Shown here piece after piece: positions 1-56,903 of a DNA stretch of 56,903 nt. Location: the IMG/VR virus record IMGVR_UViG_3300022540_000584, positions 1 through 56,903 of that record. The stretch is one strand, 5' to 3'. Source of the stretch: a virus. Every line of letters starts with the position of its first letter. Position 1 is the first letter of the stretch. The notes under the pieces are model-generated. The model had not been told where the DNA came from. It was given only the letters and a program-made list of their open reading frames with translations, and made no database searches. A program made the position numbers and the translations under genes.

Positions 1-178
1 CCTGATCCGACGTGTCCACCCCCTCATCCTGATCAGCCGACCCTCACGCCCCGGCCGACCCTCACGCCGGCCCCGATCCCGACCTGCCGCCCTACCAAAA
101 TCTGCCCGCCAACGCCCACGCCCCGGCCCACGGCGACGTATTACCCGACGTTTACACCCTACCCACCGCAGCCCTGAA
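1..178 (+). CDS. C-terminal part of Pro/Thr-rich protein, cut by window edge
   Basis: Frame 1 is open from the first base to a TGA and reads as a Pro/Thr-rich low-complexity tail (PTLTPRPTLTPAPIP and similar) with a few Cys. The last gene of the window has the same composition and strand, so this is probably its C-terminus in a circular genome. Joining the two ends directly puts them out of frame by one base and gives an immediate stop, so the junction may lack bases or carry an indel. Such tracts are usually extended, exported or virion-surface linkers; the function is unknown. Confidence 0.55.
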
Positions 179-190
179 CAGGAGAGAGTA

Positions 191-478
191 ATGGTACAAC
201 TATCAGACACCGACCGCGCCCGCATCTGGCGCGGACTCATGCGCTACTGGAGTAATCTGCGGGAGGCGCTGGGTGCACTCTCAAAGCAGCAGTTAAGGGA
301 TGCCATTGACGCCACGGACACGTGGATTGATGACAACCAAGCCTCCTACAATTCTGCTCTGCCGGAGGCTGCACGCAACGCGCTCACCCAATCTCAAAAG
401 ACGATTTTATTCTGCGCTGTGGCACTGGCAAGGGTGAGCATTTCAATGCTGCGACGCGTATTCGGGGAGGTGAACTAA
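191..478 (+). CDS. Conserved phage protein, 95 aa, unknown function
   Basis: ATG follows an AGGAGAG ribosome site. The protein is mainly helical (RIWRGLMRYWSNLREALGAL at the N-terminus) and has a hydrophobic stretch near residues 70-87 (TILFCAVALARVSISML). Its stop overlaps the ATG of the next gene (TAATG), so the two are translationally coupled. It lies between the Pro/Thr-rich gene and virion protein genes, suggesting a virion or late role. No family is recognised. Confidence 0.7.
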   Translation: MVQLSDTDRARIWRGLMRYWSNLREALGALSKQQLRDAIDATDTWIDDNQASYNSALPEAARNALTQSQKTILFCAVALARVSISMLRRVFGEVN

Positions 479-969
479 TGGCTTCAGGTGATACGTTATG
501 TGTATTCACGCCCTTGCATAATGAGCCGCCGGCATCCAATCCAATGACCTTGGATACAAGGAATGCACATCCGGTTCTAGATGCAGATGCCTCCACCAAC
601 GAGAGCGCCGTCTTCTCTGCCGTCATGCCCCGCAACTACGGCGGCGGCGGCGTCACGGCGTATCACCACTACGCCATGTCATCGGCGACGGCTAACACTG
701 TAGATCAGGACGGCTCCTTTGAGCGTATTGGGGACCAGCAACAGGACATCGACTCTGATGGCTTTGCAGCAGTGCAAAGCGTAGACAATATCACAGTGCC
801 AGGTACAAGTGGCCTAGTAGACATCGTCGCTATCACTTTCACTAACGGCGCACAGATGGATTCCATCGCAGTTGGCGAGGGATTTCGATACAAAGCCACG
901 CGTGATGCCGTCAATGATGACGCAACGGGAGATATGGAACTACTCTTAGTAGAGCTCAAGGAGACCTAA
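478..969 (+). CDS. Putative virion structural protein, 163 aa
   Basis: The protein is soluble and rich in Ala, Asp, Thr and Val. It starts SGDTLCVFTPLHNEPP, a beginning I associate with small beta-rich structural proteins in environmental siphovirus genomes. It is coupled to the gene before it and followed by a LamG-type protein. It has no signal peptide and no enzymatic motif. A surface or tail-fibre-associated subunit is plausible; the exact role is unknown. Confidence 0.6.
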   Translation: MASGDTLCVFTPLHNEPPASNPMTLDTRNAHPVLDADASTNESAVFSAVMPRNYGGGGVTAYHHYAMSSATANTVDQDGSFERIGDQQQDIDSDGFAAVQSVDNITVPGTSGLVDIVAITFTNGAQMDSIAVGEGFRYKATRDAVNDDATGDMELLLVELKET

Positions 970-972
970 CCG

Positions 973-2694
973 GTGGCCCGTCACTTCGCCTCTGGTTCAA
1001 GTGAATATCTGGAGATCGACACCCCTGTCGTTACTGCTGCACCATTTTCGGTAAGCATGTGGTGCTACAACCTGTCATACGCATGGCAGGTTCCGTTCTG
1101 GCTCGGCGACAAGGACCTGGACAACAACGAATACTGGCGATTACTGCTCTACAGTGACGGCTCGTCAGCAAACTGGACCGCGCGCGCCTCAGCAGCTCAA
1201 AGCACCGCCACCACGACGGCGGGTTTTAGCCTGAATACCTGGTATCACCTCCTGGTCGTGGAAGCAGCATCGAACAGCCGGGCAATCTATCTCAATGGAG
1301 GAAACAAGGGCACAAACTCCGGTTCCCGCTCGCCCACCGGGGTAGATCGAACGAGCATAGCGCGCACGGGAGACAGCACTCCTGGCGAGTATTTCAACGG
1401 CTACGTGACTGAAGTCGCTGTATGGGACACGGCCCTGGGTGATGCAGATGCGACTATCCTGGCCAACTATTTCTCACCATTGTTTATCAAGCCGCAAAGC
1501 CTGGTGTCCTATTGGTCCCTGATCCGAGACGAGGACCAGGATAGGATTGGCGGCCACGACATGACGGCCTATAATACGCCGAGCATCGCGGCGCATCCGC
1601 CGATGATCTACCCGGCACCGCCGCGTATCTGGCACGTGGCAGGAGGCGTGGCTGCCCTTGCCGCATCGGTATCTGATTCTATAGCGGCTACAGAAAGCAC
1701 GGCGGCAATTATCTCAACGGCATTGGCCAATGTCTCTGAGAATGTAACAGCAGCGGAATCTGTCATGCTGGCAATCGCCAATGCTCAGGCCGGCGCCAGT
1801 GACAATGTAAGTGTAGCAGAGAGCACAGCGGCGAATATTATCGCCGCCACCACACGCAGTGTTAGTGTTAGTGATGAGGCGGCTCTATCTGAATCTACAA
1901 TAGTCGCCGTAAGTACGCCGGCGATTGGCGTATCTGATAATGCATCCATTGCAGAGAGTGTCATCATAGCAGTAGTCATTGCACCGGCAGTGCAAGATAC
2001 TGTTTCCATTTCCGAGAACGTATCTCTGGCAATCTCAACTGTACAAGCCGACGCAAGTGATAATGTTTCAATCGCTGAGAGCGTGTCAGTTAGTGTTGCC
2101 GAGGTGGGCGCTTACAGCGTCAATATAAGTGAAACTGTCTCATTAACCGAATCTGTGGCCACCGCTACAGAGGCACTGGCCGCCGGTGTATCTGACAATA
2201 TATCGGTCAGCGAAAGCGTGACGGTCTACGTCGCCGTGGCCGGTGCGATGAACATCAGCGTGAGTGAAGTCGTCTCGTTATCTGAGAACGCGATCACGGC
2301 CACAGATACGCTGGTGATGAGTGTATCTGATTCTGTTTCAATCACCGAAACAGTTTTGCCTACATGGTCACTAGATGTTTCGGTGAGTGAGGCTATTGGC
2401 GTAGCAGAGGATGTTGACGCCGATCCGTTGCAGATAGCAGCCTCGGCATTAGATAATGTCACGCTCACGGAGAGTGTGTCAATCGGCGGCCTGCTTGACT
2501 ATTCCGTTACGGTAACTGAGGCTGTGGCAATCACTGAATTGATATCGGTAACGCTGCCAGGCAGGCTAGTAGATGTCGATATTTCCGATGCGGTAGTTTA
2601 CGGCGTTTTGATAACAGATGAGGCGGTCTATGGCGTTTCAATAGTCGATGAGATAGTCTACGGTGTTTCAATTACGGATGTGTCTAGAATATAA
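973..2694 (+). CDS. LamG/concanavalin-like virion protein with long SVSDNVSVAESV repeats
   Basis: It starts at GTG after AAGGAGACC, which overlaps the preceding stop. Residues about 1-185 look like a LamG/concanavalin A-like jelly roll (FSVSMWCYN, WYHLLVVEAASNSRAIYLNG, GYVTEVAVWDTALGDADA). Residues about 225-573 are imperfect repeats of VSDNVSIAESV-type units, roughly 13-32 residues apart, ending in a VVYGVLITDE-type triplet. The form is that of a glycan-binding head on a repetitive beta stalk, probably a fibre or surface adhesin. Repeat number may vary between relatives or be misassembled. Confidence 0.75.
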   Translation: MARHFASGSSEYLEIDTPVVTAAPFSVSMWCYNLSYAWQVPFWLGDKDLDNNEYWRLLLYSDGSSANWTARASAAQSTATTTAGFSLNTWYHLLVVEAASNSRAIYLNGGNKGTNSGSRSPTGVDRTSIARTGDSTPGEYFNGYVTEVAVWDTALGDADATILANYFSPLFIKPQSLVSYWSLIRDEDQDRIGGHDMTAYNTPSIAAHPPMIYPAPPRIWHVAGGVAALAASVSDSIAATESTAAIISTALANVSENVTAAESVMLAIANAQAGASDNVSVAESTAANIIAATTRSVSVSDEAALSESTIVAVSTPAIGVSDNASIAESVIIAVVIAPAVQDTVSISENVSLAISTVQADASDNVSIAESVSVSVAEVGAYSVNISETVSLTESVATATEALAAGVSDNISVSESVTVYVAVAGAMNISVSEVVSLSENAITATDTLVMSVSDSVSITETVLPTWSLDVSVSEAIGVAEDVDADPLQIAASALDNVTLTESVSIGGLLDYSVTVTEAVAITELISVTLPGRLVDVDISDAVVYGVLITDEAVYGVSIVDEIVYGVSITDVSRI

Positions 2695-2712
2695 CATAGG
2701 CAGGAGGTAACG

Positions 2713-3195
2713 ATGCAAGCGCAGGCACAAAAGGTGGTAGAGCAAACAGTTGGGATACGCGGAATGTTTCGTATCCATCTCATGAAGAACGGACAATTGG
2801 TGGGCGACTCGGGCTGGGTGGGAAACACAATAGTCAATCTGGGTTTCAATCAATATCTGGTTAGTTTGATTGGGGCCATCGCCGGAAGCAAACAGGTAAC
2901 GCACATGGCCCTGGGCACGGGCTCACAGCCCGGCGCGGCAGACACAAGCTTGCAGGGCGAAACGGACAAGCGGACGACCATCACGGCGGCCACGTCCTCG
3001 GCCAGCAAGACCTGCCGATTCACGGCAACGTTTGGCAGTTCGGACAGTTTCGTGACCGCTACACGTAACATCTCTAACGTTGGATTGTTCAACACGTCGA
3101 GCGGCGGCACGATCTTCTCTGGTAACACGTTCGCGTCTAGTTCGTGTGCCACAAATCAGGACGTCAATGTAACTTACGATATTATCATGTCGTGA
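2713..3195 (+). CDS. Fibre-related virion protein, 160 aa
   Basis: AGGAGG lies 5 nt before the ATG. The layout IHLMKNGQLVGDSGWVGNTI, then MALGTGSQPGAADTSL, then NVGLFNTSSGGTIFSGNTF matches a common type of phage tail-tip or fibre protein with a GTG core and a beta-rich C-terminus. It sits between the LamG protein and sugar-modification genes, consistent with a surface-exposed virion component. Confidence 0.65.
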   Translation: MQAQAQKVVEQTVGIRGMFRIHLMKNGQLVGDSGWVGNTIVNLGFNQYLVSLIGAIAGSKQVTHMALGTGSQPGAADTSLQGETDKRTTITAATSSASKTCRFTATFGSSDSFVTATRNISNVGLFNTSSGGTIFSGNTFASSSCATNQDVNVTYDIIMS

Positions 3196-3206
3196 ATATC
3201 CTGGTT

Positions 3207-3707
3207 ATGCCAATGGACATTGAGGCCTTACTGGCAGAGAAATCAGGTATCCGCCTGGACATCGGCGGCGGCGCGAATCCGCAGGATGGCTTTGTCAATC
3301 TAGATAAGCGCGACCTATCGGCGGTTGACATAGTTCACGATGTAGAGCAATATCCGTGGCCGTTGCCGGACGAGTGCGTGCTGGTGGCAATGGCCTCTCA
3401 TCTGGTAGAGCATATTAACCCGGCAGGCGGTGGCTTCATTCGCTTCATGGATGAGGCATGGCGCGTGATGAAGTCAGGCGGAGAGTTCGCTATCTCTTGT
3501 CCACACGGCAGCAGTCAGGGTTATCTACAAGACCCGACTCACTGTAATCAAATCAATGAAGCCACCTGGTCATATTTTGATCCTGAGTGCCCACGGGTGG
3601 GCGGTAGGCTCTACGAGATTTACCGGCCCAAGCCATGGCGCATCAAATACCTGGTCTGGTCGCCGAATGCGAATATTGAGGTTATACTGGTGAAGCGTAA
3701 TGAGTGA
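3207..3707 (+). CDS. Class I SAM-dependent methyltransferase
   Basis: Motif I is LDIGGGANPQDG (residues 17-28), followed by the acidic NLDKRD strand and HLVEHI, as in Rossmann-fold methyltransferases that act on small molecules or glycans. No DNA-methylase NPPY motif is present. The start at ATG gives MPMDIEALL; a GTG five codons upstream overlaps the preceding stop (GTGA) and is a real alternative, and neither has a clear ribosome site. It overlaps the glycosyltransferase gene by 8 nt, so the pair may decorate a virion or host glycan. Confidence 0.75.
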   Translation: MPMDIEALLAEKSGIRLDIGGGANPQDGFVNLDKRDLSAVDIVHDVEQYPWPLPDECVLVAMASHLVEHINPAGGGFIRFMDEAWRVMKSGGEFAISCPHGSSQGYLQDPTHCNQINEATWSYFDPECPRVGGRLYEIYRPKPWRIKYLVWSPNANIEVILVKRNE

Positions 3708-4590
3708 AGACATCCAGTCTGAACTAACCCAACTTCGTGAGCGCCTGGGCGAGTTAGAGCGTAAGGCAGGCGATCGCTATCGCGGGCCGCTTCTCAAAGA
3801 GCCACCGATCCGTCCCTACCGTACTATCATTAAGGACAGCGGAGATCCGGGCTATGTCAACCGGCTATTGATTGGCACGGCCACCACTGGCTTGGTACGT
3901 GTGGAGTGGGTGACGGGCCGATATGGTCAGGTCATCCCGCCGAATTGGAGTATGGTTCAGATGCTTCAATATCTCAATGCCTATATCCCGCTACGTTACC
4001 AGGTGGCCGATGCGCAGAATTTAATAGTCCGCGAGGCGGTCAAGGGTGATTTTGAATGGCTTCTGTTAATTGAGCATGATGTAATATTGCCGCCCGATAC
4101 GTTCAAGCGGTTGGATGATTACATTCGCGAGGCTCAGACGCCGGTTGTGAGCGGACTGTATTACACCCGTCACCGCCCTAGCGTCCCGCTAGTTTATCGG
4201 GGCCGTGGCACAAGTTTCTATGACGACTGGGAGTTCGGCGACTTGGTTTGGTGTGATGGCGTGCCGACCGGCTGTGTGCTCATACATTGTGCAATCCTGC
4301 GCGCAATGTGGGAAGATAGCGAGGGATATCTAATCCAGCATCCTGACGGAAGGCGCGATCTGACGCGCAAGGTATTCAACACGCCACGTGCCACCTGGTT
4401 CGATCCTGAGACGGAACAGTTCAATGTCACATCTGGCACAAGTGACCTGGCCTGGTGCACCCGTGTGATGGAGGGTGACTATCTGACAAAGGCAGGCTGG
4501 GACGAGCATCAGGCAATGGAGTTTCCATTCTTGGTGGACACGAATATCTTTTGTAAACATATTGATATGGACGGTACACAATACCCATGA
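3700..4590 (+). CDS. Glycosyltransferase-like protein (GT-A fold)
   Basis: A short N-terminal coiled coil (ELTQLRERLGELERKAG) precedes a GT-A-like domain. YQVADAQNLIVREAVKGDFEWLLLIEHDVILPP contains the acidic EHD (residues 125-127) expected of the metal-nucleotide-sugar site, and VVSGLYYTRHRP and WCDGVPTGCVLIH follow. Together with the overlapping methyltransferase it probably modifies a glycan on the virion or host. The substrate cannot be read from sequence. Confidence 0.7.
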   Translation: MSEDIQSELTQLRERLGELERKAGDRYRGPLLKEPPIRPYRTIIKDSGDPGYVNRLLIGTATTGLVRVEWVTGRYGQVIPPNWSMVQMLQYLNAYIPLRYQVADAQNLIVREAVKGDFEWLLLIEHDVILPPDTFKRLDDYIREAQTPVVSGLYYTRHRPSVPLVYRGRGTSFYDDWEFGDLVWCDGVPTGCVLIHCAILRAMWEDSEGYLIQHPDGRRDLTRKVFNTPRATWFDPETEQFNVTSGTSDLAWCTRVMEGDYLTKAGWDEHQAMEFPFLVDTNIFCKHIDMDGTQYP

Positions 4591-4703
4591 ATGATGGACA
4601 GAAAAAGCGCAAACGCAAACGCAAGAAGCTGAAGAAGCCACCGGCGCTAGGCATCAAGGTGTCTGATGCGGTGATAACGCAGGACAAGGTAGGCAATGGC
4701 TAA
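4587..4703 (+). CDS. Lys/Arg-rich 38-aa peptide
   Basis: The ATG overlaps the previous stop (ATGA), and the 3' end overlaps the ATG of the next gene by 8 nt. The N-terminal half is a basic run (QKKRKRKRKKLKKPP), followed by IKVSDAVITQDK. A basic tail suggests nucleic-acid contact. Tight coupling on both sides supports translation; the function is unknown. Confidence 0.5.
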   Translation: MNDGQKKRKRKRKKLKKPPALGIKVSDAVITQDKVGNG

Positions 4704-4992
4704 TACTTATGACATAGGAGATGTCGTTCGTTGCTCCGCTGCGTTTACCGATGCCGACGGCGCAGCTGCCGACCCGACTACCCTCACCTTTCGCTGGCAG
4801 ACGCCGGCGGGCGTGGAGGCCAGCTACGTCTACGGCACTGATGATGAGCTGGTCAAGGACGGCACTGGCAATTATCACGTAGACTTGACGATCGATAACG
4901 ATGGCGTCTGGTATCATAGGTTCGAGGGCACCGGTACGAATGTAGCAGCGGCGGAGAGTTACTTTGTCATCCAGCAGTCGGAGTTTTATTAG
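4696..4992 (+). CDS. Ig-like beta-sandwich virion protein, 98 aa
   Basis: It starts ANTYDIGDVVRCSAAFTDAD, with TLTFRWQTPAGVEASYVYG and DLTIDNDGVWYHRFEGTGT further on, the pattern of a small bacterial Ig-like sandwich found in phage head or tail decoration proteins. An AGGTAGGC-type ribosome site lies upstream inside the basic peptide gene. It is followed by the terminase genes. Confidence 0.6.
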   Translation: MANTYDIGDVVRCSAAFTDADGAAADPTTLTFRWQTPAGVEASYVYGTDDELVKDGTGNYHVDLTIDNDGVWYHRFEGTGTNVAAAESYFVIQQSEFY

Positions 4993-5023
4993 AGGTGTGG
5001 GCCGACTTGCGCGGGGAGGTGTG

Positions 5024-5092
5024 ATGGACATTCGCAATCGCGTGATGGAGATGCGCATCATCCTTGCCACTTTTGTGACAATAGAAAAGTGA
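5024..5092 (+). CDS. Possible 22-aa peptide upstream of the terminase
   Basis: A strong GGGGAGGT site lies 4 nt before an ATG that opens MDIRNRVMEMRIILATFVTIEK and stops one base before the next ATG (TGACATG). It could be a leader peptide coupling translation into the small terminase gene, or a minor protein. The ribosome site and tight spacing are the only support. Confidence 0.35.
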   Translation: MDIRNRVMEMRIILATFVTIEK

Positions 5093-5093
5093 C

Positions 5094-5528
5094 ATGGCGA
5101 GACAGGGAAATACGAAAGGTGCGAGGGAGCGAGCGGCAGTGCGGCGAAAGCAGGCACTTGATTTACGCTGCGCTGGGGCTTCCTATCGCCTGATAGGTGA
5201 GACACTTGATGTATCAAGGCAACAGGCACATAGGGACGTCACGCGGGCGCTGCGTAATCTGGCAAAGCTATCTGAAGAAGATGCCGAGGCAATGCGCACT
5301 TTGGAGGAGTACCGCCTCAACAAGATGCTGCGCGGGCTGTGGCCCGCAGCACTCAAGGGCCACCAGGGAGCCGTTGATCGTGTGCTCAGGATAATGGATA
5401 GACGGGCGCGATACCTGGGCCTGGACGCACCGAAGGCACTGGATATAAAGAGTGGCGGGAAGCCGCTGGCAAACGTAATTGTGATTATAGAGCATGGAAC
5501 ACCAAGCGGTGACACTGATGGCAATTGA
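5094..5528 (+). CDS. terS: Terminase small subunit-like DNA-binding protein
   Basis: Residues about 15-50 form a helix-turn-helix of the type seen in small terminase subunits and sigma region 4 (ALDLRCAGASYRLIGETLDV, then SRQQAHRDVTRALRNL), followed by a helical oligomerisation-like region. The position directly before, and overlapping, the large terminase gene supports the role of recognising phage DNA for packaging. Confidence 0.75.
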   Translation: MARQGNTKGARERAAVRRKQALDLRCAGASYRLIGETLDVSRQQAHRDVTRALRNLAKLSEEDAEAMRTLEEYRLNKMLRGLWPAALKGHQGAVDRVLRIMDRRARYLGLDAPKALDIKSGGKPLANVIVIIEHGTPSGDTDGN

Positions 5529-6927
5529 GCATCGTTTCCACCTGCCTATAACAGATGAGGACAGCCTGCGCGAGTTTGTGCGCGTGGCCTGGGGCGTGGA
5601 GATACCGGACGTGCAAGTATGCCCCAATCACAGCACGCCCTGGCGCGCTTTTGCCGATGCCTACTTCGCCCGCAATCGCGTGACAGTGTGGAAGGCCAGC
5701 CGCGGCTTTGGCGGCAAGTCGTTCTTGCTGGCCCTGCTGGGATTGACCGAGGCGGTCACTCTCAAGGCCGACGTAAACATACTCGGCGGCAGCGGTGAGC
5801 AGTCTGAGAACGTGCATAAGTATGCCCGCCAGTTTTGGAACTACAAGGGCGCGCCCTCCAATCTGCTGGCCTCCGACCCGCTGAAACGGGAGACGCGGCT
5901 GGCCTGGGGCAACGTCATCAAGGCACTGCTGGCGAGTCCGCGCAGTGTCAGAGGGCCTCATCCTCAGCGCCTTCGGCTGGACGAGGTGGATGAGATGGAA
6001 TTATCCATCTTTGACGCCGCGATGGGCCAGACGATGGGCAAGGACGGCATCCCGGCGCAGACGGTCGTTTCCAGCACTCACCAGCATGCCGATGGCACGA
6101 TGACGGAGGCGCTGAAACGAGCGGCGGAGAAGGGCTGGAAAGTTCACGAGTGGTGTTACAAAGAAACGGAGGCAGGCTGGCTTGACGCCGCAGAGGTCGA
6201 GGGCAAACGCCAGGACGTGACGGTTGCCATGTGGGACGTGGAATACGACTTGCAAGAGCCGTCGCCTGAATCCCGCGCCATCCAGCCCAAGTCGGTCGAG
6301 GCGATGTTCAAGAAGTCGCTCGGTGAGTTCATCGGGCGTAGCGGGGAATATATTGAGGCTGAGCCGCCGCTGATGCGATGCCTAGAGTGCGAGATAGTAG
6401 CAGAGATTGGCGACCGATGTCCTGAGTGCGACGGTGAAAAACTCCAGCCAGTATCATATTCTACCGGCGCAGATTGGGCCAAGAAGCAGGACTGGACGGT
6501 CATCGTCACGCTGAACGCGGACGTACAGCCGGCGCGCGTAGTAACCTTCGAGCGCATGGGACGCTTGCCCTGGCCGGTGATGGTCGGTAAGTTCGACAAG
6601 CGGCTGGAGCGGTATAGCGGCAGCGGTACGCACGATGGTACGGGCGTGGGTGATGTAGTGGGCGACCACCTGAACGCCGCCGCCACGGGATTCGTGATGA
6701 CAGGCGGGGTTCGCCGGGCTCGCTGGGACTTGCTCACTAACTACATCGCCGCTATTGAAAACAGCGAGGTCGAAGCGCCGATGATTGAGTTCATGTACAA
6801 CGAGCACAAGTACGCATCGGTGGATGATGTGTATGGCAGTGGCCACCTACCGGATAGCATCGCGGCTATGGCATTGGCCTGGCACGGCATAGATGCGGGC
6901 CAGGTGTTCCCTTTCGGCCACGCATAG
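5494..6927 (+). CDS. terL: Terminase large subunit (packaging ATPase and nuclease)
   Basis: It cuts and pumps DNA into the prohead. The Walker A-like SRGFGGKS is at residues 69-76 and the Walker B LRLDEVDE at 160-167. The RNase H-like nuclease has candidate metal-binding Asp327 (GADWAKKQDW), Asp381 (HDGTGVGDVVGDHL) and Asp454 (HLPDSIAAMAL). A four-Cys zinc ribbon (Cys296, 299, 309, 312) is inserted just before the nuclease domain, which is unusual. The start is uncertain: ATG 24 nt downstream (MAIEHRF) is equally possible. The length of 477 aa is normal. Confidence 0.93.
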   Translation: MEHQAVTLMAIEHRFHLPITDEDSLREFVRVAWGVEIPDVQVCPNHSTPWRAFADAYFARNRVTVWKASRGFGGKSFLLALLGLTEAVTLKADVNILGGSGEQSENVHKYARQFWNYKGAPSNLLASDPLKRETRLAWGNVIKALLASPRSVRGPHPQRLRLDEVDEMELSIFDAAMGQTMGKDGIPAQTVVSSTHQHADGTMTEALKRAAEKGWKVHEWCYKETEAGWLDAAEVEGKRQDVTVAMWDVEYDLQEPSPESRAIQPKSVEAMFKKSLGEFIGRSGEYIEAEPPLMRCLECEIVAEIGDRCPECDGEKLQPVSYSTGADWAKKQDWTVIVTLNADVQPARVVTFERMGRLPWPVMVGKFDKRLERYSGSGTHDGTGVGDVVGDHLNAAATGFVMTGGVRRARWDLLTNYIAAIENSEVEAPMIEFMYNEHKYASVDDVYGSGHLPDSIAAMALAWHGIDAGQVFPFGHA

Positions 6928-6936
6928 GACGAACTT

Positions 6937-8469
6937 ATGGGCGTGAGACAATGGATTGACAGGCAGATAGCCGGGATGGGCTATGCCAAGGCGGATGATC
7001 GGGGCAGCAGCGTATCTGTTTCCACGATACTGCGAGGCGAGGCTCCGCGCTTTGGGCCGCTGGACGTGCCGACGATGGACGACGAGGCCCAGCAGCGAAC
7101 GGAACGGCGGGCCGTCACGTCGCCGTGGGCCTTCTCGGACGCGCAATTGATCACGCGTGAATTCTCGCGCGCCGATTTCTACGTCGAGGAACAGGGGAGC
7201 GACGGCAAATGGGCGCGGGTAGAGGGGCACGAATATGAGACGTTGCAATCCCGCCCCAACCCCGACAGCCGCTTCATGGATCGCTCATTCGTGCTGCAAT
7301 ATACCGCCTGGTGGCTGCTGGTGCGCGGCGAGGCATACTGGTGGCAGGTGGAGGACAACGCTGGCGGCTTGATGCAGCTCCTGCCCATTCCTGCCAGTCG
7401 CATGAGGCCGATACCGGATCCGACGAAGTACATCGCGGGCTTCCTCTACACCCCGCGCCATGGACAGAAGCCAGAGCCCATCCCTGTCGAGAAGACGTGT
7501 TATTTCCGCACGCCGAACATCTTCGACTATCATCGTGGCTTGTCGGCGCTGTCGGCGGCGAAGCTGGAATTGGAGACAGATCATTCAGCGGCGACTTGGA
7601 ACAGGGATACTTTCATAAAAGAGGCCTCCCTGCGTCTCCTGTTGGGTCTGCCGAAAGAAATGGGGAGACGCGATTATGAGACGCGCAAAACTGAACTGGA
7701 GGAGTTGCTGGCCGAGAAGGGCCTGCGATACATCATCTCCCGCGCTGGCGACTTGACGGCGACGGTGCTGGATTCAACTCACAAGGACCTGGAGTACATG
7801 GAGGGGCGCATCCAGAACCGCGAGGCGATAGACCGTGTCTTTGGCGTCCCCGCCGGCTTCTGGGCGAAGGAAGCAAGCAGGGCCAACACCGAGTCGGCCA
7901 GGGCCACGCTCATCGAGTTCACCGTGTACCCGATGCACGTCGCAACAGCCGAAGCCATAACTTCACAGATCATCATACCGCGCTGGGGCGATGGCCTGCG
8001 CGGCAAGTTCGAGGACATTCGCCCGCGCGACCGGAAGCTGCTGGTCGTGGAGCGGCGGCAATACTGGCAGGTCAAGACGGTGGACGAGGCGCGGAAAGAT
8101 TTGGGCCTCGTAGAACTGGATGACGCACTGCTCGGCAACACGCTCGTCCCGCTGGCGACGAAGCCCGCGCAGGCAGGCAGCGGCCTACCGTTCATGTCCA
8201 TGCCGACGAAGGCCGAGCAAGACCGCTCGTGCCGTGAAGACCTGCGCCGCTGGCAGTCGGTGGCACTGCGGCGGCTGGGTAAGGGTGAGCAACCCGGCGG
8301 CTACGACTTCGTGAGCGAGCACATCCCGGCAGATGCGGCAGCAAACGTCAGGGCATTGCTGGTGGATGCCAGCACGAGTGAGGAGGTCAAGGCCATCTTC
8401 GCGGCCACGTTTCAAGATACTGAAACAGGTCACGATCACCGACGGCTCGACTGGGCGTCCTATCCGTGA
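6937..8469 (+). CDS. Portal protein (HK97/SPP1-like)
   Basis: The protein of 510 aa forms the dodecameric DNA channel at one capsid vertex. The typical core is VLQYTAWWLLVRGEAYWW, PDPTKYIAGFLYTP, YHRGLSALSAAKLELETD and EGRIQNREAIDRVFGVP. The C-terminus (FVSEHIPADAAANVRALLVD) resembles a module that in relatives can continue into a MuF domain. The next gene lies in the +1 frame and is open across this gene's end, so a split fusion is conceivable. It sits directly after the large terminase. Confidence 0.92.
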   Translation: MGVRQWIDRQIAGMGYAKADDRGSSVSVSTILRGEAPRFGPLDVPTMDDEAQQRTERRAVTSPWAFSDAQLITREFSRADFYVEEQGSDGKWARVEGHEYETLQSRPNPDSRFMDRSFVLQYTAWWLLVRGEAYWWQVEDNAGGLMQLLPIPASRMRPIPDPTKYIAGFLYTPRHGQKPEPIPVEKTCYFRTPNIFDYHRGLSALSAAKLELETDHSAATWNRDTFIKEASLRLLLGLPKEMGRRDYETRKTELEELLAEKGLRYIISRAGDLTATVLDSTHKDLEYMEGRIQNREAIDRVFGVPAGFWAKEASRANTESARATLIEFTVYPMHVATAEAITSQIIIPRWGDGLRGKFEDIRPRDRKLLVVERRQYWQVKTVDEARKDLGLVELDDALLGNTLVPLATKPAQAGSGLPFMSMPTKAEQDRSCREDLRRWQSVALRRLGKGEQPGGYDFVSEHIPADAAANVRALLVDASTSEEVKAIFAATFQDTETGHDHRRLDWASYP

Positions 8470-8482
8470 AACGAGGGATGGG

Positions 8483-9316
8483 TTGAAAGACCCATCGGGC
8501 GCGGCGAAGGACAAAGCCGAACGGGAGTGGGAAGCAGCACTTTTAAAATACTGGCGTGAGCAACGGGAACGAATAAAGAAGCGGCTCGCGCCCGGGATAC
8601 CAAAGAGCCGCAAGGCCATCGGCGACTTGCCCAAGCGGCTGGATGCCGACTTCTGGCGCAACGAGGATGAAGAGTTGATGGCGGTGCTCGTGCCGCTGTT
8701 CACCGCCGCCGCTACGGGTGGCATCACGATACTGGCCGCCACGGTCGAGGCCGAGTTTGGCATAGTAGTCGATTGGACGCTGGCAAACGCCGAAGCGATA
8801 GAGTGGGCGCGGAAGCATGCCGCCGAACTGGTGAAGGGCGTCAACAAGTCCACGAAGGAGACGTTGCGCCAAGTCATCTCTGCCTGGCTCGATACGCCAG
8901 GCTCCACGATGAATGACCTATTCAGGCAGATCGGGATAATCGAGGAGATACCGGGCAAGTTCGTGTTCAGCGCGGCGCGGGCAAAGATGATCGGCGTGAC
9001 AGAAGTAACGAACAGTTATCAGGCCGGACACGAAGCAGGATATGAGGCGGCGGGCTTTCCCTCTACGGCATTTGGGCCGACGGCTCATCCGAACGGAAGA
9101 TGTTGGACTAATGCCGATGTATTGCCGAACAATGAATTCGTGATCGTGTGGCGGACGAACCGTGACAGCTTGGTATGCACGCGACCACTGGCGACACCGT
9201 GGGGCGAGGTCGCGGGCTGTGCGGCGCTGGAAAACGTGATAGTCTCTGAGGGGCCGTGGCTGGGCTGGAATTTTAGAGACGCCGCGCGGGAAGCGAGGGC
9301 GAGGGAGAGGGGATAG
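8483..9316 (+). CDS. MuF-like head morphogenesis protein
   Basis: A helical N-terminus (EREWEAALLKYWREQRERIK) is followed by the MuF/SPP1 gp7 domain: FSAARAKMIGVTEVTNSYQAG, then AHPNGRCWTNADVLPNNEFVIVW and conserved Cys-containing C-terminal elements. Minor capsid MuF proteins act in head assembly near the portal. TTG after GAGGGA is chosen as start because it avoids a 137-nt overlap with the portal; the frame stays open back to an ATG at 8333. Confidence 0.82.
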   Translation: MKDPSGAAKDKAEREWEAALLKYWREQRERIKKRLAPGIPKSRKAIGDLPKRLDADFWRNEDEELMAVLVPLFTAAATGGITILAATVEAEFGIVVDWTLANAEAIEWARKHAAELVKGVNKSTKETLRQVISAWLDTPGSTMNDLFRQIGIIEEIPGKFVFSAARAKMIGVTEVTNSYQAGHEAGYEAAGFPSTAFGPTAHPNGRCWTNADVLPNNEFVIVWRTNRDSLVCTRPLATPWGEVAGCAALENVIVSEGPWLGWNFRDAAREARARERG

Positions 9317-9318
9317 CA

Positions 9319-9585
9319 ATGGGCAAAAGAGCAGTCCAAGTATCTGGTGAACTCTGGCAACAGATATGCACCGTTGGGTGGACCGGCAACAGGCTGGAGT
9401 GCATTGAGGGCTTGCCGGAAGGGGTGACTTTCCACAGCGCCTTTTATATTCCCTCGGTGTGCCTGGGGACGCATATACTTACGTTTGTTTTTGAGCATCC
9501 CGACTGGCCGAAGCTTGAACTAGGCGAGGAGATACCGATGATTGAAGTAGTCTGGAAACAGACATACGATGACCTGGGATTGTAA
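9319..9585 (+). CDS. Conserved phage protein, 88 aa, unknown
   Basis: It is a small beta-rich soluble protein (GLPEGVTFHSAFYIP, TFVFEHPDWPKLELGEEIPM). It begins two bases after the MuF stop and ends directly before the HK97 gp10-like gene. Proteins of this size and motif (VFEHP, then acidic GEEIP) recur in siphovirus gene clusters without known function. A head-completion accessory is possible only by position. Confidence 0.65.
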   Translation: MGKRAVQVSGELWQQICTVGWTGNRLECIEGLPEGVTFHSAFYIPSVCLGTHILTFVFEHPDWPKLELGEEIPMIEVVWKQTYDDLGL

Positions 9586-9975
9586 ATGCCCGACGACGCC
9601 GGTTTCCACATAGAGAACCTGCCCGAACTCATAGCCGCGCTGAAACAGTTTCCCAAGGACGTTCAGCGGGGGCTTAGGGTCGCCATGCGCGTAGCGAGTG
9701 AGGTAGTGCGCTCAGGCGTGGCGGAGTACTCGGCGGCCACCGGCGCGAACATGCCGCCGGGGCTGAACGGCTATTCGTGGTACGAGCGCGGCTTTGGCAC
9801 GCGCACCGTGACGGGCAGGGCTTATGCCACCAGCGAGGTGCTGGGCAAGTCGTGGACCGTGAAGGTCAAACAGACGGCGCGGATGACGAGCGGTATCATC
9901 GGTACGAACGTCAGTTATGCCCAACTCGTGCAAGGCGCGAAGCAGGCGGGCTTCCACCGGGCGCGGGGAGGGTAG
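9586..9975 (+). CDS. HK97 gp10-like head-tail joining protein, ended early by TAG
   Basis: The N-terminus (NLPELIAALKQFPKDVQRGLRVAMRVASEVV) and SGIIGTNVSYAQLVQGAKQAGFH match HK97 gp10-like tail-completion proteins that connect head and tail. The frame meets TAG after RARGG but then stays open 33 more codons and ends AFGDVVKRALAKIAAKGA, the amphipathic helix expected at the C-terminus of this family. A single TGG-to-TAG change, a sequencing error or readthrough would explain it. Confidence 0.78.
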   Translation: MPDDAGFHIENLPELIAALKQFPKDVQRGLRVAMRVASEVVRSGVAEYSAATGANMPPGLNGYSWYERGFGTRTVTGRAYATSEVLGKSWTVKVKQTARMTSGIIGTNVSYAQLVQGAKQAGFHRARGG

Positions 9976-9978
9976 TCG

Positions 9979-10077
9979 GTGGAGCGGGTGCTGTGCTCCT
10001 GGCGCGGGCGCATCTGGGGGGCGTTCGGCGACGTGGTGAAACGGGCGCTGGCTAAGATAGCGGCGAAGGGGGCGTAG
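9979..10077 (+). pseudogene. In-frame C-terminal remainder of the gp10-like gene
   Basis: It lies in the same frame as the gp10-like gene, immediately after its TAG. A GTG here follows GGGGAGGG at about 8 nt, so the 32-residue tail could also be translated separately. Content ends VVKRALAKIAAKGA, helix-forming. The sequence cannot distinguish a broken gene, readthrough and a separate start. Confidence 0.45.
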
Positions 10078-10080
10078 GCG

Positions 10081-10602
10081 GTGAATATATCTTTCAAGAT
10101 ATTAGAGGGTGAACCAGATGCATCGATCACGCTTCCTGGTGACATTGGCTGCAAAGACCTTGAGCGAATAGGGCGTGAGATACGGGCGGCACTAGACCAG
10201 GCCGAACTCAGAGGAGAACAAAAGGCGCTGGCGAAGATTGCGGCGCCGGGAGGGGAGATGAAAGTATCAGATGAACTTATGTATGGAGAGGCACTACTCA
10301 CAGAGTACTGGCAAGAGTTCAATCAGACAGTTGCCGAAAAGATGTTTATGGAGATAGACAAGGCGATAATGGGGCCAGAAGTCAGCGTCAAGGCGCGCTT
10401 CCTTGAACTGCTGGAACAACATCCAGAACTGGCGCGGGGCCAGGTGTATATACAGGCTGTGATGGAGATAGGGGATCGAGTCATTGCAGAGGTAGTGGAG
10501 GGAATGGAAACGGATGAGCCTATCATTACGAAGGCATGGATAGGGAACCTTGACGAATATCGGTACTGTATAATGCAGATTGCGGTGGGAGATGAGGAAT
10601 GA
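10081..10602 (+). CDS. Unknown 173-aa acidic helical protein
   Basis: It starts at GTG shortly after an AAGGGGGCG site. It has a short beta start (NISFKILEGEPDASITLPGD), then long helices (DLERIGREIRAALDQAELRG, FLELLEQHPELARGQVYIQA) and a C-terminal strand (RYCIMQIAVGDEE). It lies among head-completion genes; no family is recognised. Its stop overlaps the next start (ATGA). Confidence 0.6.
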   Translation: MNISFKILEGEPDASITLPGDIGCKDLERIGREIRAALDQAELRGEQKALAKIAAPGGEMKVSDELMYGEALLTEYWQEFNQTVAEKMFMEIDKAIMGPEVSVKARFLELLEQHPELARGQVYIQAVMEIGDRVIAEVVEGMETDEPIITKAWIGNLDEYRYCIMQIAVGDEE

Positions 10603-10910
10603 CTTGCGGGCCAGAGACAGTTTCTATACCGCCGGGCGAGCAGATCCGCTTTACCGGTTTATCTGGTACTATGGCTGCCTTGACAACGAAGACAGCAGAA
10701 GTAGTTGTATACGGCATTTGGAGCGACATCGATGAGAATTGGCTAACGCTGCCGTCAGGGGAGTTATTCCATACCGTGTTCCCGTCCGTTGCTCAGGCGC
10801 AGTTGCACAGCGTGACAGTGTATTATCCAGATGTTCAAGCAAAATTGCAGTTTTATGTTCGCGAGTTGCCACCACTGGAGACCAATGACACCCAAGCCAA
10901 CCTGGACTGA
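10599..10910 (+). CDS. Unknown 103-aa protein, paralogue of the 73-aa protein after the terminator
   Basis: The start is coupled to the gene before it. Residues about 35-95 (VVYGIWSDIDENWLTLPSGE, then LFHTVFPSVAQAQLHSV and LQFYVREL) align with the protein at 11277 through the shared pattern YGI..W..L..GE.FHT..A.AQL..V..VRE. The domain is small and probably beta-rich. The role is unknown; the duplicated copies flank the transcription terminator. Confidence 0.6.
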   Translation: MTCGPETVSIPPGEQIRFTGLSGTMAALTTKTAEVVVYGIWSDIDENWLTLPSGELFHTVFPSVAQAQLHSVTVYYPDVQAKLQFYVRELPPLETNDTQANLD

Positions 10911-11154
10911 CGAGGAGCAGTTCTGGCGCAGCGTCCGCCGCGCGATGCTGGAACTGGTGAACGCCATAGAGGTGGGCAAGCTGAGCGAGCACATTGACGT
11001 TCCTACCTCCAAGATGCGGGGATATCTAAAATCGTATCGGCTGGCCTATGCCTTCCCGCCCATCGCCGCCGAGCGCGTGCGCGAGCGCATTGCAGAATTG
11101 ACGGCGGAAAAGGTCGTGGAGTTGACAACGAAGGCGGAATGTGATAAACTGTAG
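10885..11154 (+). CDS. Unknown helical phage protein, 89 aa
   Basis: The ATG (MTPKPTWTDEEQFW) after a CTGGAG site is chosen because upstream residues are only overlap with the previous gene. It is almost entirely helical (QFWRSVRRAMLELVNAIEVG, ERVRERIAELTAEKVVELT) with a possible HTH-like middle (SKMRGYLKSYRLAYAF). It is the last gene before an intrinsic terminator, at the end of the packaging and portal transcription block. Confidence 0.6.
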   Translation: MTPKPTWTDEEQFWRSVRRAMLELVNAIEVGKLSEHIDVPTSKMRGYLKSYRLAYAFPPIAAERVRERIAELTAEKVVELTTKAECDKL

Positions 11155-11229
11155 GGGATAACAATCAAATAACTGGCCGTTCTTAATTGAAACGCCGCTG
11201 ACTTTTTAGCAGCCGTCTGCCACAGGCAG

Positions 11230-11259
11230 AACGCCGCTGAGAGACTAGCGGCGTTTTTT
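11230..11259 (+). terminator. Intrinsic terminator after packaging/portal block
   Basis: A perfect 9-bp stem AACGCCGCT / AGCGGCGTT with an 8-nt loop (GAGAGACT) runs into TTTTTT. It lies in the only clear gap of this region, before the protease and capsid genes. A copy of AACGCCGCTGA also occurs about 38 nt upstream. No matching promoter for the capsid block was recognised. Confidence 0.85.
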
Positions 11260-11276
11260 GCGTGTAAGAGCATGGC

Positions 11277-11498
11277 ATGAGTGATAAACAAACGATATAC
11301 GGCATTCAGGCTATAGAGAAAAAACTGTGGTACGTCCTAGATACTGGTGAAGTATTCCACACGCCCCATCGTGCTGTTGCCATGGCGCAATTGCAGCACG
11401 TAAAGTATCACTGTATACCAGAATATACATATGCTGTGCGTGAGTTTACCCCATCAAATGAATGTTCAGGAGGCGACTTATGCCATACGATAAACTGA
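11277..11498 (+). CDS. 73-aa paralogue of the 103-aa protein before the terminator
   Basis: TIYGIQAIEKKLWYVLDTGE, then VFHTPHRAVAMAQLQHV and YTYAVREF, matches the same spaced pattern as the protein encoded at 10599. The N-terminal extension of the longer copy is absent. The ribosome site is weak. Its 3' end overlaps the start of the protease gene by 19 nt. Confidence 0.55.
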   Translation: MSDKQTIYGIQAIEKKLWYVLDTGEVFHTPHRAVAMAQLQHVKYHCIPEYTYAVREFTPSNECSGGDLCHTIN

Positions 11499-12391
11499 GC
11501 GACGCGCCCGCCTCGTTACGAGGCATAAAGCCGCCATTGACGTTGGCACAGATAAACGGCATTGCCCGGTGCGCTGATGCGCTGGAAGACGAGGGCGAAG
11601 TTGAGAGTCCTCATGCCGTATGTATCTCGTCTTTCAAGAAATCACACCAGATTGAGGATGGCAAGTGGGTCAAGCGCGAGGGAGGCAAATCAATGGACAC
11701 GGTAGAGATTGACGGTGTAAAAGTGCGCTTGGAAGAGTTAGTAGCAGCCTATAAAGCAATAATGGAACGTGAAGCAGCGCTGGAGGACAAGCCGCTTGCC
11801 GTCAAGACCCTGCGCGAGGAAAACGGCGGCATCGTCGTGGGCGGCCCCTTGCTGCTATTTGGCGATGCCCGGCACCGCGATCTGCAAAAAGAATATTTCA
11901 CGCCTGAAACGTGGCTGGGGCTGGACGAATACAAGTCTGTCCCAGCCCTGTTCCATCACGGGCTCGACCAGGACATCGGCCTGGCCGTGATGGGACATCG
12001 CGTCAAGGCAGAGGTGCGCGATACCGGCGTGTGGGTAGAGGATTGGCTTGACACATCCGGAAAATACTGGCAGATGGTCAAGCCGCTGCTGGATGCCGAG
12101 GCGCTATATTACTCACCCGGCAGCGCGCCACATCTCGTAAAACGCCACAGTGACGGGCGGCTGGAATCTTTCCCCGTCATCGAGGATACGTTGACACCCA
12201 TTCCGGCACAGTTCCGGCTGTTGCCGGTTGACCAGGTGAAGGCGGCGTACAAAGCCGCCGGCCTAGACCTCCCGCAACTGGATGAAGGCGGAGAACCGGC
12301 GGGGGCCGGTTGCCAGAAGGCAGAGGCGGAGAAGATGCAGGCCGAGATTGAGTTAGCATTACAAGAGATTGAACTAGCGGAGGTAAACTAA
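11480..12391 (+). CDS. Prohead protease with ChaB/XkdF-like N-terminus
   Basis: AGGAGG precedes the chosen ATG. Residues about 1-67 resemble the ChaB-like segment found in XkdF-type capsid maturation proteases (SPHAVCISSFKKSHQIEDGKW). The protease domain has FHHGLD (His159/160) and YYSPGSAPH (Ser212 and Ser215), the expected His-Ser elements of HK97-type prohead proteases. The C-terminus is a charged helix. It cleaves the scaffold or capsid delta domain during maturation, and its stop overlaps the capsid start (TAATG). Confidence 0.82.
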   Translation: MPYDKLSDAPASLRGIKPPLTLAQINGIARCADALEDEGEVESPHAVCISSFKKSHQIEDGKWVKREGGKSMDTVEIDGVKVRLEELVAAYKAIMEREAALEDKPLAVKTLREENGGIVVGGPLLLFGDARHRDLQKEYFTPETWLGLDEYKSVPALFHHGLDQDIGLAVMGHRVKAEVRDTGVWVEDWLDTSGKYWQMVKPLLDAEALYYSPGSAPHLVKRHSDGRLESFPVIEDTLTPIPAQFRLLPVDQVKAAYKAAGLDLPQLDEGGEPAGAGCQKAEAEKMQAEIELALQEIELAEVN

Positions 12392-13788
12392 TGAACGAGT
12401 GGGAAAAGTTTTTCAAACAAGCAAAAGAGAAGCTGATTGCCGCCAAGGCGTTGCTTGAGGGCGACGCGCCGGACATGGAGCAGATCAAAGCGCTTCAGGC
12501 TGACGCGGCACAGTTGCAAGAGCGGGCCGAGGCGATGAAGGCCGTGGCGAGTAGCCTCGGCGCGATCGCAGAGCCGCAGTTGCCCGCCGCCCTGCCGACC
12601 GGCCCGGATCCGGCGCCGACGCCCGCGCCGACGCAGGCAGAGCACGATGCCGCTGTAGTGAAGGCTGTAACTATCTTGCGCTTTGGCGTCACCGATGAGC
12701 CGACGTCGCTGGTGATGCGCGAGATTTACGGCGATGACTACCGGCAGAAGTTCTGGGAGCAGGAACAGGGCCTCAAGGCCTACATGCGCGATCCCTATGG
12801 TATGATAGCGCGCGGGCAGCGGCAGATGTGGAGTTCCACCGACGTAGTGGACATGCTCAAGAGCGGCCTAAGCGTCGCCGAGATCAAGGCCACGATGGTT
12901 GAGGGGACTGACATCCTGGGCGGCTTCGCAGTGCCACCGCACGTGATGAGTAACATCATCGCACGGATGAGGGGTCTCACCGCCGTGCGAGAGGGCGGCG
13001 CGCTGATCATCCAGTCTGCGAGCAACATGGTCAAATGGCTGCGGTTAACCGGAGGTGGGAGCCAATATCCAACTGCCATGCGCGGCCTGTGGGGAACCGA
13101 GACTCAGTCGCCGACGGCGGACGACTTCAAGCTCGGAGAATTGGACATCCCGGTGAACGTCTATACCTATAAGGTGAATTTTAGCGTATCATTGCTAGAG
13201 GACGCCGTGAACCTGGTACAGGTGTTCACCAGCCTGGTCGCCGACACGATGGCGATCGACGAGGACACGGTTTGCCTGACCGGGGACGGCGCAGGGAAGC
13301 CGCGCGGCCTCCTGCCCGGCACGGCAGGGAGCGGTGCGAACGCCGACGCGCTGACAGAGGTAGTCTCGGGCCATGCATCGGAAATAGCGATGGACGGCCT
13401 GAAACTGCTCAAGCGCGGCATCCAGTCACAGTACCGCGCAGCCGGCAGGGCTACCCTGATCGGCAACTCTGATACCGGCGCGGATATTGAGACGATGACC
13501 GATGGGATGGGTCGCTACTTCGTAGACGACCTGAATGTAGGCGAGAAGTTCTTGGGCGCTACGTGGCGTGAGAGCGAGAGTATGCCCGACGTGACTGCCG
13601 GGTATTTCCCTCTCATTTATGGCGATATGTCAGGATACGCAATCGTCGAACGCCTGGGTATGGCTATCCAGCGCTATAACGATAGCAATACCGGGATCAA
13701 CCTGGTGCAATTCCACATCCGCCGCCGGTTGGGCGGACGTGTGATTGAGCCGTGGAAATTCGCGGTCCAAGAAGTTGCTGCGAGCTAG
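12391..13788 (+). CDS. Major capsid protein, HK97 fold
   Basis: The 465-aa protein has an N-terminal coiled-coil delta/scaffold domain (residues 1-60), a Pro/Ala linker (about 70-85), then the HK97 capsid domain: DILGGFAVPPHVMSNIIARM, TETQSPTADDFKLGELDIPV, NFSVSLLEDAVNLVQVFTSL and TGDGAGKPRGLLPG. The linker is the likely cleavage region for the protease encoded immediately upstream. Confidence 0.93.
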   Translation: MNEWEKFFKQAKEKLIAAKALLEGDAPDMEQIKALQADAAQLQERAEAMKAVASSLGAIAEPQLPAALPTGPDPAPTPAPTQAEHDAAVVKAVTILRFGVTDEPTSLVMREIYGDDYRQKFWEQEQGLKAYMRDPYGMIARGQRQMWSSTDVVDMLKSGLSVAEIKATMVEGTDILGGFAVPPHVMSNIIARMRGLTAVREGGALIIQSASNMVKWLRLTGGGSQYPTAMRGLWGTETQSPTADDFKLGELDIPVNVYTYKVNFSVSLLEDAVNLVQVFTSLVADTMAIDEDTVCLTGDGAGKPRGLLPGTAGSGANADALTEVVSGHASEIAMDGLKLLKRGIQSQYRAAGRATLIGNSDTGADIETMTDGMGRYFVDDLNVGEKFLGATWRESESMPDVTAGYFPLIYGDMSGYAIVERLGMAIQRYNDSNTGINLVQFHIRRRLGGRVIEPWKFAVQEVAAS

Positions 13789-13812
13789 GTTAGAGTAAGT
13801 TAGGTTAGGAGG
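13789..13812 (+). repeat. TTAG-type repeats ahead of an accessory head gene
   Basis: The gap between capsid and the next gene reads GTTAGAGTAAGTTAGGTTAG followed by GAGG, three TTAG units that run into the ribosome site. The same kind of sequence fills the gap before the endolysin gene and recurs near 52.46 kb. Confidence 0.5.
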
Positions 13813-13820
13813 AAATGACA

Positions 13821-14303
13821 ATGAGCGGAAGTTTACTGAGTTCCAAGTACAAGTTTGTCAGCGGGCACACCGAAGCCGCCGACAGCGCCAGCCACGACCT
13901 GGAGGATGTGCTCGTCAATGACGAGTATTATCCTGCGTCGGGCTCTTACATCGATGTTTCGGGTGCTGAGCGGGTGCACGTTCTGCTTCACATCGGCACG
14001 CTGGCGGACGCCATCACATTCCAGTTGTATGAGGCGGAGGCGGTAGATGGCACAGAGGACGCGCTGAGCAGCTCGTACTACAAGCATACCTGCACCGCCA
14101 CCGACGAGGGCGAGTTCGTCGTCATCACGATCGAGGTGTCACGGATGAGCCTTGACCACCACTTCCTCACCACGAAAGTGGGGGCCGTGAGCGGCAGCGA
14201 CTATGCCACGATCGTCTACTTGCTGGAGATGTACGGGGAATTGCCGCCGACGCAGAGCACCGACTACTTCCCCAGCGGCAACCAATACTACTTCACCGGA
14301 TAG
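13821..14303 (+). CDS. Accessory head protein, 160 aa
   Basis: AGGAGG lies 8 nt before this ATG but only 2 nt before another in-frame ATG at 13815, so the downstream start (MSGSLLSSKYK) is preferred. The protein is beta-rich (ERVHVLLHIGTLADAITFQL, FVVITIEVSRMSLDHHF). Position right after the capsid gene suggests a decoration, head-fibre or head-completion protein. Confidence 0.65.
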   Translation: MSGSLLSSKYKFVSGHTEAADSASHDLEDVLVNDEYYPASGSYIDVSGAERVHVLLHIGTLADAITFQLYEAEAVDGTEDALSSSYYKHTCTATDEGEFVVITIEVSRMSLDHHFLTTKVGAVSGSDYATIVYLLEMYGELPPTQSTDYFPSGNQYYFTG

Positions 14304-14321
14304 CCGGTGTGGAAACAACTA

Positions 14322-14390
14322 CGGGCGGGGGGGGGGGGGCGGGGGGCAAAAAAAGTCGGGGGGGGGGGGCCCCACGCCCGCCCCGCCATA
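14322..14390 (+). repeat. Poly-G / GC-rich low-complexity gap, probably a misread hairpin
   Basis: Runs of 13, 6 and 12 G interrupted by C and A7 are followed by C-rich sequence (CCCCACGCCCGCCCCGCC). No other place in the window looks like this. A strong G-rich/C-rich hairpin, perhaps a terminator or attenuator after the capsid operon, that the sequencing chemistry could not read would produce such a tract. Confidence 0.6.
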
Positions 14391-14400
14391 GGGGGTACAA

Positions 14401-15081
14401 ATGAATCAGAAACAATGGACGAAACCGTGGAGGTTTGTCGCCGCCGTCGCGCTGGCAGTGAGCACGCTCGCCGCCACACTAGCCGGCATCGCAATCTGGG
14501 CTCCGGCGGAAGAGGCCGTACCGCGCGCGCCTCAATGCAATGTATACACCGAACAGGGATGTGATAAGTACGTCGTGGCTTCTGGCGGCGAATTGGAATT
14601 GAGCGGCGAACTGGAGGTGCAGTCTGCCGGCGAGGTGGAGATACTGTCGGGCGGCATCTTGGATGTACAGAGCGGCGCGACGTTCGCGCCGGCGCTGAGC
14701 GGCGACGTCACTTTCGAGAACGGCACCACGCTCGGCGAGGCAGTCGATACGGTACTCGACCTCTCTGAATTCCTCGCGTTCACCGCGCAGACCGCCATAA
14801 GCATCACGGAAGGGGCAACAATCACGCCGACGGGCACTTATCAGCCGTTGACCTCCGCTGCGGCCGTGACTACCAGTACATCTTGCGCTGTCTACAGCGG
14901 GACTGTCAAGGGGCAGATTCTTGTCTTGACGAACGAAAATGCCTCCGACGCGATTATAATCGACGACGGGGCCAACACTGCCCTGGGCGGAAACAAGACG
15001 CTCACTGGCGGCCAGGGCGATGCGCTGTACTTGATGTGGGACGAGACGGATTGGTTCTGCATTGGTTATAACGATAACTGA
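14401..15081 (+). CDS. Membrane-anchored or signal-bearing beta-helical virion protein
   Basis: Residues about 11-33 form one hydrophobic segment (FVAAVALAVSTLAATLAGIA). Repeating short beta strands follow (GGELELSGELEVQSAGEVEI, GGILDVQSGATF), as in a beta-solenoid, and then a C-terminal domain with GGNKTLTGGQGDALYLMW. It is probably a head appendage or fibre. An uncleaved hydrophobic N-terminus is unusual for a virion protein and may anchor it or direct export. Confidence 0.6.
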   Translation: MNQKQWTKPWRFVAAVALAVSTLAATLAGIAIWAPAEEAVPRAPQCNVYTEQGCDKYVVASGGELELSGELEVQSAGEVEILSGGILDVQSGATFAPALSGDVTFENGTTLGEAVDTVLDLSEFLAFTAQTAISITEGATITPTGTYQPLTSAAAVTTSTSCAVYSGTVKGQILVLTNENASDAIIIDDGANTALGGNKTLTGGQGDALYLMWDETDWFCIGYNDN

Positions 15082-15176
15082 TGGGCATCGCTTTCTGTCT
15101 GCTATGTGCGATCTTTGCCCTCGGCGGACTCGTCCAGGCTGTCTTGGTCATCGTCCGGCGAGCGCGACGAGGATGA
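15081..15176 (+). CDS. 31-aa single-helix membrane peptide
   Basis: The ATG overlaps the preceding stop (TGATG), and the peptide's stop lies one base before the next ATG, so it is coupled on both sides. It is one hydrophobic helix (MGIAFCLLCAIFALGGLVQA, VLVIV) ending in RRARRG, an N-out/C-in type positive end. It is directly paired with the CHAT-like peptidase gene and may be its membrane partner. Confidence 0.55.
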   Translation: MGIAFCLLCAIFALGGLVQAVLVIVRRARRG

Positions 15177-15177
15177 G

Positions 15178-15723
15178 ATGCGAGTATTCGCGTACTGTTG
15201 CGCGAGCTTCGCAGATGTGACGAGGAAGGCAGCGGGCGTTGAGCCTTTGATCTCGCCGCCGGCTTCAGTCTATAATCTCGACCCACAACGGCTGAGCGGA
15301 CGTGACTTACTGTACTTCGACTTACACGGCTTGCCGGGCGAATCGTTCTGGCTGGGTGACGACCGCACCTTAGCAATGACAGCAACTGCATTGAGGACAG
15401 TCAACCTGGCCGGCACCGTCGTCTTTGCCTTAAGTTGCTTTCTCGCCGATCCTAATAGCCCGATGCTGGACGCCTTGCTCGACGCCGGGGCACGCTACGT
15501 CGTCGGCGGCGACGGCCAGAACTGGGCGGGCGGGAAGCGAGCAATGATGGGGGCTGGACTGCTGGGCCTATGGTTCCGGCGGCTGCTGACCTGGGGGATC
15601 CCGCCGCTCGAGGCGCTGGCCTGGGCGAAGCGACGGGTTGGCTTGTCGGCGATAAAACGGGGTAAGCGCCTGGCGGCGAAGGACACGCTTGGCTTTCGGG
15701 CATACTATCGGGAGGCGACATGA
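15178..15723 (+). CDS. CHAT/caspase-like cysteine peptidase
   Basis: The 181-aa protein has the CHAT-domain pattern: LLYFDLHG with His50-Gly51, VVFALSCFLAD with Cys87, then LLDAGARYVVGGDGQNW and LLTWGIPPLEALAWAKRRV, the usual C-terminal helix of CHAT proteins. His50 and Cys87 form the expected dyad. CHAT proteins are clan CD proteases, often in bacterial immunity or cell-death modules; a copy within a phage head operon is unexpected. The start MRVFAYCC follows GAGGATGAG. It overlaps the next gene (ATGA). Confidence 0.65.
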   Translation: MRVFAYCCASFADVTRKAAGVEPLISPPASVYNLDPQRLSGRDLLYFDLHGLPGESFWLGDDRTLAMTATALRTVNLAGTVVFALSCFLADPNSPMLDALLDAGARYVVGGDGQNWAGGKRAMMGAGLLGLWFRRLLTWGIPPLEALAWAKRRVGLSAIKRGKRLAAKDTLGFRAYYREAT

Positions 15724-16061
15724 GCTCTATTCAATTAGCGGTAGATGTTTGTTACCGCGCTGCGATACGTTGTAATACCAGCGGCAACAATACTATCGTC
15801 GCCGCTACCAGCGGCAAGAAGATCAAAGTGCTCGGCGTATTCTTGGTAGCCGCTGGTAGCGTAGACGTGCGCTTCGAATCTGGCGCGAGCGGCACAGCAC
15901 TAACCGGCCAAATGAGCCTGGCCGCCGACGGTGACGGTTTTGTGCTTCCCGTCGCCCCCGCTGGCTACCATTGGTTCGAGACCGCATCTGGAGCACTGCT
16001 GAACCTGGAGTTGTCCGGGGCGGTATACGTAGACGGGTGTATAGTATATTACGTGGAGTAG
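15720..16061 (+). CDS. Small beta-rich head decoration-like protein, 113 aa
   Basis: The repeated strand pattern KKIKVLGVFLVAAGSVDVRF, FVLPVAPAGYHWFETASG and ALLNLELSGAVYVDGCIVYY is typical of small single-domain phage proteins thought to decorate capsids or connect head parts. Its start overlaps the CHAT gene's stop. Confidence 0.65.
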   Translation: MSSIQLAVDVCYRAAIRCNTSGNNTIVAATSGKKIKVLGVFLVAAGSVDVRFESGASGTALTGQMSLAADGDGFVLPVAPAGYHWFETASGALLNLELSGAVYVDGCIVYYVE

Positions 16062-16073
16062 CGCGGAGGTTAG

Positions 16074-16388
16074 ATGATAAAGGTGCAGATTCTACGAGAT
16101 GGAAAGTTCTCTGATTTTAACATCCCTGGTCTACGCCACAGGGTCGGCAAGCAGCAACTGGTCGCCGGCGACGTGATGGACTATCCCGACTGGTACGCCG
16201 AGAGTATCATCGAGGACGGATTGGCCGTAGCCTATGTAGCGCCAGGGCCACGGGCCGAGCAACTCATTGATGCTACTAGCGCGGCGTTCAAGCTAGCAGG
16301 CGCACTCGAAGTTGATCTATTCACTGTTACAGGCAGCGGCGCGGGCGGCCGCATCACTGCGGGGGATGTGAGAAAGGCAGTGCAGTGA
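16074..16388 (+). CDS. Virion-region protein with E3-binding (PSBD) domain
   Basis: The N-terminal part (about 1-58) is a small beta domain with DVMDYPDWYAESIIEDGLA, common in connector-region proteins. The C-terminal 40 residues read as a peripheral subunit-binding domain: ATSAAFKLAGALEVDLFTVT, then GSGAGGRITAGDVRKAV. In 2-oxo-acid dehydrogenase E2 proteins this fold binds E1/E3; here it probably serves as a small protein-protein module. It overlaps the connector gene (GTGA). Confidence 0.65.
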   Translation: MIKVQILRDGKFSDFNIPGLRHRVGKQQLVAGDVMDYPDWYAESIIEDGLAVAYVAPGPRAEQLIDATSAAFKLAGALEVDLFTVTGSGAGGRITAGDVRKAVQ

Positions 16389-17257
16389 CAAATGAATATT
16401 GCAGTTTTGAGACGTTGGACGAGTACCAGGACCTGGAGACGGGTGAGAGCGGCACGCCCGATGACGTGCGCGACCTGCGCAACTTCTGCACCGTCGCATC
16501 CAGGATGTGGGACGGCTCGACGCGCCGCAAGTTCTATCCGCGCTCTGAGATACGTTACTTCGATCACCCAGACGATGCCACCCGGCTGAAAGTAGACGAT
16601 GACCTCCTAGAGATCACTGCGTTTACTACACAGAACGGTGCCGAGGCCGTATCCGCCGCTGACTACTATCTCATGTGTGGTACGTCCTATAACCTCCAGC
16701 CGTATGACAGGCTGGTGATGAAGACAGACGGCGACATGCCGGTACTATTGTACTCCGACAGACTACAGAAAGCTAACGCCGTGACCGGCATCTGGGGTTA
16801 CCACGAGGACTGGGCCGACGCCTGGCAGGATAGCAACGATACGGTGCAAGACGATTCGCTAACCGCCGCCGCCACCACGCTGACCGTAGCCGACGTGAAC
16901 GGCAAGGGCGTCTATGGCCTGAAGCCACGGTTCAAGATACAAATGTTGCTGAAAATCGAGGATGAATACGTCTACGCCATTGGCAGGGACAAGTCCACCG
17001 AAACGTTGACACTGATGCGCGGCGTCAACGGCACGACGGCGGCGGAGCATGCCAAGGACACGACTGTCTATGTCTACCGACCGATGGAGGAAGTGGCCCA
17101 CGCCGTCAGGCGGCTGGCGGCCTGGCTCTACGCGCAACGTAATACGCCGTTTACTGAACAGATGGCAACGGTAGAGGTAGGTGGTGTCGTCATCATACCG
17201 CAGGCCGCGCCCGTCGATGTCCAGGCATTGGCGGCGATGTACCGGAGGCGATGGTGA
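16385..17257 (+). CDS. Head-tail connector / DNA-packaging adaptor, 290 aa
   Basis: It starts at GTG, coupled to the preceding stop. The helical start (DDVRDLRNFCTVASRMWDGS) and C-terminal helix (MEEVAHAVRRLAAWLYAQRN) frame a beta domain (DDSLTAAATTLTVADVNGKG), an arrangement seen in gp6-like adaptor proteins of siphoviruses that extend the portal. Location between capsid and tail genes agrees. Confidence 0.65.
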   Translation: MTNEYCSFETLDEYQDLETGESGTPDDVRDLRNFCTVASRMWDGSTRRKFYPRSEIRYFDHPDDATRLKVDDDLLEITAFTTQNGAEAVSAADYYLMCGTSYNLQPYDRLVMKTDGDMPVLLYSDRLQKANAVTGIWGYHEDWADAWQDSNDTVQDDSLTAAATTLTVADVNGKGVYGLKPRFKIQMLLKIEDEYVYAIGRDKSTETLTLMRGVNGTTAAEHAKDTTVYVYRPMEEVAHAVRRLAAWLYAQRNTPFTEQMATVEVGGVVIIPQAAPVDVQALAAMYRRRW

Positions 17258-17697
17258 CTATCGCTGCGGTAGCGACGCGATTGGCGCTCATCCAGAGTGC
17301 CATAGCAGGTGTGAGGAAAGCCTACGACCTGGACAGCATGCCGAACAAGTTGGGGCGGCTGCCCGCTGTCACGAACCACCCTGGCCCGGCGACTTACGAG
17401 GGTTACGGCAGCGGGGATATTACGGAAACGCGCACTTGGTGGATGAGGCTCTACGTCACGCCGGCGCAGCGCCCGATCGACGTATCAAAGAAGGCGGCAC
17501 GGGTCGAGCCGTTCTTTCGCCGGTTCATGGCAGCATTCGCCGACGCGCAGCAACTCAATGATTTAGACGACATACAATGGGCCTGGATTGGCGAGGACGA
17601 TGGAGTGATGGGGCTAGAATATGAAGGCGAGTGGTTCGCCGGAATTCAATTCAGTTTGACGGTCAAGGAAACTTGGAACACGACAGTTAGCACGTAG
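17251..17697 (+). CDS. Tail-terminator / neck-type protein, 148 aa
   Basis: Helix one (VATRLALIQSAIAGVRKAY) is followed by a beta domain (TWWMRLYVTPAQ, EYEGEWFAGIQFSLTVKETW). Size, fold pattern and position immediately before the major tail protein are those of a tail-terminator or head-tail joining protein. GGAGG is close to the first ATG; GTG one codon later is an alternative start. Confidence 0.65.
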   Translation: MVTIAAVATRLALIQSAIAGVRKAYDLDSMPNKLGRLPAVTNHPGPATYEGYGSGDITETRTWWMRLYVTPAQRPIDVSKKAARVEPFFRRFMAAFADAQQLNDLDDIQWAWIGEDDGVMGLEYEGEWFAGIQFSLTVKETWNTTVST

Positions 17698-17706
17698 GAG
17701 GTAATG

Positions 17707-18729
17707 ATGGCTACAGGAATAAAACGACTTCGGAAGATTTACCTGGGCGATGAAGGGACTCCTGGAAGTGCCGTCGCAGCAGATACCATTTGGCGCGGTG
17801 TCGGCGCGGGGCCGGAAATCCTGGACGATATCCAGTTCGTCGAGGAGGATACGGGCACCTTCGGCGGCAGCAATCGCAGCGTCAAGGTGAGCGTGGGCGC
17901 TCAAATCGCGCTCGCCGCCACGCCGTTAACGTTCGAGCAATTTCCGCTGTTGTGCCAGATGGGTATTGAGGCACAGCAGACCGGCGTGGCCGACGGCGGT
18001 GGCAGCGGGCTGATCTATACCTTTGACCTCCCCCTCACCTCAGCCAATACTATCAGGACGTACACTGTTGAGGCCGGAAATAATGAGGAGTGCTGGGACA
18101 TCGAGTATTGCTTCTGTCCCGAGTTCACCGTAACGGGCGGGCCTAGCGCCGCTGTCACGATGGCCGGGCTCCTGCGCGGGCGGCAGGCCACGCCGGGGCA
18201 GTCTTTTGCCTCATTGACTGTCTCGGCAGTAGACGAGGCCGTGTTCAACCCGAGCAAGCTCTACCTAGACGCCGCCGGTGGCACGATGGGCAACACAGCA
18301 GTGGAGGGTTCCTTCCTGGGCTTCACGTTCAAGGTCACCACTGGCTTGATACCGATGTTCACTGGTGACGGTCAACTGTACTTTTACAACGTTGAGCAAA
18401 TAGGCTGGGTGGGAAATATCACCTGCGACGTAGTGTTTAAGCATGTGGCAGGTACAGACACTGGGCACGCCAACTGGCTGGCCCAGACTGCGCGACTGCT
18501 GGAGATCAAGCTAGAGGGGCCAGACCTGGGCACGGAGGGCACGGACTATGCCAAGAAGACCGTGCGCTTCCAATTGCCGGGTAAGTGGCAGTCATTCGCC
18601 GCGCTAAGCGACATAGACGGCGTGGATGTTCTCACCGGCACGTTTCGGGTAGCGAAAGAAACTACGCCCGATCCCGATCTGGGGCCTAAGATTGTGGTAG
18701 TCAATGAGACAGCAAATTACTGGGCCTAA
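17707..18729 (+). CDS. Major tail (tube) protein, 340 aa
   Basis: AGGAGG lies 5 nt before the second of two consecutive ATGs, which is preferred. MATGIKRLRKIYLGDEGTPG and AVTMAGLLRGRQATPGQSFA, plus repeated Gly/Thr-rich strands and C-terminal FQLPGKWQSFAALSDIDGVD, fit a long-tail tube subunit. Tail chaperones and the tape measure follow directly, as expected. Confidence 0.8.
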   Translation: MATGIKRLRKIYLGDEGTPGSAVAADTIWRGVGAGPEILDDIQFVEEDTGTFGGSNRSVKVSVGAQIALAATPLTFEQFPLLCQMGIEAQQTGVADGGGSGLIYTFDLPLTSANTIRTYTVEAGNNEECWDIEYCFCPEFTVTGGPSAAVTMAGLLRGRQATPGQSFASLTVSAVDEAVFNPSKLYLDAAGGTMGNTAVEGSFLGFTFKVTTGLIPMFTGDGQLYFYNVEQIGWVGNITCDVVFKHVAGTDTGHANWLAQTARLLEIKLEGPDLGTEGTDYAKKTVRFQLPGKWQSFAALSDIDGVDVLTGTFRVAKETTPDPDLGPKIVVVNETANYWA

Positions 18730-18754
18730 GCCCAACTATAGGAGGCGTGACGAA

Positions 18755-19129
18755 ATGTCAACCCTGAGCATCATCAACGAGTTCCCGATACTGCGTCATA
18801 GGCTAGACCTGGGCGACTATCATCCCGACCTGGAGGGTAACGAGGTCGAGATATGGCTCAACCTGAGCGACGACTTTCAAGAGCGCTGGCGGGCATACAA
18901 TGCAGGGGTGGGAGCGCTGGCAAAAAAGAAGCCAGATGCCGACTTGACCGATGCGCTCAAGCGAGCTCGCGCCGAACTGTTTGCCGAACTGTGGGACTTG
19001 GCCGTGGTCGACACGGCAGCGCTGTTTGACAAGACAGAGGCAGTGGGGCTGCGGGCCTGGATGCGCCGCCGCACCTGGGAACTAATCGAGGAGTACGCAA
19101 CCGGGCGGGGGGAAGCCGGCGGGGATTGA
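18755..19129 (+). CDS. Tail assembly chaperone (gpG-like)
   Basis: AGGAGG precedes the chosen ATG (MSTLSIINEF). EIWLNLSDDFQERWRAYNAG and LFAELWDLAVVDTAALFDKT fit the mostly helical chaperone upstream of tape-measure genes. The next ORF is in the -1 frame and overlaps, the classic G/GT geometry. A run of six G lies 23 nt before the stop, but no canonical X XXY YYZ heptamer was seen in the right phase. Confidence 0.68.
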   Translation: MSTLSIINEFPILRHRLDLGDYHPDLEGNEVEIWLNLSDDFQERWRAYNAGVGALAKKKPDADLTDALKRARAELFAELWDLAVVDTAALFDKTEAVGLRAWMRRRTWELIEEYATGRGEAGGD

Positions 19130-19320
19130 TCCTGTGGCTCAAGGGGATTGATCCCGCACCTTCCGAGTTCATCCGCCGCGTGCTCCTTGCGCGGCGGCTC
19201 AACGAAGTGATGGGCACGACAAAGTACACGGCCTGGAACGTCGGCGGCATACCAGATGCCGACCTGAAAGAACTGGACGCCTGGGTTACGTGGTCGAGGG
19301 AACTGAGTGATGGCAGCTAA
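19126..19320 (+). CDS. Second tail-chaperone segment (gpT-like), -1 frame
   Basis: The ORF is open in the -1 frame from well upstream of its TTG, which overlaps the preceding stop (TTGA). It encodes GIDPAPSEFIRRVLLARRLN and a C-terminal helix. It may be made by frameshift fusion onto the upstream chaperone, as in lambda G/GT, or from the TTG start. It ends 11 nt inside the tape-measure gene. Confidence 0.6.
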   Translation: MILWLKGIDPAPSEFIRRVLLARRLNEVMGTTKYTAWNVGGIPDADLKELDAWVTWSRELSDGS

Positions 19321-21418
19321 GTTCAAATTAGCGGCGGTGCTAGAGTTCATCAATAAAGCAGGACCGGGCACTAAGTCCGCTGGGAAGGATCTGGATAAGC
19401 TTGCCAAGATCGCCAAGGCTCTCGGTATTGGCCTCTCGGTCGCCGGTGTCAAGATAGCTGCCAAGGCGACCTATGAACTGGGCGTGCTCGGCGCTCAATC
19501 CCTGCGCACCAAGCGAGCGTTTGAGGCCATCTCTGGCGGCGCACTGAGTGCTGCTGACAACCTGAACGCCATGCGCCGCGCCACTCGCGGCGCGATGAGC
19601 GAACAGGCCATGATGGCGAGCGCCAACCAGCTGTTGCAGATGGGGCTTGCCACCAACGCTGCCGAACTGGAGAAGGTTACCACGATGGCGACGCGCCTGG
19701 GCTCGGCGATGGGCAAGGAGGCCGGGCCGGCGGTAGCCGAATTTTCCTTGATGCTCGCAAATCAATCCATCCCGCGCCTGGACACTTTCGGCATCTCGGC
19801 AAGCAAGGTGCGCGCCCGCATCTTGGAATTGCAAGCCGCAACGCCAGGCCTGAGCCGCGAAATGGCCTTCATGACCGCCACGATGGAGGAAGGCGAGGCG
19901 GCGATGGGGCGGCTGGGCGATGCTGTGGACGACGAGCTGCTGGCGAACGAGCGGCTGGCCGCATCTTGGGCTGATCTGAAAGCGATGGCTGGCGAGGCGC
20001 TGGCCCCGGCGATGGCCGACGTGGCAGAGGCGGCGACGGGGGTTACAAGCGCGGTGCTGGAGGCGCGCCGCGAGATGGAGGGGCTGCGGGCGGAATTCGG
20101 TGACGCCGCCGTGGAAGCAGCCCAAACTGAGGATATACTGGGCACGCTCGCCGACGCCTCGGCGATATTGGACGGCGAACTCAACGCCGTCACAGGCGAG
20201 CTCTACGATGCCGGCAGTGCGATGGAAAGCCTGCGACAGCAAATGCATGACGTTGAAAGCATTGCGCTGGGGCGTGCTTTCCAAGAGGTACGCGCCGAGG
20301 CAGAGGGCATGACACCGGCCCTCGATGCAGCGGCGGGCGCGATGGGCGGCCTCGCCACCAGCGCCAAGACAGTCGCCGGCTCGTTCGGAGAGATGGAATT
20401 TGACGACGCGCAGATATGGAAAATGGCGATGGCGAGCGGAGCCAGTACAGAGGCGCTCGCTGCACTGGCCCAACACCTGGATATAGCCACAGAAGCAGAG
20501 ATACAACGTACCCTAGAGGGCTATCGCCTGGTTGAGCAACTCGGTAAGGATGCAATTACTATTGAGCAATATGCTGCTGGTATGTCGGCGCTAGAGACCG
20601 CCACCATAGACGCGGCGGGCGGCTTCGAGGGACTGGGCGCGGACGCCGCCATCGCCGAGAAGGGGCTGGGCGCGATGCGAACCGCGCAGGAGCAGGCCGT
20701 CGCTGCCACGCGAGACATGAGCGCCAAATATGGCGATAGCGAAGCCGACTTCGCCGCCGCCGAGGACGCGCGCCTGGACGCGATCAAATCGGCACGCGAC
20801 ATGAGGACGGCGGAGGAAGAGGCCGCCAAGGCGACGCAGGAATTGAAAGACGCGCAGGAGAAAGCGACGTCGCAGACGCATGACCTGAGCGACGAGATCA
20901 GGGAAGTGGCGGACGTGAGCCTGTACAGGATGTCCGAGGCGGCAGTCGACGCCGAACTCAGGACGCTGGGGCTGCGGGAGGAGATGGGGCTCGCCACCAC
21001 CGAGGCTTACGAGTTGAGTGAACATCTCACATCAGTTAATGACGTGTTGAACCAGATGCAGGGTGAATATCACGTCTGGGTATATTATCACTACCCGAGC
21101 GGGCTGCCCTCATTGCCGCCCGGCGGCGGCGGGCCGCCCTCATCATCGCCGCCGCCCGGCACTCCAGGCCACCAAGCCGGCACGATGTTCCACCGCGGCG
21201 GCCTGGCCATCATCGGCGAGGCCGGCCCGGAACTGGTGGCCCCGCCGCGCGGCAGCCGGGTGTGGCCCACCAGCGCGCCCGAGACGCGGGCGGCGGTGAA
21301 CAACCGCTATAATTACGGCGGGGATACATATAACTACATTATCAATGACCGACTGGCTATGGCGCTGGCGCTAGAGCAGAATCGGCGTAGGCGCATCCAG
21401 CGCATAGAACGAATGTGA
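19310..21418 (+). CDS. Tail tape-measure protein, 702 aa
   Basis: A long, Ala-rich helical protein starts KLAAVLEFINKAGPGTKSAG, has a hydrophobic early segment (AKALGIGLSVAGVKIAAKAT) and ends with the conserved tape-measure C-terminal motif HRGGLAIIGEAGPELVAPP. A Pro/Gly/Ser linker (PPGGGGPPSSSPPPG) precedes it. About 700 residues would give a tail of roughly 105 nm at 0.15 nm per residue. A GTG one codon upstream is an alternative start. Confidence 0.88.
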   Translation: MAAKFKLAAVLEFINKAGPGTKSAGKDLDKLAKIAKALGIGLSVAGVKIAAKATYELGVLGAQSLRTKRAFEAISGGALSAADNLNAMRRATRGAMSEQAMMASANQLLQMGLATNAAELEKVTTMATRLGSAMGKEAGPAVAEFSLMLANQSIPRLDTFGISASKVRARILELQAATPGLSREMAFMTATMEEGEAAMGRLGDAVDDELLANERLAASWADLKAMAGEALAPAMADVAEAATGVTSAVLEARREMEGLRAEFGDAAVEAAQTEDILGTLADASAILDGELNAVTGELYDAGSAMESLRQQMHDVESIALGRAFQEVRAEAEGMTPALDAAAGAMGGLATSAKTVAGSFGEMEFDDAQIWKMAMASGASTEALAALAQHLDIATEAEIQRTLEGYRLVEQLGKDAITIEQYAAGMSALETATIDAAGGFEGLGADAAIAEKGLGAMRTAQEQAVAATRDMSAKYGDSEADFAAAEDARLDAIKSARDMRTAEEEAAKATQELKDAQEKATSQTHDLSDEIREVADVSLYRMSEAAVDAELRTLGLREEMGLATTEAYELSEHLTSVNDVLNQMQGEYHVWVYYHYPSGLPSLPPGGGGPPSSSPPPGTPGHQAGTMFHRGGLAIIGEAGPELVAPPRGSRVWPTSAPETRAAVNNRYNYGGDTYNYIINDRLAMALALEQNRRRRIQRIERM

Positions 21419-21428
21419 GGAGGTTACG

Positions 21429-22385
21429 ATGGCATTGAACGAAGCGAATCATCTGATGACGCCGCTTGAGTTGATTAAGACGCTCGGCACCTCATCCGAC
21501 CTGGTGATCATCGTCAGTTCTGGCGCGCCGGACGGCAACAGCTCGCCGCAGAGCGACGCGGCGAAGGGCTCCATTTACGTCAGGGACGATGCCGGCACAG
21601 ACGAGACGTCACTGTACATCAAGGTAGACAGCGCAGGCTCTGACGACGACTGGGCGGCCGTGCTAATCGCGGGCGAGATCGTATCAGGCGGGCGCACGTG
21701 GGGGACAAGTCTCACCTTTGACACGGACAAGAAATTGCACTTTCGCGACACCGGTATCTATCTGCACTCCAGCGGCGAAGGCGTGCTGCACCTGGTGGCC
21801 GATGGCTCAGTACGCATTGGTGACGGTACGAACGAAGTCATCTTCGCACCTGACGGAGAGTTGACGTTGGCCGGCACGGCGAAGGTGACGCTGGCTATCC
21901 CGCTGGCGCTGGACAGCCAGCACGGCACGGCCACCAGTGAGGCGTTCAAGGGCGCGCCGTCGATCAATCTGGACACCGACGGCGAAACCTGGTTCGCGTC
22001 TTTCGAGGCTCCCAACGACTGGGACGGGGCCTCGGATCTGACGCTGGTCTACATGGTTGCCAATGAGATCGCTGAAGATGATGGCGACGACATCAGTTTC
22101 ACCGGCCAGGCATGTGGCTATGCCGATGGCGAGACAGTAGCCGACGCAGGGCAAGCGGTAGCAGTGGCGCTCAACCTGACAGGCGGGGATGAGGCGATCG
22201 ACATCGTGAATCGTGCGACGGGCGTGATTGACTGGAACGAGGCGACCTATCCCATCGCCGCCGGTGACACCGTAGTAGTCAAGATGACGGTCAACCTGGG
22301 TGACGGTACAGAGTGCACCGGGCCGCTCCATGTCATAGCGCAGTTTGTGGAGTATACGGCGTCAAAGCTAGGAACCGCAACTTAA
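21429..22385 (+). CDS. Tail-tip structural protein with beta repeats, 318 aa
   Basis: GAGGAGG precedes the start. The N-terminus (LMTPLELIKTLGTSSDLVII) is followed by beta-strand repeats (KKLHFRDTGIYLHSSGEGVL, VRIGDGTNEVIFAPDGELTL) and a C-terminal beta domain. It sits between the tape measure and the distal-tail gene, so it is probably a tail-tip or fibre component. Confidence 0.6.
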   Translation: MALNEANHLMTPLELIKTLGTSSDLVIIVSSGAPDGNSSPQSDAAKGSIYVRDDAGTDETSLYIKVDSAGSDDDWAAVLIAGEIVSGGRTWGTSLTFDTDKKLHFRDTGIYLHSSGEGVLHLVADGSVRIGDGTNEVIFAPDGELTLAGTAKVTLAIPLALDSQHGTATSEAFKGAPSINLDTDGETWFASFEAPNDWDGASDLTLVYMVANEIAEDDGDDISFTGQACGYADGETVADAGQAVAVALNLTGGDEAIDIVNRATGVIDWNEATYPIAAGDTVVVKMTVNLGDGTECTGPLHVIAQFVEYTASKLGTAT

Positions 22386-22394
22386 GGATAACCT

Positions 22395-23786
22395 ATGGCG
22401 GCGCAGGTCAAATTGGTGAGGCGCGGGGATTTCAGCGGCGATATTTCCTCGCTATCTCTATTCAACTACGAGCAGGGCTTCAGCCTGGTACGTGACGGCT
22501 GGGTGCAGGCCGCCGCCGGGGGCGACGCTAGAGTCCCCGAGGCAATGACGCTGCACGTCAAGGGCTCCAGCCACGACGACCTGGCGGCCAAGTTACAACT
22601 GCTGGACGACAAGATGCGGGAAGTCGGCTGGCATGGCGATGCCGCCGAACGTTACGGCGTCTGGCTACGGGCGCAGATGCCAGACGAGAGCGAGGCGCGG
22701 CAGGCACTCGTCACTGGCATGCGAGGTGAGCCTGGCGTCTCATTCTACGCACCGCCGGCGGCACCCGGCGGTTGGCTACAGGCAGGCTACAACCTGGCAC
22801 TAGAGCGGACGCCGTGGTGGGAAGCAACATCCCTCTATATGCACATCGCAACGTCCTTGAATTGTCACGGCGCGATGAAAAGCTACGGTAACGTCTACGG
22901 TGATGTGCCATCGCGGATAGCCAAAACGGTGATCAGTGGCGCGCCCGGGGGCGACGTACACGGCGACGTACATGAATTCTGGCTCGGCTTCCGCACCGAT
23001 CGCTTCGGCAACCGGGCAAACTTCAAGCCGGTATGGGACTTGGGGCAACCGGTAAACGGTGGCGTTGGATATAACGATACAGATACACAGATTGACGACG
23101 ATACGGCCTATGGCCTGTATAGAGCGGAATGTACATTTACTACTGACGAGACGGAACTAAACCGCCTTCAGATTTCATTGCAGAACGCGACGACCGATTA
23201 CGAAGACCAGCGCGGTTCCTACATCGTGCTGCTGCGCGCCAAAGTGGGAGCCGGCACTACCTGCCACGTCCGGCTCAAAGACGGCTTCCTTTACACGTCG
23301 GCGATTCGCAGCCAGCAGCGCGTTGAGGTCACCGCGACCAGTTGGTTCCTCCATGCGCTCGGCACAGTGAACATACCGCCCTCGCACGGCATCCTGTCTG
23401 CTAATTTCCTGAGACAATACGGTTTTGAGATTCACGCCTCACGTACATCTGGCAGCGGCTACCTATGCCTGGATTGTCTCATCCTCATCCCCTGCGCCGA
23501 GGGTTCCTTGCACGTCACGGGCGCGGCCGTGAAGTATTGGCTAGGCGATACGCGGCCGTCCACGATTGTAATGACCGCTGACGGCAAGATGGCCGGCTGG
23601 TCGTACATGGACAACCTCCCACGCGCCGCGCTCACCGTCGAGCCAGATAAGTATGCGCTTCCGGTGGGTGCAGGCTCAATCGTCTTGGCCGGACAGAGAG
23701 AGACAGAACATACGCTCACCGATTACGTCACTGTGATGTTGAGTTCTTATAATCGCTACCGCACATTGCGAGGCACGCAGCCATGA
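22395..23786 (+). CDS. Distal tail-like protein, 463 aa
   Basis: Early motifs (RRGDFSGDISSLSLFNYEQG, LHVKGSSHDDLAAKLQLLDD) match a family found after tape measures that starts with a Dit-like insert around which strands wrap. Later parts are galactose-binding-like beta sheets (YIVLLRAKVGAGTTCHVRLK). It probably forms the distal tail ring or hub. It overlaps the next gene by 4 nt. Confidence 0.65.
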   Translation: MAAQVKLVRRGDFSGDISSLSLFNYEQGFSLVRDGWVQAAAGGDARVPEAMTLHVKGSSHDDLAAKLQLLDDKMREVGWHGDAAERYGVWLRAQMPDESEARQALVTGMRGEPGVSFYAPPAAPGGWLQAGYNLALERTPWWEATSLYMHIATSLNCHGAMKSYGNVYGDVPSRIAKTVISGAPGGDVHGDVHEFWLGFRTDRFGNRANFKPVWDLGQPVNGGVGYNDTDTQIDDDTAYGLYRAECTFTTDETELNRLQISLQNATTDYEDQRGSYIVLLRAKVGAGTTCHVRLKDGFLYTSAIRSQQRVEVTATSWFLHALGTVNIPPSHGILSANFLRQYGFEIHASRTSGSGYLCLDCLILIPCAEGSLHVTGAAVKYWLGDTRPSTIVMTADGKMAGWSYMDNLPRAALTVEPDKYALPVGAGSIVLAGQRETEHTLTDYVTVMLSSYNRYRTLRGTQP

Positions 23787-25258
23787 TCGCCCTCAACCTC
23801 TTCGACAACGTCAAGCAGGGCAACGCCCTGATCGCCGAACTCGGCGACGGTGTCAAGGGCACGCTGCGCAACTGGCGGCACGTCGTCAAGGACCTCGGCG
23901 GCTTCTGGATCGCCACCGGGAACTGGCACGGCTCGCGCTCCTCGATGACGGAGATGTACCTCAATGGCATGGCCCGGCGCATCGTGGAGAGCGCGGGCGG
24001 CCCCACGACCTGGGAGGGTTTCGCCGCCGACCTGGAGTTGACGCTGGACGGGCAGACGTACATTCGCTCGCTGCCAGCCTGCGCCAACGCCGTCAGGTGC
24101 ATCTACTCGACCATCGGCGACAACGTATTCAGCGACGGCTCGGCGGAGAGCGCGGCCTGGGCCGCCGTCGGCACGCCGTCGCCCCGCGAGCGCGTGACGA
24201 CCTGGTGCACGCAGGGAGCCTACGGCATGCACGTTGTCACGGACGCGGGCAGCGAAGGCGTAGAGATTGAAAACGGCCTGACCATCACCGCCGCTGTAGC
24301 GTACCAGTGCTATGTCACAGTAGAGGTCGTGAGCGGAACTTGGACGCTGGCCGTGCGCAACACCGCCGATAATTCCATCATAGCCTCACGCGAGACCGTC
24401 GGCACCGGCAAGGACGTCATCTTGGTACAGATTGGTGACAACAACACGGCGACGGGCGTCTACGTCCGCTTGACCGCCGCCGCGAGTGGCGGCGAGATTT
24501 ACGCCGACGCCGCCGTGTTGCAGACCGCGCCGACCAGGGCAGAGACAGAATGGTTCACCGACGACGAGGCGATAGCCGAATACGGCAGGATGGAGGCGAT
24601 TCTGTTGGAGGCAGGGATGACCGACGCCTCAGCAGAGGCAGCGGTCAAGACTAAATTGGCGGAGCACGCCTGGCCGCGCGGGTTTCCGCCCGAGCAGTTT
24701 TCGATCATGGAGACGAACAAAGACGATGGCCTGTCTATCCTATTCACCGGCTATTCTCACACGCTAAAATGGTTACACGCGGTGGTCACCGGTAGCGGCG
24801 GTATCAGCAGCGTGATAATTCCTGCCGCGATGAGCGAAGCGGAGTTTGTCTCCGCCGGCGTCATCGAGGCCAACGCAGTGGCATACCAGGTCGAGGACGG
24901 TGACCCGGTGACGCTGTGGGAGGTGCTGGAGAAAGCCACGCGGGTGGGGAGTGATGCCGGCGCGCGCTATCAGTGCGGCGTCTACGGCGGCCGGGCGCTC
25001 GACTACGGCCCGCGCCCGACGACGCTCAGTTATCACTACCGGAGCGGGCGCTTGCTGAACGTGCACGGCGGCGAAGTGGAGCCGTGGGCGGTGCGGCCGG
25101 GGCTGGCGCATCTAGACGACATGCCGGTCGGGCCGGGCCAGATCACCGGCGACATCGCCGACGACCCGCGCAACTCCTGGCTGTGCGAGATCGAGTATTC
25201 CGCGCCAGACGGCCTGCAATTCAAGCGCGAACCGCTGCCGGGAGAGGAGCCGACATGA
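23783..25258 (+). CDS. Tail hub / tail-associated protein, 491 aa
   Basis: An N-terminal baseplate-like region (MTEMYLNGMARRIVESAGGP, TWEGFAADLELTLDGQTYIR) is followed by a central carbohydrate-binding-like beta sandwich (ENGLTITAAVAYQCYVTVEV) and a C-terminal hub-like domain (SILFTGYSHTLKWLHAVVTG). Size and position suggest the tail hub that carries the fibres. Confidence 0.6.
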   Translation: MIALNLFDNVKQGNALIAELGDGVKGTLRNWRHVVKDLGGFWIATGNWHGSRSSMTEMYLNGMARRIVESAGGPTTWEGFAADLELTLDGQTYIRSLPACANAVRCIYSTIGDNVFSDGSAESAAWAAVGTPSPRERVTTWCTQGAYGMHVVTDAGSEGVEIENGLTITAAVAYQCYVTVEVVSGTWTLAVRNTADNSIIASRETVGTGKDVILVQIGDNNTATGVYVRLTAAASGGEIYADAAVLQTAPTRAETEWFTDDEAIAEYGRMEAILLEAGMTDASAEAAVKTKLAEHAWPRGFPPEQFSIMETNKDDGLSILFTGYSHTLKWLHAVVTGSGGISSVIIPAAMSEAEFVSAGVIEANAVAYQVEDGDPVTLWEVLEKATRVGSDAGARYQCGVYGGRALDYGPRPTTLSYHYRSGRLLNVHGGEVEPWAVRPGLAHLDDMPVGPGQITGDIADDPRNSWLCEIEYSAPDGLQFKREPLPGEEPT

Positions 25259-26892
25259 GGAAACTCTCCGACAGCGGCGCGATGAGCGAGGCCAGGCGGT
25301 TCAAGACATTGACGCTGAGCCGCAGCGCTGGCAGCGGCGGCGGCGTCGCCATGCCGCAGCCGATGGCGCAGAACCAGATGATCATCGCCAACCCCACGCC
25401 TGCGTGGTCGCTGCTGGCTGCGCCCTCGGCGGAGGGGCAGGCACTCATCGCCGGGGCCGATCCGCATACGCCCGCCTGGGGCACGGTGTTCCCGGCGGAG
25501 ATGCAGTTCCAGGCCAACGTCGGTTTTGGCGGCATCTCCGACCCTGATTACTCCATCCATACCGACGGCGTCATCATGGTCGGTGATTACATTCTCTCGC
25601 GCAACGAAGGTACTTGCGGCTATCTAAGTTATAGATATACTGACGATGCGACTGGGCCATACTGGTCGAGCCGGAAGGCGCGCGGGGACATAGCCGGTCC
25701 TACGATCGTCAGCGACGGTGACACGCTTTGGGACTTGGCCGTGATGGGCCACGACGGCGTGGCGTGGGCACCGGCGGCGAGCATACAGGTAAAAGTTGAT
25801 GGCACGCCGGACACTGACGACATGCCGGGGATGATATTGTTCAGGACTTCACCCGCTGGCTCCGACACTCCACTGACCAGAGTGAGGATCAGGAGCACCG
25901 GCGTAACTGAATTTTACGCCGGCATCACTTTCAGCGGCGCGACCGGCGTCAACGTCGTCACCGTGCCAGACAACGCGGCGCAGGCGATGCACCTGGTGGA
26001 CGCGGGCGGCATCGAATACATGCGCGTCGTGAGCACGAACGCCCAGCCCGTCGTCGTGTTCAATGAAGGCGGCGCGGACGTAGACCACCGCTGGGAGGCC
26101 GTCGGGCAGCCCAATGCGTTGTTCGTGCGGGGCAGCGACGGGAAGATAGGTATTTGGACGACTACGATCAATGCAGCCAGGGTCGAGATCGGCGGCGCGA
26201 CTGGCCCGGCGATAGTAAACTTGCCCACGAATCTTTCCACCATTGACGCCGGCCTCAGTACCAGAGATATTGCCAATGAATGCATCATCGTATTTGGTGC
26301 TAATGTCCACTCTGCTTACACTGGTCGAATCGCCCAGGGGGAAGCCGGAGCTTGTATCCGAGTCGACACGAGAGATCACGATGGAGGGACAACTGATAAG
26401 TATACTGTCTTCCAGGTGTTGACGAGGGCGGCCGAGGTCGCAGAGGGATCTTATACCGTCCCCTTCCAAATCGCAGGCGGCGCACCCACAGCCTCGCTTT
26501 GGATCACTCGTGCCGGTGCAGTCAATACCCGCGAGAACAGCGCCACGGTACGCCTCAGCGGCACAAGAGCGTTTGCGGCTACCATCTTGAGCCCAGAAGT
26601 GGGAACTTATTGTCAAATCCGTATTCCCCTGGCTTGCACTGTGATAGGAGTCTATGGCAATACCGTCGGAGGCACATCTTGCACGTTGAATATTGAGGAG
26701 CGCAGTTCGCTTGGTGACGCGGGCACCAATATACTGTCATCTGATATGGTGGCAGATGCCAATGGCGAGAGCGTGACCAGCGGCTTCAACAACTCATCAC
26801 TGGCGGCGGGGAACCACCTCACATTTGACGTGTCCGCCGTCTCCGGCGCGGTAAGTGAGGTGAACATTTCAGTGACGGTTATACTGACATAG
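25255..26892 (+). CDS. Tail fibre / receptor-binding candidate, 545 aa
   Basis: The ATG overlapping the preceding stop (ATGA) is chosen. GSGGGVAMPQPMAQNQMIIAN leads into many short beta strands separated by Gly/Asp, typical of trimeric fibre shafts, and a C-terminal globular beta domain ends SEVNISVTVILT. The late position after the hub supports receptor binding. Confidence 0.65.
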   Translation: MRKLSDSGAMSEARRFKTLTLSRSAGSGGGVAMPQPMAQNQMIIANPTPAWSLLAAPSAEGQALIAGADPHTPAWGTVFPAEMQFQANVGFGGISDPDYSIHTDGVIMVGDYILSRNEGTCGYLSYRYTDDATGPYWSSRKARGDIAGPTIVSDGDTLWDLAVMGHDGVAWAPAASIQVKVDGTPDTDDMPGMILFRTSPAGSDTPLTRVRIRSTGVTEFYAGITFSGATGVNVVTVPDNAAQAMHLVDAGGIEYMRVVSTNAQPVVVFNEGGADVDHRWEAVGQPNALFVRGSDGKIGIWTTTINAARVEIGGATGPAIVNLPTNLSTIDAGLSTRDIANECIIVFGANVHSAYTGRIAQGEAGACIRVDTRDHDGGTTDKYTVFQVLTRAAEVAEGSYTVPFQIAGGAPTASLWITRAGAVNTRENSATVRLSGTRAFAATILSPEVGTYCQIRIPLACTVIGVYGNTVGGTSCTLNIEERSSLGDAGTNILSSDMVADANGESVTSGFNNSSLAAGNHLTFDVSAVSGAVSEVNISVTVILT

Positions 26893-26901
26893 GGGGTTAG
26901 A

Positions 26902-27132
26902 ATGAGCGGAGTAGCGACGGTCACAGAGGCGAAGCAATTCATCGAGGGCGAGCGCCGGCAGCGCGCCGCCGCGTTTTGGCAGGCGCTGCAGTCTATCCAG
27001 GCGCAATACAATTGCACCCTGACGGCGATGCCGACGTGGATGCCGCTGGCGGGCGGCACGTTTACGCTGGCCTGCGAGGTGCAGGTCGTGATAGGCGATG
27101 CGCCGCCAGAACAAGAGCGGGGCGAGAATTGA
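26902..27132 (+). CDS. Unknown 76-aa protein between fibre and lyase genes
   Basis: A helix (ATVTEAKQFIEGERRQRAAA) is followed by a beta part (NCTLTAMPTWMPLAGGTFTL). It could be a fibre chaperone or trimer linker. The start follows AGGGGGTTAG. It is coupled to the next gene (TGACATG). Confidence 0.5.
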   Translation: MSGVATVTEAKQFIEGERRQRAAAFWQALQSIQAQYNCTLTAMPTWMPLAGGTFTLACEVQVVIGDAPPEQERGEN

Positions 27133-27133
27133 C

Positions 27134-27979
27134 ATGCCGCGAACAGGCATCGTGCACGGCAGTGGGCATTTCGAGGATAATGACCTCCGGGGTCTTTATA
27201 GCGAAGGCAACGCTCCAGAAACCGTCTCTTCTGGTCATCCCGTTCGCTTCGGCACTTACTCAATGCGGGCATATTTACACAGAACCGAGTCGCCAACTGC
27301 TTATAGAACTATGGTCGTCGTCCGAGCCGATGACCAGACACCATTCCTGCCGCGCATTCCGCACACAGACTTTCATTTTGACATCTTCGGCGAATACTGG
27401 ATCGGCTTCTCCATACATGTCCAATCCGACTTAGTAAGTGATCCACCCGAACTAACAGACGTCGTCTTTCAGGTCCAGCGGACGCCCGACGCTGGGCCAT
27501 ACTACCGCCAGCCGTGCGTTGCCCTGGCGATCGACACGCTCGAAGAGGGTGGGGAGTTGGTGGATTATTGGCGCATCTGGAGATTGTGGGATACGCGCCA
27601 GTCTGATCCTGGCAAGCCTTATGAGTACACGGAATGGTTTCAGATGATGTTGCCGATGGATCCTGCGGATATCGGCGGCTGGACAGACTGGGTCTTTCAC
27701 ATCATTTGGGATTGGCATAATAATGGCGATGGGCTACTCCAAGCCTGGCGCAACGGCGTGGAAGTGCTCAATGTGGAGGGCGGGAACTGCTCTAATGAAA
27801 TCATCAAAGGTCCTTATATGTCGTTCGGCGAGTACAAATGGGCTTGGCGCGATGAGACAGAGACTAATTCCGAATCGCGACTGTTTTACTTCGACCAGTT
27901 CCGCATCGGCGACAGCACGGCATCCTATGATGACGTAAAACCAGGCCCGCAGGCTGGCGTGATCGTGATGGTGGTGTAA
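27134..27979 (+). CDS. Polysaccharide-lyase-like depolymerase (heparinase I-type jelly roll)
   Basis: FGEYWIGFSIHVQSD, VFHIIWDWHNNGDGLLQAWR, GVEVLNVEGGN and LFYFDQFRIGD match the jelly-roll of heparin-lyase-like polysaccharide lyases. Such domains degrade or bind capsular glycans on phage tails. The 281-residue protein has no signal peptide. The start at ATG after the coupled stop is preferred. The substrate is not predictable and the catalytic residues were not pinned down. Confidence 0.65.
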   Translation: MPRTGIVHGSGHFEDNDLRGLYSEGNAPETVSSGHPVRFGTYSMRAYLHRTESPTAYRTMVVVRADDQTPFLPRIPHTDFHFDIFGEYWIGFSIHVQSDLVSDPPELTDVVFQVQRTPDAGPYYRQPCVALAIDTLEEGGELVDYWRIWRLWDTRQSDPGKPYEYTEWFQMMLPMDPADIGGWTDWVFHIIWDWHNNGDGLLQAWRNGVEVLNVEGGNCSNEIIKGPYMSFGEYKWAWRDETETNSESRLFYFDQFRIGDSTASYDDVKPGPQAGVIVMVV

Positions 27980-27980
27980 A

Positions 27981-28739
27981 ATGAAGAGAAAACTCTTGCT
28001 CCTGATCATCGCGACATTGGCACTGACGGTACGGCCCACTCCTACGCCCGGCGAGGCATTGTTAGCTAACGGCAACTTCGAAGGCGGCTGGCACCTGGAA
28101 ACGGCGTATTGGACGCCCGAGGGAGGGCCATTCCACAATCAATATCAGGAGATCACCCCGCCGGAGGGCTGGACGGCCTGGTGGCGTGAGGGGTTTCTTT
28201 GTTCTGGCACTGATGACTGGCGCACCGGGCGACCAGAGGCGAGGGTAATCTCAACTGTCCCTGATCCTGGGCGCGTCCATAGCGGCGAAAAGGCGACTCA
28301 GTTTTTTACGTACTGGAGATGTCACGAGGGGGGCTTGTTACAACAAGTAGCCGTTGAACCGGGTCATTACTACGCCTTCAGCGTCTACGGCCATGCCTGG
28401 TACAGTCGGTGCTCTACTAAGCCGCATGATCCGCCGCTGGACATTGATTGCGCGACGCCAATCACCTGGGCGCAGGACTGGCTCAGCGTGGGGATTGACC
28501 CGACTGGCGGCATAGACCCACTGGGGCCAGCAGTCGTGTGGGGCGAGGCGCGAGAGATTTACGGTGTCTATGATATGGCGCTGACGGCGGGGTGCGTTCA
28601 GGCGCAGGTGGAGACGCTGACGGTGTTCGTGAAGAGCGAGGCGTCCCATCCATTAAAGCACGTAGATTTTTACATTGACGACGCTGTGCTACGTGACGTG
28701 ACGTATCAGGCATTCTTGCCAGCGGTAAGGTTAGAATAA
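27981..28739 (+). CDS. Exported carbohydrate-binding-like protein, 252 aa
   Basis: The N-terminus is a Sec signal peptide (KRKLLLLIIATLALTVRPTP). The rest resembles a CBM-type beta sandwich (LLANGNFEGGWHLETAYWTP, HYYAFSVYGHAWYS, VDFYIDDAVLRDV). The C-terminus FLPAVRLE resembles the ending of another exported protein in this window. It may act outside the cell or be carried on the virion. Confidence 0.6.
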   Translation: MKRKLLLLIIATLALTVRPTPTPGEALLANGNFEGGWHLETAYWTPEGGPFHNQYQEITPPEGWTAWWREGFLCSGTDDWRTGRPEARVISTVPDPGRVHSGEKATQFFTYWRCHEGGLLQQVAVEPGHYYAFSVYGHAWYSRCSTKPHDPPLDIDCATPITWAQDWLSVGIDPTGGIDPLGPAVVWGEAREIYGVYDMALTAGCVQAQVETLTVFVKSEASHPLKHVDFYIDDAVLRDVTYQAFLPAVRLE

Positions 28740-28808
28740 GGTAAGAACGAGGTTAGAATAGGTTAGAAGGTTAGAGTTAAGTTAGAATTGGGTTAGAGCG
28801 AGGTTAGA
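28728..28808 (+). repeat. Seven TTAGA repeats ahead of the endolysin gene
   Basis: Seven TTAGA units, most within GGTTAGA, occur at 8-22 nt spacing, beginning in the last codons of the previous gene and ending at the endolysin ATG, whose ribosome site is the adjacent GAGG. A 19-nt stretch here recurs exactly at 52463-52481. Confidence 0.6.
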
Positions 28809-29543
28809 ATGAACGCCATCAAGGAACTTTTTAACGACTTTAATGGTGGGCCGGTGTATCTCAAAACAGGGCACTTTGGACTCCGTGCGAACGTGCAGCG
28901 AGTAGGTGGCACGCCTGGCCCTGATATCTTCCGGCTCAACCAAACGGGAGCCGATATTCTCCTTATATCCCTCGTAGGCACTGCATACTTGAAAGTGCCA
29001 GATGACATGCCTTGGAATAAGGACATCATCAGCGAATTGGCGACTAATGACAACTGCCCCGGCTCACTGTCTAATGGTTGGTGGCAGCGCCCGCTAAGCC
29101 AGATTGCCGGATTGACATTCCATCACACGCTGAGCGATAGCCCGCATGCCACGGCTCAGTGGTATGTCAGGAAGGACGGCGGACGGCCCAGTATTCCCTA
29201 CACGATTTGGATAACTCAGACTGGTGAGGTGCTGCTGTGCAATGCGCTGGAGGAAGGATGCTGGCACGATCATACCGGTTTCGAGAGCCGCAATCTAAGT
29301 GTAGGTCTCGCCGGTCGTCTCCACGAGTACCATCCCGCCGCCGTGCAACTGCAAGCCGCCGCGCGGGTGGCGGTGTGGGCAGTTCACGATAGAAGAATGA
29401 GCATCACACTGGAGACGGTACGGGGCCACATGGACGTGGGCACTTTTGCAGGCAAAACGGAATGTCCGGGCTGGGCATCAGCAGTGTCAGGAAATTGGAA
29501 ACCAGAACTTTACGAAATGATTGAGGCACTGCTGGGATATTGA
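28809..29543 (+). CDS. Endolysin: N-acetylmuramoyl-L-alanine amidase (PGRP/Ami_2 fold)
   Basis: The amidase domain spans about residues 95-240. Expected zinc ligands are His105 or 106 (LTFHHTLSD), His207 (RGHMDV) and Cys219 (TECPG), with PYTIWITQTGE and NLSVGLAG as core strands. It cleaves the stem peptide from muramic acid. Residues 1-90 are an extra domain of unknown function that may bind the wall. There is no signal peptide, so release needs a holin. Confidence 0.9.
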   Translation: MNAIKELFNDFNGGPVYLKTGHFGLRANVQRVGGTPGPDIFRLNQTGADILLISLVGTAYLKVPDDMPWNKDIISELATNDNCPGSLSNGWWQRPLSQIAGLTFHHTLSDSPHATAQWYVRKDGGRPSIPYTIWITQTGEVLLCNALEEGCWHDHTGFESRNLSVGLAGRLHEYHPAAVQLQAAARVAVWAVHDRRMSITLETVRGHMDVGTFAGKTECPGWASAVSGNWKPELYEMIEALLGY

Positions 29544-29554
29544 GGAGAATCGCC

Positions 29555-29836
29555 ATGGCCGTCACGAATCAAATGCTCCTTGACGAATTACAGCGCCTCC
29601 AGTTCCGCGTCAACGAGCTGGCCGCCGGGATCGCGCTGCTGTGCGAGCGAGCAGCGGGGCTGGAGACTTGGCGCGACGGGCACGACAAGAACGTGCACAC
29701 TAGTCTCCGTGAACAGATCAAGGCAATGGCAAATGTACAAGTGCGGCAGGGAGAGCGGCTGTGGAAAGTGGCGCTACAGGTTGCGCAGGTCGCCACGCTG
29801 TTGGCAGTGCTGGCAAAGTTGACAGGCGCATGGTAA
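29555..29836 (+). CDS. XhlA-like lysis protein: coiled coil plus C-terminal membrane helix
   Basis: GAGGAGA lies 7 nt before the chosen ATG. The N-terminus is coiled coil (MLLDELQRLQFRVNELAAGI); the end is one membrane helix (VALQVAQVATLLAVLAKL). This is the plan of haemolysin XhlA-type proteins that assist holins. It lies between amidase and hydrolase genes. Confidence 0.6.
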   Translation: MAVTNQMLLDELQRLQFRVNELAAGIALLCERAAGLETWRDGHDKNVHTSLREQIKAMANVQVRQGERLWKVALQVAQVATLLAVLAKLTGAW

Positions 29837-30294
29837 ATCTCTGCCTCGCCGCTGGCCTCGCCGCCGGCATCTGCTACGCACTGCCCGGCGACTTTCACCC
29901 GCCCGCGCCGCCGCCGTTGCCAGAGTGGGCCACGCAGCAGTGGCTCTACGTCGCCGCCGGGATAGTGGCCGGTGAGACGGTGCACGATTGCGCCACGTGC
30001 GATTTGTGGATCGCGTGCACTGTCGTCGGCGACGTGGAGCGACGCGGCTACCATCCGTGGCGGCTGCGGCCTGGGCGCTGGCACGGGTGGCGGGAGCCGG
30101 GGGAGCGGCATTATGAGGCTATCAGGCAAGCGCTAAGGGGTCTCTGCGATGCTGCGCCGAAATGTGCGTATCTGGGCTCGCTCTCAGATTATGCCGGGAA
30201 TTGGCGTTTCAATCTGGCGCACGAGCAACGTGTGACGGCTATTGGCAATCGGCATGGTGTCCTCACCTGCATCCCGCCACGTGATGATGATTGA
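29830..30294 (+). CDS. Signal-anchored SleB/CwlJ-like wall hydrolase candidate
   Basis: It has an N-terminal hydrophobic segment (LCLAAGLAAGICYALPG) and a Pro-rich linker. WLYVAAGIVAGETVHDCATC, then WIACTVVGDVERRGY and HYEAIRQALRGLCDAAPK follow. GETV would supply the catalytic Glu of SleB-type hydrolases, though the family fit is partial. It overlaps the XhlA-like gene by 7 nt and its 3' end overlaps the convergent early gene by 111 nt. Confidence 0.5.
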   Translation: MVNLCLAAGLAAGICYALPGDFHPPAPPPLPEWATQQWLYVAAGIVAGETVHDCATCDLWIACTVVGDVERRGYHPWRLRPGRWHGWREPGERHYEAIRQALRGLCDAAPKCAYLGSLSDYAGNWRFNLAHEQRVTAIGNRHGVLTCIPPRDDD

Positions 30295-30420
30295 CTTCCC
30301 CTCGTGCCCGAATTCGTCACGGTGCGGGCCGTCGTGGCCTGCCTCCAGCATGCAGACGAATGAACATTCTCTACCGTTCACGATAGCGCCTGAGAGATGC
30401 AATATATCACCGCATATCAC
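30184..30420 (-). CDS. Small Cys/His protein (C...C.LEAGHDGPH), last early gene
   Basis: CSFVCMLEAGHDGPHRDEFG is a recurring motif in small phage proteins and could bind zinc. It is the last gene of the leftward arm, and its 3' third lies antisense to the lysis gene; no terminator separates the two arms. Confidence 0.6.
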   Translation of the reverse strand: MICGDILHLSGAIVNGRECSFVCMLEAGHDGPHRDEFGHEGKSIIITWRDAGEDTMPIANSRHTLLVRQIETPIPGII

Positions 30421-30421
30421 G

Positions 30422-30640
30422 TCAATTCTCCTTTGCGAGTCTCAATCTGCGAGCCTCGACCTCTAGCAGCGCCTCGTCAATCCAGGCAAGATGTCCTGAA
30501 ATTGCCGTCTTGATCGACAATACCCCCGCCATGCTGTGCGGTCGATAACATCTATGTGAAAGCATATCCTCAATGCCGTCAAGCCACATCTCAACCTCTT
30601 TCCACAGTTCGTCAACGGTCATTTTATCCATATCTGTCAT
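30422..30640 (-). CDS. Unknown acidic helical protein, 72 aa
   Basis: The start overlaps the preceding stop (ATGA) and lies 8 nt after GGGAG; ATG and GTG codons further upstream overlap the ribosome site. It is mostly helical (MTVDELWKEVEMWLDGIEDM, ALLEVEARRLRLAKEN). The function is unknown. Confidence 0.6.
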   Translation of the reverse strand: MTDMDKMTVDELWKEVEMWLDGIEDMLSHRCYRPHSMAGVLSIKTAISGHLAWIDEALLEVEARRLRLAKEN

Positions 30641-31086
30641 GGGCATATCTCCCACTTTTCACGCGGCACTCGCTTAACCCAGTACCCCGATCCGGCACGT
30701 TCATAGAATCCGGTTGTTATTTCATCACCAACCTGTAGAATAGCGCCAACTATACCAGTTATCGGATCTACGCAGAAATAAGCGAACTCGCTCTCACTGC
30801 CGCCGCAAAATTTAGCAACTTCCGTGCACTTGCTCTCCAGGAGCATCTGATAAATCTTCTCAGTCTCCTCATTATGCTTGGCAGAATGCATGCTGATTGC
30901 CAAGCCGCTAGGAACGTGCACCTGATCGGGCCGCAGCCAGTCTATCGCCACCTCGCTGGCTTGGCGCATCGCCGGGACAGTCGCCACTTGCGCCGAACCC
31001 AACAGCGCCAGCGCGCCTAGGCCGACGAGCAACATCGTGCCGAACAGCAGTATCATGGTTTCCAGTGAACTCGTCCTCGTCATCAT
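30637..31086 (-). CDS. Membrane-anchored unknown protein, 149 aa
   Basis: AGGAGG precedes the chosen ATG. There is one membrane helix near the N-terminus (MILLFGTMLLVGLGALALLG), then a soluble domain with four Cys (SKCTEVAKFCGGS, FAYFCVDPITGIVGA, WEICP) that may form disulphides outside the membrane. No family is recognised. Confidence 0.6.
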   Translation of the reverse strand: MMTRTSSLETMILLFGTMLLVGLGALALLGSAQVATVPAMRQASEVAIDWLRPDQVHVPSGLAISMHSAKHNEETEKIYQMLLESKCTEVAKFCGGSESEFAYFCVDPITGIVGAILQVGDEITTGFYERAGSGYWVKRVPREKWEICP

Positions 31087-31144
31087 GTTATACCTCCTGT
31101 ATTCAACCACTCAAACAGCTTCCCATCACAACGCGCCAGCAAGA

Positions 31145-31384
31145 TCAGCGAGGCGTGCTCCTGCCCCTTACCTCACGGAATGCTGCCTCAATGTCCCTTT
31201 CTATCTCCTCAGATGTGGCCCTTGAGAGCCTTGCTGTAATCCTCTGAAACAGCGCCTCGGCCAGTTGCCCGATGTCGAAGTCGCGGATCTCACCGCCCGG
31301 ACCGCCCTCGAGCGCCGGGCAGCGGTCGTGCTGGCGCAGCGAGAAGACGAGCAGGCCGCCGGTTTGCCCGGGTGTCAGGAACAT
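31145..31384 (-). CDS. Unknown 79-aa protein
   Basis: GAGGAG inside the upstream gene precedes the ATG by 6 nt. The start (MFLTPGQTGGLLVFSLRQHD) is followed by a helical C-terminus (QLAEALFQRITARLSRATSE). It overlaps the end of the Gp37/68-like gene. Confidence 0.5.
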   Translation of the reverse strand: MFLTPGQTGGLLVFSLRQHDRCPALEGGPGGEIRDFDIGQLAEALFQRITARLSRATSEEIERDIEAAFREVRGRSTPR

Positions 31385-32283
31385 TGCGGCTCCTCTATCA
31401 CGTCCGCGCTGCTAGGCTGCGGGAACTCTTGCCAGGTGCGACCATCTAGCAAGTGGCCGGCGGCTTTCTTGCCGACGCGGGCCATTGGCGGCCAGCCCAT
31501 GCTATGCCGAACATTTGCATAGTAAGTCTCTGGTAGATCGTCTCCGCAGTCAACAGGCATCCAAGCCCCCCATTGCTTCATGAAATAAGCGATCTCATTC
31601 TCTTGACAAAAGTCCCGCGTTACCCTGTGCCAGTCGGGGTGTGACGGCCTAGCGCCTGGCCCACTCTCACCACCAGATATTATTTGCGACACAAATTCCC
31701 AGCCCGTCCAGTCCACGGGGCCGAGGGCGGGCTCATAGGAGACAAACTTGACGGCGGCGGGGCATTGCTCCAGGTATCCACGCCGCTCGTCGGCTGCGGC
31801 CTGGTTCTCGACGCTGACGCCGAGCCAGAGATTGGGCAGTGGTTTATGCCACTTGCTCTGGCGTGCCTCCGGGCGATTGAACCAATCCAACATCCGCCGT
31901 GGTCTCTTAGTAAGCATCTGGAATTTATGCTGCGGTGCCTGATACACTGTATAGAGCACATCACAGATGAAATCGTCAGGTACGCTTGGATGGAACAGAT
32001 CGCCCATTGAGGCGATGAAGATTCGACGTGGCTTTTTCCAATGTAGTGGTTGATCTAGCACATCACGGTTGAATCTTATCTCACCCGTCCACCTGGCCCT
32101 GCCGTTCTCGATAGTCGCCAGTCCCTTGTAGCGCGGGTGATGTTTCAACCTGGTGGCCGCCATTCGCGCGGCATAGCATTTATCGCAGCCTGGGCTCCCA
32201 GCGTGTGAGCAGCCTGTCACGACAGGCCATGTTTCACCTTTTGATCCATCTGGGTTACGAGTCCACTCGATATTCGTGGTCAT
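31375..32283 (-). CDS. Phage Gp37/Gp68-family protein (DUF5131, radical-SAM-like)
   Basis: It starts TTNIEWTRNPDGSKGETWPV, then CSHAGSPGCDKCYAAR (Cys25, 33, 36), the family's conserved iron-sulfur-like cluster motif. RIFIASMGDLFHP, KFQMLTKRP, LWLGVSVEN and ISGGESGPGARP complete the signature. The biochemical function of the family is unproven; a radical-SAM-type modification is suspected. It has its own promoter and AAAGGAG site. Confidence 0.88.
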   Translation of the reverse strand: MTTNIEWTRNPDGSKGETWPVVTGCSHAGSPGCDKCYAARMAATRLKHHPRYKGLATIENGRARWTGEIRFNRDVLDQPLHWKKPRRIFIASMGDLFHPSVPDDFICDVLYTVYQAPQHKFQMLTKRPRRMLDWFNRPEARQSKWHKPLPNLWLGVSVENQAAADERRGYLEQCPAAVKFVSYEPALGPVDWTGWEFVSQIISGGESGPGARPSHPDWHRVTRDFCQENEIAYFMKQWGAWMPVDCGDDLPETYYANVRHSMGWPPMARVGKKAAGHLLDGRTWQEFPQPSSADVIEEPQCS

Positions 32284-32300
32284 TTGCTATTCTCCTTTCG

Positions 32301-32338
32301 TGTGGTATAATTATACCACACAATCAAATGGAGGTCAA
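32301..32338. promoter_or_regulatory. Palindrome with back-to-back -10 boxes between divergent genes
   Basis: TGTGGTATAATTATACCACA is a perfect 20-bp palindrome giving TATAAT on both strands. For the leftward gene, TTGACC lies 17 nt upstream of TATAAT. Rightward, the same box precedes the HNH gene with a poor -35. A nearly identical box lies before the LAGLIDADG gene at 33.8 kb. Confidence 0.7.
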
Positions 32339-32339
32339 C

Positions 32340-32780
32340 ATGGGTTCTAAGATGGGCGTCTTGAAAGTCGCTGCTGGGAGAATTGGGGTTGAGTTTGATG
32401 AATACATGTCAAATCTTGAAAATGGATTAAAGTGGTGTCATCAATGCAGAAACTGGAAGAGTAAGTTTAGATTTGGCAATGACATAACAAGAGGAGATGG
32501 CCTGGACGCAGTCTGTCTTGAATGCAGACGTGTCAAAGTAAGAAGGCGCAGAAAGATTGCAACACCATCCATAAAAGTTCAATCTCAAGCCTCCAGTGCA
32601 GTAAGCAATGAGGTGAAGAGGGGCAGAATGATGAAAGCAACCGCCCTGGTCTGTTGTGATTGCGGAGAAGACGCCGAGCATTACCATCACCATCTAGGTT
32701 ATGCCAAGAGTCATTGGCTCGACGTAATTCCACTTTGCATGAAATGCCATGCTAAAAGACACTGGACTGGAGAGGCTTGA
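32340..32780 (+). CDS. HNH-type homing endonuclease with zinc knuckle
   Basis: GGAGG precedes the ATG. WCHQCRNWKSKFRFGND with CLECRR forms one zinc knuckle; the end, CCDCGEDAEHYHHHLGY and VIPLCMKCHAKRHW, is an HNH-like zinc-bound nuclease core. It is on the strand opposite to its neighbours and more AT-rich than they are, with its own promoter, as expected of a mobile gene. Confidence 0.75.
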   Translation: MGSKMGVLKVAAGRIGVEFDEYMSNLENGLKWCHQCRNWKSKFRFGNDITRGDGLDAVCLECRRVKVRRRRKIATPSIKVQSQASSAVSNEVKRGRMMKATALVCCDCGEDAEHYHHHLGYAKSHWLDVIPLCMKCHAKRHWTGEA

Positions 32781-32825
32781 TTCCTCTAATGCTTCTTGCG
32801 TCCATTCTATCCTTGATTTTGACAT
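32694..32825 (-). pseudogene. Possible 5' remnant of a Gp37/68-like gene
   Basis: A strong GAGGAGGGG site precedes an ATG reading MSKSRIEWTQ, the typical beginning of the Gp37/68 family, but the reading then turns into antisense of the HNH gene. It may be the severed 5' end of a gene interrupted when the HNH gene entered. Confidence 0.35.
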
Positions 32826-33055
32826 TTCCCCAGCCCCTCCTCTACTCTCATCAACTTCACCCGCATCGTCTCGCCGCCCGCTACCTGCGCCCGCCACGTC
32901 AACGAGTCGCCAACCCCCATGCCGCCCAGCAACCGCGCCAGCGGCGCCTTGAGGCTCAGGCGCTCCTTGCCGTCGCCGCCGGCGTAAACGATGAGGAATT
33001 GTAACTCCTCATCATCAAGCCTGACCGTCACTGTCATACCTGCTTTGAGTTTCAT
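32807..33055 (-). CDS. Standalone GreA/GreB C-terminal-like domain
   Basis: The 82 residues VRLDDEELQFLIVYAGGDGK, then ERLSLKAPLARLLGGMGVGD and VKLMRVEEG follow the FKBP-like C-terminal domain of GreA/GreB (SL.SPL..ALLG..VGD). The N-terminal coiled coil that reaches the RNA polymerase active site is absent. It could bind host RNA polymerase without cleavage activity. Confidence 0.55.
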   Translation of the reverse strand: MKLKAGMTVTVRLDDEELQFLIVYAGGDGKERLSLKAPLARLLGGMGVGDSLTWRAQVAGGETMRVKLMRVEEGLGKCQNQG

Positions 33056-33308
33056 CTATCTCCTCCAAATATTCCTTACTTACAATGATGCAAGCGGGCG
33101 GCTGCGTTTCACCGCATAATAGCGCCAGCCATACCCGGCCAAAAATCAGCGCAGATAGCCGCTCTTTAAGTGTCATTTTCCAGCACGAGACACATTGCTC
33201 CCCGTCCGTCCAGACGGGCAGCGAAGCAACGTCCGTGACACTATCTGAGTATTCCTGCCCGCTTGGTGTCAAGGTCTTATTTGAATAGTTAAAATGTATA
33301 GGCTTCAT
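33015..33308 (-). CDS. Conserved phage protein with CVSCWKM motif, 97 aa
   Basis: GAGGAGAG precedes the chosen ATG (MKPIHFNYSNKTLTPSGQEY). The motif VWTDGEQCVSCWKMTLKERL, then SALIFGRVWLALLCGETQPP, recurs in many small phage proteins of unknown function. The C-X2-C could bind metal. It overlaps both neighbours. Confidence 0.7.
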   Translation of the reverse strand: MKPIHFNYSNKTLTPSGQEYSDSVTDVASLPVWTDGEQCVSCWKMTLKERLSALIFGRVWLALLCGETQPPACIIVSKEYLEEIDETQSRYDSDGQA

Positions 33309-33619
33309 CTCTGTCTCTCCTCTCTCTCGTGAGCGTACCACATCAACACGTCCTGCGTGCATTGCGCCACTATCGCCGGCACATCGGGCCACCTCTCAAA
33401 GAATTCTTTCTGCTTGACGGTGAGCCTACCGGCGAGCGTCTTAATCTCCACGGCCAGCCAGAGCCACTCGCCGCCGCCGACGTGGCCGCAGACGAACAGG
33501 TCGAGCACTTTCCCGCCGACGTCGGCCAGGTTGAGGACGTAGAAGCCTAAGCCTTCCAGGTCTTCTACAATCTCCGATTGGTTTGCATCGCGCTTCGTAT
33601 AGCGCGGGCGCCCTACCAT
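33305..33619 (-). CDS. VRR-NUC / PDDEXK-type small nuclease, 104 aa
   Basis: QSEIVEDLEGLGFYVLNLAD, then KVLDLFVCG, LAVEIKTLAGRLTVKQKEFF and FERWPDV, shows the E...D...ExK core and the QKEF-like end of VRR-NUC domains. Such enzymes may act in replication or recombination intermediates. Confidence 0.7.
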   Translation of the reverse strand: MVGRPRYTKRDANQSEIVEDLEGLGFYVLNLADVGGKVLDLFVCGHVGGGEWLWLAVEIKTLAGRLTVKQKEFFERWPDVPAIVAQCTQDVLMWYAHEREERQR

Positions 33620-33631
33620 CTCATCGTCTCC

Positions 33632-33760
33632 TCACTGGCAAATCCAGCACGGCCACTGCCATACGTCGCACAGCAGCACCGGCACGTAGATGCCGATGAT
33701 GAAGGCGATGATAGCGTACAGAATATAGGTCAGTAGCGTTTTGATGCACCGACGTAACAT
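33632..33760 (-). CDS. 42-aa membrane peptide
   Basis: AAGGAG precedes the ATG. It encodes MLRRCIKTLLTYILYAIIAF and IIGIYVPVLL, one long membrane helix with a basic N-terminus and a Trp/Cys-rich C-terminal end (WQWPCWICQ). It belongs to the set of tiny membrane proteins in this arm. Confidence 0.55.
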   Translation of the reverse strand: MLRRCIKTLLTYILYAIIAFIIGIYVPVLLCDVWQWPCWICQ

Positions 33761-33770
33761 TGGTCACTCC

Positions 33771-33806
33771 TTGTTCTTTGCAGGAACTTGTGGTATAATA
33801 GTACCA
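33771..33806 (+). promoter_or_regulatory. Promoter of the LAGLIDADG gene
   Basis: TTGTTC, 17 nt, TATAAT. The -10 lies inside TGTGGTATAATAGTACCA, nearly identical to the palindrome before the HNH gene at 32.3 kb. Confidence 0.65.
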
Positions 33807-33831
33807 TCTCATTATAACGGGAAAAGTCAAA

Positions 33832-34815
33832 ATGTCAAGAGTAGTAAAAAACCTCAAACACGCTAATGTTGAATTAACAGAGTTTCAATACCAAGTTTGT
33901 CTTGGAACCCTCTTGGGCGATTCATCCCTAAGCAGGCCCAAGAATGGCAGGACTTACCATCTAGCATGTTACCATACTGAGCGTCAATCTGACTGGCTCA
34001 AAATCAAGTGGGATTGGCTGCAACCTTTTAGCAGGCCAATCCAAGTGTGCGAATATCTTGATAAGCGCAACGGCAAGACCTATCGAGGAAGCCGCTTTCA
34101 TACGATCTCCGCTCCTTGTTTCAATGAATTGCATCGGCTGATCTATCCTGATATGAAACGAATCACACATGAACTAATGCAGCAGTTTGTGCATCCTGTG
34201 GCGCTAGCCTGTCTTATTTGTGATGACGGCACTTGGGACAAGGCAGGTATAAGCATTGCAAGTAAACAATTTACCATAGGGGGAAATGAAGTCTTGGCTA
34301 CTACCCTTAGTAATAATTTTGACATTCATGTTACTATGATGGCTAATCAAAAGTATCCATTTGTCAGGATTACAGCCCGATCTGTTGAGAGAACATTCAA
34401 TCTGTGCTCAAAGTACATTCCTGATACAATGTTATATAAGTTTGGTGGAGGCAATTACAAATCTTGTCTAGTTGGAAAGATCACCCAAATATGCCCTACC
34501 TGTGGGAAGCCTTTCCAAGTCTATGCCTCACTCGGCCAAATCTATTGCTCACGTCCTTGTGCACAGATCGGAAGACCCAAAGGATATGAAACAAGAACTG
34601 AAACGGATACCTGCCCTGTATGTGGCAAGACCTTTCTGCGTTATACCAAGCGCCAGCGAACTTGCCCTGATTGCTTTAGAAAGCCATCGCCTGATGAAGT
34701 CTGCCAAATTTGCGGTAAACCTGTTAAGGCCCATGGGCGCAAGCATTGCTCTAAGCGTTGTGGTACTATCGCTGGTCATCTTACCCGTGGGCATAAAGTC
34801 ACACTTCCTATCTAG
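33832..34815 (+). CDS. LAGLIDADG homing endonuclease with C-terminal zinc ribbons
   Basis: The first LAGLIDADG-like helix is YQVCLGTLLGDSSLSRPKNG, the second LACLICDDGTWDKAGISIAS; HTERQSDWLKIKWDWL is typical of the family. The C-terminal 110 residues hold several C-X2-C zinc ribbons (ICPTCGKPF, TCPVCGKTF, VCQICGKPV). It is inserted against the local gene direction, AT-richer, with its own promoter. A methylase-like fragment abuts its 3' end. Confidence 0.85.
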   Translation: MSRVVKNLKHANVELTEFQYQVCLGTLLGDSSLSRPKNGRTYHLACYHTERQSDWLKIKWDWLQPFSRPIQVCEYLDKRNGKTYRGSRFHTISAPCFNELHRLIYPDMKRITHELMQQFVHPVALACLICDDGTWDKAGISIASKQFTIGGNEVLATTLSNNFDIHVTMMANQKYPFVRITARSVERTFNLCSKYIPDTMLYKFGGGNYKSCLVGKITQICPTCGKPFQVYASLGQIYCSRPCAQIGRPKGYETRTETDTCPVCGKTFLRYTKRQRTCPDCFRKPSPDEVCQICGKPVKAHGRKHCSKRCGTIAGHLTRGHKVTLPI

Positions 34816-34870
34816 GGCATAGTCGGGAGCCCCAGCCCTCGCGGTACAGTCCTGTCCAGTTATCGATCAT
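34808..34870 (-). pseudogene. 20-codon remnant of a methylase-like gene
   Basis: The ORF MIDNWTGLYREGWGSRLCPR begins like phage DNA methylases that start ..NWTGLYREGWG.. and stops within the 3' end of the LAGLIDADG gene. The rest of such a methylase was not found downstream, suggesting that insertion removed or replaced it. Confidence 0.4.
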
Positions 34871-34871
34871 A

Positions 34872-35084
34872 TTAATTAGCACCTTCGATTTGCTCTCTGA
34901 TTGATCTTGCCATGACCCCTCTAGCGTCGTCATGCGACTGTCGGTTACAGACAGCCGCTATCTCCCTGAGCAGGGACGCCGATAGATATACCGATACCAA
35001 GTCATCATCGCGCAGGCTTTTACGCAAGTGACCGCCCTGCGCCTGGGCGTCGACTCTCCGTAGCAATTCCAGCGGTGTCTTCAT
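34872..35084 (-). CDS. Unknown 70-aa helical protein
   Basis: GAGGAGAC precedes the chosen ATG, which overlaps the preceding stop. It encodes MKTPLELLRRVDAQAQGGHL, then VSVYLSASLLREIAAVCNRQ, and GVMARSIREQIEGAN. The pattern could be a small ribbon-helix-helix-like DNA-binding protein, though weakly. Confidence 0.55.
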   Translation of the reverse strand: MKTPLELLRRVDAQAQGGHLRKSLRDDDLVSVYLSASLLREIAAVCNRQSHDDARGVMARSIREQIEGAN

Positions 35085-35248
35085 TCTTGTCTCCTCTTTG
35101 TCTCTGATGACGGTTTCCATCCCAGCCGCCTGGCCCAGCGCTCCAACTTCTCCCGGGTGATCGTCACGCCCCAGGTGTACCACGGTTCCAGGCGGCGCAT
35201 CCTATTGTTCAGGAAATCTATCATCTCGACGGTATCACTGTAATTCAT
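35081..35248 (-). CDS. Unknown 55-aa basic protein
   Basis: The ATG follows AAAGGAGAGACAG. The sequence MNYSDTVEMIDFLNNRMRRL, then WYTWGVTITREKLERWARRL is helical and basic. It overlaps the next gene by 4 nt. Its leader resembles the segment within the gene upstream. Confidence 0.55.
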   Translation of the reverse strand: MNYSDTVEMIDFLNNRMRRLEPWYTWGVTITREKLERWARRLGWKPSSETKRRQE

Positions 35249-35279
35249 CTGTCTCTCCTTTCATTGCCTGCGCCGGCGG

Positions 35280-35729
35280 CTATGCTTCAATTTTCTCTTG
35301 AAATTCAGAACGTATTCTGGAATATCTATCCCATGCCTTTTTGGTGATCCTGAGCAATTTGTGATTCTTATGTAATCTGCCTGCCTTATCTGCCTGTGCC
35401 GTCAAACCAGTGAGATGCAAAGCCAAGAAAAGAGCATCTACTAATAGACTTATATCGGATTTCAATTTCTCTTGACAATCCCAGGCCATTGTTTCTCCTT
35501 TCATTGCCCGCGCCCCGGCGGCTACAGGCTCAGGGACGCTGCCGGCTATCTTCTTCAGGCCGTCAGGATCGCTGAGCAATGCTGAATCGTCATAAATCAT
35601 GCTGCCGTCGCCGGGCGACAATGGCCTGGCCAGCAACTCTCTCGCGGCTTTCTCGTCCAACAAGCCTTGCTCAAAGACATTCGTCACGGCAGCAAGCCGA
35701 AGTTGCCTGGCAAGTGTCGTTATATTCAT
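35280..35729 (-). CDS. Two-part ORF, possibly two genes fused in frame, 149 aa
   Basis: The N-terminal part (MNITTLARQLRLAAVTNVFE, EKAARELLARPLSPGDGSMI) has its own AAGGAGAG site. In the middle, a leader-like segment is read in frame (PEPVAAGARAMKGET), followed by ATG with AAAGGAGAAACA before it at 35489, which would start a separate 69-aa helical protein. The leader segment matches other leaders nearby. It is either one fused protein or two overlapping products. Confidence 0.55.
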   Translation of the reverse strand: MNITTLARQLRLAAVTNVFEQGLLDEKAARELLARPLSPGDGSMIYDDSALLSDPDGLKKIAGSVPEPVAAGARAMKGETMAWDCQEKLKSDISLLVDALFLALHLTGLTAQADKAGRLHKNHKLLRITKKAWDRYSRIRSEFQEKIEA

Positions 35730-35784
35730 CTCATTCTCTCCTTGCGGCTACAGGCTCAGGGGCGGCGGGGTTCTCACGTCGCCG

Positions 35785-36750
35785 CTAAAACTGCACCGCC
35801 TTAGATAGTTCCAGTTCCGCCAGTTTCAAGTAAGCCGGATGAAAGTACATAGCCCAGGTGCGGCGGCCCCGCTCACCACGCTGTTTTAGCATCCGTATGA
35901 TGAGCAACTGGTCATTGATCGTGTGCATTCCAGGCGTACCGGTGATGCTCAATGTCCCGCCTGCTTCCTCTGTGATGACCGGACGCCACAGGCCAAAGAC
36001 CTTGTCACTCGTCTGCTCAATGCTGCTGGCCCACTGCGCATCGGCCATCCCCGGTATCTTCTCTTGGCGCTTGTCCACGTCACGACTGGCCTGGACTCCC
36101 ACCAGTGCCGGGCAACCGATGCGCAGGGCCAGTTCCTTGACGCGGATCGGGACTTCTGTCACCCGCTGCACGCGGTCTCGAATATTCGGCACAGGTATGA
36201 GTTGCATGTAGTCAAACAGCATCAAGACTGGCTTAATGTGAAAGTCCATCTCCATCGTCTCAATCGCTGATAGCACGGCATCGGGTGTCATTCGCGGGGT
36301 CTTAATCCCAGCCCGCCCTATGCCATGGCCGATGATCCATATTGGCACGCCGGCCCGTTTCAGCGCTTGCCGCTTCACTGTCTCCAGATCCGCACGGCCC
36401 CAGGCTATGTCGGCGATTGAGTGCTTTCCGTCGGCTTGAAAGAACGCTTCCAACTCCTCAGCGCTCTGCTCCCAGGTTACGTATACTACTGCCTCACGTT
36501 CTGAATTGTCAGCCGCCATGATGCGCTTGGCCTGCTCGCGGGCGAAGTAAGCCAAGAGTGAGGTCTTGCCGTGGCCCGGGCGGGCTATGATGCTCACCAG
36601 TTCGCCGGGACGCATCGGGATAACATATTTGTCTATTGTCTGAACGCCGAATTGAATACCCGGATCAGCTTTGATGCGCTCGGCCCAGGCTACATATTCG
36701 GTAGCCAGTTCAGCAGGTGTGTGAATGAGGACGCGAAAGTCCTTCGACAT
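35785..36750 (-). CDS. Replicative DnaB-like helicase (RecA-fold ATPase)
   Basis: Walker A is ARPGHGKTS (residues 56-64) and Walker B VLMLFDYMQLI (Asp180). VYVTWEQSAEELEAFF, VGVQASRDVDKRQEKIPGMA and SIEQTSDKVFGLWRP match DnaB motifs H3/H4. At 321 aa it lacks the N-terminal DnaB collar, so it may depend on the nearby initiator for loading. It unwinds DNA at the fork. Confidence 0.85.
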   Translation of the reverse strand: MSKDFRVLIHTPAELATEYVAWAERIKADPGIQFGVQTIDKYVIPMRPGELVSIIARPGHGKTSLLAYFAREQAKRIMAADNSEREAVVYVTWEQSAEELEAFFQADGKHSIADIAWGRADLETVKRQALKRAGVPIWIIGHGIGRAGIKTPRMTPDAVLSAIETMEMDFHIKPVLMLFDYMQLIPVPNIRDRVQRVTEVPIRVKELALRIGCPALVGVQASRDVDKRQEKIPGMADAQWASSIEQTSDKVFGLWRPVITEEAGGTLSITGTPGMHTINDQLLIIRMLKQRGERGRRTWAMYFHPAYLKLAELELSKAVQF

Positions 36751-37499
36751 TAGGCTCCTACTTTGAGGTGGCGGGGTTTGAGGTTAGCGGCCCATTTTGA
36801 GATGTAGTTAGTTACACCGGTTACTGAGGTTATGCCTTGCTCTAGCGCGGCCTTCAGCGCCTTGTCAAATTCACTGTTCACTGCTTTGGCGGCTCTCTCA
36901 AATTTGTCCATGCATTCCAGCGAGGGAAATCGCTTGGGGCCACGTCTTCCTTTCGCTCTTGCATTTGCTGTCAATCGCGTGAACATCTTTGACGCTGTAG
37001 GTGTCTTTGGTGCAAGAGGGGAATCAGCAGGGGCAGCGGTAGCCGTTGAAACGTCTTTCGTTTCAACCTTTATAGTATTCTCTGCTGTAATCTCTGTAAG
37101 AGTCTTTGTGGATTCGCAAGAACGTTCTTGTGATTTCGCAAGAACCATTTGTGAAATCCACGCTTCCCACTGCTTCTGTAACTCGTTCAGGTTGAGGCGA
37201 TAGTGAACGGTGGGGCTACCTGCGAATTTTCTTATGGTAGTTTGGAGTATCTTTCGGTCTTCTAGTGCCCTGCGGGCCTTCCTCACTGCATAACTGGACA
37301 GACACAACTCATCTGAAAAGTCAGCATCAGTCTTGGCAATCCACTGTCCGGGGATACTAGCCCGTGGCGTCCAGTATAGCAACTGGCCCAGGAGCAACCC
37401 GGCTTCTAGGCTCCCTGTGAATTGCACGAATGACTTACGGATGACTACGGTACTCTTTTGTCCGCTGAGCGCTATGAGGCTTTCAATTAGTTGGTTCAT
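36750..37499 (-). CDS. Replication initiator / helicase-loader-like protein
   Basis: Residues 20-105 read as a winged helix (SLEAGLLLGQLLYWTPRASI, FSDELCLSSYAVRKARRALE, TVHYRLN), the usual start of phage DnaD/initiator proteins. The C-terminus (GVTNYISKWAANLK) may be a loader segment after a low-complexity linker. It lies between the helicase and a nuclease, each overlapping by a few bases. Confidence 0.7.
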   Translation of the reverse strand: MNQLIESLIALSGQKSTVVIRKSFVQFTGSLEAGLLLGQLLYWTPRASIPGQWIAKTDADFSDELCLSSYAVRKARRALEDRKILQTTIRKFAGSPTVHYRLNLNELQKQWEAWISQMVLAKSQERSCESTKTLTEITAENTIKVETKDVSTATAAPADSPLAPKTPTASKMFTRLTANARAKGRRGPKRFPSLECMDKFERAAKAVNSEFDKALKAALEQGITSVTGVTNYISKWAANLKPRHLKVGA

Positions 37500-38125
37500 C
37501 TTGCTCCCTTCTCAAATCGTGCCTGGCGGGCGGCGGTATAGGCTTTTCTTAAATCTTTTGAGCGCCCATTCTTTTTAGTCATTGGCGCTAGAATATCTAT
37601 GCCGTGCTCATCATCAAAAAAGAAGGTAAGGATAGGCGTTTCTCCTTTGCGTGCTGGCTCTAATGCTGGGAACGGCCAAATAACAAAACTGCCGTCTTCT
37701 CTCCTTTGTTGCCATATCCACGGGCGCGGGTCAAGAGATACTTGACCTATAGGCTCTCCGTTTGTTTTATTGACAAGGGGCAAGAATGCACGAGCAAAAG
37801 AGCCCGATTCTAATGTCCAATTTGGAAGATGGTATATCGGTATTTCTACTGAGCCACAAAAGGTAAATAGCGGCTTTTCTGTTCCTAATGCCAAGTACTT
37901 TGCCCATTCCTCTTGTAGTAAATTCTTACGCCCTTTGATTTCAATCCAACACTTTTGCTCTGGTAGCCAGAAGTCAGGTAGATACCAGCCTGCTTCCCCC
38001 AGGTCAAACCCTTCTGGCTCATATTGGTATTCAATCCCCAGGGTATCAAAGAACACCGCCCACCTGGCCTCGAGGCGGCTGCGGAACCGGTAGCCATTGT
38101 AGACTGTCTCAATTGCTTTGATCAC
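37496..38125 (-). CDS. PDDEXK-family nuclease-like protein, 209 aa
   Basis: YRFRSRLEARWAVFFDTLGI, EYQYEPEGFDL, YLPDFWLPEQKCWIEIKG form the E...D...ExK core of a TnsA-like or restriction-type endonuclease family common in phages. It is coupled to the primase gene, so a role in DNA replication or host DNA breakdown is plausible. Confidence 0.75.
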   Translation of the reverse strand: MIKAIETVYNGYRFRSRLEARWAVFFDTLGIEYQYEPEGFDLGEAGWYLPDFWLPEQKCWIEIKGRKNLLQEEWAKYLALGTEKPLFTFCGSVEIPIYHLPNWTLESGSFARAFLPLVNKTNGEPIGQVSLDPRPWIWQQRREDGSFVIWPFPALEPARKGETPILTFFFDDEHGIDILAPMTKKNGRSKDLRKAYTAARQARFEKGAR

Positions 38126-39066
38126 TGCGCTCTCCTTGCCAACCTCAAAAAGTTCTCTATGTCAAAAGACGACGCCCCGTATCTCACGATGGCGTCGTCT
38201 ATCTTAACAGGCATCTCTACTACCTGCCCGCGCCGCCCAAACAGCGCTGCCAGCCTGTAGGCCGATTGCGTAGCGTCCGGGTCTAACACTATGTACACCT
38301 GGCCGATGTGGGTAAACCAATCCAGCCACTCACGCTTGAAAGACTTCTTGCCCGTTATGCCGACGTTTGGGAAGCCAGATTGAGACACTACCAATGACTT
38401 TTTCTCTCCCTCGACTATGAGGATGCGCTTGTCGGCCTGGTCGAGCAGATCAACGTTGAACAGTGATAACCCCAGTCCGGCCCGGTGCGGGCGATACTTG
38501 CCCGTGCCGTTCGGCGCAATGAGGCGGTGGCGAATGTTCTCTAGTTTGCCACGGTTGATGATGGGGATAGTGTACGAGGGACTTTCGCGGTAGATGGGGC
38601 AACTGGTGCAATATCCGAGCATGTAGTGGTCAATTGTCTCTGTGGTCATTCCCTCTATCCACCAGTATTCGAATGCCCGCTCATCAAGCGCCTCATGATA
38701 GGTGAAATGGTCTTTGCACTTGTGCATCTGTTCTAGCGCCGTGAGGCGGCGCTCCATTTCTGCCTGTTGCCGCGCTTGCCGTCGCTGCTCGGCCTCAATA
38801 CGGAATATGCGTTTTTGTTCTGGCGTGAGGGGGTCTTGTTTCTCCAGTGTGTCGAGGAAGCCCTGTGCGGCGCACTGCCGACACCAATAACGCGGGGAAT
38901 TATCGAGGAAGATTCGGAATCTATTTGACTTCTCACCTTTGCCAGAATCGCCGCAGAATGGACATCCATTTAGGCTGTAGTACTCGTCTCGACTTGCGCG
39001 CTTGAGGCTTATGCCCCAGTGTCGTTCGGCTAGTCCTACGGGGTCAATAACTGTGTGCATCTGCAT
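38122..39066 (-). CDS. DNA primase (zinc-binding plus TOPRIM), 314 aa
   Basis: GGAGG precedes the chosen ATG (MQMHTVIDPVG). The zinc site is CPFCGDSGKGE with WCRQC (Cys35, 38, 62, 65). The TOPRIM domain has ILIVEGEKKSLVVSQSG (Glu219) and VYIVLDPDA (Asp262, Asp264). The DnaG-type polymerase core between them is short, so it may act as a reduced primase or primase-helicase partner. It is the first gene after a strong promoter and a long structured leader. Confidence 0.85.
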   Translation of the reverse strand: MQMHTVIDPVGLAERHWGISLKRASRDEYYSLNGCPFCGDSGKGEKSNRFRIFLDNSPRYWCRQCAAQGFLDTLEKQDPLTPEQKRIFRIEAEQRRQARQQAEMERRLTALEQMHKCKDHFTYHEALDERAFEYWWIEGMTTETIDHYMLGYCTSCPIYRESPSYTIPIINRGKLENIRHRLIAPNGTGKYRPHRAGLGLSLFNVDLLDQADKRILIVEGEKKSLVVSQSGFPNVGITGKKSFKREWLDWFTHIGQVYIVLDPDATQSAYRLAALFGRRGQVVEMPVKIDDAIVRYGASSFDIENFLRLARRAQ

Positions 39067-39226
39067 TATACCTCCAAAGCAAAAGACCACCGCTTTGTGT
39101 GAGCCGGTTCCCAGGTCGGCCAGGCGAGCAGATGCGGACACCATGCACGACACTCCGACCCACACAAAGTTGTGGTCTTGCATCTGCTCGTTATTGCGCC
39201 TTGGGACAGACGACTGTTTGTTAATC
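39067..39226 (-). ncRNA. Structured 5' leader of the primase operon with interleaved inverted repeats
   Basis: Plus-strand segments: 39083-39101 pairs with 39161-39179 (AAGACCAC + CTTTGTGTG, 17 of 19 positions), and 39125-39135 pairs with 39180-39190 (CGAGCAGATGC, 11 bp). Their order is A-B-A'-B', so both helices together form an H-type pseudoknot. The last paired base is 7 nt before the Shine-Dalgarno. The role is inferred: translation control of the primase. Confidence 0.7.
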
Positions 39227-39232
39227 ATCTAT

Positions 39233-39260
39233 ATTATATACCTTTTGCAGAATTTGTCAA
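39233..39260 (-). promoter_or_regulatory. Promoter of the primase-helicase operon
   Basis: Reading leftward: TTGACA, 16 nt, TATAAT. The -35 is part of ATTTGTCAAAT, an 11-bp palindrome that also occurs at 41034-41044 and resembles the operator arms near 54.2 kb. The stop of the next upstream gene lies only 3 nt before it. Confidence 0.8.
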
Positions 39261-39263
39261 ATC

Positions 39264-39680
39264 CTATCTCTTCACCAACGGCAAAAATAGATAACCAAGA
39301 ACAGCCCGATAGTCCTGGCTCCAATATATCACGACGGCTTCCGGTTGGCAAGTCCAGTTGATGCAGGCTTCCATTCCCGGCTCCGGGTCCTCATCATAGA
39401 AGTTGGACCATGGCAGGGCGTAGAGGCCAGGCGGGAACCTCTCGCGGACGACCCAATTCTGCTCATGTCCGTTCCAGGGGCAGCAGGAAGCGCGAGCGTA
39501 ATTGATGTCTACTGAATATGAAGTGGCCTGGGAAGTCGACCACAACTCCAGGGTTAATTCATCGGGCGTCGCCCGCCTGATCGCTATGCCGCACCAGTGA
39601 TAGGCCGGTCTGGCGCTGACGGTGACGACGCTCGACAGAAGCAAGATGACGGCAACCGTTGGTTTAACATGAGACTTCAT
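39264..39680 (-). CDS. Exported protein with C-terminal LFLPLVKR, 138 aa
   Basis: A Sec signal peptide (KPTVAVILLLSSVVTVSARP) precedes a small Cys-rich beta domain (YHWCGIAIRRATPDELTLEL, RASCCPWNGHEQNW, ACINWTCQPE). It ends with GYLFLPLVKR, resembling C-termini of exported proteins in Chloroflexota. It may act at the host surface. Confidence 0.6.
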   Translation of the reverse strand: MKSHVKPTVAVILLLSSVVTVSARPAYHWCGIAIRRATPDELTLELWSTSQATSYSVDINYARASCCPWNGHEQNWVVRERFPPGLYALPWSNFYDEDPEPGMEACINWTCQPEAVVIYWSQDYRAVLGYLFLPLVKR

Positions 39681-39698
39681 TATCCCTCTCCCGATTTA

Positions 39699-39917
39699 TC
39701 AAGGCGTCGCCTCTTTGCACTCCGGGCAACAGCCCAACACGACGCCGTCGTCATCGGCCTCGACGTCCCTGGCCCTGCCCGGGACGTCCCACCCCTCGCG
39801 CGTCAAGGCGTCAAAGAATTCTTGCTGGTAGTCGTAGGTGTCCAGCCCGTGGTCAAAAACGGACATGCTTTTGCCGCATTCCAGACACACAATGCAAACG
39901 ATAGGCCACAGGCTCAT
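39699..39917 (-). CDS. Small zinc-knuckle protein, 72 aa
   Basis: Two C-X2-C pairs (IVCLECGKS and GCCPECKEA) flank an acidic region. The start at ATG overlaps the preceding stop (TGATG). It is probably a zinc-bound single-domain protein; the function is unknown. Confidence 0.6.
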   Translation of the reverse strand: MSLWPIVCIVCLECGKSMSVFDHGLDTYDYQQEFFDALTREGWDVPGRARDVEADDDGVVLGCCPECKEATP

Positions 39918-40246
39918 CAAGGCCCCGCCATCATCAACTCAATTATCACCGCGTTCTGCTGCGCGACAGCCTGCAGCAAGAGTATCTGGTACTCAGCGGC
40001 AATCAACTGTTGCTCGGCGATGCGCTCAATGCCAGGGGCGTAAGCGTCAGTGTGGTAACTGTCGGCGGCGCCGGCGACTATCCACTGTTGCCGGTCGAGC
40101 AACGCCTGTACCTGCCCCGCGTGCTCCTCGATGCGTGCCGCTTGCGCCCGGCGGTCTTGCAGCACTGACGTGGCGAAATAGACGTTGTTGACTAGTAAGG
40201 CCATCAGGGTGATGAGTAAATACGCGAAATCGCCTTTGCCTTTCAT
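39917..40246 (-). CDS. Membrane-anchored coiled-coil protein, 109 aa
   Basis: AGGAGG precedes the chosen ATG. One membrane helix (FAYLLITLMALLVNNVYFAT) is followed by a Gln/Ala-rich coiled coil (AARIEEHAGQVQALLDRQQW, AEQQLIAAEYQILLLQAVAQ). This form suits membrane-interaction or partitioning proteins; the function is unknown. Confidence 0.6.
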   Translation of the reverse strand: MKGKGDFAYLLITLMALLVNNVYFATSVLQDRRAQAARIEEHAGQVQALLDRQQWIVAGAADSYHTDAYAPGIERIAEQQLIAAEYQILLLQAVAQQNAVIIELMMAGP

Positions 40247-40266
40247 TGTCCTTTCCTCCTGTCGTT

Positions 40267-40626
40267 CTATGGTTGATTTGTCAACTTGCCCATTCTCAAT
40301 ACTTTCAGCAAATGTCGCCTGCGCCTGGCTTTCGTCTTGTCCCGCTCGTATACCCCCGGCCCGACAATTACAGTTGCCAGCCACGGCGTTGCGTTGCGTG
40401 AGATATAGAAATACCACGGCCATTTCCGGCCATAGAATTTAATCGTGGGATGAAAACAGAGCCACTCCCGCCGCGTCCTGATATTCAATGCGATGTGCAT
40501 GGCATTGAATCCGTATATGATAACTGGCCCGACTCGAATATATCCCCCGAGATGAGATTCGAGCCAATTCTCAACATGCCTTCGTGTTTTGCCAATATCA
40601 AACTGTTCTTGTGTTGCCGTTCCCAT
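40267..40626 (-). CDS. Unknown 119-aa basic protein
   Basis: The helical start (DIGKTRRHVENWLESHLGGY) and central beta part (VIIYGFNAMHIALNIRTRRE, YFYISRNATPWLATVIVGPG) lead into a strongly basic end (KARRRRHLLKVLRMGK). It may bind nucleic acid. No family is recognised. Confidence 0.55.
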   Translation of the reverse strand: MGTATQEQFDIGKTRRHVENWLESHLGGYIRVGPVIIYGFNAMHIALNIRTRREWLCFHPTIKFYGRKWPWYFYISRNATPWLATVIVGPGVYERDKTKARRRRHLLKVLRMGKLTNQP

Positions 40627-40733
40627 GTGATATTCCCCTTCTCGCTGCCCGCCTCAATGCGTCAAAGACGGGCGGTAGGTCCCCATCATTAAGCTGCACT
40701 TGCTAAAACTTCGCGTACCTCATTTAGTGTCAT
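40598..40733 (-). pseudogene. Small gene broken by a +1 frameshift
   Basis: After AAGGAGG, the frame encodes MTLNEVREVLASAA and stops. In the +1 frame the reading continues LNDGDLPPVFDALRRAARRG, as one natural helical sequence, to 40598. Skipping one base near 40692 restores a 44-residue protein. It is an indel, a sequencing error or programmed frameshifting. Confidence 0.45.
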
Positions 40734-40915
40734 CTGTCCTTTCCTCCTTGATTTATCACTTCACTACATCCTGCGATCAATTCATCCAGCATCTTTCCCA
40801 GCGCCGCTCGGTATTCCCGTTCTTTCGCCGCCGCCGCGCGCCTGGCCTCGATCGCCACTTGCCACAGGCGCTCGGCTTCTATGCGCAGAGCCTTGACTGT
40901 TTGTCGATCTGCCAT
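40730..40915 (-). CDS. Small coiled-coil protein, 61 aa
   Basis: AAAGGAGAG precedes the ATG. It is entirely helical (VKALRIEAERLWQVAIEARR, ALGKMLDELIAGCSEVINQG). It overlaps the start of the next gene by 4 nt. The function is unknown. Confidence 0.6.
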   Translation of the reverse strand: MADRQTVKALRIEAERLWQVAIEARRAAAAKEREYRAALGKMLDELIAGCSEVINQGGKDR

Positions 40916-40924
40916 GCCTCTCCT

Positions 40925-41035
40925 TTATTCGGTCAGCATCCTAAACAGCATCCAGAGCCAGAACGCCAACTCCAGCGCCACCAGCACCCAGACGGCGACA
41001 AGTAGTATCTCTCTCAGGATGCGCAATGGCCTCAT
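40925..41035 (-). CDS. 36-aa single-helix membrane peptide
   Basis: It encodes MRPLRILREI and then LLVAVWVLVALELAFWLWML, a basic N-terminus followed by one long membrane helix. GAGAG precedes the ATG. It is one of several tiny membrane proteins in this segment. Confidence 0.55.
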   Translation of the reverse strand: MRPLRILREILLVAVWVLVALELAFWLWMLFRMLTE

Positions 41036-41064
41036 TTGTCAAATCTCTCTGCCGCCCGCTCTGC

Positions 41065-41265
41065 CTACCTGCGCCTGGGCATCAACGCCAGCGCCATCGC
41101 CAGCGGAGACCAAAGCGGCGACGTGATGAACAGCAGCCCGAGGCCCACCTCGAGCGCGCTGTATCCGTCGAGTTCTGCCGGCCTGTCGCCCGCCGCCGAG
41201 GATAGCACTATCAGCGTCACCAGAATTACTATAGCAATCATTGCGATCACTCGCTTAGTGTTCAT
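41065..41265 (-). CDS. Two-helix membrane protein, 66 aa
   Basis: GGAGAGGG precedes the chosen ATG. Helix one is VIAMIAIVILVTLIVLSSAA, helix two ALEVGLGLLFITSPLWSPLA, with a short acidic loop. The form resembles holins or small inner-membrane modulators of the host; the early-gene location argues against lysis. Confidence 0.6.
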   Translation of the reverse strand: MNTKRVIAMIAIVILVTLIVLSSAAGDRPAELDGYSALEVGLGLLFITSPLWSPLAMALALMPRRR

Positions 41266-41279
41266 GGTTCCCTCTCCTT

Positions 41280-41313
41280 GCCGCCCGCCACCGGTGCGCT
41301 GGAGACGGGCGGC
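41280..41313 (-). promoter_or_regulatory. GC-rich hairpin just before a ribosome site
   Basis: GCCGCCCG pairs with CGGGCGGC (8 bp, 18-nt loop), and AAGGAGAG follows directly. It fills the gap between two small genes. Similar GC-rich hairpins occupy many gaps of this arm. Confidence 0.55.
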
Positions 41314-41318
41314 GGTTA

Positions 41319-41492
41319 CTATGTCTGCTCGTATTTCACTCCAATACAATGAATGTATAGCGGAATAATGCCGAAAAGGAACCATCCGCGCCATTGCGCA
41401 ACTGTGTATTTCAGCATTGGGAATGGCATATGTTCATGTTTCTTTGGTTGTCTTCGCTTCCTTCTGGTTGTCCAGTATCTATGGATGATCAT
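41319..41492 (-). CDS. Basic small protein with hydrophobic C-terminus, 57 aa
   Basis: The ATG overlaps the preceding stop (ATGA). A basic start (MIIHRYWTTRRKRRQPKKHE) is followed by one hydrophobic stretch (GWFLFGIIPLYIHCIGV). It is probably membrane-associated. The function is unknown. Confidence 0.5.
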   Translation of the reverse strand: MIIHRYWTTRRKRRQPKKHEHMPFPMLKYTVAQWRGWFLFGIIPLYIHCIGVKYEQT

Positions 41493-41638
41493 TTTGCCTC
41501 CTCTTGCTCCTCGTCTCTCACCCGCTCAGCCTCGGCCGCCAGCCGCTCGGCATGCTTTTGCTCTCCGGCGCGCATCGCGTCCACGAGTTTCTGCCATATC
41601 CTTTGTTCCCTGGCAATTCGTTTCTCCTCTTCGCTCAT
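41489..41638 (-). CDS. Charged coiled-coil protein, 49 aa
   Basis: It is coupled to the upstream stop (TAATG). The sequence SEEEKRIAREQRIWQKLVDA and RLAAEAERVRDEEQEEAK is one charged helix. The function is unknown. Confidence 0.5.
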   Translation of the reverse strand: MSEEEKRIAREQRIWQKLVDAMRAGEQKHAERLAAEAERVRDEEQEEAK

Positions 41639-42120
41639 TACGCTTGCTCCTTATCTAGTTGCGGCTCCAGCAGTTCCCAGATCCCGCTCCGCGCCAGGTA
41701 GAAGCGCATCCGCCTCAGCGCCTTAACCTCGACCTGATGCGCCCGCTGTCGGTTGACGCCGAAGACGGTGCCGGTTTCCCGCAATGTATAGCGTGGCCCG
41801 TTTAGCCCGAATCGGCGCGTGATGACTTGTGCACCGCGCTCGTCCAGCGCGGCGACCGCTTCCACCAACAGCACTTTGACCTCAGTAGTGAGCACTAAGC
41901 GCTCACTACCGAACAAGCCGCGCAGCAGGGACGTCCACGCCTCTGTCTGCCAGTTCGGTAGCGCCGGTGGCCGGTAGGGTTCCTGCCCCCCAATTGCGCG
42001 GTGCAATAGCAGGCGCGCCGCCTCTGAGCGGTTGAGGCCATACTCGGCGGCCCAGGCATTTAGCGCCTCCAGCAGTTTGGTGGGCAGGCAGAAGTTCAGG
42101 CGGTCATCCATCGTCATCAT
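41638..42120 (-). CDS. Transcription regulator: RHH domain fused to sigma-70 region 4
   Basis: GAGAGGAG precedes the chosen ATG. Residues about 4-45 fit a ribbon-helix-helix domain (RLNFCLPTKLLEALNAWAAE, LNRSEAARLLLHRAI). Residues about 95-150 fit sigma-70 region 4 (AVAALDERGAQVITRRFGLN, YTLRETGTVFGVNRQRAHQV, EVKALRRMR). This would let it bind an operator and contact -35 DNA or the polymerase flap, so it may switch phage transcription. Confidence 0.7.
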   Translation of the reverse strand: MMTMDDRLNFCLPTKLLEALNAWAAEYGLNRSEAARLLLHRAIGGQEPYRPPALPNWQTEAWTSLLRGLFGSERLVLTTEVKVLLVEAVAALDERGAQVITRRFGLNGPRYTLRETGTVFGVNRQRAHQVEVKALRRMRFYLARSGIWELLEPQLDKEQA

Positions 42121-42239
42121 TCGCGCTCCTCTCTGTCTAGCGCTGCGACGACACATATTCCCCAGGCAATGCCCGTCAGACAGGCGAAGATGAAGACGAT
42201 GACGAGGCCGGGGCAGCATAGTTGCTTAAGTTCCCGCAT
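42117..42239 (-). CDS. 40-aa membrane peptide
   Basis: It encodes MRELKQLCCPG and then LVIVFIFACLTGIAWGICVV, one membrane helix with a charged end (LDREERE). Both ends overlap neighbouring genes, which supports translation. Confidence 0.5.
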   Translation of the reverse strand: MRELKQLCCPGLVIVFIFACLTGIAWGICVVAALDREERE

Positions 42240-42534
42240 TGCCCGTCTTCTCTTCGTGGATTTGGCTTGGTTCTGGATAATCTATGACACCACGCCCTGG
42301 ACTTTCCCAAGTGGCGGCGTAGGCGATGGCTTGATTATACATTCTTACCCGTTCATCATAGCGGATCGTCATGTCATGAAGCTCTCGTTGCAGCCGCTCA
42401 ACCTTCGCCACCAGCGCATCGACAATCTCAGTCGGCATAGTCTGCGACGAAAGCCAACTGCTTGCGGCCTGCCGTTTGACCTGCTCCAGAACTAGGCTAT
42501 TCAGTTTTCGCTTGAAATGAACTAGAGTGCTCAT
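42226..42534 (-). CDS. Unknown helical protein, 102 aa
   Basis: The start is coupled to the upstream stop (ATGA) after GAGGGGG. It is helical (FKRKLNSLVLEQVKRQAASS, ALVAKVERLQRELHDMTIRY) with an acidic end. The function is unknown. Confidence 0.6.
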   Translation of the reverse strand: MSTLVHFKRKLNSLVLEQVKRQAASSWLSSQTMPTEIVDALVAKVERLQRELHDMTIRYDERVRMYNQAIAYAATWESPGRGVIDYPEPSQIHEEKTGNAGT

Positions 42535-42872
42535 TCTGCATCCCCCTCTGGCTCCAGTTCTGCCAGGCGCTTATTGATTTCAATGATAGCATCCGCAGCA
42601 GTGCACCAGCACTGCTTACTAGGATTGTGTTCCCACCATATTTTCCTTAATGTTACTATTGCAATCCCCAGGCACTCATCCCTGACGCGGTTCTCGTGTA
42701 GTGCCCGCGTTAGCATCCGCCGTGAGGCTGCTTCGAGGCGCTCCAGATGGGCAGTCGCTGCCTCCAGTTCCTCAATGCGCTGTGCAGCATAGGCCATCAA
42801 TGGGTTACCGGTGTCCCAGCGCAAGAGTTCGGTGATCTTCGCGTTCATTTCAGGATATGTCTTTATTGTCAT
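42531..42872 (-). CDS. Unknown helical protein, 113 aa
   Basis: It is mostly helix and coiled coil (LLRWDTGNPLMAYAAQRIEE, AHLERLEAASRRMLTRALHE), with a Trp/Cys-rich segment (KIWWEHNPSKQCWCTAADAI). The start overlaps the preceding stop. The function is unknown. Confidence 0.6.
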   Translation of the reverse strand: MTIKTYPEMNAKITELLRWDTGNPLMAYAAQRIEELEAATAHLERLEAASRRMLTRALHENRVRDECLGIAIVTLRKIWWEHNPSKQCWCTAADAIIEINKRLAELEPEGDAE

Positions 42873-43060
42873 TCCGTGTCCTTTCGTCTCTCTCGTGCCA
42901 GCACTATGCTTTTCAAGCCAATCTCAAATAACCCGGTATGCTCACGGTATGTTGTTTTGTATCCCAGTTGTTCGGCTTGCTCAGCACTACCCGGCATAAC
43001 CAATGCCGTCGGCGGCGGCCCAGCGCAACAACCCGCCGTCTCAACGCCTTGTGAGTTCAA
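42869..43060 (-). CDS. Unknown 63-aa protein, TTG start
   Basis: The frame opens at TTG right after the XRE gene's stop; the first ATG lies 21 codons later (MPGSAEQAEQLGYKTTYREH). CCAGPPPTALV precedes it. The start is unsure because no good ribosome site is present. The function is unknown. Confidence 0.4.
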   Translation of the reverse strand: MNSQGVETAGCCAGPPPTALVMPGSAEQAEQLGYKTTYREHTGLFEIGLKSIVLARERRKDTE

Positions 43061-43324
43061 TCATACAATCTCTGGGGCAATTGCAGCATCTATCATCACG
43101 TGGCGGACAAGCGTCACGCGAATCTGCCCGTGTGGCCCGTCGCAGAGATTGAGAATGCGTTGAGCCACGGCAAACGATAAGTTGCTCGATTTGCCACGCT
43201 CAATCTGTGATATGTAGTTGCGCGATAGTTGCAGATGCTCAGCGATTTGCTGCTGGCTCAGATTATGCTGTTTGCGGTAGGAACATAGCAATAGGCCGAA
43301 GTCAGGATAGGTTATGTTACTCAT
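43061..43324 (-). CDS. XRE (Cro/CI-like) helix-turn-helix regulator, 87 aa
   Basis: LLLCSYRKQHNLSQQQIAEH, then LQLSRNYISQIERGKSSNLS is a textbook XRE HTH. It is a single domain without a CI-type cleavage domain, so Cro-like. It could bind the palindromic operator at the divergent promoters, but nothing in the sequence links them. Confidence 0.8.
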   Translation of the reverse strand: MSNITYPDFGLLLCSYRKQHNLSQQQIAEHLQLSRNYISQIERGKSSNLSFAVAQRILNLCDGPHGQIRVTLVRHVMIDAAIAPEIV

Positions 43325-43478
43325 CTTTTTGCCTCACCCGCGCCAACACCCCGCCGCCAGTTCTCAGTATCTCAACATGCTCCTCTGGCACATCCAGTTT
43401 CACGGCGGCCAGTTTGCGTGCCTCCTCGTCAGTTGTCGACGGCCAGAAGCAGGACCACCAGCCATGAGGTCTCTTCAT
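43317..43478 (-). CDS. Unknown 53-aa protein
   Basis: The ATG overlaps the preceding stop (ATGA). It has a Trp-rich start (MKRPHGWWSCFWPST), then DEEARKLAAVKLDVPEEHVE. It overlaps the XRE gene by 8 nt. The function is unknown. Confidence 0.5.
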   Translation of the reverse strand: MKRPHGWWSCFWPSTTDEEARKLAAVKLDVPEEHVEILRTGGGVLARVRQKDE

Positions 43479-43687
43479 TTTATCACTCCAATTGAGACAG
43501 CATTAGATGCATGCGGTGTAATTTTGAGCTTGCTCATAAAGCTGCTTATATACAATTCACTGTTTTCAATCCTGACAGTGACGCTATGCTTGTCATCCAG
43601 CATAAATTCAATACTGAGAAACAGAGTAGTGTCCAGTTGCTCACGGATAAGTTCATTATCTTGTAATCTGATTATGTTAACCTTCAT
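43475..43687 (-). CDS. Unknown beta-rich protein, 70 aa
   Basis: GGAGG precedes the chosen ATG (MKVNIIRLQDNELIREQLDT). It continues FLSIEFMLDDKHSVTVRIEN. The function is unknown. Confidence 0.55.
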   Translation of the reverse strand: MKVNIIRLQDNELIREQLDTTLFLSIEFMLDDKHSVTVRIENSELYISSFMSKLKITPHASNAVSIGVIK

Positions 43688-44045
43688 CGCTTGCCTCCAG
43701 CGCCAGCGCCTCCCTGATGCGCTTGGCCTGCTCGCGGGCATCGTCGATCATTCTGAGCATTGGCCCGCGCAGAAGCACCGGCACTTGTACATCTGTACTT
43801 TTGGCGAGAGCGATTAATCCGTCTAGTAGTGACGCCAGTTCCGGTGTCATCAGTTCTGCCAGCCTCGCATTGCGGATATACCGATCGCGAATCTGCTTGG
43901 TAGATTCCTTTGAACGCCATAGTCCCTGGTTGGTGAACGCCCCATCCCAATCGTCAGGCACTTGGGCGTATAACATCTCGTCAAACAAATTTTCACTGCT
44001 TAATGCCATGAGGCGATCTCTGTATTCCTGTTGCCACTTAAGCAT
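43677..44045 (-). CDS. Unknown protein with shared C-terminal module, 122 aa
   Basis: The C-terminal part (IRNARLAELMTPELASLLDG, then AREQAKRIREALAL) matches the ends of the next two upstream genes (RNARLAALVDEETAALL and LAQLVTPRLGELLERLA). The N-terminus is a separate helical region. It probably arose by gene duplication. The function is unknown. Confidence 0.6.
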   Translation of the reverse strand: MLKWQQEYRDRLMALSSENLFDEMLYAQVPDDWDGAFTNQGLWRSKESTKQIRDRYIRNARLAELMTPELASLLDGLIALAKSTDVQVPVLLRGPMLRMIDDAREQAKRIREALALEASDEG

Positions 44046-44418
44046 TTAATGCTTCCTTAATCTTCGTAACCAATTCGCGGGCACTCTTACGATCCTTGGC
44101 GCCTTGTCGCACGTCAGGAGCGACGCCGTACTCACTCGGAAAGGTACTGTTAGCTAGTCGTCTCAGCAGCGCCGCCGTCTCCTCGTCCACCAGCGCGGCC
44201 AGCCTTGCATTGCGGGCGATGCGGGCGTACTTGGCGTCCTCCCTGTCCATCTTGGCTTGCCAGGCCGTTCGGCGCTTTTCAGCCTCGGCCCTCACGCGCC
44301 GAGGATCGTGTTGCCAGCAGTACCATTGGTCGTCATGCTGTACTGTGGCATTGCGAAAACAGCGATGCCAACCCGTAACATCGTATGCTTCTTCTGAGCA
44401 TTCATGTTTGGCTGTCAT
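44038..44418 (-). CDS. Zinc-knuckle protein with the shared C-terminal module, 126 aa
   Basis: The N-terminal metal-binding pattern is HECSEEAYDVTGWHRCFRNA with WYCWQHDP, a form common in phage proteins. A helical linker precedes the shared C-terminal module ending SARELVTKIKEALNA. The function is unknown. Confidence 0.6.
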   Translation of the reverse strand: MTAKHECSEEAYDVTGWHRCFRNATVQHDDQWYCWQHDPRRVRAEAEKRRTAWQAKMDREDAKYARIARNARLAALVDEETAALLRRLANSTFPSEYGVAPDVRQGAKDRKSARELVTKIKEALNA

Positions 44419-45304
44419 CTAGTGCCTCCCTGATCTTGGCGGCATATTCGCGGCCATGCTCAGCTGCTACGGGATACCCTCCTGTTTCGGTGCACCAAGC
44501 CAGTCTCTCTAATAGTTCGCCCAGTCTTGGCGTCACCAGTTGCGCCAGCGCCTCGGCGCCTAGCAGCTTTGACGTGATGTCCTCCCAATCGCTTCGCCGC
44601 TTATCACATTCCTGTTCTAGTAGCTCGGCGCGTTTATTCATGCGGCCAAGCTCATTCCGCGACCACTCATTGAGTTCAACCATGTACCTGAGATTATTCT
44701 CCGCTTCCTGTCGCAACTGGCGCTCGGCCTGTAGCGCTTGCACCATCTCCTTTCCCGTGATTTCCACCACTACTGGCTCTTCCAGTTCTGCTTCTAGCGA
44801 GAGGCACTTTTTAAACCAATAACTGCGCCCATTCATTGCTTCTTCTAGCCGCTCTCGCAAGTCTTTTAGCGCAGCCTCGGCGGCGTCCAGGGTTGCCAGG
44901 TGTTCCTTGGAGTTCAATAATTCCGCTGTGGCGCTTTCCCAGTCCTTGCGCCATTTATCGCGTTCGGCCTCGGCGTCCTGCGCCTCCTTGTACCAGAACT
45001 CACGGTTGTCTGTCACCGCTTTCAGTTGCCGCCCATACTCTCGATTTGCACCTCGTAGGTGCTCCAATTCGGTGCGGATCCGTGTTAATGTCTCTGCCAA
45101 TCTATCATTAGTCTCTCTCAGTATTTCAGTGCTGTATTCATTATTCTCGTGAATCTGCACCAGTTGTTGCCGCAATTCCTTTGTCTCCGTTTGTGCCGAT
45201 ACTCGTGCCTCAACCTCGCGATCAAATGCTGCTTTCAAGACTTGGAGTGAAACAGTCCTTTGCTCTAATTCCTCTTGTGTCTGCGCTAGTTCAATTTTGC
45301 TCAT
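44402..45304 (-). CDS. Long coiled-coil protein with the shared C-terminal module, 300 aa
   Basis: Residues 5-240 are almost uninterrupted coiled coil (QTQEELEQRTVSLQVLKAAF, ETLTRIRTELEHLRGANREY). The end (ALAQLVTPRLGELLERLAWC, REYAAKIREALDDSQT) is the module also found in the two downstream proteins. A GGAAAGGAG site precedes it, after a long hairpin. Confidence 0.65.
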   Translation of the reverse strand: MSKIELAQTQEELEQRTVSLQVLKAAFDREVEARVSAQTETKELRQQLVQIHENNEYSTEILRETNDRLAETLTRIRTELEHLRGANREYGRQLKAVTDNREFWYKEAQDAEAERDKWRKDWESATAELLNSKEHLATLDAAEAALKDLRERLEEAMNGRSYWFKKCLSLEAELEEPVVVEITGKEMVQALQAERQLRQEAENNLRYMVELNEWSRNELGRMNKRAELLEQECDKRRSDWEDITSKLLGAEALAQLVTPRLGELLERLAWCTETGGYPVAAEHGREYAAKIREALDDSQT

Positions 45305-45326
45305 ATCTCTCCTTTCCTTTGTGCGC

Positions 45327-45359
45327 CGGGACGGGACTTAGGCTAGCGATCCCGTCCCG
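45327..45359 (-). promoter_or_regulatory. Perfect 10-bp hairpin in the coiled-coil gene leader
   Basis: CGGGACGGGA pairs with TCCCGTCCCG around a 13-nt loop, a few bases before the ribosome site. The 149-nt gap also holds GGCCCGGGCC and CGGCT-TGGT-AGCCG. No poly-U follows, so it is not a standard terminator. Confidence 0.6.
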
Positions 45360-45453
45360 CCCCGGCTACCAAGCCGCTTGTGTCCAAACCTCGGCGGCCC
45401 GGGCCAGGATACCCATATTTTAGGCTGCCTTAAAAGACGCAAGTGAATGGTTC

Positions 45454-45891
45454 CTACAGAAAGTCCAGGCTGTGAATTCCCAAGCCGGACACTCCTTTGC
45501 CCAGTACGAAGACCATTGAAAAAGCATATCCTGTTTCGATGAATTTGCTTGATGTCTTCTCCGAGAAGCCTCGTTTTATGAGCCAGGCATACATTTCATC
45601 CAGTGACATGAATATCGGGGAGACCGGTGTACCCTCTGTCACGTTCTCATATATCTGATAGCAGGAAGGCTCCCTTGACCATTCTGGCCGGTAGCCCCCG
45701 GGATTAGGCCGTGCGCCAACCCACTCCTCGAATGAAAAGCCACCTCGCGGTTGTACCTGCCATGCAACAAGTTCCTTATACCAATCCCATATTGCATCGG
45801 CAAAGGTTTGATCAAATAGTGGTACATAGTTGCTCCTGATATCCTTCGGGTGTTCCCAGCTGGAAGGCACTCGTCTAATTTCGCGTCCCAT
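45454..45891 (-). CDS. Conserved early phage protein, 145 aa
   Basis: AAAAGGAG precedes the ATG. WYKELVAWQVQPRGGFSFEE and YIFMSLDEMYAWL-like content (SPIFMSLDEMYAWLIKRGFS) mark a globular alpha/beta protein. No enzymatic motif was recognised. It starts the transcription segment before the coiled-coil gene. Confidence 0.6.
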   Translation of the reverse strand: MGREIRRVPSSWEHPKDIRSNYVPLFDQTFADAIWDWYKELVAWQVQPRGGFSFEEWVGARPNPGGYRPEWSREPSCYQIYENVTEGTPVSPIFMSLDEMYAWLIKRGFSEKTSSKFIETGYAFSMVFVLGKGVSGLGIHSLDFL

Positions 45892-45917
45892 TTTGTTCTC
45901 CTTTTTTGATCATGCTA

Positions 45918-46457
45918 CTATTCCCGCAACACCTCGCGCACCGTCACTCGCGCCCGCTCCGGCGAGATGCCGGAGAGCGGCATGCCGGTGACGGCGAGGG
46001 TTCCTGTCGGCACGTCCCACGTCGTCACCGGGACGTCAGCCTCGAATCTGATGTCAGAGTAATGGCGGCCCTTTGCCAGCCCGGCCACGTCCTTCACTTG
46101 CCGGGGAGACCATTCCCACTCCAGCGCCTGTTCCAGCCAGTCCAGCGCCTCCGCCGCATCGACAGTCCCGTCTTCGTTTCTGGCTATGTCCAGCACGGCA
46201 TTGTAGAGCGGCAGCGGCACGTCTGGCGTGATGTCGTCATGCGGGAATGTGTCCCACACCTGCGCCAGTCGCTTGACGGTCTGCGCGGAGACGGCCCACA
46301 GGTGCGCCAGCCAGCGTTTTGTTTCAGGCCCGGCGTTCACCGCCACCCAGGCGATCTCGGCGCGGCGGCGGAAAAGCTCTGTCTCGTCCTCTTTGGCGAG
46401 GAGCGCCTGAGCCTCAAATTCGCTTGCTTCCATCATTGCTCTTTGGTAGATATTCAT
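45918..46457 (-). CDS. Unknown 179-aa protein
   Basis: The helical first half (ASEFEAQALLAKEDETELFR, RWLAHLWAVSAQTVKRLAQV) could hold an HTH-like SAQTVKRLA element. Downstream ATGs (MMEAS) seven or eight codons later are alternative starts, because the annotated start overlaps the previous gene by 44 nt. The function is unknown. Confidence 0.6.
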   Translation of the reverse strand: MNIYQRAMMEASEFEAQALLAKEDETELFRRRAEIAWVAVNAGPETKRWLAHLWAVSAQTVKRLAQVWDTFPHDDITPDVPLPLYNAVLDIARNEDGTVDAAEALDWLEQALEWEWSPRQVKDVAGLAKGRHYSDIRFEADVPVTTWDVPTGTLAVTGMPLSGISPERARVTVREVLRE

Positions 46458-46875
46458 TCAGGTCGCGGGCGATGGTTATGCGAGGTTCCTGCCAGATGGT
46501 CACGAAGTCCGGTTCGAGAACTTTTGCTGCCTTCTCGAAAGCGCGCTTATCCAGTTTTACCGCCCTCGGTACATATACGCGGGCATAATCCAATGCATCA
46601 CCGTCATCGTAGTCCAGCGCCGTGTACATCTTGACCTTGACGGCGGGGTGAGGCGTTTTGTCACCTGTCTCTGTGAAGACCTTCATGGCTTCTTGGCGTA
46701 CTGCAACTTCTGCATCGGTTTGTCTACTCTTTGCCCGGTTGAGGCTTTCGCGCCTGTCTCCTACTTGTTGCCATAGCGGTGAGGCATGCAGTTTTGCCTC
46801 CGCCTCTACAAGTAGCGCCTTCCGCTCTGCTACAACGCTGCGGCGGTATGCCAGGCGTGCGACTTCGTCTTTCAT
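46414..46875 (-). CDS. Conserved early phage protein, 153 aa
   Basis: The N-terminal coiled coil (RKALLVEAEAKLHASPLWQQ) is followed by a compact domain (HPAVKVKMYTALDYDDGDAL, AFEKAAKVLEPDFVTIWQEP). The combination recurs in environmental phage genomes without known function. The coiled-coil plan is reminiscent of Gam-like DNA-end proteins, but identity is not shown. Confidence 0.6.
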   Translation of the reverse strand: MKDEVARLAYRRSVVAERKALLVEAEAKLHASPLWQQVGDRRESLNRAKSRQTDAEVAVRQEAMKVFTETGDKTPHPAVKVKMYTALDYDDGDALDYARVYVPRAVKLDKRAFEKAAKVLEPDFVTIWQEPRITIARDLNEYLPKSNDGSKRI

Positions 46876-47072
46876 TCCTCGTCCTCCTCGTCTGGCTTGT
46901 CATAATTTGCCAGCGCTGCCAGTAGTATGCCGCCGAACAGCGGGCTAGGGTCAAGGTCCTCCAGCATCGAGCGCGGAACTTGTATCTTCATCTCCGCCTC
47001 GCCGCGCTGGCCTTGATACAGATACTCGCTATTGCCAACTTCTATCTTGAACGTTACGTACAGGTTTTCCAT
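46872..47072 (-). CDS. Small beta-rich protein, 66 aa
   Basis: ENLYVTFKIEVGNSEYLYQG, then an acidic end (DKPDEEDEE). AAAGGAGAG precedes it after a GC-rich hairpin. The function is unknown. Confidence 0.55.
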   Translation of the reverse strand: MENLYVTFKIEVGNSEYLYQGQRGEAEMKIQVPRSMLEDLDPSPLFGGILLAALANYDKPDEEDEE

Positions 47073-47123
47073 TGCTATTCTCTCCTTTCAGGCCGCCGCA
47101 GCGGGCCGGCCGCCCGGCTGCTG

Positions 47124-47996
47124 TTACCGCAATTCCACCAACGTGATGTCCTTGTACTTGCCATCTGGCTGCGACGGCGTCCAATGCACGTTAACAGCCA
47201 GCTTATACTCCTCGCCAACGGCATCGAAGTGTGCCGCTTCCCAGCCCGTCGCTGCCAATGTGGGCGCGATTGCTATCAACTTTTCACCGCCCAGTGACCA
47301 GGGGACTTCGCGGAATTTCCGGTTAGGCCGCCAGAACTCAACTACCGGCTTACCCTTCGGCGCGGTAATCTTGATGATCTCCGTCTGGATGACGCCGCCC
47401 GAGGCCTGCCCGCGCCCCGGCAGGCGGGCCTGCCCGTTTCCGGCGGGCGGCAATGCGGATGCTGCGGGATGAGAATGGCTGGCGGGTGGCGGTGGCGGTG
47501 CATGCTTGCCACTGTCCGGTGCAGGTGGCGGGGTGGGACGTCCATCAAATGGCTTGGGAGGCTTGGTGGCCGGTTGCTTATTCGGTGTATGCCTTTGCGC
47601 AGCCGCACCAAAGTTGAATATGTTTACCAGTGACATGGCTGCATCCATCAGTGCCAGTGCGGTTGCCACCAGGTCATCGGGCTTAGCCCCTTCCCGCGCG
47701 GTCAGGCCGATCCGCGTACCGCCGGGGGTATAGAGGTCGCAGAAGGCGATCACTCGCGCCTCTACATGCTCCGGTTTCTGCAAAGTCAACGCAGCGCGTG
47801 CGCGGCGGGGCACGATGCCAGCGGCGTAGTTCTGGAGCAGGGCCATGGCCGCCGCCTTGTCGCCGTCAAAGTCCCTGGTAGATTTGACGCCAAGTGCCTG
47901 GTGCACCTCATCCTCAGTCAGGCCCAGGTCGCCCTTGGCATAGGCCCAGAACTTCTTGCGGGTGGCATCATCCTCAATCCAGTGCTTCTTGCTCAT
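47124..47996 (-). CDS. Candidate ssDNA-binding / recombination protein, 290 aa
   Basis: Residues 1-60 are a helical domain (RKKFWAYAKGDLGLTEDEVH, STRDFDGDKAAAMALLQNYA). A Pro-rich linker (about 145-205) joins it to a C-terminal OB-like beta domain (IIKITAPKGKPVVEFWRPNR, GEEYKLAVNVHWTPS). This layout suits a phage ssDNA-binding or annealing accessory, but the family is uncertain. It has a strong promoter. Confidence 0.5.
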   Translation of the reverse strand: MSKKHWIEDDATRKKFWAYAKGDLGLTEDEVHQALGVKSTRDFDGDKAAAMALLQNYAAGIVPRRARAALTLQKPEHVEARVIAFCDLYTPGGTRIGLTAREGAKPDDLVATALALMDAAMSLVNIFNFGAAAQRHTPNKQPATKPPKPFDGRPTPPPAPDSGKHAPPPPPASHSHPAASALPPAGNGQARLPGRGQASGGVIQTEIIKITAPKGKPVVEFWRPNRKFREVPWSLGGEKLIAIAPTLAATGWEAAHFDAVGEEYKLAVNVHWTPSQPDGKYKDITLVELR

Positions 47997-48185
47997 TTCC
48001 TATCTCTCCTTTTTGTGATATTTGGCACAGCCGCCGGGAAGCCCGCCCTGCCGCCGTGCCTACTTGCTTACCTGATTCATTTGAGTTGTCATCTGTGACT
48101 GCATCCTCCTTTTGTCAATGCGTTTTTGCGTTTTGGACCAACACCTATCTTGACTTATTGTAACATAAAACTTACATCTTGTCAA
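47997..48185 (-). promoter_or_regulatory. Promoter, mini-ORF and hairpin leader of the ssDNA-binding candidate
   Basis: Leftward promoter TTGACA (48180-48185), 17 nt, TACAAT (48157-48162). The leader holds a 10- or 14-codon mini-ORF (MTTQMNQVSK, ending at 48060) after AGGAGG, then a GC-rich hairpin closing GGCAC/GTGCC (48024-48060), then AAAAAGGAGAG for the gene. A short leader peptide followed by a hairpin resembles translational attenuation; this is inference. Confidence 0.65.
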
Positions 48186-48211
48186 GTTTTAGTTTTGTCA
48201 GAACCAGGCGT

Positions 48212-48493
48212 TTAAACCAAGTTCTCTTCATCGCCCTCTCCTTTCACCGCCGCTATGGCGGCGATTGTGCGATCTCTTACGGCTTCCCATCTCGTTCGTG
48301 ATACACCGACGGCGCGGAGGGGTTGTAAGTAACACTCTGCTTGGTCGCGAATAGCCTCCAGCGCCTCCAGCATCTGCGGCGCGGCGGCGGCAAGTTGCGC
48401 CTGGCGCTCATCTTGGCAACTCATTAGATACCATCCCTCGTCATCATAGATATTATACATGCCATTTGGATGCAATTCAACTTTCCAGATCAT
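48212..48493 (-). CDS. Conserved early phage protein, 93 aa
   Basis: AAAGGAGAGG precedes the chosen ATG (MIWKVELHPNGMYNIYDDEG). A repeated phage motif, AQLAAAAPQMLEALEAIRDQ, follows. It is probably a small helical domain. The function is unknown. Confidence 0.65.
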   Translation of the reverse strand: MIWKVELHPNGMYNIYDDEGWYLMSCQDERQAQLAAAAPQMLEALEAIRDQAECYLQPLRAVGVSRTRWEAVRDRTIAAIAAVKGEGDEENLV

Positions 48494-48879
48494 CGCCCTC
48501 TCCTTTCCGCCAGCGCATCCAGCGCCAACCGTGGGATGCGCCACGATCCGCCCTGGCCAGCGCCCCCCTTCCCGGTTATCTTCATCGATCCGGGTAGCAG
48601 GCCATTGCGTGCCCACAGGCAGATGTCGTGTGCCGACACCTTGTCAAAGTTGCCCATCTTCTCCACCAGGTAGTCGGCGGCTTCTGCGGCGGTGCACCAA
48701 TCGCCCAGGTTATCGGCAACAATCCTCAATGCATCTTCGAGTGTATCCCATGCGCTGGTCATGCGCGGTACAAATACAACCCATTCGCTCGCTCCTGTTT
48801 TTCTGACATGCGCAGCACTGACAACGCCATTGACGCTAACGTGGATGCTGTCACCGATATGTACTATCTCAAAGTTCAT
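48490..48879 (-). CDS. Excisionase/MerR-like DNA-binding protein, 129 aa
   Basis: AAGGAGAAG precedes the chosen ATG (MNFEIVHIG). A beta N-terminus is followed by a winged-HTH of helix-turn-helix 17 type: CTAAEAADYLVEKMGNFDKV, ICLWARNGLLPGSM, SWRIPRLALDALAERR. It is probably a regulator. No integrase is present, so excision is unlikely. Confidence 0.65.
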   Translation of the reverse strand: MNFEIVHIGDSIHVSVNGVVSAAHVRKTGASEWVVFVPRMTSAWDTLEDALRIVADNLGDWCTAAEAADYLVEKMGNFDKVSAHDICLWARNGLLPGSMKITGKGGAGQGGSWRIPRLALDALAERRGR

Positions 48880-49087
48880 CGCTATCTTCTCCTTGCTCTC
48901 GCTTGCGATCGGCCTCACGCACCTGCGTAACTCGCACGCTTGGCGGCTCTGCGGGCAGCGGTAGCCGCTCTGCTATCGCAATCAGCGCGTGGGCGATGGC
49001 GAGCAATGCATTGAACTGTGAGCGCTCGCTATTGCCATACATGGCACGTTCGATGTGTCTCTCCGCATCCCGTAGATGATGCTTCAT
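48869..49087 (-). CDS. Unknown helical protein, 72 aa
   Basis: GAGGAGGG precedes the ATG. It is helical (RDAERHIERAMYGNSERSQF, NALLAIAHALIAIAERLPLP) with a charged end. The function is unknown. Confidence 0.6.
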   Translation of the reverse strand: MKHHLRDAERHIERAMYGNSERSQFNALLAIAHALIAIAERLPLPAEPPSVRVTQVREADRKREQGEDSDEL

Positions 49088-49097
49088 CGTTCCCTCC

Positions 49098-49502
49098 TCA
49101 TATTCCCGCGCTTTCGCGGCTGTCTGTGATCCGACTCCGCGGCTTAGGCTCAGCGGCCAGCGCCTCGTAGTCGGGGGCCATCGGGTCGATCAATGTGCCG
49201 CGCCACTCCAGCACGTCACCCAGCAGCATCAACATGAAACCATCTGGGATAGTCCAGTACCGGTTGCATTCTGAGCATGGATAGAATAAGTACTCTGCGT
49301 TGCCCCGCTCCCGATACCACGCCAACGGCGCTATCGCTGCCACTTCCATCACTTCCAGCGTCTCACGGTGCACCGACTTCATCCCGTCTGGCCGCCCACA
49401 CCAGTGACAAAACTCGAACTTGAGCCTGCCGCCGAGGCGGGCCTGGGTGGACTCGTGGCGGCGGTCGTCGCGCTCCAGGTCGAGTCTTTCATCTATGCTC
49501 AT
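49098..49502 (-). CDS. Zinc-knuckle protein, 134 aa
   Basis: FCHWCGRPDGM and YPCSECNRYW give a C-X2-C pair set. It starts MSIDERLDLERDDRRHESTQ, like the 35-aa gene upstream (MSVEKRFDIERQYRDLKSTQ), so one is a truncated copy of the other. It may bind nucleic acid. The chosen start avoids a long overlap. Confidence 0.6.
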   Translation of the reverse strand: MSIDERLDLERDDRRHESTQARLGGRLKFEFCHWCGRPDGMKSVHRETLEVMEVAAIAPLAWYRERGNAEYLFYPCSECNRYWTIPDGFMLMLLGDVLEWRGTLIDPMAPDYEALAAEPKPRSRITDSRESAGI

Positions 49503-49704
49503 TCTGTTTCTCCCTCCAGTGCGTAGTGCAGTACACTGGATAGTGGTATTTACATTTTTCGTCTGGGGCAGTGCCACAGGCAGAGAAAGTCCACCAGTGG
49601 TCAACCAATTTACCATGCATGCCCCGCAGCCGTGGTGGCAGATGTGTCTTGCCGCAGGTATGCGGAGCGTGCGGTACATACTCTTGACAATATTGGCAAC
49701 TCAT
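49489..49704 (-). CDS. Small Cys/His-rich protein, 71 aa
   Basis: SCQYCQEYVPHAPHTCGKTH and the second set FSACGTAPDEKCKYHYPVYC look like two zinc knuckles. AAGGAGAG precedes it. The function is unknown. Confidence 0.6.
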   Translation of the reverse strand: MSCQYCQEYVPHAPHTCGKTHLPPRLRGMHGKLVDHWWTFSACGTAPDEKCKYHYPVYCTTHWREKQNEHR

Positions 49705-49808
49705 TTTTCTCTCCTTATTACTAGCGGGGCGCTGCCGCTGAGGCGGGCCTGGGTACTCTTTAAGTCGCGGTATTGGCGCTCTATGTCAAATCTTTTCTCT
49801 ACACTCAT
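49701..49808 (-). CDS. 35-aa truncated paralogue of the neighbouring zinc-knuckle gene
   Basis: GGAGG precedes the ATG. MSVEKRFDIERQYRDLKSTQ and ARLSGSAP match the first 25 residues of the 134-aa protein downstream, then the match ends. It may be a duplicated fragment still translated. Confidence 0.5.
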   Translation of the reverse strand: MSVEKRFDIERQYRDLKSTQARLSGSAPLVIRREK

Positions 49809-50014
49809 TATATCACCTCCAGATTTCTATCCCCGAAGTCTATATAGAAAACTGCTTCGGTTTCAGTGCATAATGTCCGCTCTGCCTCGTAGCCGTCCAA
49901 TGACGTAAATGGCTCTAGGCTGACCACAGCGGTCGTGCAATTGTCCAAGCTACATCCCCGCCGGTGCACCTTGCTGCAGTGCGGGCATGTCAGTTCATGA
50001 TAATGGTAAGTCAT
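49808..50014 (-). CDS. Small zinc-knuckle protein, 68 aa
   Basis: TCPHCSKVHRRGCSLDNCTT is a compact C-X2-C...C-X4-C site. AAGGAGG precedes the ATG. It overlaps the neighbouring starts. The function is unknown. Confidence 0.6.
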   Translation of the reverse strand: MTYHYHELTCPHCSKVHRRGCSLDNCTTAVVSLEPFTSLDGYEAERTLCTETEAVFYIDFGDRNLEVI

Positions 50015-50283
50015 CCTATTTCCTCCTTATGCTGTTGCGCTCCTGCCTCAGCGCCGGGGTTGGATCGGGATGTGATCTGTGTGATGAAATGAGCAATATC
50101 ATTTAGACAGCTAATGTTGTAGATTGCCCGTGCAACTGGAAAGTAGCAGTACTGTCTCCAGCGTGAATACCATCGGACCTGCCCCAACTCATCACCACTA
50201 TTATTATTGTAACAACTCCACACAGATGTTTTGTGCTGTGTAGATATCTTGACAAAATGAATGTACTTGTATCTTGTTTTCAT
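50011..50283 (-). CDS. Conserved early phage protein, 90 aa
   Basis: SGDELGQVRWYSRWRQYCYF, then PVARAIYNISCLNDIAHFI, is a recurring phage motif of unknown function. The start overlaps the preceding stop (ATGA). Confidence 0.7.
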   Translation of the reverse strand: MKTRYKYIHFVKISTQHKTSVWSCYNNNSGDELGQVRWYSRWRQYCYFPVARAIYNISCLNDIAHFITQITSRSNPGAEAGAQQHKEEIG

Positions 50284-50471
50284 TTGCTATCCATGACTGC
50301 ATCTACAGCATTCCAAAACCGGTTATGCGGCCATTCCGGATCATGTTCATCTATGAGGTCATCGCGCATCGCCCGCGCCTTCTCCCACGCCGCCATGTGC
50401 CAGAAGCAGCAGTGTATCATTGCGGCCTTGTGGACAGGGTCGGATTGCATCTGGATGTCCTTGATGATCAT
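50280..50471 (-). CDS. Unknown 63-aa protein
   Basis: AAAAGGAG precedes the ATG. It is helical, Met/Trp/His-rich (AAMIHCCFWHMAAWEKARAM, DPEWPHNRFWNAVDAVM). The function is unknown. Confidence 0.55.
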   Translation of the reverse strand: MIIKDIQMQSDPVHKAAMIHCCFWHMAAWEKARAMRDDLIDEHDPEWPHNRFWNAVDAVMDSK

Positions 50472-50683
50472 CTTTTTCTCCTTTTTTTGCTAGTTCGGTC
50501 ACCGTCTCTCGGTCGCCGTCACGTCGGCGCAATTGCCGGATGAACTTATACGTTACTGCTGGCTTAACCGCTATTGCTCTCCCTCCAACCTCCCCGGTGG
50601 CGCTTGCGTATCTGCCACCGGCAGACGGGCTCCCGTCGGGGCGGCTGCCGCGCGTCGATAGCGCGGTGGCGAGGGGCGGGCTA
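50472..50683 (-). other. Structured gap without a clear gene
   Basis: It holds an 8-bp hairpin CCGGTGGC/GCCACCGG (50594-50621) and other GC-rich stems. A frame encoding VKPAVTYKFIRQLRRRDGDR is open toward the next gene but lacks a start codon: GGAGGGAGAGCA is followed by ATA. It may be a decayed small gene or only a leader. Confidence 0.4.
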
Positions 50684-51127
50684 CTATGGGAACACCCGCG
50701 CAAACGCTTCCTCGGCCGTCGTGTCATAGACGCTGGTGCTCCAGGTTGCCCGGTGCACCCGGCCGCAAAACGCCTCGCTGTTCGCTATCCCCACCGGCGT
50801 CATGTCGGCGAGATAAGGGTTGAGCTCGCCGCCCAGCACTTCGGGCACCGGGACGTTATAGCGCCTGGCGCAGGCTTCTGCCGCTGCTATCATTACGGCA
50901 CGGGAGATGCGGCGATGCGTGCCGATGTATTCGTTGAGATACTCGCCGCCTTTGAGGTGTGCAGTTTTATTGGCTACTTCCGTTTCCGTTGGGCCGTCTG
51001 TCCAGATGATGTCAACGGATGAGCCCATGCTGAAGCGTTTCACCCGCACCGAGAACTTGGCATTTGGGTACTCTGCTTTGAGAACTTTGCGGACTTCTTT
51101 TGCTGATACCGTTGCGTCTTTATACAT
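50684..51127 (-). CDS. LPD29-domain protein, 147 aa
   Basis: VSAKEVRKVLKAEYPNAKFS, then VRVKRFSMGSSVDIIWTDGP matches the large polyvalent protein-associated domain 29, found in phage and mobile-element proteins. GGAGGAGAG precedes the chosen ATG (MYKDATVSAKEV). The function of the domain is unproven. Confidence 0.75.
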   Translation of the reverse strand: MYKDATVSAKEVRKVLKAEYPNAKFSVRVKRFSMGSSVDIIWTDGPTETEVANKTAHLKGGEYLNEYIGTHRRISRAVMIAAAEACARRYNVPVPEVLGGELNPYLADMTPVGIANSEAFCGRVHRATWSTSVYDTTAEEAFARVFP

Positions 51128-51183
51128 TACTCTCCTCCGTTCCTGCGCCAGCGCGAGCGCGCGGGGCTGCGCTGACCATGGCA

Positions 51184-51393
51184 TCAAATTAGTCTATTAT
51201 CTACGAGGAAGCCATTGCGCCGTAGTAAATCAGCATCTCCCTTCACGCCAATGGCATATTGCCCATCCTGCTGATGAAATATGTAGTAGCCTGTTGGCTT
51301 CCTAGCCACGTTAGTATCTACCTCAACCATCACGGCCAGGTCTCTATCTAAAGCGCCAAGTGCTACTCGCTCACTGAGTATTAAAGTATTCAC
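51184..51393 (-). CDS. Unknown 69-aa protein, GTG start
   Basis: AAAAGGAGAG lies 5 nt before GTG. It encodes NTLILSERVALGALDRDLAV and FHQQDGQYAIGVKGDADLLR. The function is unknown. Confidence 0.55.
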   Translation of the reverse strand: MNTLILSERVALGALDRDLAVMVEVDTNVARKPTGYYIFHQQDGQYAIGVKGDADLLRRNGFLVDNRLI

Positions 51394-51437
51394 TGTTCTC
51401 TCCTTTTCAATTGGCTTGAATTTACCCTCAGTCCCTC

Positions 51438-51522
51438 CTGGCCGCCTCGGAGTATTACAGCGATCCTCCGACTACTCTCCGACTTTCGCCGTTTTTGATG
51501 TCGCTGTCGAGATAGCGGCCAG
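51438..51522 (-). promoter_or_regulatory. Long nested stem-loop in the leader of the 69-aa gene
   Basis: CTGGCCGC/GCGGCCAG (8 bp, outer) and ACAGCGA/TCGCTGT (7 bp, inner) are nested in a 157-nt gap before the ribosome site. The form is a branched hairpin, unlike the interleaved leaders elsewhere. Confidence 0.5.
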
Positions 51523-51550
51523 CAGGGGCCGAAGCCCGCTGCCTGCGCGT

Positions 51551-51706
51551 TTATGCGCTGTATTCGCAGCCAATTTCCTCCCATTCGGCGATGAGCTCAT
51601 TTAGGCCCATCACGTCACCGTCACCGTCGTTGAGCCAATCTTCGCAATCCTGAATGTTCCCGCTAGTGCGTGCTACAATTTCCTGTGCCTTTTCTTGATT
51701 TGTCAT
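51551..51706 (-). CDS. Acidic 51-aa protein
   Basis: AAAGGAG precedes the ATG. It is acidic throughout (QDCEDWLNDGDGDVMGLNEL, IAEWEEIGCEYSA). It could mimic DNA charge, as small early phage inhibitors do; this is speculation. It follows one copy of the duplicated leader. Confidence 0.5.
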   Translation of the reverse strand: MTNQEKAQEIVARTSGNIQDCEDWLNDGDGDVMGLNELIAEWEEIGCEYSA

Positions 51707-51711
51707 TTTAT

Positions 51712-51774
51712 TCTCCTTTTGGGTTTCTCATCTTGGTTATCAAAGCAGGACTTCTGCCCGCTGACCCTGCGCGT
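51712..51774 (-). promoter_or_regulatory. Duplicated leader element, copy 1
   Basis: 63 nt aligns with 52182-52244 at 55 identical positions and ends at the ribosome site (AAAAGGAGA). A hairpin GCGGG-CAGAAGT-CCTGC is kept by a G-U pair relative to the other copy, and TTTGATAACC is identical. A shared RNA-level control is inferred. Confidence 0.65.
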
Positions 51775-51801
51775 TTTCGCCAGACGCGCTAACTGGTGGG
51801 C

Positions 51802-52173
51802 CTAGCAGTCACTCATCCTGTCATAGCAATTCACGCAGGAACTGCCATGTGAAGCGTTCATAACCTCGACTGCGTTGAAAACGGTATGCCCGCAGTCCAG
51901 TTTCCGCCCGCTGGGATAGTCAGGTTGTCGTGTCTTGCGCGGCTTCCTGGCATCAGCATCGCGGATTTTAGCGTACCAATACTGTCCGTCATATTTGATT
52001 TCCTTGCCTGCTGCCAGTGCGTCGAATATGCCCTGCGCCGTCCTGGGTTCGCGTTTCTGTATAGGTGCGAGCCACTGTTCCACTTCTACGGCGAGTCCAA
52101 TGAATCTGTCTATCCTGACCTGTTTAGTCTCGTCAGCCCAACTACCATTGCTCAACTGTCGTTGGAATTTCAT
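51802..52173 (-). CDS. Conserved early protein with Cys/His cluster, 123 aa
   Basis: RFIGLAVEVEQWLAPIQKRE, then KLDCGHTVFNAVEV with SSCVNCYDRMSDC suggests a C-terminal zinc knuckle (CGH...CVNC). The first gene after promoter and long leader, so it is probably among the earliest expressed. The function is unknown. Confidence 0.6.
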   Translation of the reverse strand: MKFQRQLSNGSWADETKQVRIDRFIGLAVEVEQWLAPIQKREPRTAQGIFDALAAGKEIKYDGQYWYAKIRDADARKPRKTRQPDYPSGRKLDCGHTVFNAVEVMNASHGSSCVNCYDRMSDC

Positions 52174-52181
52174 TTCTCTTC

Positions 52182-52244
52182 TCTCCTTTTGGGTTTCTCG
52201 TCCTGGTTATCAAAGCGGGACTCTTACCCGCCGACCCTGCCCGT
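52182..52244 (-). promoter_or_regulatory. Duplicated leader element, copy 2
   Basis: It corresponds to 51712-51774. Here the hairpin is GCGGG-TAAGAGT-CCCGC. It is the last part of a roughly 250-nt leader. Confidence 0.65.
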
Positions 52245-52463
52245 CCGCCTCCGCCGGCGCTTGGGCTATTTTCCGATCCTCTGAGCCTTTAACCTCGGTT
52301 AGTCTCTTCCGCTCCGCTTGCGGTACTATTCGCTGTGTGCTGTTCTTTGTCTACCGCTGCGCTTTCGGCTAGTTCCCTAGTCTTTGGCTCTTTGGTCTTC
52401 TTGCTTTTTAATGTTCCTTAATCTGCTATTATTATACCATACCGCGCGAGTAAAGTCAATAGG
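52245..52463 (-). promoter_or_regulatory. Promoter and upstream part of a 250-nt structured leader
   Basis: The leftward promoter is TTGACT (52454-52459), 17 nt, TATAAT (52431-52436) within ATGGTATAAT. The leader contains several small stems (TAACC-GA-GGTTA, CCGC-AA-GCGG type) and no gene. The end abuts the 19-nt repeat shared with the endolysin gap. Confidence 0.7.
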
Positions 52464-52670
52464 TTAAGTTAGAATTGGGTTTTGTTTTTGTGAAGGTTTT
52501 GCAACACAAATGTTCTTTTTTACATTTCGATAGTCGATCATCTTTGTATGCTTCTTTGAATTACATCGCTTACATAATGGTTGGCAGTTTTTGATGAGAA
52601 TCACGTTTCCCTCGATGCGCTGAGGACTTCCTCTAAATCTGCGATTTTGATAAGTGTTTCTTCTGCCCAA
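52464..52670 (-). pseudogene. C-terminal remnant of an HNH endonuclease
   Basis: LIKNCQPLCKRCNSKKHTKM and IDYR are the typical end of a small HNH nuclease (NLQPLC..CN..K). The N-terminal half with the catalytic His is missing; upstream the frame overlaps the PDDEXK gene. The AT-rich composition is typical of a decayed mobile gene. Confidence 0.55.
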
Positions 52671-53149
52671 TAAACCATCCCCGATCTTCCCCAGTTTGGA
52701 CTATGATGATTTATGCACTCTTTTAAGCGAGCAAGATTCCCGCCATATAACCCCGTGGGGCCAGCCTTGTCGGGCGGCGTATCCTTTGCCCTTCCTTCCC
52801 GCTGTAGGAATAATAGCCAGATGGGCCAGGGTGATAATTCTTGGACTCGTAGATAATCCTCATAGTGTCTGAGATCGATGCCCGTTACCCAGCGGCTCGA
52901 TATTCTATGCCAACTGAACGCGCTTTTGTGCTTTGCCTCAATCCACCATACCTTGTCACTTTTACAGCCAAAGGCAAGCAAGTCGGGTGCAATGAGATTG
53001 CTTTGCACAGTGAATATTTGCGGCCCCTTCCCCTCACTAATTTCCTTCTCATAGACTGGCAGGACAGAGTGGCCTTTTCGTTTCAGCCAGTTCGCTATTA
53101 GACTTTCTCCCGCCTTGCCAAAGGCGAGTTGGCGCTCAAAGGTATTCAT
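52601..53149 (-). CDS. PDDEXK nuclease-like protein, 182 aa
   Basis: GKAGESLIANWLKRKGHSVL, then PDLLAFGCKSDKVWWIEAKH, gives the E...D...ExK core of Holliday-resolvase-like or restriction-type nucleases. The end may have been altered by the HNH remnant, because the HNH frame begins inside it. It overlaps the methyltransferase gene by 14 nt. Confidence 0.68.
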   Translation of the reverse strand: MNTFERQLAFGKAGESLIANWLKRKGHSVLPVYEKEISEGKGPQIFTVQSNLIAPDLLAFGCKSDKVWWIEAKHKSAFSWHRISSRWVTGIDLRHYEDYLRVQELSPWPIWLLFLQREGRAKDTPPDKAGPTGLYGGNLARLKECINHHSPNWGRSGMVYWAEETLIKIADLEEVLSASRET

Positions 53150-54059
53150 CTACTCGCTCCATTATTGGCCCCAACTCCTTAAAGATATTTATGAAGCCGA
53201 TCCTATTGCTACCCAGGTAGACGATGACGGAGGGGAATGGTGCGGAGTGTGGCGAGTTCTGGAATTGCAACCGCCCGCGCACCATGCATATCGGGTGCGC
53301 ATAGAGCGGCTGGAACCAGCGCGTATCCGTGCGTCCTGGCAGCAAGGCGATAGCTTCTCTTAGTTCGCCGCTTTCGTATTTGGAGACTAAGGCATCAATC
53401 CATTGTGGTATCTCTGAGCCATAAGGCGGATTCATATATACTGCGCCGTGCCATATTTGCGTTAATCCATCATCTTGCTTGGTATACAAGAAGGTGGCTG
53501 GAACCGCCGGGTTCGTCTTGCTGTTAGAGCAAGGATCGGTGTCAATTGTGCCGTTGAATAATTCCAGCGTCAAATCTATGATGCGCTGAGGGGTATACCA
53601 TTCGGGACTTTCACTGCTACCCATCACAGTCATGGTACCCAATCTTTTTGCTATTCGTAGTAAGCCAGCACTAGTCAGTTCTTTTCCCTCTGTCTTTGTT
53701 TTAGTTACATATTGTTCAAATCTTTCCGGGGGCACCTTGATTTCCAATCCCCAATGATGAGATTGATCTTTGGTGAGGCCAATATCTTTCAACGTCAACA
53801 TCGCATCATGCGATCTTGATCCACCGTGTGAAGCCAGCTCGCCCCTTTCGCGCATCTCTTGTAGTATCTTGCCCGCCCGCCGCTCAGCACGCAACTTCAC
53901 CTCGGCAGCATCGTTCTGCATCTCTAGGCCGTACTCTGCCAGACGAAAGCATTGCCGCATTGCCTCTGCCTGATTGCGGATGTTTTTGACTTCGGCTATC
54001 GTCTTTGCCTCTGCCAGTGCGGTTTCAATAGCGTTCAGTTGAACTAATGCGTTTGACAT
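53136..54059 (-). CDS. DNA N6-adenine methyltransferase (Dam-type) with helical N-terminal domain
   Basis: The C-terminal half (about 150-300) is a phage Dam-like domain: SPEWYTPQRIIDLTLELFNG, DTDPC (173-177), VYMNPPYG (NPPY 210-213), LLPGRTDTRWFQ. It methylates adenine to escape restriction or mark DNA. Residues 1-140 are helical with a DNA-binding look (LTLKDIGLTKDQSHHWGLEI, GKELTSAGLLRIAKRLG). GGAGG precedes the chosen ATG. It is first in the leftward arm, after a pseudoknot-like leader. Confidence 0.82.
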   Translation of the reverse strand: MSNALVQLNAIETALAEAKTIAEVKNIRNQAEAMRQCFRLAEYGLEMQNDAAEVKLRAERRAGKILQEMRERGELASHGGSRSHDAMLTLKDIGLTKDQSHHWGLEIKVPPERFEQYVTKTKTEGKELTSAGLLRIAKRLGTMTVMGSSESPEWYTPQRIIDLTLELFNGTIDTDPCSNSKTNPAVPATFLYTKQDDGLTQIWHGAVYMNPPYGSEIPQWIDALVSKYESGELREAIALLPGRTDTRWFQPLYAHPICMVRGRLQFQNSPHSAPFPSVIVYLGSNRIGFINIFKELGPIMERVDEYL

Positions 54060-54186
54060 TTTACCTCCATAAAAGGCGACTCCCGCAATCCGGGCGCTTG
54101 TCTGTGTCAAGAGGCAAACGGCTTTAGACTGCGGGAGTCATGTTGGCACAAAAAAAGCCACCACTGCCGTTGTGTGCCTCTTGACG
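54060..54186 (-). ncRNA. Structured 5' leader of the methyltransferase gene with interleaved inverted repeats
   Basis: Plus-strand 54078-54087 (GACTCCCGCA) pairs with 54130-54139 (10 bp), and 54107-54122 (TCAAGAGGCA + ACGGC) pairs with 54166-54184 (15 bp with an internal loop). The order is A-B-A'-B', as in the primase leader, and the last strand ends 9 nt before the Shine-Dalgarno. The 5'-most strand sits almost at the predicted transcription start. A U7 tract lies in the first loop. Confidence 0.7.
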
Positions 54187-54191
54187 ATTTT

Positions 54192-54220
54192 AGTATATAC
54201 CCGTTTAGGTAATTTGTCAA
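54192..54220 (-). promoter_or_regulatory. Leftward promoter of the early arm
   Basis: Reading leftward: TTGACA, 17 nt, TATACT. Consensus spacing and -35. The -35 is one arm of the central palindrome. Confidence 0.85.
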
Positions 54221-54234
54221 GCAGACTTGACAAA
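54213..54234. promoter_or_regulatory. Operator-like palindrome between divergent promoters
   Basis: TTTGTCAAG-CAGA-CTTGACAAA has 9-bp arms. Each arm contains the -35 box of one promoter, so a protein bound here would block or coordinate both. Confidence 0.75.
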
Positions 54235-54255
54235 GCCTATCAAATTTGGTACAAT
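54227..54255 (+). promoter_or_regulatory. Rightward promoter opposite the early arm
   Basis: TTGACA, 17 nt, TACAAT, inside TTGGTACAATGGTAC. The predicted start is at or next to an ATG at 54262. Confidence 0.85.
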
Positions 54256-54261
54256 GGTACT

Positions 54262-54350
54262 ATGAGCCTGACTGCGAGTACGCTCAGGCAGGTATGAAGC
54301 GCACGGCTGCCGGCGGTCGCAAAGCGGCCCCGGCGGGAAACTTAAATTAG
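54262..54350 (+). CDS. Two overlapping leader peptides and 5' hairpin
   Basis: The ATG at the predicted transcription start encodes MSLTASTLRQV. Its stop overlaps a second ATG (54294) for the 18-residue basic peptide MKRTAAGGRKAAPAGNLN, which has AGGCAGGT before it. GCCTGA-CT-GCG-AGTA-CGC-TCAGGC (54266-54289) folds into a bulged hairpin. They may be leader peptides or only a structured leader. Confidence 0.35.
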
Positions 54351-54359
54351 GTCGGCATT

Positions 54360-54599
54360 ATGGCGAACTGGCGCGCAGACGACAGCACAAATATTCGCCC
54401 GGCCTGGGCAGAAACGTTGATTGCGTGGTGTGATGTGCGCGGTCACGACACTACAGATGCAAGTCGCGTGTGCCTGAGCAACGCGCCTGAGTGGCACTTG
54501 ATACGCAGGCCAGCGACATGGGCAGTTATTCCTAAAGCAGAGGCCACGAGTCGAATCAGTCAAACAGCAGAGGTCACGAGTCGAATTAGTCAAACTTAA
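54360..54599 (+). CDS. Unknown 79-aa protein ending in tandem repeats
   Basis: It encodes MANWRADDSTNIRPAWAETL, VCLSNAPEWHLIRRPATWAV and then two copies of EATSRISQT-type repeats. The ribosome site is weak (TTAGGTCGG). It is the first real gene of the rightward arm if translated. The function is unknown. Confidence 0.5.
   Translation: MANWRADDSTNIRPAWAETLIAWCDVRGHDTTDASRVCLSNAPEWHLIRRPATWAVIPKAEATSRISQTAEVTSRISQT
54536..54595 (+). repeat. 30-bp tandem repeat, 2 copies
   Basis: AGCAGAGGCCACGAGTCGAA plus ten more bases is repeated directly with two C/T differences, adding ten codons to the host gene's 3' end. Confidence 0.85.
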
Positions 54600-54613
54600 A
54601 ATTGGAGGTTGTG

Positions 54614-54748
54614 ATGAAACAGGAAACAGAAGAGGCGCGCGAGATAGAGAGACAGGGGGCGCTGGATCTGCTCGAACTGAAGTGGCTCAGGGCCGAGTAC
54701 GCATTGACAGCAGCATTGGCGCGGATTGACGAACTGACGAAGAAATAA
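54614..54748 (+). CDS. Small helical protein, 44 aa
   Basis: GGAGG lies 5 nt before the ATG. It is one charged amphipathic helix (EARELERQGALDLLELKWLR-like; EIERQGALDLLELKWLRAEY, ALTAALARIDELTKK). It lies before the holin-like gene. The function is unknown. Confidence 0.55.
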   Translation: MKQETEEAREIERQGALDLLELKWLRAEYALTAALARIDELTKK

Positions 54749-54785
54749 GTAATACAGCAAGCTTAAAACTCAACAGGAGGCTCAA

Positions 54786-55061
54786 ATGTCTGTGAATGCA
54801 GGATTACTGGCAACGGCGGCGTTCTTGGCGACCGTCACGAACCGGCTGGTCGAGGGGCTCGTCAAGCCGGTTTTCGTTAAATACAAGTGGGACACCTTCT
54901 GGCTCATGTACGTCGCCTGGGCCGTCGGCGCGGGGCTGGTGTTCGCCGCGGGCATCAACCTGTTTCCCGGCGTCTTCGTCCATCCCGCCATCGGCCTGGT
55001 GCTGACGGCGCTGGTGGCGGGTGGTGGAGCAAATTTACTTAACGATATTTTTCAACGCTAA
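54786..55061 (+). CDS. Holin-like membrane protein, 91 aa
   Basis: AGGAGG precedes the ATG. VNAGLLATAAFLATVTNRLV and two membrane helices (FWLMYVAWAVGAGLVFAAGI, AIGLVLTALVAGGGANLL) match a small phage membrane protein group usually called holins. It would form the membrane lesion that releases the amidase, though it lies about 31 kb (circularly) from the endolysin. Confidence 0.6.
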   Translation: MSVNAGLLATAAFLATVTNRLVEGLVKPVFVKYKWDTFWLMYVAWAVGAGLVFAAGINLFPGVFVHPAIGLVLTALVAGGGANLLNDIFQR

Positions 55062-55970
55062 TTGCTTGGGAACGCTAAAGAAGCGCCCGCGTTTTCTCTC
55101 TAAGCAGAGCGGTGTTTTAGCGTACATAAATTGCGCCACAGCCATCACCTTACTCAGTGCATGTATTCTGAGGCGATAGGTTTTATGACCTTTTGCAAGG
55201 ATTGTCTCTATACCTGTTAAGCGGAAGAGTCTGACAGACGCATCTTCTAAAAGAGATATGTTTTTTGAGACGAGGTTGAATTGAGGGCGATGTCGTTTAT
55301 TGTTCTTGAACCAAACGCTACCATCCGCATCGAACCAACCACATAGGAATGAATTGAAAAATTCGTCTGGTATTGCGGGTAGGCATCTCATACTATTCTT
55401 GATTGGGAGCATGCCGATGGAAGTGAGGAAATTGTGGAAAGTCTTGGAACCTAAAATGATACGGTGGCAACTTTCAACTCTAATAATAGTCCGTCCTTGC
55501 CACAATTTTGATAAATGATCTAAATGAGATTTGTCGGAACTGATTAGGCTAACTGAAACTTGATATTGATTAGGATGTTTTTGATCTTTGGGATTGGACA
55601 TAGCACCATCGCCAAGTATTAATCCAACAGTATAGGCCAATAGATGATTCCATTCATTGAAAACAAACTTTGTTTTTTCAACACGCTTCCCGCCCTTGAT
55701 TGGGAAATTGAGTCGATTTGCCTTTCGCTGAATGGCAGAACTATCGCATCCAACCTGGGTTGCAATTTCAGCACAGGTCATACCAGATTTCAGCAACGAT
55801 AATACCTTTTCATCACTGATGACACGGCGGAATATAGCCTGTTCGTTTTGGGTGCGAATCTTTAGACCATAACTTAACAACATGGCTTTTGCAGCCCGCC
55901 AGGAGATACCTAGCCGATTAGCAATGGAGTTTACGCTTTCACCAGAAGAATAGTCATCAATTAAGCTCAT
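55035..55970 (-). CDS. LAGLIDADG homing endonuclease with N-terminal HTH repeats
   Basis: Residues 1-75 hold two HTH units (VNSIANRLGISWRAAKAMLL, TCAEIATQVGCDSSAIQRKA). LAYTVGLILGDGAMSN and FLCGWFDADGSVWF are the two LAGLIDADG helices. It is AT-rich, opposite to its neighbours, and overlaps the holin gene's 3' end by 27 nt. TTGCTA-N17-TATAAT ends 6 nt before the ATG, suggesting a leaderless mRNA. Confidence 0.88.
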   Translation of the reverse strand: MSLIDDYSSGESVNSIANRLGISWRAAKAMLLSYGLKIRTQNEQAIFRRVISDEKVLSLLKSGMTCAEIATQVGCDSSAIQRKANRLNFPIKGGKRVEKTKFVFNEWNHLLAYTVGLILGDGAMSNPKDQKHPNQYQVSVSLISSDKSHLDHLSKLWQGRTIIRVESCHRIILGSKTFHNFLTSIGMLPIKNSMRCLPAIPDEFFNSFLCGWFDADGSVWFKNNKRHRPQFNLVSKNISLLEDASVRLFRLTGIETILAKGHKTYRLRIHALSKVMAVAQFMYAKTPLCLERKRGRFFSVPKQLALKNIVK

Positions 55971-55976
55971 AGGGAC

Positions 55977-56005
55977 ATTATATCATAGAAGTTAACCTTT
56001 AGCAA
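55977..56005 (-). promoter_or_regulatory. Promoter of the LAGLIDADG gene at 55 kb
   Basis: Leftward TTGCTA, 17 nt, TATAAT, immediately upstream of the start codon, so the transcript would start at or within a few bases of the ATG. Confidence 0.6.
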
Positions 56006-56046
56006 GATGTCTTTTCCTACAAGGGAAGTGAGGTTTGTTTCACATA

Positions 56047-56283
56047 ATGGAGCCACTTGTCAAGTTCGGCACCGTTGAATCAGGCGCTGTTGCATCTCTA
56101 TTTGACAGCGGATCTGTCTCTGCGATAGAGTTCCATGTTCATTCAACTCAAAGTAGGTTAGAAATTGCGGACGGCAGTCTTCGCTTTGGACTGTCTAGGC
56201 CACTGCCTTGTCGTTGGTGGCGCTTTTGGCAATGGGCACTTTTAGGCTGGCGCTGGGTCGACTTACGAGAAGTGGATGAATAA
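56047..56283 (+). CDS. Unknown 78-aa protein
   Basis: It encodes MEPLVKFGTVESGAVASLFD, SAIEFHVHSTQSRLEIADGS and a Trp-rich end (WWRFWQWALLGWRW). A TTG four codons upstream, right after AAGGGAAGTGAGG, is an alternative start. It overlaps the zinc-ribbon gene. The function is unknown. Confidence 0.5.
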   Translation: MEPLVKFGTVESGAVASLFDSGSVSAIEFHVHSTQSRLEIADGSLRFGLSRPLPCRWWRFWQWALLGWRWVDLREVDE

Positions 56284-56530
56284 AATAAGCGCGGGACTTG
56301 CCATGATGACAGTGAGGGCCATCAGCTCACGACGAGTCACTTCTAGTTGTTCTTATTGTGGCATGGACACGGCAGGGCGACATCAGCCGTGGTGTCCTAA
56401 CGCCAGTCGCCCTTGGAGTCTCGTCAATGTGGGAGGGACGAATCCCCCGCCCCGTGAGCGGATGGGTTGGATTTGCCCGCGCTGCGGTAAGTCGCTCGCG
56501 CCGTGGGTGAGGGAGTGCGGTTGTGAGTGA
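56276..56530 (+). CDS. Zinc-ribbon protein, 84 aa
   Basis: SCSYCGMDTAGRHQPWCPNA and GWICPRCGKSLAPWVRECGC each hold C-X2-C pairs. The ATG overlaps the previous gene by 8 nt. It may bind nucleic acid or a protein partner. It lies before the Pro/Thr-rich gene. Confidence 0.6.
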   Translation: MNKISAGLAMMTVRAISSRRVTSSCSYCGMDTAGRHQPWCPNASRPWSLVNVGGTNPPPRERMGWICPRCGKSLAPWVRECGCE

Positions 56531-56578
56531 CGGCCCGTGAACGGCGGCCTGGGAGTAAACCATGAGGAGTGAGACGAG

Positions 56579-56903
56579 ATGAAGGTTCTACGCAAGTACT
56601 GGCCGGCCGCGCTCCTGGCGGCAGCCGTCGTCATTGCGCTCGCAGCCACGCCATGGGCCGCCACGATTATTCTCTGGCCGCAACAGCCCACCCCGACCTC
56701 CGACTCGCCCCTTGCCACCCCCACCGCCGACTCGCCGCTGCCCACGCCCACCCGGAACCCGACAGACCTGCCTACGCAGACAGGTACACCATCGCCCACG
56801 CCGTCGCCCGCGCCCACGCAAACGGGCACGCCGACCGCGACCAGTTCGCCCGCGCCGACCGTCACGCCCGCCCCTGAGGCCCCATGGTGGCGGGCCTGCC
56901 CGC
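56579..56903 (+). CDS. Pro/Thr-rich ex-cytoplasmic protein, cut by window edge
   Basis: GAGGAG precedes the ATG. The N-terminus is a signal or anchor (KVLRKYWPAALLAAAVVIAL). From residue about 40 it is a Pro/Thr/Ser tract (PTPTSDSPLATPTADSPLPT and more), running to the window end. The same kind of tract opens the window, in a frame one base off. It may be a surface or virion-attached spacer protein. Confidence 0.65.
   Translation, partial: MKVLRKYWPAALLAAAVVIALAATPWAATIILWPQQPTPTSDSPLATPTADSPLPTPTRNPTDLPTQTGTPSPTPSPAPTQTGTPTATSSPAPTVTPAPEAPWWRACP

Follow-up and report, generated by a model that had tools for sequence, protein, structure and literature searches.

The Dam-type methyltransferase operon of this virus is headed by a cis-acting leader RNA that is predicted to begin at the first transcribed base of its promoter and that is, judging by the covariation of its paired bases, an H-type pseudoknot. 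Together with counterparts at other operons and in other viruses, it makes up what we take to be a new family of cis-acting phage leaders, located at operon heads in an uncultured phage group, in which the fold is kept while the sequence is rewritten. The window, by which we mean the whole stretch of DNA analysed, is a 56,903-base virus record with late genes on its plus strand and early and replication genes on its minus strand.

Anatomy of the Dam-operon leader

The leader is encoded on the minus strand and is flanked by a TTGACA-17-TATACT promoter (54192–54220; -35 box at 54220-54215, -10 box at 54197-54192; 11 of 12 consensus matches) and the Shine-Dalgarno sequence (SD) GGAGG (54064–54068) of the first gene, which encodes the Dam-type N6-adenine methyltransferase (53136–54059, minus strand; PF05869). 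The promoter has counterparts at the same place in loci L002, L003, L004 and L099. The original prediction had placed two inverted repeats here, alternating as A-B-A'-B' behind a well-spaced promoter, and repeats, order and promoter were all recovered, while the stem sizes had to be corrected. Instead of the proposed 10 + 5 bp, stem A (54185-54166 paired with 54122-54106) consists of 11 and 6 bp around a 3-nt bulge on its 5' side (CAC, 54172–54174). Its 5' arm is formed by GUCAAGAGGCA in the outer helix (54175–54185) and AACGGC in the inner helix (54166–54171), its 3' arm by GCCGUU followed by UGCCUCUUGAC (54106–54122). Stem B (54139-54126 paired with 54091-54078) joins the hairpin loop of A to the RNA directly behind A'; it contains the 10-bp core that had been described (5' side at 54139-54130) and extends to 14 bp with two G-U pairs, its arms being GACUCCCGCAGUCU (54126–54139) and GGAU UGCGGGAGUC (54078–54091). 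The connecting segments are a 26-nt loop 1 (54140–54165) with a predicted small hairpin and a U7 tract (54156-54150), the AAA of loop 2 (54123–54125) and a 14-nt loop 3 (54092–54105), all on the minus strand. B' ends at 54078, 9 nt ahead of GGAGG as originally noted, and the spacer between stem B and the SD, GCCUUUUAU (54069–54077, minus strand), is U-rich with a U run at 54074-54071. Stem A starts at 54185, the seventh nucleotide past the -10 box and therefore the predicted +1, so the transcript is predicted to start base-paired.

When scored by summed stacking energy only, the best crossing helix pair of this leader reached -54.1 kcal/mol compared to a mean of -25.9 ± 3.3 kcal/mol in 1000 dinucleotide shuffles, none of which equalled it, in agreement with the earlier view that chance is an unlikely origin. 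The score was attained by only 0.07% of 1440 stretches of 200 nt drawn at random from the same genomes. By hand estimate, the energy of the full pseudoknot is similar to, or somewhat better than, that of the nested folds.

Conservation and covariation of the pairing

The same leader was found in three other viruses, each time after a promoter: at L002 and L003, reached via the methyltransferase, and at L004 (equal to L006), reached via the A-arm pattern. At L004/L006 the next gene encodes an HNH endonuclease (PF01844) instead of Dam; leader identity is 95%, whereas the next 300 nt align at 50%, which is the random level, and the upstream DNA at 55%. Such preservation of the leader in front of an unrelated gene suggests that it controls the operon and not one particular gene. 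Among the four leaders (window, L002, L003 and L004) outer A is invariant, and inner A, rewritten as GCGAG/CUCGU, and B carry compensatory changes in L003; on its own, the four-leader covariation score is weak, as 22 of 500 shuffles reach it.

A covariance model (R1) built from stem A only of these four leaders retrieved a second, sequence-divergent leader in the L004 virus (G004:29219-29330; 39 bits, E about 7e-8). Its arms are rewritten, A as GUCGGGACAAC-CUA-GUCCA .. UGGAU-GUUGUCCCGAC, with the inner helix of L099 (GUCCA/UGGAU), and B as GGCCCCC/GGGGGCC. The anatomy is kept throughout, running from +1 through 11 bp, the 3-nt bulge, 5 bp, a U-rich loop 1, B, UUAA, A', B' and a U run to the SD. 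The resulting alignment comprises five leader sequences, two being very similar. Both partners have changed in 12 of its 31 pairs, 94% of its cells pair, and all 500 shuffles or slid versions fell well short of this. The doubly changed pairs are spread over outer A (6/11, changed in L099), inner A (2/6) and B (4/14, with compensatory changes in L003 and L099). Since the model fitted the alignment to stem A only and left stem B unaligned, it gives no advantage to the four stem B pairs that changed on both sides. The 3-nt bulge on the 5' side of stem A recurs in L003 (CAC), in L099 (CUA) and in the HNH leader of genome G003 (AAG). Thus, the two general marks of an H-type pseudoknot leader, interleaved helices beyond shuffled controls and compensatory changes in both of them, are found here, and the proposed conservation of the pairing in homologous viruses holds, as it does for the primase-type leader described below.

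Both helices also contain G-U pairs on the transcribed sense strand, which point to RNA rather than DNA. Chance inverted repeats, or an element acting at the DNA level such as an operator or a cruciform, could be suspected from an inverted repeat, TTTGTCAAG..CTTGACAAA, that overlaps the divergent -35 boxes just upstream, but this explanation is contradicted by the covariation with sense-strand G-U pairs, and the shuffle tests and the fixed position of the leaders after promoters likewise speak against it, such that we give it almost no credence.

A family of leaders with two layouts

The second leader of the window precedes the replication/primase operon (39083–39190, minus strand; promoter 39260-39233) and is composed of stem A (CGAGCAGAUGC/GCAUCUGCUCG) and stem B (AAGACCACaaCUUUGUGUGGGUCGG/CCGGCUCACACAAAGcgGUGGUCUU). 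The two leaders had been thought to share one architecture. This applies to their topology but not to their geometry, as in the primase leader loop 1 is nearly absent, loop 2 is long, and stem B has 23 bp with an internal loop. A homolog was found at the head of the early operon in another virus (L012, genome G003); compared with the window primase leader, it has new sequences in A, B and an enclosing helix, and seven pairs differ on both sides (1 of 500 shuffles).

Scanning the strong promoters of five viruses revealed more leaders at the replication operons of G002, G003 and G004, and one more before another endonuclease-like gene of G003. Nine of the 37 strong promoters fell within the best 1% of the genomic background, and 10 of the 37 beat 100 of 100 shuffles compared to 2 of 31 promoters of control contigs, in an enrichment test that was refined after looking at the data and with the control set run under the same script. 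One of these two control promoters, L031 at 6729, resembles a further family member. When homologous leaders are counted singly, the sites amount to about seven unrelated arm sets. These results support the suggestion of a class of pseudoknotted leader RNAs at operon heads. The leaders do head early operons, as had been proposed, but not exclusively, since replication and homing-endonuclease operons carry them as well.

By geometry the leaders take two forms. In layout 1 (the window Dam leader, L099, G004 replication and G003 endonuclease) stem A stands at +1 and carries the 3-nt 5'-side bulge, replaced by a 7/4 internal loop in G004 replication, loop 1 is always U-rich, and loop 2 is short to moderate. 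In layout 2 (the window primase leader, L012 early, and the G002 and G003 replication leaders) B follows A directly or after a few nucleotides, loop 2 is long, and the RNA is unsealed at +1, with A of the window primase leader starting about 38 nt in. The two layouts may be interchangeable, as L012 shows layout 2 at a place where layout 1 is found in its relatives.

Four leaders precede HNH or HTH/HNH-type (homing) endonuclease-like genes, namely L006 10511-10891, L099 734-1489, L012 1706-2443 and L109 about 12530-13032, with the likeness of the L099 and L109 genes judged by reading and weak HTH matches only; one may therefore ask whether leader and endonuclease are transmitted jointly. The virus also has LAGLIDADG-type endonuclease genes of its own, at 55035-55970 (minus strand) and 33832-34815 (plus strand) of the window.

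Beyond this group, no match was obtained when 400 Chloroflexota genomes were searched with the leader model or phage and plasmid collections by leader similarity, and no relatives of the primase protein were found in viral contigs. Genome-wide matches to the A-arm pattern turned out to be an unrelated repeat in an Akkermansiaceae MAG and a long intergenic hairpin in a Chloroflexi MAG from groundwater (L090 2121-2196), whose arm GTCAAGAGGCAAGAGGCACACGGCGG resembles the leader A arm, likely by chance or as a genomic repeat. Of the contigs recovered with a loose pattern, 42 of 46 were without a leader-like A-B-A'-B' order, and L046 was a chance match inside a terminase gene.

Other elements around the leader and in the early region

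Back to back with the Dam-leader promoter stands a divergent promoter, TTGACA-17-TACAAT (54227–54255, plus strand), which also occurs in L011, L030, L009 and L012. Its transcript (54262-54360, plus strand) opens with GC-rich hairpins, GCCUGA..UCAGGC and then GCCGG..CCGGC, for which no conservation was seen in the relatives looked at. Further downstream, a 30-nt repeat in two tandem copies that are 93% alike (54536-54595) precedes the second small plus-strand gene.

The early region also harbours a repeated intergenic element of about 100 nt, present in several copies per virus, that ends just before the SDs of small early genes (window 51810-51700 and 52244-52182, minus strand; L002 8125-8225 and 8827-8917; L003 8581-8675). 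Within it, CCAGUUGCGCGACCUGGACAAAACGCGC resembles a small H-type pseudoknot with an A-rich loop and is followed by a GC hairpin and GAUAACCAGGAUGAGAAACCC. Fused to this element is a conserved non-coding stretch of about 190-250 nt with 72-79% identity, located after a TTGACT-17-TATAAT promoter (window 52430-52240, minus strand; L002 7648-7819; L006 11348-11507), which is probably another structured RNA.

Terminator-like character of the leaders

Stem B and the U run before the SD form a putative intrinsic-terminator signature with an unusually long, A'-containing loop. At least four U in a row occur within 12 nt after B' in all ten tabulated leader sites (including L031), usually followed by the SD; the runs comprise four to six U and are terminator-grade at most of the sites (UUUUUGUUUU, UUUUUUAUUU, UUUUUGCUUU). 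As background, UUUU is found in 1.5-2.4% of the 12-nt windows of the window genome. Only one of 66 SD sites of the window, that of the Dam leader, has UUUU ahead of it, in a count that omits the primase SD (missed by the automatic start choice), which also has UUUU ahead. Many B stems open with an A tract, and several have an A-tract/GC-stem/U-tract form, e.g., AAAGCCCCACGC..GCGUGGGGCUUUUUGCUUU and ..GGGCGGUUUUUGUUUU. Of the usual features of an intrinsic terminator, the GC-rich stem followed by a U run is present, even though the Dam leader, with 5 U in 10 nt, is weak in this respect, but the short loop of 3-8 nt is not, as the B arms enclose loop 2, A' and loop 3, which add up to 34 nt in the window leader. 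Usually the SD is left open, at 8-9 nt from B'; that of the G003 endonuclease leader falls within B'. The U7 tract in loop 1 had been put forward as a pause or attenuation element and was rejected as part of a terminator, because in three of four homologs the preceding RNA has only a weak fold; for attenuation, the U run behind B' is the better candidate.

Possible functions of the leader

Based on these features, the likeliest function of the leader is that of a transcription attenuator with a pseudoknotted terminator, an assignment that we make with somewhat less than even confidence. Stem B and its U run would act as an intrinsic-terminator-like element between promoter and SD. On a transcript starting, as predicted, at 54185, the A 5' arm may at an early stage pair locally, and the A 5' arm and A' would be the first of the two helices to form, as A' leaves the polymerase. 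Prediction of nascent folding gives this order, the local hairpin GGCACA/UGUGCC, then A-A', then B-B', an order predicted for window-type leaders only, as L099 has a different early hairpin. Full closure of B-B' over the U run would then set termination versus read-through into the operon, and an RNA stopped at the U run would be short, knotted and sealed at its 5' end. Helix A, formed before B, would be the natural control point, since closing a long B helix through A's loop while the polymerase holds the 3' end should be slow. Taken further, the leaders could be a sequence-free, architecture-only family of interlocked attenuators, reused at operon heads with rewritten arms, in which the first helix closes the loop that has to be threaded and thereby controls terminator closure of the second; we consider this extended version rather unlikely. 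Against attenuation, the window's own U run, GCCUUUUAU, is short, so a terminator there would be weak, the 34-nt B loop is large for a terminator, the U-rich spacer could equally serve ribosome binding, and the SD inside B' of the G003 endonuclease leader fits translational control as well. No alternative fold that excludes B alone was found.

A module for translation and mRNA stability is a serious contender, albeit one that we doubt more than we believe. The 5'-sealed knot would shield the triphosphate from RppH and RNases E/J, while the knot, with its U-rich loop and the U-rich spacer, would dock S1 and the 30S subunit by the SD. Consistent with this, A stands at the predicted +1 in all layout-1 leaders, loop and spacer are U-rich, and the SD is usually open at its distance of 8-9 nt from B'. 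There is precedent for both halves: binding of S1 and 30S to tisB depends on a pseudoknot at the 5' end (PMC7708055), and RoxS protects a 5' end from RNase J1, an enzyme that is blocked by a paired 5' end because its channel requires 4-5 single-stranded nt (PMC5419742). However, layout-2 leaders are unsealed at +1, and ribosome docking has no need for the A-tract/U-tract form of many B stems.

The same leader ahead of different genes is what would be expected of an operon-wide signal, and could therefore also mark the binding site of a trans-acting phage or host protein, be it a translational operator as in T4 gene 32 or a polymerase-modifying RNA like HK022 put. Pseudoknot operators are known from T4 gene 32 (PMC3014915), but here the arms are wholly rewritten and no sequence common to the loops was found beyond U runs, making a sequence-specific reader unlikely, and the early operon contains few terminator-like sites on which an antiterminator could act, so that we regard a protein-binding site as improbable. 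Antitermination via internal terminators was likewise dismissed, as terminator-like sites are fewer than in shuffles. Promoter, sealed 5' end and terminator-like 3' end would also delimit an RNA of about 110 nt, as if the leader were mainly a small RNA gene whose stable, knotted product stops at the U run and acts in trans (e.g., in superinfection control), with read-through feeding the operon; yet the arms are unrelated between leaders and no common target is to be expected, which renders this reading quite improbable. Leader-peptide control would require a ribosome on a possible 5-codon ORF over the B 5' arm, AUG ACU CCC GCA GUC UAA (MTPAV; 54124–54141, minus strand), to open stem B. AUG/GUG start and UAA stop keep the same spacing in the window, L002, L003, L004 and L099, with frames of equal length in L003 (VTPTA, GUG..UAA) and L099 (MAPKG, AUG..UAA), but the ORF is without an SD and absent in the same form from other leaders, and the A and U there may be kept for loop structure; we deem such control very improbable indeed.

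We make no claim for two further pairings. A helix joining loops 1 and 3, the third in the fold, can be drawn by eye in all lineages, but the G003 endonuclease leader is the only one in which it beats shuffles (p=0.003; 0.05-0.68 in the others). For the window type, pairing of GCCUUUU with the A 5' arm as an anti-SD is possible by eye, in a register that is not kept elsewhere. If their function is confirmed, the leaders would represent a phage gene-control device that sequence searches miss because only the architecture is conserved, and a concrete system in which to ask whether a pseudoknot acts as, or blocks, a transcription terminator.

Comparison with known systems

From its features, the leader would work like a structured cis-acting mRNA leader and is not a member of any named family tested. 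At gathering threshold, no Rfam 15 covariance model matched the window or the six loci, and at relaxed threshold there were chance-level matches only. In transcription attenuators and pseudoknot-containing riboswitches such as preQ1-I and fluoride, promoter, pseudoknot, U run and SD follow each other in this order, and the knot excludes a separate terminator. The present leaders have the same order, but here the knot's own stem B is the terminator-like stem. As for the conserved unpaired nucleotides of a riboswitch, the four unrelated layout-1 lineages share U runs and no common loop motif when compared by eye, which is a weak test. HK022 put RNA comprises two simple hairpins that act on the polymerase, at the 5' start of early operons; the present leaders are likewise structured RNAs at such a position, but with interleaved stems.

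Structured motifs upstream of genes are also known from phages in the form of the manA and wcaG RNAs, which are cyanophage leaders (PMC2864571), and no match of the present leaders to their Rfam models was reported. Closer in form are E. coli tisB and timP, where a 5'-proximal pseudoknot of the mRNA leader governs expression of the next gene (PMC7708055, PMC11228461). These pseudoknots are standby sites of chromosomal type I toxin mRNAs, whereas the RNAs described here are phage operon leaders, sealed at +1 in the Dam type, with a usually open SD and a U run after B. In phage T4, the gene 32 mRNA carries a leader pseudoknot ahead of its ribosome site; gp32 recognises this knot, an A+U-rich stretch containing UUAA(A) repeats comes next, and a single gene is served (PMC3014915). 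Unlike in T4, the gene that comes next does not encode the binding protein, as the present leaders precede Dam, HNH endonuclease or replication genes, and they are without the UUAA repeat region. Pseudoknotted leaders are uncommon in phages, and a 2010 review regards the T4-type gene 32 leader as perhaps the only viral pseudoknot in translational autoregulation (PMC3014915); in this virus group, pseudoknots follow about a quarter of the strong promoters.
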